Below, one piece after another: positions 1 to 35,989 of a DNA stretch of 35,989 bases; position 1 is the first letter of the stretch, and each line of letters starts with the position of its first letter. This DNA comes from Chitinophagaceae bacterium (GTDB lineage: Bacteria > Bacteroidota > Bacteroidia > Chitinophagales > Chitinophagaceae), in assembly GCA_947380435.1 (NCBI GenBank), contig CANCRC010000005.1:1-35989 (forward strand). Reading direction: 5' to 3'. A model generated the notes under the pieces. The model did not search any database. It was not told the DNA's origin and saw only the letters and a program-made list of their open reading frames with translations. A program made the position numbers and the translations under genes.

Positions 1-415
1 TTAAATTTCCTTTAGTCGTGTATATAGTATAATGACTACTTAATACTGCAGCCACTAATTCTTTAGTAGTTGTTTTTCCATTACTACCTGTAATAGCTAT
101 AAAGGGGATATTAAATTGTTCGCGGTGAAATTTAGCAAGTGCTTGCAAAGAAGTTAAAACATCTTCCACCATTAGGATGCGATTTGCTAAAGAAGCAGGT
201 GCTTGAATGGGTTCGTCTACAATTGAATAAGCGGCACCTTGTTCTAATGCTTGAAGAGCGAATTCATTTCCATTAAAATTAGGGCCTTTGAGTGCAAAAT
301 ATAAATCGCCTTTTTTTAATTGACGTGTATCGGTTTGTACTTGTGGATATGATTTATAAATTTCATATAAATCGGAAATTGAAATAGGAGAACTAGAGGC
401 GCTAGACTGCTTCAT
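1..415 (-). CDS. murF: UDP-N-acetylmuramoyl-tripeptide--D-alanyl-D-alanine ligase (MurF), N-terminal part; runs off the window edge
   Basis: Reverse-strand translation from the ATG at 415 (MKQSSASSSPISISDLYEIYKS...) reaches ...IPFIAITGSNGKTTTKELVAAVLSSHYT, the Mur ligase P-loop with the MurF-like GSNGKTTTKE; no stop before the edge. Confidence 0.9.
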   Translation of the reverse strand, partial: MKQSSASSSPISISDLYEIYKSYPQVQTDTRQLKKGDLYFALKGPNFNGNEFALQALEQGAAYSIVDEPIQAPASLANRILMVEDVLTSLQALAKFHREQFNIPFIAITGSNGKTTTKELVAAVLSSHYTIYTTKGNL

Positions 416-427
416 AAGGTAGCAGGT

Positions 428-913
428 TTAACTATTAATATCAGTTAATAAACAGGTGGCCATGGCCACTAAACCTTCTTCTCTTCCTGTAAAGCCCATT
501 GTCTCTGTGGTAGTGGCTTTGATAGAAATATCTTTATCGCCAATGTGTAATATGCGCGCAATACACTCTTGCATGGCAATTACATAGGGTTTAATTTTCG
601 GAGCTTCTAAACATAAAGTGGCATCTATGTTTACAATTTTATAACCCTTCGCTGTAATTAAATCGTAAGTTTTTTGAAGTAAAATTTTACTATCAATGTT
701 TTTATAAGCAGCATCAGTGTCTGGGAAGTGTGTGCCAATATCACCTAAACTTAAAGCGCCTAGTAAAGCATCGCAAATAGCATGTAATAAAACATCTGCA
801 TCGCTATGGCCTAATGCACCTTTTGTATGAGGAATTTTAATGCCGCCAATGAATAGGTCACGTCCTACAACTAGTTGATGAAAATCAATGCCGGACCCAA
901 TGCGTAGTTTCAT
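428..913 (-). CDS. ispF: 2-C-methyl-D-erythritol 2,4-cyclodiphosphate synthase
   Basis: RIGSGIDFHQL, ALGHSDADVLLHAICDALLGA, DIGTHFPDTD and TTTETMGFTGREEG motifs of IspF; 161 aa. Confidence 0.97.
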   Translation of the reverse strand: MKLRIGSGIDFHQLVVGRDLFIGGIKIPHTKGALGHSDADVLLHAICDALLGALSLGDIGTHFPDTDAAYKNIDSKILLQKTYDLITAKGYKIVNIDATLCLEAPKIKPYVIAMQECIARILHIGDKDISIKATTTETMGFTGREEGLVAMATCLLTDINS

Positions 914-925
914 CTATGTATTAAT

Positions 926-2284
926 TTAAAATATTCTTTTCCACCAAGGTTTGTTGTCATTGTCAGCGCCTGGACTGTCAACACCAAAGGCAGATATAGC
1001 ACATCTAAATCCAATGGTGCTGTTTGATTTATCTTGATCTAAATATCTTCTTGTTCCAGGATTCAACCAATAAGGACGGTCTTTCCAACTTCCACCTTTA
1101 TATACTCTTGATTTATTAGAAATTAAAGTATTGCCTCCTGTTTCATAGCTAGCAATATTTGCATCATCTCCATCTAAAGTATTGTTGCCACGATAAGGGT
1201 TAAAATCATCCATGTCTACATTATTCATGGGGCGGTAAATATCTGCCACCCATTCGTTCACATTTCCACTAATATTATAAAGGCCTATTCCGTTTTGTAA
1301 AAATGTATTTACTTTACTTGGGAAGCCTGCGCCATCGTTAGAGTAGCCTACCATGCCCATATAATCGCCACTTCCATTTTTAAAATTCGCTAAAAACATT
1401 CCTTGCGCACCTTTCTTTTTAGAAGGCATTGCATTTCTAATACCTTCATTTGAATTGGTGTTCCAAGGAAATGGGGTATCGGAAGCTGCAATACTAGCGT
1501 TAGGATGAGATGAATTCGCTCCTGCTTTTGGATTGTTAAAATTAGAAGTATAATTTTTTTGACTTGACACTTTAGCAGCATATTCCCATTCAGCTTCTGT
1601 AGGTAATCTGAAATCAGGAATCATGATATAATCATCTAAATTTTTACCTCTATTAATAGTGGTAGAAGTATTTGAAGCAGCAAAACCACCACCATTGCTA
1701 GTATCTGCAATATTATTAGCTATTCCCATTTTTCCTACATAAGGATTTTTAGCGTCAATTAATTTGTACTTTATTAAAGTATTCTCATTGGCTCTATCTG
1801 TTCTCCATCTGCAATAATTATTCGCTTGTTCCCATGTGACGCCCACTACGGGGTAATCATTAAATGCGCTAGCTCTAAAATAACCTTCTACCATGGGGTC
1901 GTTGTAAGAAAGTTCTGTTTTCCAAACACTAGTGTCAGGTAAGGCAGCTTTTACAATAGAATCTTTCCCTAATGGTATAAATATTTTTTCTAACCAATGT
2001 ATATAGGTTCTATATTTTTTATTACTTACTTCGTATTGATCTATTCTAAAAGAACTTACAGTAACTCTTCTTAGGTTATTATTCCATTCACCCATAATGC
2101 TTTCTTGGTTCATGCCCATGGCAAAAGTACCACCACGGATTAGAATAGTTTCTGAGTAAGGGTCGGTAGATTTAGGGGCCAAAAGAATAGTATTAGCAAT
2201 GGCTTTATCTTGATTGCTATTTAAAATGCTTGGACCTATTATAAGCAAGGCAAAAAACAATAAAATACTATTTATAAAATTCAT
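926..2284 (-). CDS. gldJ: Gliding motility protein GldJ-like (formylglycine-generating-enzyme/sulfatase-modifying-factor fold)
   Basis: FGE-like motifs (RGGTFAMG, DQYEVSNKKYRTY, YPVVGVTWEQANNYCRWR, FRLPTEAEWEYAA, GNVNEWVADIYRP, YKGGSWKDRPYWLNPGTRRYL...GFRCA); adjacent to porU/porV and murF, as in the recalled F. johnsoniae order. Confidence 0.88.
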   Translation of the reverse strand: MNFINSILLFFALLIIGPSILNSNQDKAIANTILLAPKSTDPYSETILIRGGTFAMGMNQESIMGEWNNNLRRVTVSSFRIDQYEVSNKKYRTYIHWLEKIFIPLGKDSIVKAALPDTSVWKTELSYNDPMVEGYFRASAFNDYPVVGVTWEQANNYCRWRTDRANENTLIKYKLIDAKNPYVGKMGIANNIADTSNGGGFAASNTSTTINRGKNLDDYIMIPDFRLPTEAEWEYAAKVSSQKNYTSNFNNPKAGANSSHPNASIAASDTPFPWNTNSNEGIRNAMPSKKKGAQGMFLANFKNGSGDYMGMVGYSNDGAGFPSKVNTFLQNGIGLYNISGNVNEWVADIYRPMNNVDMDDFNPYRGNNTLDGDDANIASYETGGNTLISNKSRVYKGGSWKDRPYWLNPGTRRYLDQDKSNSTIGFRCAISAFGVDSPGADNDNKPWWKRIF

Positions 2285-2397
2285 CGTAATTAGTTATTCT
2301 AAATGGGGTTAAATGATAGTGCGAATATACTTTGTTTTTTAATCAATTATTCACTTGGAAGTATAATGTTCTGTTACGAAAACCCTAATTTTAGTAT

Positions 2398-5300
2398 ATG
2401 AGAAGGGGTGTTTTTATCATTTTTTTGATTTTTTTGTTTGCTCCTTACTTCTTGGGGGCTCAAAATGCTGTGTTCAATGCAGGAAAATGGGCAAAAATTG
2501 GGCTTAGTAAACAAGGTATTTATCAAATTACAGGTGCGCAGTTAAAAACTTTAGGGTTCAGCTTGCCCATTAGCTCCACTCAACTTCAGTTATTTAATTA
2601 TAATTTAAATCAGTTAACAGAAAAAGTAAATTCTGTTATTGATAATAGTTTAACCGAAAATGCCATCCAAGTATTTGATGGAGGAGATAATCAAATAGAC
2701 GAAAAAGATTATGTTTTATTTTATTCGGAAGGGTCGGGGCAGTGGAAATATGATGCCTCAAAATTTATTCCCTCGCACTTTAAAAATACAAGCAATGATT
2801 CTGTATTTTATTTTTTGACAATTGGAGCCAACGGGAAAAGAATTAGCATAAAAGAAAAAGTAAATGCTCCTGCTCAAACAGTAGATCAATATGACGAAAG
2901 ATGGCTCATTGAAGTAGATAGCATTTCTTTATTAAACAGCGGAAAATTATTGTTGGGACCTGCTATGGGACAGGGTTTGGGTAAGCAATCGAAATTAAAT
3001 TATTACATTAATTTAAATGGTTTAGTGCTTGCTACTCCTATAAAAATAGTGAGTAGATATGTTGCCACTACTTATCAAAATGCTGCTACTTTTAATTTTG
3101 GAATTAACGATAATGCTATTAGGTCTACTGCAGTAGCTCCAGTGAGTGGTTATTTGTATGACGAGTCGGCGAATATTTCAATTGATAGTTTTACTTATAC
3201 TTTAAATACAAATACTAATTTAACGACTGCTGCTTCTGTGAATATTAGTTTTCAAGCCGATAATGCAGCAGCCACCGGTTGGATAGATTATATAGAATTA
3301 TCGGCTAAGAAAAAACTAGGTTTTTGGTCTACGAATAGTTTTGGCTTTAGAAATTTTTCTAGTTCAGTCAAAGGAAATATACTAGAGTATCAAATTCAAA
3401 ATGCAGATGCTAGCACCATGGTTTGGGATGTGACAAATCCATCTTTCCCTAGTATAATGTCTACAAATAATGCTAATGGTTTAATGAGTTTTCTGCATAA
3501 ATCCGATACACTGCATGAATTTTTCGCAGTGAAACAGCAGGCCTATGAAACGCCCATTTTATTAGGGCCGGTGGCGAATCAAAATATTGCTAACCTTGCA
3601 GTCCCTGACTATATTATTATTGCAGCCTCTAATTATATGGCTGCGGCTAAAAAATTACAAAACTATCATTCAACGGTAAATGGGCTAAAGACTGAATTAG
3701 TGAATGTGAATGAAATATTTAATGAATTTTCAGGTGGACAAGCCTCTGCAGTGGGTATTAGAAATTTTTTAAAATATTTATTGAATAAAGCAGCTACAAA
3801 TAAAGTGGCAGGACCGCGTTATTTATTATTAATGGGTAGCGCGAATTATAATGTTAAAAATTACAATGGCGCTACACAAATTCCTGTATTTGAATCGGCA
3901 GCATCTACGGGTTTGCTTTCAAGCTATCCTTCGGATGACTTTTACAGCCTATTAAATAACAACGACGATATCAATAATTACAATGATATCAAAAAGCTTT
4001 CTTTAGCTACAGGCAGGCTACCTCTAAGAACCATAGCAGAGGCTGACACCGTGGTAGAGAAAATAATTAATTATCAAAAAAATACCAATGGAGGCGCTTG
4101 GAAAAATAAAATTACTTGGGTAGCCGATGACGGGGATTATAATTTGCATTTACAGGATGCAGAAGAAATTTCATCACACTTGCAAGAAAAAGCACCCAGC
4201 TGGAATCAAAAGAAAATTTATTTAGACTTATATACTGCGACAAAAAATATTGCAGGCAATACTTTTCCATTAGTTAATAGCGATATTATACAAACAGTGA
4301 ATGAAGGAACCTTGGTTTTAAATTATACGGGTCATGGCAATTATTCGAGATTAACAGAAGAGGCGGTAATGAGTCAAACAGAAGTTCAACAATGGGATAA
4401 TGCCAATGCCTTGCCTTTAATGATAACGGCTTCTTGTGATTTTGCTCCTTATGATCAGCCTTCATTAAGTCCTTTTGGCTTTGATGCTTTACTGAAAAAT
4501 AGCAAGGGCGTTATTGCGCTAGTAGCCGCTAGCAGACTGGTTTTTGCCTATAGTAATAAACAAATCAATGATCATTTTATTCAAGCCTTATTGGTGCCGG
4601 ATACTGCAGGTCGTTTTTTAAGTGTAGGGGAAGCCTTGCAAGTAGCTAAAATGCAAGCTTGGAACTTGGGGGAAGATCATATGAATGCTTTTAAGTTTAC
4701 TTTATTAGGAGACCCTGCTATGCATTTAGCAGTTCCTAGATATGAAATAGGTATTACTGCTTTGAATAAAAAAATATTTACCGAAAAAGACACATTACTT
4801 GCTGGAAATAAATATACTATCACTGGTGCTGTCCGAAATAAAGGCCAAGTTAAAAACGATTTTAATGGACTAGTTGATTTTGTATTATATGATGCAATCA
4901 ATATTAAAAAAACATTGGCGAATGCGGGCACTAGTATAGTGGCTAATGTGCCCAGCCAGGATAAAGCATTATTTAAGGGTAAGGCCACTGTAGCGAAGGG
5001 TTTATTTAGTATTGACTTTTTATTACCTAAAGAAGTCACAGTATTAAAAAATTTAAAAATGCAATTTTCCGCCTACAATGAAACAGGCGATGCCATTGGG
5101 GTGTATGACAAATTAATGGCTATAGATGCCAATGGACTTATTGTCAATGACAACCAAGGACCTTTGCTAAAAATGTATTTAAATGATAGCAATTTTGTAG
5201 ACGGAGGATGGGCGGCTGCGCAATCGAAATTATATGTAGCATTAGCTGATAGCAGCGGCATTCAAACTTCGGGTAATGCATTAGGGCATGACATAGTATT

Positions 5301-5802
5301 AGTAATAGATGGGGACAATAAAAATGCCATTGTACTCAATAATTATTTTATGGCTAATATAGACAGTTACCAAAAAGGAATACTAGCCTATAGTTTACCC
5401 ATTTTATCGGAGGGACCGCACAGCATTGAACTTAAAGTTTGGGATTTGTTGGGTAATTCAACCACTAAAGTTTTGCATTTTCTAGTGCCTGCATCTGATA
5501 TATTAAATGTAAAAAACTTATACAATTATCCTAATCCATTTAGCAGTTATACTCAATTTAGTTTCGAGATTAATAAATTGGGCAGTCCTGTAGAAATTTC
5601 TCTAAGTATTTTCGATAATATGGGCAATTTAATTTTTACAAAACCATTGAGTGGAAGTTTTCTAGCCAATAGACTGGTTGCTGGCTGGGATGGCAATGGG
5701 ATTGGGTCTTCACGCCTGCAGGCAGGCCTTTATTATTATACATTAACTATTAAGGAAGGGGGAGTAACTCGTACATTAACCAATAAACTTATAAAATTTT
5801 AA
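2398..5802 (+). CDS. porU: Type IX secretion system sortase PorU (C25 gingipain-like cysteine peptidase)
   Basis: 1134 aa with signal peptide; C25 features LVLNYTGHGNYSRLTEEAVM (catalytic His region) and LPLMITASCDFAPYDQPSLSPFG (catalytic Cys region); T9SS-CTD-like C-terminus (NLYNYPNPFSSYTQFSF...); followed by porV. Confidence 0.93.
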   Translation: MRRGVFIIFLIFLFAPYFLGAQNAVFNAGKWAKIGLSKQGIYQITGAQLKTLGFSLPISSTQLQLFNYNLNQLTEKVNSVIDNSLTENAIQVFDGGDNQIDEKDYVLFYSEGSGQWKYDASKFIPSHFKNTSNDSVFYFLTIGANGKRISIKEKVNAPAQTVDQYDERWLIEVDSISLLNSGKLLLGPAMGQGLGKQSKLNYYINLNGLVLATPIKIVSRYVATTYQNAATFNFGINDNAIRSTAVAPVSGYLYDESANISIDSFTYTLNTNTNLTTAASVNISFQADNAAATGWIDYIELSAKKKLGFWSTNSFGFRNFSSSVKGNILEYQIQNADASTMVWDVTNPSFPSIMSTNNANGLMSFLHKSDTLHEFFAVKQQAYETPILLGPVANQNIANLAVPDYIIIAASNYMAAAKKLQNYHSTVNGLKTELVNVNEIFNEFSGGQASAVGIRNFLKYLLNKAATNKVAGPRYLLLMGSANYNVKNYNGATQIPVFESAASTGLLSSYPSDDFYSLLNNNDDINNYNDIKKLSLATGRLPLRTIAEADTVVEKIINYQKNTNGGAWKNKITWVADDGDYNLHLQDAEEISSHLQEKAPSWNQKKIYLDLYTATKNIAGNTFPLVNSDIIQTVNEGTLVLNYTGHGNYSRLTEEAVMSQTEVQQWDNANALPLMITASCDFAPYDQPSLSPFGFDALLKNSKGVIALVAASRLVFAYSNKQINDHFIQALLVPDTAGRFLSVGEALQVAKMQAWNLGEDHMNAFKFTLLGDPAMHLAVPRYEIGITALNKKIFTEKDTLLAGNKYTITGAVRNKGQVKNDFNGLVDFVLYDAINIKKTLANAGTSIVANVPSQDKALFKGKATVAKGLFSIDFLLPKEVTVLKNLKMQFSAYNETGDAIGVYDKLMAIDANGLIVNDNQGPLLKMYLNDSNFVDGGWAAAQSKLYVALADSSGIQTSGNALGHDIVLVIDGDNKNAIVLNNYFMANIDSYQKGILAYSLPILSEGPHSIELKVWDLLGNSTTKVLHFLVPASDILNVKNLYNYPNPFSSYTQFSFEINKLGSPVEISLSIFDNMGNLIFTKPLSGSFLANRLVAGWDGNGIGSSRLQAGLYYYTLTIKEGGVTRTLTNKLIKF

Positions 5803-5861
5803 TGTAAGCCAAAATTTCATTTTGTATCTTCACACATCAATAATAGCCATCTCCTTTTTTT

Positions 5862-6998
5862 ATGAATAGTAGTAAATTTAAAATTGTTTTTTTATGCTTT
5901 GCATTCGTATCATTTGTTCAAATGGTTCAAGCGCAAACGAATAAAATTCCTATAGTAAGTACTGCTGTTCCTTTCATGTTAATTTCCCCCGATGCGCGTT
6001 CTGGAGGTATGGGAAATTTATCCTTGGCCATGAGCCCAGAGGCGAATGATCTTTTTGGAAACACAGCCAAGCTGCCCTACTTAAATGAAAACAAAAGTTT
6101 TTTAATTAACTATACTCCCTGGTTAAAGGATTTAGGATTAAATGATGTGTATTTAGCGAGTGCTGGTTTTTATAAAAAATTAGATGATAAGAGTAGTATT
6201 AATAGTTCGCTTCGTTTTTTTAGCTTAGGGAATATCGATTTTTCAGACGAAGTGGGCAATGTGAATTTACCTTCCCAACGACCTTCTGAATTTAGTTATG
6301 ATTTAGGCTATAGTCTTTTGTTAACCGATAAGTTTAGCATGGGCGTCACACTTCGCTACATACATTCTAAATTAGTTTCTGGTTCTTATGGTGGAACGGC
6401 TATTAATTATAGAGCAGGTAATACCTTGGCAGGTGATATTAGTTTATTTTATAAACAAAATGAAGACTTGCAAGGTTTGCATGCAGGTTTATTACTTTCT
6501 AATTTAGGTGGTAAAATAAGTTACTCCAATGAAACAAAGAATAAGTATTTTATTCCCGCTAATTTGGGGGTAGGCATTGGGTATTTGAATAAAATGGACG
6601 CCGATAACTCCATTGAATTGGGTGTAGATATTAATAGAATTATGGTACCAGCAAATCCAGATAATACAAGTGTAGAATCGGTAAATCAGTATTTTTCTCA
6701 ATCGGTGGTTTCTAGTTGGTTTAATTCTTTTAATAATAAATACGGTATGCCTTTAGGAGAGTCTTTAAAAGCCTCTTTAGGAATAGAATATAATTATACC
6801 AATCGTTTTTATTTAAGAGGGGGTTATTTTATAGACAACAATAAAAACCTAGGGAGTATGCAATACTTTACCTTGGGTACTAGCTTTCAATACCAGCAGT
6901 CTAAATTTAACATCTCCTATTTAGTGCCTTCGGGAGGTGGTATATCTAAAAATCCTTTATCTAATACACTTAGGTTTGGTACCATTTTCTACTTCTAA
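5862..6998 (+). CDS. porV: Type IX secretion system outer membrane protein PorV (LptO/PG27 family)
   Basis: Signal peptide, then PFMLISPDARSGGMGNLSLAMSPEANDLFGNTAKLPYL typical of PorV; beta-barrel C-terminus ending ...LRFGTIFYF; directly after porU. Confidence 0.93.
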   Translation: MNSSKFKIVFLCFAFVSFVQMVQAQTNKIPIVSTAVPFMLISPDARSGGMGNLSLAMSPEANDLFGNTAKLPYLNENKSFLINYTPWLKDLGLNDVYLASAGFYKKLDDKSSINSSLRFFSLGNIDFSDEVGNVNLPSQRPSEFSYDLGYSLLLTDKFSMGVTLRYIHSKLVSGSYGGTAINYRAGNTLAGDISLFYKQNEDLQGLHAGLLLSNLGGKISYSNETKNKYFIPANLGVGIGYLNKMDADNSIELGVDINRIMVPANPDNTSVESVNQYFSQSVVSSWFNSFNNKYGMPLGESLKASLGIEYNYTNRFYLRGGYFIDNNKNLGSMQYFTLGTSFQYQQSKFNISYLVPSGGGISKNPLSNTLRFGTIFYF

Positions 6999-7016
6999 TT
7001 GCCTATTTTTGTTGAT

Positions 7017-7457
7017 ATGTCAACAGCTGTTCAAATAGTCAATAAAAGCCATCATCCTTTACCGGAATATGCTACTGCCGGCTCATCTGGAATGGACATA
7101 AGAGCATTTATCAATAGCCCCATTGTTTTATCGCCACTTGAAAGAACATTAATTCCTACTGGTTTATTTTTAGCTTTGCCTGAAAATTGGGAAGCACAAA
7201 TTAGACCTAGAAGTGGACTAGCCATTAAGCAAGGGCTTACTTGTTTGAATACACCAGGCACCATTGATGCCGATTATAGAGGAGAGATAAAAGTGATACT
7301 TATTAATTTATCGAATGAGGCACAAACAATTCAGGATGGAGATAGAATTGCGCAAATGGTTTTTCAGCAAGTAGAAAAAGTTATTTTACATAAAGTAGAA
7401 TTTTTAGACAGCACAGAAAGAGGAGCCGGGGGCTTTGGCCATACAGGTAAAAAATAA
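7017..7457 (+). CDS. dut: dUTP diphosphatase
   Basis: Motifs [37 protein letters not shown] and [12 protein letters not shown]. The ORF track starts at a TTG (6999); the ATG at 7017 ([11 protein letters not shown]) matches dUTPase N-termini better. Confidence 0.96.
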
Positions 7458-7460
7458 TTC

Positions 7461-8282
7461 ATGAAAAAAGTTTTATACATTATTGGGTTGGTTATACTGG
7501 TGGCGTCTTGCTCCACTTATAGAAAGGTGCAGGTTATTAAGGATGCCTTGTCCAAAAACGATTCCACGAGTACTGAACTTGTTTCCAAAAAACCAAAGGT
7601 TGATTCTGCAGCCATTGTAAAAGGCATTTTACAAAAAATAGAATTAGCTAAAATTGATTTTGTCACTATGAATGCAAAATTTAAAGTAGATTATGAAACT
7701 TTAAAAAATGCAGACAATTATATTGTGAATGTTAGTATTCAAAAAGACAAAGCCATCTATTTAACCGTAAGAGGTGCTTTGGGAGTTATTGGTTTAAAAG
7801 CCCTTATTAACAAGGACAGTGTGGTCTTAATTTATCCATTAAGTAAAAAAGTAGAGCGTAAGCCATTGAGCTTTTTACAAGAAGTATTGAAAATACCCTT
7901 TACTTTTTCTACCGTACAAGATTTAATTGTGGGGAATCCTATTTTTATGGAGAATACAAAAGTGGTTTCTTTTAAAACGAACAATGGAAAATTGCAGGTA
8001 GGTTTAACGGGCGCTTTGTTTAAGAGCCTTATAATTTTAAGTGAGGATAATACCAAGGTATTAAACTTGAAACTAGATGATATAGATTTTAACCAACATC
8101 GTACCTGTGATATAACCTATAGCGACCATACTAGTTATGCTAAATTTCAATTTCCACAATATCGTGATATATCTATTGCAGCTATTAATAAGTTAGCAAT
8201 TCATATGGAAGTAAAAGAATATAGTTTTGATGAACCATTAAAATATACTTTTGCAGTACCTAAACCAGGCAAGCGTAAATAA
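7461..8282 (+). CDS. DUF4292-like lipoprotein
   Basis: Lipoprotein signal MKKVLYIIGLVILVASC; LolA/LppX-like beta-rich sequence; located between dut and an EnvC-like gene. Confidence 0.72.
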   Translation: MKKVLYIIGLVILVASCSTYRKVQVIKDALSKNDSTSTELVSKKPKVDSAAIVKGILQKIELAKIDFVTMNAKFKVDYETLKNADNYIVNVSIQKDKAIYLTVRGALGVIGLKALINKDSVVLIYPLSKKVERKPLSFLQEVLKIPFTFSTVQDLIVGNPIFMENTKVVSFKTNNGKLQVGLTGALFKSLIILSEDNTKVLNLKLDDIDFNQHRTCDITYSDHTSYAKFQFPQYRDISIAAINKLAIHMEVKEYSFDEPLKYTFAVPKPGKRK

Positions 8283-8302
8283 CGTTGAAATAAAAATATA
8301 AC

Positions 8303-9661
8303 ATGATTAAAAGGGCTTTATTTATTTTATTTTCTATTTGTATTCTTTCTATGAGTGCTGCTGCGCAAGCCAATGCTTCTAGAGAAGACCTTCAAAAACA
8401 AGAACAAACTTTAAGAAAAGAACTAGACGAGCTAAATCAATTATTAGAGCAAACCAAAAGAAATAAAAAAAATTCTTTAGGCCAGTTAGAGGCTATTAGA
8501 AGTAAGATATCCAAAAGGCAGTCTTTAATTAATGGTATTGCCAAACAGGTGAAAATTTTAGACGACGCTATTTACAATAATCAGTTAGATGTACAAAGGT
8601 TAAATAAAGACTTAGATACTTTAAAAACCAGGTATCAAAAAAGTATAGTCTTCGCTTATAAAAGTAGAAGTGGTTATGAATATTTGAATTTCCTATTTTC
8701 TGCTAACAGTTTTAATGACGCTGTGAAAAGAATTACTTATTTAAAGAGTTATAGACAAAATAGAGAAGCGCAAGCGCATGCCATAGACCTATCTCAAACC
8801 GATTTAAATGATAAAATAAATATTTTAGGTGCTAATAAGAAAGACCGATTAAAAACCCTAGAAGTTCAACATGAGCAATTAAAAGTATTAGTGGTAGATC
8901 AGAAAGAGCAAGATAAAATTGTGAATCAACTAAAAAGTAAAGAGCAGGAAATAACTGCACAAGTGCGTCAGAAAGAAGGACAAAGAAAAAAAATGCAGTC
9001 TGCTTTGTTAACTATTATTAGAAGAGAAACTTTAGAAGCGGAACGTAAAGAAAAAGAAAGACTGGCCAAATTAAAAGCAGCCAATGATGCAGCAAAGGCA
9101 ACTGCAAAGAATAACGCCGATGAGCCAGCCCCCGCAAAGGCTAGCTCGAAAAATGGTAAGGTAGCTAATGTGGAAGGTGGCATCACGAGTACCACCGATA
9201 ACAGACCTTATTCTGCACTAGAAACTACAGAGGAAGGCAGAGAGGCTTCCATACTTTTTGAAAATAATAAAGGGAGTTTGCCTTGGCCGGTAGATAAAGG
9301 AAACGTATATATACATTTTGGGGTGGAGAATATTCCAGGTACTAAATTGAATAGAAAAAGTGATGGTATTGAGTTGGCCTTACCTAAAGGAAGTTCTGTC
9401 AAAAGTTTAGCGAATGGAGTGGTTAAATATACCGGTGATATTAATGGTGATTTAACCGTCTTTGTACAACATGGAAAATATTTCTCTACCTACACACATT
9501 TAAGTAGTATTAATGTAAATGTTGGCCAAGAAGTTAAAGCAGGCACTTTGTTGGGCAGGTCTGGGATTAATTTAGACGGAGAAGGCGCTTTACTCTTAAT
9601 GATTAGCAATGAGAAAGGTGTTTTCTTAGATCCAGAAAATTGGTTAAAGAATAGAAGGTAG
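8303..9661 (+). CDS. envC: EnvC-like murein hydrolase activator: coiled coil plus LytM/M23-like domain
   Basis: Signal peptide, long coiled coil (~aa 25-260), Ala/Lys-rich linker, C-terminal LytM-like domain (GSSVKSLANGVVKYTGDINGDLTVFVQHGKYFSTYTHLSSINVNVGQEVKAGTLLGRSG). Catalytic M23 residues are largely substituted. Confidence 0.85.
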   Translation: MIKRALFILFSICILSMSAAAQANASREDLQKQEQTLRKELDELNQLLEQTKRNKKNSLGQLEAIRSKISKRQSLINGIAKQVKILDDAIYNNQLDVQRLNKDLDTLKTRYQKSIVFAYKSRSGYEYLNFLFSANSFNDAVKRITYLKSYRQNREAQAHAIDLSQTDLNDKINILGANKKDRLKTLEVQHEQLKVLVVDQKEQDKIVNQLKSKEQEITAQVRQKEGQRKKMQSALLTIIRRETLEAERKEKERLAKLKAANDAAKATAKNNADEPAPAKASSKNGKVANVEGGITSTTDNRPYSALETTEEGREASILFENNKGSLPWPVDKGNVYIHFGVENIPGTKLNRKSDGIELALPKGSSVKSLANGVVKYTGDINGDLTVFVQHGKYFSTYTHLSSINVNVGQEVKAGTLLGRSGINLDGEGALLLMISNEKGVFLDPENWLKNRR

Positions 9662-9719
9662 ATTCCAATTTCTTTTTATGCGCATCTTTTTTTATATTAC
9701 AATCTATTAACTGATTGTT

Positions 9720-11204
9720 ATGTCAAAATATATCTTATCCTTTGATCAGGGTACTACGAGCAGCCGTGCCATTTTATTTGATCATCAAGGTCAAATGCAC
9801 GCCACTGCTCAAAAAGAATTTCAACAAATTTTTCCAAAACCAGGATGGGTAGAACATGATCCCTTAGAAATTTGGAGCACCCAAATGGGAGTAGCTACAG
9901 AAGCTATTAGTATGAAAGGATTATCAGAAGATGATATAGCGGCTATTGGTATTACGAACCAAAGAGAAACCACAGTGGTTTGGAATAAAATAACTGGACA
10001 ACCTATTTATAATGCCATTGTTTGGCAAGACAGACGCACTGCCGATTTTTGCGATGCATTAAAAAAACAAGGCCATGCAAAAATGGTCCAAGAAAAAACA
10101 GGCTTGGTTATTGATTCTTATTTTTCTGGCACAAAAATTAATTGGATTTTAGATAATGTAGCAGGTGCGCGTGATTTAGCGAATAAGGGGGAGCTTATTT
10201 TTGGCACCATTGATACTTGGTTGGTTTGGAAATTAACCAATGGTAAAGTACATGTAACCGATGTGACCAATGCTTCTCGCACTATGCTATTTAATATTCA
10301 TACTCTGCAATGGGATACTGAATTATTAAAATTATTAAATGTACCTCTATCCATGTTGCCTGAAGTAAAAAGCAGCAGTGAAGTATACGGTCACACTACT
10401 CAGTTATTTGCACATCATGCAATTCCTATAGCAGGCATAGCCGGCGATCAACAGTCTGCATTGTTTGGACAAATGTGTACTTCACCCGGCATGGTTAAAA
10501 ATACCTATGGTACGGGTTGTTTTATGTTAATGCATACGGGTGAAAAAGCAGTGAGCTCAAAAAATAATTTATTAACCACTATTGCATTGCAAATCAATGG
10601 ACATACATATTACGCATTAGAAGGAAGTGTATTTATTGGAGGAGCAGTAGTGCAATGGTTAAGAGATGGCTTGCATTTAATAAGAAATTCTTCAGAAGTA
10701 GAAGCGCTTGCAAAACAAGTGGAAGAAACAGAAGGGGTTTATCTAGTACCTGCTTTTGCTGGATTAGGTGCGCCTTATTGGAATCAACATGCAAGAGGAA
10801 CTATTGTGGGTATTACGCGTGGCACTACATCTGCGCATATTGCACGTGCAGCACTTGAAAGTATTGCTTTTCAAAGTTATGATTTATTAAAAGCCATGGA
10901 AGCCGATGCGGGTATTCCCATTGCAGAATTAAGAGTGGATGGAGGCGCCACCCATAATAATTTACTCATGCAATTTCAATCGGATATTGTAAATACAAAA
11001 GTAACGCGCCCAACCATGGTTGAAACTACTGCGCTAGGAGCAGCTTATTTAGCGGGTTTAGCTGTGGGCTTTTGGAAGGACATTGAAGAGTTAAGATCGA
11101 AATGGCAAATAGATCAAACTTTTCTACCTACCGCAAAAGAAGAAAAAAGAAAGGACTGGATTCAAGGATGGGAGCGTGCTATTAAGGCTACTAATAATTG
11201 GTAA
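9720..11204 (+). CDS. glpK: Glycerol kinase
   Basis: FGGY kinase motifs: [85 protein letters not shown]. Confidence 0.97.
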
Positions 11205-11314
11205 TCAAATAAATTAGGCTAGTTTGAATTACTACAAGTATTAAAATTATTATTACTATGGACTCTCCCTTTTTTTTCATAACTTAATTTATTGTTTCAC
11301 TAAAATAAAAACAC

Positions 11315-12025
11315 ATGACACCTTTCATCGCTGAATTTTTAGGCACTACACTAGTTATTACTATTGGTAATGGAGTAGTCGCCAACAATTTATTAAGTCA
11401 ATCAAAAGGAAATAATGGAGGACTAATTACCATTGTACTTGGTTGGGTGATTGCTGTATTTGTGGGAGTGTATGCAACTAGTAGTATTAGTGGTGGACAT
11501 TTAAACCCGGCGGTGACTATTGCACTTGCTAGTGCAGGCAAGTTTGCATGGGCCTTGGTACCTTCTTATATATTAGCCCAAATTTTAGGAGCTATGTTAG
11601 GTGCTTTAATTGTATGGATGATTTATAAGGATCACTTTAATGAAACCAAGGATACTGGGGCTCAATTAGCTGCTTTTTCAACAGGGCCGGCCATTCGAAA
11701 TTTACCACAAAACTTTATCGTAGAAACCTTGGCCACCATGGTGTTTTTATTGGGTATCTTTTTAATTAAGCCAGCTGGCTCCGACTTGGGGGCATTATCT
11801 GCCTTACCCGTAGCCTTACTTGTTGGTGGCATTGGCTTTGGATTGGGCGGTCCCACAGGCTGGGCGGTGAATCCAGCCAGGGATTTAGGGCCTAGAATCA
11901 TGCATTTTATACTACCAATAAAGGGAAAAGGCAGCAGTGATTGGGGCTATGCCGCAGTGCCTGTATTGGGTCCCATTGTGGGGGGAATTTTAGCTGCGAT
12001 TATCTACGTACAATTTTTGCAATAA
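11315..12025 (+). CDS. glpF: MIP-family channel, glycerol facilitator-like
   Basis: Two NPA motifs: SGGHLNPAVT and GWAVNPARDLGPR (Asp after the second NPAR favours an aquaglyceroporin); six hydrophobic segments; adjacent to glpK. Confidence 0.93.
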   Translation: MTPFIAEFLGTTLVITIGNGVVANNLLSQSKGNNGGLITIVLGWVIAVFVGVYATSSISGGHLNPAVTIALASAGKFAWALVPSYILAQILGAMLGALIVWMIYKDHFNETKDTGAQLAAFSTGPAIRNLPQNFIVETLATMVFLLGIFLIKPAGSDLGALSALPVALLVGGIGFGLGGPTGWAVNPARDLGPRIMHFILPIKGKGSSDWGYAAVPVLGPIVGGILAAIIYVQFLQ

Positions 12026-12046
12026 ACTGCCAATACCTTACCTTTG
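12016..12046 (+). promoter_or_regulatory. Candidate Bacteroidota-type promoter for atpD (TTTG-N19-TACCTTTG)
   Basis: TTTG at 12016-12019, 19-nt spacer, TACCTTTG at 12039-12046; matches the published TTTG / TAnnTTTG type consensus; 18 nt upstream of the atpD ATG. Confidence 0.65.
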
Positions 12047-12058
12047 CAGCCGAAATAG

Positions 12059-13564
<1,506 letters not shown>

Positions 13565-13608
13565 TTGCTTTAATCGATTATTTTAAACGAACACTATAAA
13601 TTGCGCGC

Positions 13609-13854
13609 ATGTTATTGGAAATTTTGACACCCGAAAAAAAGCTGTATAGCGGAGAAGTACAAGGCGTTCAATTGCCAGGTATTGACGGGCTTTTTGAAAT
13701 ATTAGATAAACATGCTCCCTTGGTAAGTGCTTTAGGTATTGGTAAGGTGAAGGTCTTACAAAAAGGGCTAGCTGCTGAAACCTATGCAATACAAGGAGGT
13801 TTTGTAGAAGTCATCAATAATAAAGCCACGGTTTTAGTAGAAGGTGTTTTATAA
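13609..13854 (+). CDS. atpC: F0F1 ATP synthase subunit epsilon
   Basis: 81-aa epsilon N-terminal domain (LEILTPEKKLYSGEVQGVQLPGIDGLFEILDKHAPLVSALGIGKVKV), directly after atpD. Confidence 0.94.
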   Translation: MLLEILTPEKKLYSGEVQGVQLPGIDGLFEILDKHAPLVSALGIGKVKVLQKGLAAETYAIQGGFVEVINNKATVLVEGVL

Positions 13855-13867
13855 AAAACGTTAATAG

Positions 13868-13891
13868 CATCCTAATTCTTTGGATGTTTTT
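13868..13891 (+). terminator. Short hairpin plus T-tract after atpC
   Basis: CATCC (13868-13872) pairs with GGATG (13882-13886), followed by TTTTT. Confidence 0.45.
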
Positions 13892-13900
13892 AAATAATTG

Positions 13901-13933
13901 TCCCGGTTGCCTAAGGTAGCCGGGATTTTTTTT
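13901..13933 (+). terminator. Intrinsic terminator after atpC
   Basis: CCCGGTTGCC-taa-GGTAGCCGGG stem (two G-T wobbles) followed by eight T. Confidence 0.85.
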
Positions 13934-13974
13934 ATATTCACATAGCCTTAGCGGGCACTAACGAACTTGAACTT

Positions 13975-15285
13975 ATGAAAAAAACATTCCCTGTAATTTT
14001 TGTTTTAATAGCGCTGTCTATTTTGGGTATTTTATTTATTCAAATTTCTTGGTTGCAAGGCTTAATGTTTTTACAAAAAAATCAATTATCAGATAAGCTG
14101 AATCAATCTGGTTTAATGGTCACAGGCGAGATAGGCAAAAAAATGAATAGTGGATTGTCTTTTCATTTACCTAAAAAGGGACTAGGATTAAACGACGATT
14201 ATCATTTACATAACTTTGATGAAACCACCATTTCCGATATATATAATTATCAGGAAATGCATAAAAAAATAGAATTTGCTTTAGAGAAATATGGTTTAAG
14301 CGATTTGCATTTTGAATTTGCTATTGCCGATAAAAAAGGTAATATAGAAATGAAGAGTAAAAAATTTGAAGATGTATTTTCGGATGAAGTAAATACTTTA
14401 CAAAGTAGAATTCCTGTGGTGCCTGCGGATATTATGGAGCCCACCGGTCCCTTTGAAACTATTATTATAGTGGCTCCCAATATTCGCTATTATTTATTAC
14501 GTTCATTATTATGGGTCATAGTAGGGGTGGTGCTATTTATTATTGTAGTACTAGCTGCCTTTTTTATTACCATTCGCTCACTTATGACACAGCGAAAACT
14601 AGTAGAAATTAAAAGAGACTTCATCAATAATATGACCCATGAGCTTAAAACGCCATTGGCCACCATTTCACTAGCGGTGGACGCTTTAAAAAGCACGAAG
14701 GTTAATACCGATCCTAAGTCGGTAGAGTATTTCAGTAATATTATTAAGGAAGAAAATGTGAGAATGAATAAGCATGTTGAAACTATTCTGCAAGCGGCAC
14801 AATTGGATAAAAAAGAAAATGAATTAAATAAACAGGAGGTAGATCTACATGATTTAATTCTGGGGGTGGTAGATAGTTTTAAATTGCAGCTAGAAGGTAA
14901 GCCTTCTAATGTGCAAACCATTTTAGAGGCCAGTCCTTCCAACATTAAGGTAGATGAAGAGCATTTGTTACATGTCTTATCTAATTTAATAGACAATGCC
15001 ATTAAATATTCTAAAAGCGAAATTGATATTATTATACAAACTAAAACATTGAATAATAAAACTTTTATAAGTATTCAAGACAAGGGCATAGGAATGGATG
15101 CCAATGCAAGAAAACATATTTTTGAAAAATTTTATAGGGCCCATTCAGGTAATGTACATGATGTCAAAGGCTATGGCTTAGGTATGAGCTATGTAAAGTG
15201 GGTCATTGATTCGCATAAAGGTCAAATTACAGTGCATAGCGAAACAGGTATTGGAACTTCTATTGAAATTATACTTCCTAATTAA
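13975..15285 (+). CDS. Membrane-bound sensor histidine kinase (HisKA/HATPase_c)
   Basis: Two TM segments, H-box FINNMTHELKTPLATISLAVDALKS, N-box LSNLIDNAIKYSKSE, G-boxes DKGIGM and GYGLGMSYVKWVIDSHKGQ. Confidence 0.93.
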   Translation: MKKTFPVIFVLIALSILGILFIQISWLQGLMFLQKNQLSDKLNQSGLMVTGEIGKKMNSGLSFHLPKKGLGLNDDYHLHNFDETTISDIYNYQEMHKKIEFALEKYGLSDLHFEFAIADKKGNIEMKSKKFEDVFSDEVNTLQSRIPVVPADIMEPTGPFETIIIVAPNIRYYLLRSLLWVIVGVVLFIIVVLAAFFITIRSLMTQRKLVEIKRDFINNMTHELKTPLATISLAVDALKSTKVNTDPKSVEYFSNIIKEENVRMNKHVETILQAAQLDKKENELNKQEVDLHDLILGVVDSFKLQLEGKPSNVQTILEASPSNIKVDEEHLLHVLSNLIDNAIKYSKSEIDIIIQTKTLNNKTFISIQDKGIGMDANARKHIFEKFYRAHSGNVHDVKGYGLGMSYVKWVIDSHKGQITVHSETGIGTSIEIILPN

Positions 15286-15361
15286 TACATAGCTTACTAC
15301 TTGGCCTAAGATTTAGCGCTTAAGTACTCTATCCCTAATACGTCTTTACTGTTTAGTCGTT

Positions 15362-16774
15362 CTACTGAATAGTAAAATAGCAACCATCTCCGTAACTTAA
15401 AAAACGGTACTGGTTTTCAATGGCATGCTGGTAAATGGTTTTCCATGAATCGCCTGTAATGGCTGCAATAATTAAAAGTAAGGTCGATTTTGGTTGGTGA
15501 AAATTAGTCACTAAGCCATTGGCTATTTTAAAGCTATATCCTGGTACAATCATTAATTGAGTACTCGTAACAAGCGAATGCATTTTATGCGACTGCATCC
15601 AGCTTAATAATTTACCTAGCGCATCTTTCACAGATATACTGGGATTGAAATTACTATCACTATTCAATACATTATTCGATGCATAATTAGTTTCATAATT
15701 CCCTTCATTATTAGTTTCATAATTAGAATCATAGGCATCCCATTGAACTAAGTGTAGGTCCTTATTTTCTTCTAGGCTAGGGTTAAGTATTAATTTTACG
15801 CCTAACCAATACAAGCTCTCTAGCGTACGCAAGGTAGTAGTACCTACTGCAATCACTGGCGTAGGCGCTGCAAGGTTTAATTCTTTTTGCTTAGCAATGT
15901 TTATTAAATAACTAAGGGTAGCATTGGTAATTTCAAAAACTTCTGCATGCATTTCATGGTCTGTAATGTTCTCTGTTTTAACAGGCATAAAAGTACCAGC
16001 CCCTACATGTAAACTAATAAAATTAGTAGTACATTTTTTTTGAGCAAGTGCATCAAATATTGCCTTGTTAAAATGAAGGCCTGCAGTGGGCGCTGCTACT
16101 GAACCTTCTTCTTTCGCGTAAGTTGTTTGATATCTATCTTTATCTTCTTCTGTGGTAGCGCGTTGTATATAAGGCGGAAGTGGAATGCTTCCAATATGCT
16201 CAATTATTTCAGAGAAAATAATAGCGTCATTGTCCCAAGAAAATTCAATTAAAAATTTTCCCTCCAATGATTTTATTTTTTTAGCACTTACTTTAATAAT
16301 GACCCTGTTGTTATTATTATTATTATTATTATTATCGTTATTATTATTTGCGGCTAGTTTATCTTTTCCATTTTTTGATGGCGTAATAATTTCAAATTCT
16401 TTTTCTAAAAAATCTTCTTTCCATTTTTTAGCACCACCTACTAAACAAATCCATTTTACTTTTCGTGTAGCCTGCATAGCCATGGACATTGGTTGATAGT
16501 CAGCGCTGGGTTCTAAACAAAAAATTTCAATGGTAGAATTATTTGCTTTTTGAAAATGAATTCTTGCAGCAATGACTTTGCTATTATTAAAAAATATTGC
16601 AGCCTTTTCAGGAATGAAATTGGCAATATGATTATAAGTGCTTTCTGCAATGATCTCTTTATCCCATACTAATAGCTTGCTATCCGATCTATTAGTAGCA
16701 GGTGTATAGGCAATACTTTGGTCTGGTAATAGGTAGTCAAAATCCTGAATAGGTAGGCTAATAAGAGGCTTCAT
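15362..16774 (-). CDS. queA: S-adenosylmethionine:tRNA ribosyltransferase-isomerase, with Asn-rich insertions
   Basis: LPDQSIAYTPATNRSDSKLLV, FFNNSKVIAARI, YQTTYAKEEGSVAAPTAGLHF, HVGAGTFMPVKTENITDHEMHAE, TTLRTLESLYW, NFHQPKSTLLLIIAA. Start placed at the ATG at 16774 (MKPLISLPIQDFDYLLP) rather than the track start at 16858. Confidence 0.95.
   Translation of the reverse strand: MKPLISLPIQDFDYLLPDQSIAYTPATNRSDSKLLVWDKEIIAESTYNHIANFIPEKAAIFFNNSKVIAARIHFQKANNSTIEIFCLEPSADYQPMSMAMQATRKVKWICLVGGAKKWKEDFLEKEFEIITPSKNGKDKLAANNNNDNNNNNNNNNRVIIKVSAKKIKSLEGKFLIEFSWDNDAIIFSEIIEHIGSIPLPPYIQRATTEEDKDRYQTTYAKEEGSVAAPTAGLHFNKAIFDALAQKKCTTNFISLHVGAGTFMPVKTENITDHEMHAEVFEITNATLSYLINIAKQKELNLAAPTPVIAVGTTTLRTLESLYWLGVKLILNPSLEENKDLHLVQWDAYDSNYETNNEGNYETNYASNNVLNSDSNFNPSISVKDALGKLLSWMQSHKMHSLVTSTQLMIVPGYSFKIANGLVTNFHQPKSTLLLIIAAITGDSWKTIYQHAIENQYRFLSYGDGCYFTIQ
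15686..15724. repeat. Direct repeat ATTAGTTTCATAATT x2, 24 nt period, inside queA
   Basis: Identical 15-mers at 15686-15700 and 15710-15724; encode the NYETN..NYETN part of an Asn-rich loop. Confidence 0.9.
16308..16348. repeat. (TTA)n / (AAT)n microsatellite inside queA encoding poly-Asn
   Basis: Eight uninterrupted TTA units at 16311-16334, one TCG, then three more TTA; encodes NNNNDNNNNNNNNN on the minus strand. Confidence 0.97.
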
Positions 16775-16778
16775 GGTC

Positions 16779-16811
16779 CAAAGGTACATATTGCCTTGAT
16801 TTTCACTGCAA
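16779..16811 (-). promoter_or_regulatory. Candidate queA promoter, TTG-N22-TACCTTTG on the minus strand
   Basis: Minus strand TTG at 16811-16809 and TACCTTTG at 16786-16779; the -7 element lies only 4 nt from the queA ATG. Confidence 0.5.
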
Positions 16812-16932
16812 TTCACCTCTTTTTCACATAAAAAACAGGCTTTTCCACAGGTTCGCACACTCTTTATTATTGAAATTCCATAAAAACCTTCTGAACCTCT
16901 TTACTGCATTGATTTTCAGCTTGGTTTATTAC

Positions 16933-16966
16933 TTGTGGAAAACTAGAACCCCTGTTTTAGCCTTTG
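16933..16966 (+). promoter_or_regulatory. Candidate mraZ promoter (TTG-N22-TAgccTTTG, one nt longer than the -7 consensus)
   Basis: TTG at 16933-16935, TAGCCTTTG at 16958-16966, immediately upstream of the GTG repeat array. Confidence 0.35.
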
Positions 16967-17006
16967 AAAGTGGTAAAATGTGTTAATTTGTGTGAACAAG
17001 TGGTAA
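16967..17006 (+). promoter_or_regulatory. Candidate MraZ operator: four 10-bp direct repeats, consensus nnnGTGkkAA
   Basis: AAAGTGGTAA | AATGTGTTAA | TTTGTGTGAA | CAAGTGGTAA in perfect 10-bp register, ending 21 bp before the mraZ ATG. Confidence 0.72.
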
Positions 17007-17027
17007 AAATCACTCTAATTATTAACA

Positions 17028-17486
17028 ATGACAGGCTTTCACGGAGAATATCAATCAACTATCGACGCAAAAGGGCGTTTCCATTTACCTGGCAGTTTGA
17101 AAAAACAGCTAGTTGAAGGGGAGAATCGCTTTATTGTAAGTAGAGGCTTTGAGAAGTGCTTGACACTTTATCCGTTAAAAAGCTGGCAAAGTATATTAGA
17201 TCGAATTAGCCAGTTGAATGATTTTGATCCAAAAGTGCGTCAGTTTAGACGTCAATTTCTTGGAGGAGCCACCGAAGTAGAATTAGATGCAGCAGGAAGA
17301 ATTTTATTGCCGCCCACTTTGCGTGAGTTTGCTTTACCAGGTAAAGAGATTGTTTTAGCCGCCGCTTTAGATCGTTTTGAAATTTGGGATGCAAGTAAGT
17401 ACAAACAGCTCTTTGAGGATTTCTCTGCAGATGCATTTAGTAATTTGGCGCAAGAGGTAATGGCAGGAATTAAAAATCAAGATTAA
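17028..17486 (+). CDS. mraZ: MraZ transcriptional regulator
   Basis: FHGEYQSTIDAKGRFHLPGSLKKQL and DAAGRILLPPTLREFA (two MraZ/AbrB-like domains); first gene of the dcw cluster. Confidence 0.96.
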   Translation: MTGFHGEYQSTIDAKGRFHLPGSLKKQLVEGENRFIVSRGFEKCLTLYPLKSWQSILDRISQLNDFDPKVRQFRRQFLGGATEVELDAAGRILLPPTLREFALPGKEIVLAAALDRFEIWDASKYKQLFEDFSADAFSNLAQEVMAGIKNQD

Positions 17487-17495
17487 GTAAAACAG

Positions 17496-18440
17496 ATGCA
17501 AAATCAACCTATTGATTCCAACGCATCTAAAGCTTTTGCTTCTTCTTATCATATTCCAGTATTATTTCAAGAATGCTTGACGCACCTTAACATAAAACCA
17601 AATGGTATTTATGTAGACGCCACATTTGGCGGCGGTGGTCATAGCAAGGGTATCTTGTCTTTATTAGGCCCTGAAGGTCGACTTATTGCTTTTGATCAAG
17701 ATGCTGATGCGCAACAAAACTTACCAAAGGACAATCGTCTTGTTTTTATCCCAGAAAATTTTAAGTATATACAACGGTTTTTACGTTTACATAAAATTGA
17801 TCAAGTGGATGGAATACTTGCCGACCTAGGCGTAAGTAGTCATCAGTTTGACGAAGGGACAAGAGGCTTTTCAACCAGACACGATGGCCCTTTCGATATG
17901 CGCATGGATCAACGCCAAAGCCAAACAGCCGCTCAAATTATTGAATCTTATTCAGAAATAGCATTGCATAAAATGTTTGAACAATATGGCGAAGTAACAA
18001 ACTCTAAAACTTTAGCTAAGCATATTGCCACTCAACGCAAGCATGTTAAAATAAATACGGTTCAAGATTTTAAAACATTTATTGCACCTGTAGTTAAAGG
18101 AAATCCTAATAAATATTGGGCACAAGTTTTTCAAGCCATAAGAATAGAAGTGAATCAGGAAATGGAAGCGCTTAAAGATTTTTTAAAGCAACTTCCCTTG
18201 TTGGTGAAGCCAGGTGGTCGCGCAGTCATAATCACTTTCCATTCCATCGAAGATCGTTTTGTAAAAAACGCTTTTCGTGTATCGCAAGAAGAAGCCGAAG
18301 ATGCCCATCCTTTTTTATCCGTAGAAAAGGAAGTTTTTTGGAAGATCATTACAAAAAAACCTGTAGTGGCTTCTGAAAAAGAGATGAAAGAAAACAATAG
18401 AAGCAGAAGCGCAAAAATGCGTGCTGCCGAAAGAGTATAA
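17496..18440 (+). CDS. rsmH: 16S rRNA (cytosine(1402)-N(4))-methyltransferase
   Basis: HIPVLFQECLTHL, YVDATFGGGGHSKGIL, ADLGVSSHQFDEGTRGFSTRHDGPFDMRMD, KYWAQVFQAIRIEVNQEM, SIEDRFVKNAF. Confidence 0.98.
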   Translation: MQNQPIDSNASKAFASSYHIPVLFQECLTHLNIKPNGIYVDATFGGGGHSKGILSLLGPEGRLIAFDQDADAQQNLPKDNRLVFIPENFKYIQRFLRLHKIDQVDGILADLGVSSHQFDEGTRGFSTRHDGPFDMRMDQRQSQTAAQIIESYSEIALHKMFEQYGEVTNSKTLAKHIATQRKHVKINTVQDFKTFIAPVVKGNPNKYWAQVFQAIRIEVNQEMEALKDFLKQLPLLVKPGGRAVIITFHSIEDRFVKNAFRVSQEEAEDAHPFLSVEKEVFWKIITKKPVVASEKEMKENNRSRSAKMRAAERV

Positions 18441-18444
18441 TAGT

Positions 18445-18789
18445 ATGTCCGTACCCATTAACCCAGCCCCTAAGAATACCATAAAAAGTATTCTTAATTA
18501 TCAGTGGATTGTTATGAACATTAGTTTCTTCTTGTTCTTAGCATTCATCGCTATCCTCTACATAGCGAATGGGCATCTTACCGACAAAACTATCCGTCGC
18601 ATTAACACCACACAAAAAGAGTTGAAGGAGCTACAGTTTGAATACAAGACTATTAAGTCTGAACTAATGCGTCGTAGTCGTGCCATTGAAGTACAAAATG
18701 CCATGGCGCCTTATGGCTTAGTCGTTTCAAAAGAAATGCCTATTCGAATTCCTATTGAAAATAAAATTAAAACCCCAGCCAAAAACTAA
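18445..18789 (+). CDS. FtsL-like small single-pass division protein
   Basis: ~114 aa, one TM segment followed by a short coiled coil (TQKELKELQFEYKTIKSELMRR), between rsmH and ftsI; ATG at 18445 preferred over the GTG at 18421 inside rsmH. Confidence 0.82.
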   Translation: MSVPINPAPKNTIKSILNYQWIVMNISFFLFLAFIAILYIANGHLTDKTIRRINTTQKELKELQFEYKTIKSELMRRSRAIEVQNAMAPYGLVVSKEMPIRIPIENKIKTPAKN

Positions 18790-18791
18790 TT

Positions 18792-20906
18792 ATGGACGTA
18801 AAACGCGACATATTATGGAGGGTTTACTTAAGTTTTATACTTATTGTACTTGTATGTATTCTTATTTTAAGTAAGGCTTTTTACATTCAACAGGTTCAAG
18901 GAAAATACTGGAGAGGCTTAAGCGATAGTTTGCACCAAAGAATTGTAGAGATACCTGCTGCAAGAGGTACTATTTACAGCGAAGATGGACAAATGTTAAG
19001 TACCAATATTCCTCAGTTTGATATTTATATCGATTTTAGAGTAAGCCCTTTACATGAGAAAGGCGGTGTTTTATTTAGAACCCATATCGATTCATTATGT
19101 ATAAGTTTGTCAGATTTATTCAAAGACAAGTCGGCCGATAAATATAAAGAAGAGTTAACCAAGGCCTATGAAGCCAGCGAAGGTAATTATGAGTTAAGAA
19201 AGAAAATTTCTTATAGAGAATATTTACAATTAGTAAAATTTCCTTTATTTAAATTAGGTAGGTATAAGAGTGGGATGATTGCAGAGGAAAAAAATATTCG
19301 TTTAAACCCCTATGAAAACATTGGTTATAGAACCATTGGACTAGCTAGAGATGAAAATAAAGTAGGCCTAGAAAAATCATATGATACAGTTTTAAACGGA
19401 CGTAATGGTCGTCAATTAGTACGTGCTATTGCAGGCGGCGTAACGGTTCCAGTGCAGGAAGGTGAATTTGAAATTGCACCAGAAACAGGTAAGGATATAG
19501 TAAGCACCATTGATGTTTTCATTCAAGAAGTAACAGAGAATGCCTTGAAGAAAATGATGATTCAAAACGATGCCCGTACAGGAGTAGCCATGGTGATGGA
19601 AGTAAAGACTGGGAAAATAAAAGCTATTGCTAATTTAGGTAAAGTAGGAGACGGAATTTATACAGAAGATTTAAATTATGCTACAAGAGTTACAGAGCCT
19701 GGTTCTACTTTTAAATTAGTGACTTTATTATCGGCCTTAGATGATAAAAAAGTAACCTTAGATTCAAAAGTAAATTTAGAAGGGGGTACTTGGAATTATG
19801 CAGGTCGTGTGGTAAGAGATGCGGAGAATCATGGCAAACATGAGGCCACTGTTTTAGAAGCATTTGAAGAAAGTTCAAATGTAGGCATGGCTAAATTAGC
19901 AGTCACTTATTTCAATGATAATCCTCAAGCTTATTTTAAACATATTTCTAAATTAAGAATTGATAGTTCTTCTGGTGTTGATTTAATGGGAGAGGGATAT
20001 CCTTTGCTTATTAAGCCTAATAGTAAAAGATGGGGTCCTACCACTTTACCTTGGATGGCTTTTGGCTATAATATTGCTATTGCGCCTATTCAAACTTTAA
20101 CTATGTATAATAGTATTGCGAATAATGGTGTGATGATGCGCCCTTATTTAGTAAATGCTATTAAAGAAGAAGGCAAGATTCTTAAAACAATGAGTCCTAA
20201 AGCTTATGAAGGAATGGTTTGTTCACCTTCTACCATTAAGGACTTACATACTGCTTTAGAAGGGGTTTGTACGAATGGAACAGCGAAGAAATTATTTGTA
20301 GGTAGTTTATATAAGGTAGGAGGTAAAACAGGAACGGCCTTGGTAGCCGATGGCAACAGAGGCTATGCAGATAATATTTTTCAATCTTCTTTTGTAGGTT
20401 ATTTCCCAGCTGAAAATCCTCAATATACTATTGCAGTTATCATTATCAATCATCCGCATGCGGTAAATCATTTTGGTGCATCGGTGGCAGGTCCAGTATT
20501 TAAAGAAATTGCAGACAGATTATACTCTACTTATATTCAAAACAAATTAGATATTGCTCCGGTTTTTGCTACTAAGGATAGCTCATTATTTAATTATAGT
20601 ATTTCAAAAATATCCTTACAAACTATTGCTAAGCAATTATCTATTCCTTATCAAGACTCTTCAACTGCTTCCAACAATTGGATTCAATTACAAGGCAAGG
20701 GAAAGAATCTTAAAGCAACCACTCAAATACTATCCGATACAACTATGCCCAATATGGCAGGTATGAAATTACAAGACGCTTTATGGCTTTGTGAGAAAAA
20801 GGGATTACAAGTGAAGTTTTTGGGCAAAGGTAAAGTGGTGAAGCAAAGTATTGCACAAGGAGAAATTATCATTAAAGGACAACAAATTCAAATTGAATTA
20901 AATTAA
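18792..20906 (+). CDS. ftsI: Division-specific transpeptidase (FtsI/PBP) with C-terminal PASTA domain
   Basis: PBP dimerisation region (RGTIYSEDGQMLSTN), transpeptidase active site EPGSTFKLVT, SSN (EESSNVGMAKL) and KTGTA; C-terminal PNMAGMKLQDALWLCEKKGLQVKFLGKGKVVKQS is PASTA-like. Confidence 0.95.
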   Translation: MDVKRDILWRVYLSFILIVLVCILILSKAFYIQQVQGKYWRGLSDSLHQRIVEIPAARGTIYSEDGQMLSTNIPQFDIYIDFRVSPLHEKGGVLFRTHIDSLCISLSDLFKDKSADKYKEELTKAYEASEGNYELRKKISYREYLQLVKFPLFKLGRYKSGMIAEEKNIRLNPYENIGYRTIGLARDENKVGLEKSYDTVLNGRNGRQLVRAIAGGVTVPVQEGEFEIAPETGKDIVSTIDVFIQEVTENALKKMMIQNDARTGVAMVMEVKTGKIKAIANLGKVGDGIYTEDLNYATRVTEPGSTFKLVTLLSALDDKKVTLDSKVNLEGGTWNYAGRVVRDAENHGKHEATVLEAFEESSNVGMAKLAVTYFNDNPQAYFKHISKLRIDSSSGVDLMGEGYPLLIKPNSKRWGPTTLPWMAFGYNIAIAPIQTLTMYNSIANNGVMMRPYLVNAIKEEGKILKTMSPKAYEGMVCSPSTIKDLHTALEGVCTNGTAKKLFVGSLYKVGGKTGTALVADGNRGYADNIFQSSFVGYFPAENPQYTIAVIIINHPHAVNHFGASVAGPVFKEIADRLYSTYIQNKLDIAPVFATKDSSLFNYSISKISLQTIAKQLSIPYQDSSTASNNWIQLQGKGKNLKATTQILSDTTMPNMAGMKLQDALWLCEKKGLQVKFLGKGKVVKQSIAQGEIIIKGQQIQIELN

Positions 20907-22369
20907 TGAAATCATTACAATCTATATTATTCGGTGTGGCTTTAAGAGAGGTAGTAGGCACTACCCAACAAGAAGTCGCCGATATACAAATAGATTCTAG
21001 AAAAATAACAAAGGGCTCGGTATTTGTTGCTATTAAAGGCTTACAAGCCGATGGGCATACATTTATACCTGCAGTTATTGAAAAAGGAGCAACTGTTATT
21101 GTTTGTGAAGACAAGCCGAATAGTTTGGTGCCTTCTGTTACTTATATCATGGTGGAGAATGCACAAGAAGCAGTGGCTATCATGGCACATCAATTTTACG
21201 ATGAGCCTTCTACGCATTTAAAATTAGTAGGTGTGACTGGTACCAATGGTAAAACCACAGTGGCTACTTTATTATATAAATTATTTTCTGAATTAGGGTA
21301 TACCTGTGGTTTAATAAGTACAGTTCAAAATCATATTGGCACAGAAGTAGTCGCCTCCACACATACTACACCCGACGCTATTCAATTAAATGCATTACTA
21401 CATAAAATGGTAGAAGCGGGTTGTACCCATGTATTTATGGAAGTAAGTAGTCATGCTATTCATCAACACCGTATTACTGGATTACAATTTGTAGGCGCTG
21501 CCTTTACCAATATTACACATGATCATTTAGATTATCATAAAACTTTTGAAGCGTATCTAGAAGCTAAAAAAACTTTCTTTGATAAATTACCAAGTACTGC
21601 TTTTGCCTTAACCAATTTAGATGATAAGAATGGTGCTGTAATGTTAACAGGCACTAAGGCCACTAAATTAACCTATGCTATACATGCACCTGCAACTTAT
21701 AAAGGTAAAATTCTAGAAAATCAATTGAGCGGACTAGTAATGTTAGTCAATGATATTGAAGTGCATTGCCGTTTGATAGGCAGTTTCAACGCTTATAATT
21801 TATTAGCAGTATATGGTGTGGCTATTCAGTTAGGTGAAAAATCTACAGAAATACTTACGGTTTTAAGTGCATTAACTGGAGCAGAAGGAAGATTTGATTA
21901 TATCGTGAGTGCAGAAAAAATTATTGGCATCATTGATTATGCGCATACGCCAGATGCATTAGAAAATGTTTTAACCACTATTGCCAAATTAAGAAAGGGT
22001 AACGAAACTGTTATTACTGTAGTGGGTTGTGGAGGAGATAGAGATAAAACGAAAAGACCTATCATGGCGCAAGTAGCTTGTGATTTAAGTAATAAAGTAT
22101 TTTTTACTAGCGACAATCCTAGGTCGGAAGATCCGAATGAAATTATCAAGGATATGGAAGAAGGCTTAACTAGCGCAGCTAAAAGAAAGTATATCAATAT
22201 TGTTGATAGAAAAGAAGCCATCAAAGCAGCGATAAGTTTTGCAAAAGCAGGGGATATCATTTTAATAGCAGGTAAGGGGCACGAGAAGTACCAAGATATT
22301 AAAGGCGTTAAGCATGATTTTGATGACAAAAAAGTATTAGAAAACCTATTTAAAGAATTAGAAAAATAA
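20906..22369 (+). CDS. murE: UDP-N-acetylmuramoyl-L-alanyl-D-glutamate--2,6-diaminopimelate ligase
   Basis: [61 protein letters not shown] matches the DNPR motif of meso-DAP-specific MurE; start overlaps the ftsI stop (TAATG). Confidence 0.97.
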
Positions 22370-22374
22370 TCAAT

Positions 22375-23688
22375 ATGCTATATCAATTATTTTCTTGGTT
22401 AGATAAAACATTTAATATCCCTGGTTTGGGGGCCTTTCAATTCTTGACATTCAGAATTGCCATGGCAATATTATTGTCTTTATTTATTGCCACCGTATAT
22501 GGTAAAAAAATAATACTTTTTTTAGAGAAGAAGCAAATTGGAGAAACTGTAAGAGAATTAGGATTAGCAGGGGAGCAACAAAAAAAGGGAACACCCACCA
22601 TGGGCGGTATTATTATTTTATTGAGTATTTTAATTCCTACTTTATTATTTGCGAATTTAGATAAAGTGTATATCCGTTTAATGATATTATGTACTGTTTG
22701 GTTGGGTCTTATTGGTTTTTTAGATGATTACTTTAAAATAAAAGCAAGAAAACAAGCACAGGCTCAAGGCGGTGCGTATAAAAAACAAAATAGTGATGGC
22801 CTGGCGGGTATCTCTAAAATTATTGGTCAGTTAGGTTTGGGTATTATTATTGGTGTAACACTATATTTTAGCAATGCTGTTACTGTTGAACGAGAAATTG
22901 TTTCAACTACTATTTCTGAAAGTTTACAAAAAGGAGAGAAAATAGCAAAAGGTGCCGATATAGTAGTAAGAAAAATTAATGGAGTAGAAAGACGATTTGT
23001 AAAAGTAAAAACACCTATTACTACCATTCCATTTGTAAAAAATCATGAATTTAATTATAGCAAATTAATTAGCTGGGTAGGTCCTGGTGCTGAAAAGTAT
23101 ACATGGATCGTATATATCCTTATTGTCACATTTATCATTACTGCAGTTTCTAATGGAGCTAATTTAACCGATGGCTTAGATGGACTCGCTGCAGGGGTAT
23201 CTGCCATTATTGGTGCCGCATTAGGTGTGTTTGTTTACGTAAGTGGTAACTATGTATTTGCCGATTATTTAAATGTAATGTACATACCTAATTTAGGTGA
23301 GTTATCCATTTTTGTAGGCGCCTTTGTAGGAGCTTGTATTGGATTTTTATGGTACAATGCATATCCAGCGCAGGTTTTCATGGGCGATACAGGAAGCTTA
23401 GCATTGGGTGGTATCATTGCATCACTTGCCATTATAGTAAGAAAAGAATTATTAATTCCTATTTTTTGTGGTGTGTTTTTGATAGAAAACTTATCTGTTA
23501 TTATTCAAGTGAGCTATTTCAAGTACACAAAGAAAAAATATGGCGAAGGGAGAAGAGTGTTTTTAATGAGTCCCTTACATCATCATTATCAAAAGAAAGG
23601 ATTTCATGAAAGTAAGATAGCCGTTCGTTTTTGGATTATTACTATTTTATTAGTGGTGGCTTCTATTTTAACCTTGAAAACAAGATAA
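22375..23688 (+). CDS. mraY: Phospho-N-acetylmuramoyl-pentapeptide-transferase
   Basis: [69 protein letters not shown]. Confidence 0.98.
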
Positions 23689-23692
23689 AACA

Positions 23693-25033
23693 TTGGCAAA
23701 AAAATTAGTCATATTAGGTGCAGGTGAAAGCGGAATAGGTGCTGCTTTATTAGCCAAACAAAAAGGCTATGAAGTATTCGTATCTGATGGAGGCGCTATC
23801 AAGGCTAATTTTCAAAAAGAGCTAGAAGAAAATGCTATTGAATTTGAGGCAGGGTCGCATAGTGTAGAGAGAATTTTAGCTGCTGATGAAGTGATGAAAA
23901 GCCCAGGCATACCAGAGAAAAATGAAATGGTGAAAGCTATTAGAGCAAAAGGCATACCTGTTGTAAGTGAAATTGAATTTGGCTATAGATACAAAGGCAA
24001 TAGTAAAATTGCGGCTATCACAGGTAGCAATGGCAAAAGCACTACCACTGCTTTATTATATCATATCTGCAAATTAGTAAATGAAGATGTAGCCATGGTA
24101 GGTAATATTGGTTATTCATTCGCAAGACAAATTGCACTAGCACCCAAAGCATTATACATTATTGAAGTGAGCTCTTTTCAATTAGACGACATACAGTATT
24201 TCAAACCAGAGATAGCTATTTTATTAAATATCACAGAAGATCATTTAGACAGGTATGATCACCAATTCGAAAATTATATTAAAAGCAAGTTTAGAATTAT
24301 AGAGAATCAAACTGCAGAAGATTATTTCATCTATTGTATAGATGATGAAACCATCGTAAAACATCTAGAACTACTAACCATCAATACTAACCCACTACCA
24401 TTTTCTATGAAACAAGAAGTAAAAAAAGGAGGCTACATCAAGAACGATCAAATGATGTTAAAAATCCAAGAAGAACGCGTTACAATGAGCATTTATGATT
24501 TTGCCTTAAAAGGAAAGCATAATGCTTATAATACAATGGCTGCAAGCATTGCAGCTACTACCTGAGGTATCAGAAAGGAAAAAATTCGCGAAGCAGTAAG
24601 TAATTTCCACAGTCTAGAACATAGAATGGAATTTGTAGCTACTGTAAGAGGCGTTGATTTCATTAATGATAGCAAGGCCACCAATGTAAACAGTACCTGG
24701 TATGCTTTAGAGAGCATGCAAAAAAGCACTGTTTTAATTTTAGGCGGTGTAGACAAAGGAAACGATTATGAATTAATTGCCGATTTAGTGAAAGAGAAAG
24801 TAAAGGCCATTGTTTGTATGGGTACCGACAATAAAAAAATTATTGAATTTTTCAAGGATAAAGTAAAAACAATTGTAGAAGTAGATAGTGCTAAAAAAGC
24901 AGTAAATGCTTCTTTCAAATTAGCAGAAAAAGGAGACTTGGTTTTAATGAGTCCAGCTTGTGCAAGTTTTGATTTATTTAAAAATTACGAGGACAGAGGT
25001 CGTCAATTTAAAGAGTCTGTAAAAGAATTATAA
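23693..25033 (+). pseudogene. murD: UDP-N-acetylmuramoylalanine--D-glutamate ligase, interrupted by an in-frame TGA (24563-24565) and with a TTG start
   Basis: ORFs 23693-24565 (AITGSNGKSTTTALLYH, NITEDHLDRYDHQFENY) and 24626-25033 (FINDSKATNVNSTWYALESM, VLMSPACASFDLFKNYEDRGRQFKESV) lie in the same frame and together make one full MurD; sequence between the TGA and the second ATG is also MurD-like (GIRKEKIREAVSNFHSLEHRMEFV). Confidence 0.9.
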
Positions 25034-25037
25034 TTTT

Positions 25038-26363
25038 ATGTTTAACGAAACTACAGACAAACTATTTTCACAAATGCCCACTATTGGTGGGATGAAAGAA
25101 CATTTAGACCAAAGAACTAGAGGGGATAAATACATATGGGGGTTAGTCATTGTTTTATCTCTTATTTCTATATTGGTAGTATATAGTGCTACTGGTTCAT
25201 TGGCCTATAAAATGTATCGTGGAAATACAAGTGTGTATTTATTTAAACAAGTGGTATTTACTTTAGTGGGTTTACTGGTCATATTTGGTTTGCACCGCGT
25301 AAACTATACTGTCTTTTCAAGAATAGCCACTATTTTATTTATGTTGTCAATTCCTTTATTAATATATACCTTATTTTTTGGAGCCAAAATTAATGAAGGT
25401 AGTAGGTGGATCAAATTGCCTATTATTAATTTAACTATTCAGACAAGTGATTTAGCCAAGTTGGCTTTGTTTATGTATTTGTCTAAAATGCTAAGTAAGA
25501 AACAGGAAGTCATCAAGGATTTTAAAAACGGATTTCTACCTGTGATCACACCTGTATTAATTATTTGTGCATTAATTATGCCAGCGAATTTATCGAATGC
25601 ATTATTGACAGGTGCTACTTCCTTATTATTAATGTTTATTGGTAGAATAAGTATTAAGCATATTTTATTAACCATATTAGTGGCCCTAATACCAGTGACC
25701 ATTATTGTAGGCGTAGCCATGGCTACTCATTCAAGTAAGTCGGTTGCAGGCAGTCCTGTGGTAGCAGAAAAAATGAAAGGCTATGGTCGTTTTGGTACCT
25801 GGGTATCTAGGGTGCAAGATTTTATGTATGCCAAGGACAATGAAGTGCCCTATCAAGTGCAGCAAGCAAAAATTGCAATTGCGAACGGTGGTATTTTTAT
25901 GGGATTAGGCCCAGGCAATAGTAGACAAAGAAATTTTCTTCCTCAAGCCTATAACGATTTTATTTATGCAGTCATTATAGAAGAGTATGGATTATTAGGC
26001 GGGGCCTTTATAATTTTCATCTATATCGTTTTCTTATTTAGATGCATAAGAATATTTAGAAGATGTCCCTATGCCTTTGGCGCCTTTCTAGCGCTAGGAT
26101 TAAGTTTCACTTTAATTATACAAGCCATTGCAAATATGGCAGTGAATGTAAATATCGTACCCGTTACCGGTGTGACTTTGCCGCTAGTTAGTATGGGAGG
26201 AAGCTCCTTCATATTTACTTGTTGCTCTATTGGACTCATATTAAGTGTAGCTAGAAACGTAGAGCAAATGGAAGGTAAAGCACCAGAAGAAACAGAAATT
26301 GAAATACCAGCCGATAGCGAAAATGTAGACACAGAAAATAATGTCATTGAAGCAAAAGCATAA
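25038..26363 (+). CDS. ftsW: Lipid II polymerase / cell division protein FtsW (SEDS family)
   Basis: Multi-TM protein with GPGNSRQRNFLPQAYNDFIYAVIIEEYGLLGG and VTGVTLPLVSMGGSSF. Confidence 0.96.
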   Translation: MFNETTDKLFSQMPTIGGMKEHLDQRTRGDKYIWGLVIVLSLISILVVYSATGSLAYKMYRGNTSVYLFKQVVFTLVGLLVIFGLHRVNYTVFSRIATILFMLSIPLLIYTLFFGAKINEGSRWIKLPIINLTIQTSDLAKLALFMYLSKMLSKKQEVIKDFKNGFLPVITPVLIICALIMPANLSNALLTGATSLLLMFIGRISIKHILLTILVALIPVTIIVGVAMATHSSKSVAGSPVVAEKMKGYGRFGTWVSRVQDFMYAKDNEVPYQVQQAKIAIANGGIFMGLGPGNSRQRNFLPQAYNDFIYAVIIEEYGLLGGAFIIFIYIVFLFRCIRIFRRCPYAFGAFLALGLSFTLIIQAIANMAVNVNIVPVTGVTLPLVSMGGSSFIFTCCSIGLILSVARNVEQMEGKAPEETEIEIPADSENVDTENNVIEAKA

Positions 26364-27456
26364 TATATTACGCATCATCATTGCAGGTGGTGGCACTGGA
26401 GGACATATCTTCCCAGCCATTGCTGTTGCGCAGGCTATCAAAAAATTAGCGCCTGATGCGGCTATCTTATTTGTGGGTGCTTTAGGAAAAATGGAGATGG
26501 AAAAAGTACCTCAGGCGGGATTTCAAATTCAAGGTATTACCATTGCAGGTTTTAACAGGTCTCAATTATTTAAAAATATTACACTGCCTTGGAAATTATT
26601 AAAAAGCTTTTTTCAAGTAAGTGCTATTTTTAAATCGTTCAAGCCAAATGCGGTATTTGGAGTGGGAGGCTACTCAAGTTTTCCTGTGTTAAAATATGCG
26701 CAAACAAAAAATATTGCAACTTATATTCACGAGTCCAATGCCTTTGCAGGCAAAGCCAATACTTGGCTTGCAAAAAATGCAACTAAAATATTTACGGGCA
26801 CTTTAGGTATGGAATCGTTTTTTCCTGCTACTAAAATTTTAGTAACTGGTAATCCTATTCGAAAAAATATTATTGAACATAATTATACCAAAGAAACAGC
26901 GTTGCAAGTTTTTGGTTTAGAACCGGCTAAAAAAACTATTTTAATTATGGGCGGAAGTTTAGGGGCTAGTTCTATAAATAAAGCAATTCAATCGAATTTG
27001 GTTTCCTTTTTTGAAAAAAATATTCAATTAATTTGGCAAACGGGTAAGCCTAATGCTGAACTATATGCGCAGTCGGCGCATAGTTATGAAAATATATTTG
27101 TGCATTCCTTTATTGATAATATGAGTGCTGCTTATGCCGCTGCAGATATAGTCATAAGTAGGTCTGGTGCCATGGCGGTTGCTGAAATTTGTATTACAGG
27201 CAAGCCTGCTGTTTTTGTGCCTTATCCACTAGCTGCAGAAGACCATCAGACTTATAATGCAATGACTCTAGTCAATAAAAATGCAGCTGCTATGGTGAAG
27301 GATAAAGAAGTTGGTAAAGATTTAATACCTACTGTCCTTCAATTATTAGTTAGTGAGGAGCAAATGCAAGCAATGAAAAATAATATAAAGGCCTTTGCTT
27401 TTAGTAATGCAGATGAAGTGATAGCGAAAGAAATTTTGAAACAAATAAATGAATAG
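26341..27456 (+). CDS. murG: UDP-N-acetylglucosamine--undecaprenyl-PP-MurNAc-pentapeptide GlcNAc transferase
   Basis: IIAGGGTGGHIFPAIAVAQ, GVGGYSSFPVL, IHESNAFAGKANTWLA, MGGSLGASSINK, SRSGAMAVAEICITGKPAVFVPYPLAAEDHQTYNA; start overlaps the ftsW end. Confidence 0.98.
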   Translation: MSLKQKHNILRIIIAGGGTGGHIFPAIAVAQAIKKLAPDAAILFVGALGKMEMEKVPQAGFQIQGITIAGFNRSQLFKNITLPWKLLKSFFQVSAIFKSFKPNAVFGVGGYSSFPVLKYAQTKNIATYIHESNAFAGKANTWLAKNATKIFTGTLGMESFFPATKILVTGNPIRKNIIEHNYTKETALQVFGLEPAKKTILIMGGSLGASSINKAIQSNLVSFFEKNIQLIWQTGKPNAELYAQSAHSYENIFVHSFIDNMSAAYAAADIVISRSGAMAVAEICITGKPAVFVPYPLAAEDHQTYNAMTLVNKNAAAMVKDKEVGKDLIPTVLQLLVSEEQMQAMKNNIKAFAFSNADEVIAKEILKQINE

Positions 27457-27463
27457 TTGAAAG

Positions 27464-28825
27464 ATGAATCCGTTAACAAATTGTAAGAACATTTATTTTA
27501 TTGGTATTGGAGGCATTGGTATGAGTGCTTTGGCAAGGTATTTTAATACGCAAGGCGTAGTTGTAAGTGGATACGATAAAACCCCTACGCTATTAACCGA
27601 TGCTTTAATAGAAGAAGGCATTCAAATTCATTTTGAAGACGATATATCTAAAATAGATAAAGCGGCCACAGTGATTGTATACACGCCAGCTATTCCAAGT
27701 TTGCATGGTGAATTAAATTATTATAGAGACAAGGGCTACTTGGTCGTGAAAAGAAGTGATGTACTTCAGTGGATTACGGAGAATGCTTTCACTATTGCCA
27801 TTGCAGGCACGCATGGTAAAACCACCACCACTTCCATGACAGCGCATATACTTCGTCATACAGGTTTTGGTTGTAATGCTTTTTTAGGAGGCATTGCTAC
27901 TAATTATGGTACTAATTTTTGGAGCCATGAAAAAAATGTAGTGGTGGTAGAAGCCGATGAGTATGATCGTAGCTTTTTAAAACTAGCACCCAATATTGCA
28001 GTCATTACTGCAGTAGATCCAGATCATTTAGATATTTATGGAACAGCAGAAGAAGTAGTTAAAGCCTTTGGTGAGTTTTCGGATAAAATAAAACCAGGGG
28101 GTGTACTTATACAAAAATGGGGTACTGAATTTAATACCAATACAAGCAATAAGACAGTGCTTTCTTATGGATACAACCATGATAATGCTTCTTATCATAC
28201 TAGTAATTTAAAAGTGGTTGATGGTTCTTATCAATTTGATTTAGTACATCCAGCTGGTATTTGCAAGGATATTGTACTTAATATGGGAGGCCTACATAAT
28301 GTAGAAAATGTAAGTGCAGCTATTGCTATTGCACTAAGCTTAGAAATAGAGGAAACAAAAATAAAAGAGGCAGTGGCTAGTTTTGCTGGTGTCAAAAGAA
28401 GATTTGAGTATAAGGTGAAAACAGCAAACAAAGTTTTGATAGACGATTATGCGCATCATCCTGAAGAGTTAAACGCTTTAATAAGCGGTGTGCGCAGTTT
28501 ATATCCCCATGAAAAAATGGTACTAGTATTTCAACCGCATTTATATAGTAGAACCAAGGACCAATGCGATGGATTTGTAGAAACCTTAGACAAGGCAGAC
28601 GAAGTTATCTTACTACCAATTTATCCCGCGCGTGAACTTCCTATGGAAGGTGTGAGTAGCGAAATGTTATTAGAGAAAATGAAACTGAAGCATAAAAAAA
28701 TAATGTCTAAAGAAGAATTATTTGCATGGGCGGCTAGCAGTTCAGACAAGCTTATTGTAATGGCAGGCGCAGGCGATATTGATACCTGTATATTAAAAGT
28801 TCAAGAAATTCTTACCCAATCATAA
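27464..28825 (+). CDS. murC: UDP-N-acetylmuramate--L-alanine ligase
   Basis: YFIGIGGIGMSALARYF, IAGTHGKTTTTSM, EADEYDRSFL, DDYAHHPEEL, VFQPHLYSRTKD. Confidence 0.98.
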   Translation: MNPLTNCKNIYFIGIGGIGMSALARYFNTQGVVVSGYDKTPTLLTDALIEEGIQIHFEDDISKIDKAATVIVYTPAIPSLHGELNYYRDKGYLVVKRSDVLQWITENAFTIAIAGTHGKTTTTSMTAHILRHTGFGCNAFLGGIATNYGTNFWSHEKNVVVVEADEYDRSFLKLAPNIAVITAVDPDHLDIYGTAEEVVKAFGEFSDKIKPGGVLIQKWGTEFNTNTSNKTVLSYGYNHDNASYHTSNLKVVDGSYQFDLVHPAGICKDIVLNMGGLHNVENVSAAIAIALSLEIEETKIKEAVASFAGVKRRFEYKVKTANKVLIDDYAHHPEELNALISGVRSLYPHEKMVLVFQPHLYSRTKDQCDGFVETLDKADEVILLPIYPARELPMEGVSSEMLLEKMKLKHKKIMSKEELFAWAASSSDKLIVMAGAGDIDTCILKVQEILTQS

Positions 28826-29983
28826 ATGAAGCACTGGCAAACCATATTAGTTAGAGTTCTTTGGAGTATTGCAGGCGCAGCACTTATTGTATTATTTGTG
28901 GTAGCCTGGAGGGCTAAGGAAGAAAAAAAATGTACATCTATTCAAATTGAATTAGTCGGAGAAAATACCGCTGCCTTATTCATGGATGAAAAAGAAATTT
29001 TACAAATTATTAATACGCAAGGTGTAAAAGTAGGTTTGCCCATAGGCGCAGTGAATTTAAATACACTAGAAAAATATTTACAAACTATTCGTTGGGTTAA
29101 AAATGTAGAATTATTTTTAGACAACACGCAATCTTTACAAGTTAAAATAGAACAGCGTATACCTATTGCGCGTATTTTTACCGCTTCTGGGAATTCTTTT
29201 TATATTGATAAAGAAGGCTTACAATTACCCTTGAAACAGCTTACTGTATTGCGTTTGCCGGTTTTCACTAATTTTCCATCAGACCAAGAAAAACTATCTA
29301 AACCCGATAGTTTATTATTAAATGATATTGTACATTTTACCAAAGCTGTACAAACCGATTCATTTTTCTTGGCCCAAACTGCTCAAGTAAATATTGCTAC
29401 CAATGGCGATTTTGAATTGGTACCCTCAGTAGGAGATCATATAGTATTAATTGGGTCAGTAGATAATATAGAAGATAAATTAAATAGGCTCTATACTTTT
29501 TATAAAAAAGTTTGGGTGCAAAGTGGATTAAATGCCTATCAAGTAATTGACTGTCGTTTCGATAATCAAATTGTAGCACTCAAAAAAGGCATGCAACCTA
29601 TACAGTTTTTAGCAAGTGATTTACCAATGAAGGACACAGTAGCAGCTCTAGCTGTAAAAGCAGATACGGTTAAAACTACTGTTAAAATCCCTGTCACTAC
29701 TACTAATCCGGCTACACTAAATACCCCTAAAATTGCCCCGGTGATTACCCCTAAAATAGCTCCATTGGCTAGTCCAAAAATAGCCACAACAAATGGTTCA
29801 AAAACAGCAGTCAAAACCCCCTCTAAAACAGCTGTAAAACCGGCGCCAAAAAAAGGGGTGAAAATACTTACTAAAACAAGTACAAAAACAGACAATAAAT
29901 CTAAATCAAAATCGTTAATTAAAGTGAAGCAGTCTGCCAAGGCGTTAATGCCCCAAAAGAAGGCTTCCACAACAAACAACTAA
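28826..29983 (+). CDS. ftsQ: Cell division protein FtsQ with a long basic repetitive C-terminal tail
   Basis: Position between murC and ftsA; N-terminal TM, POTRA-like domain (IQIELVGENTAALFMDEKEI...IRWVKNVELFLDNTQSLQVKIEQRIPIARIF), FtsQ-like beta domain, then Lys/Thr/Pro-rich tail. Confidence 0.9.
   Translation: MKHWQTILVRVLWSIAGAALIVLFVVAWRAKEEKKCTSIQIELVGENTAALFMDEKEILQIINTQGVKVGLPIGAVNLNTLEKYLQTIRWVKNVELFLDNTQSLQVKIEQRIPIARIFTASGNSFYIDKEGLQLPLKQLTVLRLPVFTNFPSDQEKLSKPDSLLLNDIVHFTKAVQTDSFFLAQTAQVNIATNGDFELVPSVGDHIVLIGSVDNIEDKLNRLYTFYKKVWVQSGLNAYQVIDCRFDNQIVALKKGMQPIQFLASDLPMKDTVAALAVKADTVKTTVKIPVTTTNPATLNTPKIAPVITPKIAPLASPKIATTNGSKTAVKTPSKTAVKPAPKKGVKILTKTSTKTDNKSKSKSLIKVKQSAKALMPQKKASTTNN
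29723..29938 (+). repeat. Nine 24-nt (8-aa) diverged tandem repeats with Lys (AAA) fixed at position 3
   Basis: TPKIAPVI/TPKIAPLA/SPKIATTN/GSKTAVKT/PSKTAVKP/APKKGVKI/LTKTSTKT/DNKSKSKS/LIKVKQSA; the third codon is AAA in all nine. Confidence 0.85.
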
Positions 29984-29994
29984 AAAACAACAAA

Positions 29995-31395
29995 ATGAGT
30001 CAGCACGAATCACCCATTATCGTAGGTCTTGATATTGGAACCACAAAAATCGCTGCCATCGCAGGAAGAAAGAACGAGTTCGGTAAGTTAGAAATCTTAG
30101 GATTTGGGCGTGCCAACAGTAATGGTGTTCAACATGGTCAAGTATTGAATATTGACCAAACCATCAAAGCCATTCAACAAGCTTTACAAAACTGCCAATT
30201 AAGCAATCCCGATTTAGAAGTGAACGAAGTGTATGTGGGTATTGCAGGTCATCATATCAAAAGCTTACAAACAAGAGGAGATCAAGTGCGTCAAGACGCC
30301 GAAAATGAAATCCAAGCTTGGGAGATTGAGCAACTTATCAATAACCAAAGAAAAACATTTATTCCTGCAGGAGATCAAATCATTGATGTGATTCCGCAAG
30401 AATTTCATGTAGATAATAACCAAAACATCAAAGACCCAGTAGGGGTGAATGGTGTGAAAGTGGGTGCCAACTTTTTAATCTTAACAGGAGATAGAAACGC
30501 GATTAGAAATATTAATCGTTCTGTTGAAAGAAGTGGTTTAATCACCAAAGATTTAGTCTTACAACCTTTAGCTTCTGCAAGTGCGGTTATGAGTGATGTA
30601 GATATGGAAGCAGGTGTGGCTATTTTAGATATTGGTGGTGGAACTAGCGACCTTGCCGTATTTTACGAAGGTGTATTAAAGCATACAGCGGTGATACCTT
30701 TCGGTGGTGAGAATATTACCAATGATATTAGAATGGGATTGGGTGTATTGAAAAGTCAAGCAGAAGCCATGAAGGTTCAGTTTGGTAGTGCTTTAACAGA
30801 TGAAGCAAAAGCCAATGCCTATGTAACTATCCCAGGTTTGAAAGGAATGCCCGCTAAAGAAATAAGTGTTAAAAGTTTAGCAGGAATTATTCAAGCAAGA
30901 ATGAGTGAGATACTTGATTTTGTTACTTATCACTTAAAGCAAGTGGGTATGGATAGTCGCATGTTAAATGGAGGTGTAATTTTAACAGGGGGCGGTTCTC
31001 AATTGAAACATTTAATTCAATTAACTGAATATATTACTGGTTTGAATGCAAGAATAGGTTTACCTAATGAGCATTTAGCACCGAATCATATTGAAGAATT
31101 AAAGAAACCCATGTATTCAACATGTATTGGTTTAATCTTGAAAGGATATAACGACTACGAGCAAAACCATAAAGTATTTACAGAGACCTTTAAGAAAGTG
31201 GAAGTGCCTAAGTCTTTAACTGTAAATAATACAGGATCTGCGAATGGTTTAACAAGCCAAAGAGTAGAAGCAAAGCCAGTTGCCACTACTTTAACAGCAG
31301 AACAAATCGAGAAAAGAAAGAGCAAATTCTGGGATCGATTCAAGAACAATCTCATTGAAATATTCAGTGAGGAAGATGACAAATTATTGCCATAA
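29995..31395 (+). CDS. ftsA: Cell division protein FtsA
   Basis: VGLDIGTTKIAAIAGR, VAILDIGGGTSDLAVF, FGGENITNDI, GGVILTGGGSQLKHL; Lys/Phe-rich C-terminus consistent with an amphipathic helix (KSKFWDRFKNNLIEIF). Confidence 0.97.
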   Translation: MSQHESPIIVGLDIGTTKIAAIAGRKNEFGKLEILGFGRANSNGVQHGQVLNIDQTIKAIQQALQNCQLSNPDLEVNEVYVGIAGHHIKSLQTRGDQVRQDAENEIQAWEIEQLINNQRKTFIPAGDQIIDVIPQEFHVDNNQNIKDPVGVNGVKVGANFLILTGDRNAIRNINRSVERSGLITKDLVLQPLASASAVMSDVDMEAGVAILDIGGGTSDLAVFYEGVLKHTAVIPFGGENITNDIRMGLGVLKSQAEAMKVQFGSALTDEAKANAYVTIPGLKGMPAKEISVKSLAGIIQARMSEILDFVTYHLKQVGMDSRMLNGGVILTGGGSQLKHLIQLTEYITGLNARIGLPNEHLAPNHIEELKKPMYSTCIGLILKGYNDYEQNHKVFTETFKKVEVPKSLTVNNTGSANGLTSQRVEAKPVATTLTAEQIEKRKSKFWDRFKNNLIEIFSEEDDKLLP

Positions 31396-31508
31396 TATTT
31401 ACCCACATTATGGTTATAAATAACGAATAGAATAAAATCTAAAAACGGTAATTTCGATATAACTAACTAAGAACGAACCATCTAACTAACCCATCTAAAC
31501 ACAAAAAA

Positions 31509-33692
31509 ATGATTCAATTTGACTTGCCAAAGCAAAAATCATCCATCATCAAGGTCCTCGGCGTAGGCGGCGGTGGAAGCAATGCTGTCAACTTTATGTT
31601 TAATCAGAATATTGAAGGAGTTGATTTTATTATCTGCAACACCGATTCTAAAGCGATTGAGCAAAGTACAGTGCCCAATAAAATTCAGTTAGGACCACAT
31701 TTGACACAAGGTTTAGGGGCAGGTGCCGATCCTTCAGTAGGAAAGTTAGCAACAGAAGAATCTTTAGATGAGATTAGAAAAATATTAGAAGTAAATACCC
31801 GCATGGCATTTATTACCGTGGGTATGGGTGGTGGAACTGGAACAGGTGGTGCTCCTATTATTGCTCAAATTTGTAAAGATTTAGGCATATTAACTGTAGG
31901 TATTGTAACTACTCCTTTCGGATTTGAGGGACCACGTAGACAAGCGCAAGCCGAGGAGGGTATTAAGCAATTGAAACCATTAGTAGATACATTACTTGTT
32001 ATATCAAATGATAAATTACGTGTTCAATACGGTAATTTAAAAATGAAAGAGGCTTTCACCAAGGCCGATAATGTTTTAGCTACTGCAGCAAAATGTATCA
32101 CCGATGTTATTAATAGCCGCGGTCATATTATTGTAGATTTTGCAGATGTATGTACCGTAATGAAAAATGGTGGTGTAGCTATTTTAGGTAAAGCAGAAGT
32201 AGAAGGAGAGAATAGAGCACAAAGAGCTATTGAAGAAGCCTTGAATTCACCTTTATTAAATGACAATGATATTAGAGGTGCAAAATGGATCTTATTAAAT
32301 ATTAATAGTGCAGAAGGAGATTATGAGTGTTCAATGGATGAATTAGAAACCATTAATAATTACTTACGCGAGCGTACAGGAGAAAATTCTGATGTAATTA
32401 TGGGTATGGGCTATGATGCAACATTATGTCAAAAATTAGGTATAACCCTTATTGCAACTGGTTTTGAGCATAAGGACCCATTCCAAAAGCAAACACCAAA
32501 AAAAGCTGAGGCTCCTGTTGAAGAAAAAATTGTAATGACATTGGTTTCTGAAGAAGCCATCAATGATACAAGCAATTTAATGACTGCCCCTACCGAAGCG
32601 GTAGCCGAAACTCCAACAGAAGAGCCAAAAACCGAAGAGCCTACAATAGGTGATAGTTATTTTACTTTAGGAGAGGATGCGGTAGATGCTATTGAGGAAG
32701 TAGCTGCAATAGTGGAAGAAGAAGTAATGAGTGTGCATGAAGTAGATGAAATTTCAGAAAAAGAATATGAAGCTGAAATAGATGCACAAATTAGCATTGC
32801 AGCAAATGAAGTGATGGAGGAAATGGTAAGTCAACCAATCGTTTTTGAAATTAACGATGTATATGAGGGTGAAGATTTGGAAGAAGAGGAGGAAGTGCTA
32901 GTAGAAGAGCAAGTAGAAGATGAAATAGAAGAGGAAGTTATAGTAAGTGAATTAGCTGCTCCTGTTGCTGAAACGAATCATTTCATTTTAACAAAGCCTA
33001 CTAATATTTATGCAGCGCATACAGAAGAAGAGCCATCAATAGAAGAAATGGAGGAAGTGCCAGTGATTGAGGAGATGGAAGAGTTTGAAGAAATAGAAGA
33101 AGAGGAAATGGAAGAGATGGAAGAAATGGTAATGCAAGATGATTTAGCTGTTACCATGCAAGAAATAGTTGAAGAAGAATTAATAGAGGAAACTTTAGTA
33201 GAACAAGTAATACCTGAGATGGTAGAAGAAGAAAAAGCAGAGGAAGAACTTGTAGAAGTAGCTGAGATAAGTATGCAAGCAAGTCCAGTTCAAGAGCCTG
33301 TTGTATATGAGAGTTCTTTTAGAATGGAAGAAGAGCCTACTATGCAACTAGTGATGAGAGAGGAGTCTTCTTTTAATTCAAATCAAAATGCTTCAAAGCA
33401 ACATCCTTCTTCATTTGATATGCCTATCGATGATGCAGAAGAACAAAGAAGAAAAGTAGCTGAGCGTATTCAGAAATTAAGAAATTTATCTTTCAATATA
33501 AACAGCGCCTCTGATCCTAATAATGAATTTGATGCAGTGCCTGCTTATGTAAGAAGAAACTTAGATTTATTTGGTAATACTATGGCTTCTGTAGAAAACT
33601 ATTATAGTAAGTATACAGTGGAAAAAGATGAGAATAACCAAACACAAATCTCTACCATTAATACTTTTTTAGACGGTAAAAAACCAGATTAA
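31509..33692 (+). CDS. ftsZ: Cell division protein FtsZ with a long acidic linker
   Basis: VLGVGGGGSNAVNFM, NTDSKAIEQS, VGMGGGTGTGGAPIIAQI, VISNDKLR; C-terminal PAYVRRNLDLF peptide; 727 aa. Confidence 0.98.
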   Translation: MIQFDLPKQKSSIIKVLGVGGGGSNAVNFMFNQNIEGVDFIICNTDSKAIEQSTVPNKIQLGPHLTQGLGAGADPSVGKLATEESLDEIRKILEVNTRMAFITVGMGGGTGTGGAPIIAQICKDLGILTVGIVTTPFGFEGPRRQAQAEEGIKQLKPLVDTLLVISNDKLRVQYGNLKMKEAFTKADNVLATAAKCITDVINSRGHIIVDFADVCTVMKNGGVAILGKAEVEGENRAQRAIEEALNSPLLNDNDIRGAKWILLNINSAEGDYECSMDELETINNYLRERTGENSDVIMGMGYDATLCQKLGITLIATGFEHKDPFQKQTPKKAEAPVEEKIVMTLVSEEAINDTSNLMTAPTEAVAETPTEEPKTEEPTIGDSYFTLGEDAVDAIEEVAAIVEEEVMSVHEVDEISEKEYEAEIDAQISIAANEVMEEMVSQPIVFEINDVYEGEDLEEEEEVLVEEQVEDEIEEEVIVSELAAPVAETNHFILTKPTNIYAAHTEEEPSIEEMEEVPVIEEMEEFEEIEEEEMEEMEEMVMQDDLAVTMQEIVEEELIEETLVEQVIPEMVEEEKAEEELVEVAEISMQASPVQEPVVYESSFRMEEEPTMQLVMREESSFNSNQNASKQHPSSFDMPIDDAEEQRRKVAERIQKLRNLSFNINSASDPNNEFDAVPAYVRRNLDLFGNTMASVENYYSKYTVEKDENNQTQISTINTFLDGKKPD

Positions 33693-33727
33693 ACTTGTTT
33701 TTTGTGTACAGTTGATTTTAGTTGTAA

Positions 33728-33756
33728 CCCCACCCCTTAAAAAGGTGGGGTTTTTT
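33728..33756 (+). terminator. Intrinsic terminator at the end of the dcw operon
   Basis: CCCCACC (33728-33734) pairs with GGTGGGG (33744-33750), followed by TTTTTT. Confidence 0.9.
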
Positions 33757-33772
33757 GTTGTATTTTTACTCC

Positions 33773-34693
33773 ATGCAAACAGTACTTATTACAGGTGGAA
33801 CAGGCATGATTGGCCAGGCATTGGCTAAACAGTTAATAGCTAATGGCTATGAGGTAATAATACTATCCAGAAATCCTAAAAGGTCTAGTAGGCAGCATTT
33901 ATCTTATGCGAAATGGGATATTGAAAAAGGAGAAATAGATATTGACGCTTTAGCAAAATCAAATATAATTGTGCATTTAGCAGGAGAAGGCGTGGCCGAT
34001 AAAAGGTGGACAGTGAAAAGAAAGCAAGCCATTGTGGATAGTAGGGTGCAGTCGGGTAATTTATTGGTGAAAGCCTTAAGTGAAAATAAACACCAGGTAA
34101 AAACATTTATAGCAGCTTCTGCCATTGGTTGGTATGGTCCAGATACAGCAAAGAGTTTGGAAGATGGTTTTGTAGAAACCGATGCTGCTGATGATTCTTA
34201 TTTAGGTAATACCTGTAAGTTATGGGAGCAGAGCACTGCAGTCATAGGAGATATGGGTATTCGACTAGTAAGACTTAGAATTGGCATTGTATTTAATAAA
34301 AAAGGCGGAGCGCTGGCTGAATTTTTAAAGCCCGCCAAGTTTGCTTTAGCTACCATACTGGGTAATGGTAAACAAATAGTAAGTTGGATACATCATCATG
34401 ACTTATGCAAAATGATTCAATATGCGATGGAGACCCCTGCTTTGCAAGGAGTGTATAATGCAGTGGCACCAAACCCTGTGACGAATAAAAAATTAGTATT
34501 AACCATTGCTAAAAATACTTATCCTATTTACTTTCCTTCTTTTGTACCCTCATTTGTTCTTAAAATAATGCTGGGAGAGATGAGTATTGAAGTATTGAAA
34601 AGCACGAAAGTGAGTGCGCAAAAAATACAGGACGCAGGTTTTGTTTTTGATTATCCCAATGTAGAAGAAGCTATTATTGACTTAATAAAGTAA
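33773..34693 (+). CDS. TIGR01777 family NAD(P)-binding epimerase (SDR, SulA/YfcH-like)
   Basis: VLITGGTGMIGQALAKQL, IIVHLAGEGVADKRWTVKRKQAIVDSRVQSGNLL, ASAIGWYGP, RLRIGIVFNKKGGAL, YNAVAPNPVTNK. ATG at 33773 preferred over the TTG at 33755. Confidence 0.93.
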   Translation: MQTVLITGGTGMIGQALAKQLIANGYEVIILSRNPKRSSRQHLSYAKWDIEKGEIDIDALAKSNIIVHLAGEGVADKRWTVKRKQAIVDSRVQSGNLLVKALSENKHQVKTFIAASAIGWYGPDTAKSLEDGFVETDAADDSYLGNTCKLWEQSTAVIGDMGIRLVRLRIGIVFNKKGGALAEFLKPAKFALATILGNGKQIVSWIHHHDLCKMIQYAMETPALQGVYNAVAPNPVTNKKLVLTIAKNTYPIYFPSFVPSFVLKIMLGEMSIEVLKSTKVSAQKIQDAGFVFDYPNVEEAIIDLIK

Positions 34694-34779
34694 TAAGAGG
34701 GGTGATACTAAATTTATCAGACCTACTCATTTTACCAGCTACTCTTTCCAAAATCTACTAATACCATAATTGGCAACTT

Positions 34780-35989
34780 CTAATTTCTTATAGGTCTTCC
34801 AGAAGTAATCACCGATTGTATTCTTTCCAAAGTTTTTTTCTGACCACATAAACTTAAGAAAGCTTCTCTTTCTAAATCAAGTAAATATTGTTCGTTTACT
34901 AGTGTAGGCTCACTTAAATCGCCACCACACATTACATAGGCTAATTTTTTAGCCACTAATGCATCGTGATCTGTTGCATAACCTGCTCTCCACATTCCAT
35001 TAATACCTGCGTAAAGTGCACCTAGGCCTGCTTTTCCAAGTACTTTAATATCTTTTCTTTGTTGTGGTTGCGTATAGCCAGCTTTAAATAATTGTAATGC
35101 TTGTTCTTTTGCATTGGCAATACGGCGTGATTGATTCAGTACAATAAAATCTTGTCCTTTTCTTAATATACCCATATCCATGGCTTCACTTGCAGAAGTA
35201 GCTACTTTGGCAGTAGCAATATTCATAAATCTTTTATTCAGGGTAATGGTTTCTGGTTCGTCTGCATGCATTTCATCGGAAGCGCGTAAAACAAATTCTT
35301 TAGTACCGCCTCCGCCAGGAATCACACCAATACCTAATTCAACTAAACCTACATAGGTTTCAGCTGCAGCGCAAATACTGTCGGCATGTAAATTCATTTC
35401 ACATCCACCACCTAAGCAAAGTCCATGTGGAGCAATGACTACAGGAACAGAAGAGTAGCGCACACGCATCATTGTATTTTGGAAAGTACGAATGGCCATA
35501 TCTAATTCCTCATAGTCTTGTTCAATAGCTAACATAAATATCATGCCCACATTCGCTCCAGCGCTAAATAAATTACCATCGTTGGCTATAACTAGTCCAT
35601 TATATTTTTCTTCAGCAATTGCAATAGATTTATTTAAGCCTTCTAAAACTTCTCCTCCAATACTATTCATTTTGGTATTCCAACTAAAACCTGCAACACC
35701 ATCTCCAATGTCTACTAAATGACAAGCACTGTTTTTCCAAATAGTTTTTTCTTGAAAGTCTGAAAGTATAATAAATGAATCGGCGCCTGGTATTAATTTA
35801 TACCCTTCTGTTGCTACATCATAATAATAGCGTTTGCCGTCTTGTACTTTATAGAAGCTTAATCCTTTTTGAGACATCTTCTCTACCCATGCTGCCACTG
35901 CGTATCCGCCTGCTTTCATATCGGTAATAACCGTTGCAATATCAAGCGCATCCCAGGTTTCAAAAGCGCCAATCTCCCAACCAAAACCT
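34780..35989 (-). CDS. 3-hydroxyacyl-CoA dehydrogenase/enoyl-CoA hydratase (FadB/FadN-like), C-terminal part; 5' end outside window
   Basis: Crotonase motifs NDGNLFSAGANVGMI and VVIAPHGLCLGGGCEMNLHADSICAAAETYVGLVELGIGVIPGGGGTKEF; the upstream codons to the edge (GFGWEIGAFETWDALDIATVITD) extend the frame beyond the track start at 35919. Confidence 0.93.
   Translation of the reverse strand, partial: GFGWEIGAFETWDALDIATVITDMKAGGYAVAAWVEKMSQKGLSFYKVQDGKRYYYDVATEGYKLIPGADSFIILSDFQEKTIWKNSACHLVDIGDGVAGFSWNTKMNSIGGEVLEGLNKSIAIAEEKYNGLVIANDGNLFSAGANVGMIFMLAIEQDYEELDMAIRTFQNTMMRVRYSSVPVVIAPHGLCLGGGCEMNLHADSICAAAETYVGLVELGIGVIPGGGGTKEFVLRASDEMHADEPETITLNKRFMNIATAKVATSASEAMDMGILRKGQDFIVLNQSRRIANAKEQALQLFKAGYTQPQQRKDIKVLGKAGLGALYAGINGMWRAGYATDHDALVAKKLAYVMCGGDLSEPTLVNEQYLLDLEREAFLSLCGQKKTLERIQSVITSGRPIRN

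Follow-up and report, generated by a model that had tools for sequence, protein, structure and literature searches.

A conserved array of GTG repeats upstream of mraZ, a probable MraZ operator in Chitinophagaceae, and its DnaA-box-like companions

Four GTG-cored repeats at an exact 10-bp period immediately precede mraZ, the first gene of the dcw cluster of a Chitinophagaceae bacterium, and by their likeness to published sites they very probably form the MraZ operator, the site at which mraZ and the dcw cluster would be autorepressed. The array was found in a window of 35,989 nucleotides, the whole stretch of DNA that was analysed (Table 1). It reads AAAGTGGTAA AATGTGTTAA TTTGTGTGAA CAAGTGGTAA, stops 21 bp short of the mraZ start codon, and matches GTGKKAA in all four units. 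The positions of the GTGs, and the AA that closes each 10-mer, had been recorded in an initial annotation and proved exact when the sequence was read again. The same annotation proposed an MraZ operator, a reading that is supported by the conservation of the register in the family and in the class, by a build like that of published sites, and by the adjacent mraZ gene.

Table 1. Positions in the window of the array, the candidate promoter elements, the DnaA-box-like sites and the first dcw genes
Feature	Position	Strand	Remark
Weaker DnaA-box-like site TTTTTCACA	16820..16828	+	Fits TTWTNCACA
Second DnaA-box-like site TTTTCCACA	16841..16849	+	Convergent with the site at 16934
DnaA-box-like site TTTTCCACA (TGTGGAAAA on the + strand)	16934..16942	-	36 bp upstream of box 1
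Candidate -33 element TTTG	16963..16966	+	Separated by 17 nt from the candidate -7 element; weak, spacing varies among relatives
Putative MraZ operator	16967..17006	+	Four 10-bp units, unit GTGKKAA; GTG at 16970, 16980, 16990 and 17000
Candidate -7 element TAATTTGT (TAnnTTGY)	16984..16991	+	Inside boxes 2-3; inferred start ~16996
TTATTAACA	17019..17027	+	Abuts the mraZ start codon; candidate DnaA-like site or start-codon context
mraZ	17028..17486	+	PF02381, 113 bits; first dcw gene, product presumed to bind the array
rsmH (mraW)	17496..18440	+	PF01795; second gene, presumed regulated operon
ftsL-like gene	18421..18789	+	PF19579; presumed regulated operon
Penicillin-binding protein gene (ftsI-like)	18792..20906	+	PF00905, PF03717, PASTA; presumed regulated operon

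The MraZ encoded beside the array is a two-repeat protein with 35% identity to E. coli MraZ and 86-100% identity to the MraZ of Sediminibacterium-like MAGs, and a sequence search relates it to the solved MraZ structures 1N0E and 9QLG/9QLR/9SX6.

The array occurs once in this genome. The pattern GTG(N7GTG)x3 has a single occurrence in the whole 2.1-Mb genome, at the array itself, and a looser search for three copies with at most two mismatches returned only two overlapping registers of the same array. Thus, a second MraZ target of such a build is not visible, and no further target was found in the 2.1 Mb at that threshold. When the 200 bp upstream of mraZ were dinucleotide-shuffled 100,000 times, the four-copy chain was never reproduced, and a three-copy chain appeared 20 times. 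A search of Rfam with positions 16700-17200 gave zero matches to RNA elements.

The alignment of related mraZ upstream regions, which the initial annotation had named as a test that could refute the operator, shows that the 10-bp register holds. Three sets were compared: 110 Chitinophagaceae mraZ upstream regions (the family set), 60 loci from other Bacteroidia families, with miscalled starts and same-family loci removed by hand (the class set), and named genomes in which mraZ was located with a single MraZ protein as query. Exact GTGs spaced 10 bp apart number three or more in 105 of the 110 Chitinophagaceae loci, as compared to 0.07% of shuffles, and the remaining five deviate by one or a few bases. 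The family consensus, anchored on the core, is AAAGTGGGAAAAAGTGTTATTTTGTG; in its three core boxes, conservation of the GTG columns is 96-100%. Among close Sediminibacterium-like relatives with an intact region, all four GTGs are kept in 54 of 54 while other positions vary, and at least four GTGs are present in 76 of the 79 named relatives overall. In the class set, 40 of 60 loci carry at least three exact GTGs and 56 carry at least two; here the arrays consist of GTGG[TG]AA repeats, mostly GTGGTAA or GTGGGAA, and the period is also 10 bp. Box 1 reads GTGGG in many relatives, and many have ATG as the fourth unit or lack that unit, so an array need not have four copies. At some loci (L101, L102, L103, L107, L111 and L128) the array extends further upstream, with as many as five GTG units in register, indicating that its copy number is variable.

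Promoters of the Bacteroidota follow the consensus TTTG/TANNTTTG (PMC6847099), with a TAnnTTGY variant known from F. psychrophilum (PMC9723704). Boxes 2 and 3 are joined in Chitinophagaceae by the linker TATTTTGT, which becomes TAATTTGT in the window, and this linker fits TAnnTTGY in 103 of 110 loci. In the other Bacteroidia families, GTGGTAA is found in its place, and a TAHHTTTR sequence lies at most 75 bp from the start codon in 49 of 60 loci. The simplest reading of these sequences is that the -7 element of Chitinophagaceae lies inside the MraZ operator, in which case MraZ would block the polymerase directly. Two other candidates for the promoter were rejected. An exact TAnnTTTG promoter just before box 1 is found in only one of the 110 family loci, and a promoter scan for sigma-70 yielded three weak promoter-like matches of a class that is wrong for Bacteroidota; the same scan returned no terminator.

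MraZ acts as a ring-shaped octamer (PMC7761207). The oligomeric ring would touch successive GTG units, which are one helical turn apart and thus on one face of the DNA, and the array appears to overlap the probable -7 element and the start region of the dcw promoter. Because of this overlap, bound MraZ would most likely exclude RNA polymerase, resulting in autorepression of mraZ and in dampened expression of rsmH, ftsL, the penicillin-binding protein gene and the genes downstream. Here, we infer both the position of the promoter, from its sequence, and the binding and repression by MraZ at the array, by analogy with published work on other bacteria.

The putative operator is not alone in the upstream region. 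Four TTWTNCACA sites occur in the 36-kb window, and three of them, at 16820, 16841 and 16934, fall within 123 bp. Across the genome, TGTGGAWAA (TTWTCCACA in reverse complement) is found 27 times and the reversed control 73 times; two of the 27 lie here, 93 bp apart. Together, the two TTTTCCACA sites make up an inverted repeat with 12-nt arms (16841-16852 and 16931-16942) separated by 78 nt. As listed, the adjacent queA-like ORF (15362-16858, minus strand) starts with a GTG at 16858; an in-frame ATG at 16774 agrees better with the domain and is more likely to be the start, and the DnaA-box-like sites are thus probably intergenic. The sequence that abuts the mraZ start codon, at 17019-17027, is TTATTCACA in several close relatives.

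Such sites are both enriched and conserved upstream of mraZ in the family, among close relatives and in the class. Nearly every Chitinophagaceae locus has TGTGGAWAA at 35-38 bp upstream of box 1 (exact in 92 of 110, at most one base off in 105), and at this position two loci of the family (L009 and L010) have TTATTAACA, inverted. Farther upstream, TTWTCCACA occurs an additional 0.57 times per family locus, where 0.006 are expected, and an additional upstream site is retained in 53 of 53 close relatives. For 30 loci, 49 TTWTCCACA sites were counted in 9.9 kb upstream of mraZ, as opposed to none in 93 kb of flanking sequence. In the class set, TTWTYMACA lies within 60 bp of box 1 in 49 of 60 loci, compared with 2.8% of shuffles. 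It is usually on the plus strand, 10-12 bp ahead of the first GTG, and mostly abuts the array. Here, TTTTCCACA, TTTTCAACA, TTATCAACA and TTATTAACA are interchangeable at the site, with TTWTYAACA, a variant of TTWTNCACA, often found. Of these sequences, TTTTCCACA is the cyanobacterial DnaA box, and TTATCAACA is one box in a DNA fragment to which Cyanothece DnaA binds (PMC4674748), while TTWTCAACA has been proposed as the mollicute DnaA box (PMC3322544). A literature search of limited scope turned up no paper that places DnaA sites at the mraZ promoter of a Bacteroidota member.

It is quite possible, though we stop short of calling it probable, that the flanking sites belong to a composite switch in which DnaA also binds the MraZ-operator promoter, such that dcw transcription would follow the replication-initiation cycle. 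This proposal extends the explanation of the array as an MraZ operator, and is no replacement for it. It draws on the enrichment and position of the sites in the family and class described above, on their rarity in the rest of the genome, on the interchangeable forms TTWTCCACA, TTWTCAACA and TTATTAACA, the first two of which are known or proposed DnaA boxes, and on the genome's own DnaA, which carries the recognition motif GGRDHTTV. In addition, a TTATCCACA pair is found near the skew minimum in one complete relative (G023). However, with its near-fixed spacing the family site could also serve another factor, as part of the promoter or as an upstream activator element; the orientation and distance of the site vary between families, and TTATTAACA is more remote from the DnaA consensus. 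A factor other than DnaA may bind the flanking sites. A promoter that would couple replication to division through DnaA and MraZ is plausible.

A somewhat more doubtful reading is that TGTGGAWAA is a part of the housekeeping promoter, corresponding to the -33 region, or else an additional, degenerate MraZ box, and no DnaA site at all. Its near-fixed distance upstream of the array is consistent with either. As a promoter part, it ends in an AT-rich tract, and the -33 regions of F. johnsoniae are AT-rich (PMC6847099). A general promoter element should be common, however, and with 27 occurrences in 2.1 Mb TGTGGAWAA is too rare for one. As an MraZ box, it contains GTGGA, resembling GTGG[GT]A, but at the fifth base, which is G or T in MraZ boxes, most of the 110 loci have A. 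Both versions are at odds with similar sites that occur in the opposite orientation and elsewhere upstream.

The clustering of three of the window's four TTWTNCACA sites is also what a replication origin upstream of mraZ might produce, although we consider such an origin very unlikely. In relative G023, the cumulative GC skew has its minimum at ~0.5-0.7 Mb and mraZ is at 0.041 Mb; an oriC at mraZ was rejected for this genome, in which the skew minimum and the TTATCCACA pair are ~0.63 Mb from mraZ. Nor is mraZ regularly close to dnaA: among 12 genomes that are complete or nearly so, only 3 have the two genes within ~20-66 kb of each other. A second genome sampled for GC skew (G005) had no clear skew. 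The two members of the G023 pair are 34 bp apart (L214, G023:C1:672148-672190), at 0.672 Mb and near the GC-skew minimum, and mark a possible oriC that is remote from dnaA (2.54 Mb). Finally, a functionless GTG periodicity arising by chance in an AT-rich leader, for which it can be said that two spaced copies appear in 4.7% of shuffles, is scarcely credible for an array that is unique in the genome, and is refuted by the conservation of its register across family and class.

With the array read as an MraZ operator, the operator itself is the expected part of this region, and the DnaA-box-like companions, conserved in most of the Bacteroidota examined, are the unexpected part. They make control of the division operon by replication initiation directly testable in the Bacteroidota, a phylum in which few studies have addressed control of the cell cycle. 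In their sequence and clustering the flanking sites are like known DnaA boxes (TTWTNCACA), from which they differ in being situated at the dcw promoter and not at the origin.

MraZ operators are reportedly known from Mollicutes through the work of Fisunov et al. in 2016, quoted in PMC5282649 and PMC8475190, and from E. coli through that of Eraso et al. in 2014. The initial annotation had set the two apart, as a TGGGN type in E. coli and an AAAGTG[T/G] type in Mollicutes, a contrast that is not real. Upstream of mraZ, E. coli K-12 reads GTGGGAAATT GTGGGGCAAA GTGGGAATAA, with the GTGs exactly 10 bp apart; since this is the same register, the two types represent one motif. Like the window array, the E. 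coli operator lies just upstream of mraZ. Unlike it, the window has GTGGT, GTGTT and GTGTG in place of GTGGG, and a fourth exact unit. The units of the window do not fit TGGGN, a mismatch that reflects lineage-specific sequence variation and leaves the shared GTG core intact; it is the GTG core that is common to the MraZ sites of distant bacteria (PMC7761207). The E. coli region also differs in lacking a TTWTNCACA site in the 146 bp read.

For the Mollicutes, the MraZ site is given as (AAAGTGKN3)3 (PMC5282649), and the window array is like it in consisting of GTG-cored direct repeats of 10-bp period upstream of mraZ and the dcw cluster. That the first unit, AAAGTGG, fits the Mollicute box was correctly noted at the outset, but the strict match to AAAGTG[T/G] is confined to this unit: the fourth is CAAGTGG, and units 2 and 3 (AATGTGT and TTTGTGT) have no AAA before the GTG. 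Further differences are the AA that closes the window repeats, the Bacteroidota-type promoter of the organism, and the DnaA-box-like sites that flank the array. The single array target per genome is shared with M. genitalium, in whose chromosome the AAAGTG[T/G] repeats are present once (PMC8475190).

In Burkholderia, four 7-nt GTG repeats with 3-nt spacers extend across the start site, and MraZ binding has been shown (PMC7761207). The window array has the same four 7-nt repeats, 3-nt spacers and recurring GTG as the B. cenocepacia site, and a different promoter class; the latter site has a mapped start site and MraZ binding by mobility shift, whereas in the window the start is predicted near 16996. 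As this architecture has been published for other bacteria, the array would be an ordinary MraZ operator, new only for the Bacteroidota. It would extend the range of MraZ operators to this phylum, and unify the E. coli-type and Mollicute-type boxes in a GTG core repeated with the helical period.
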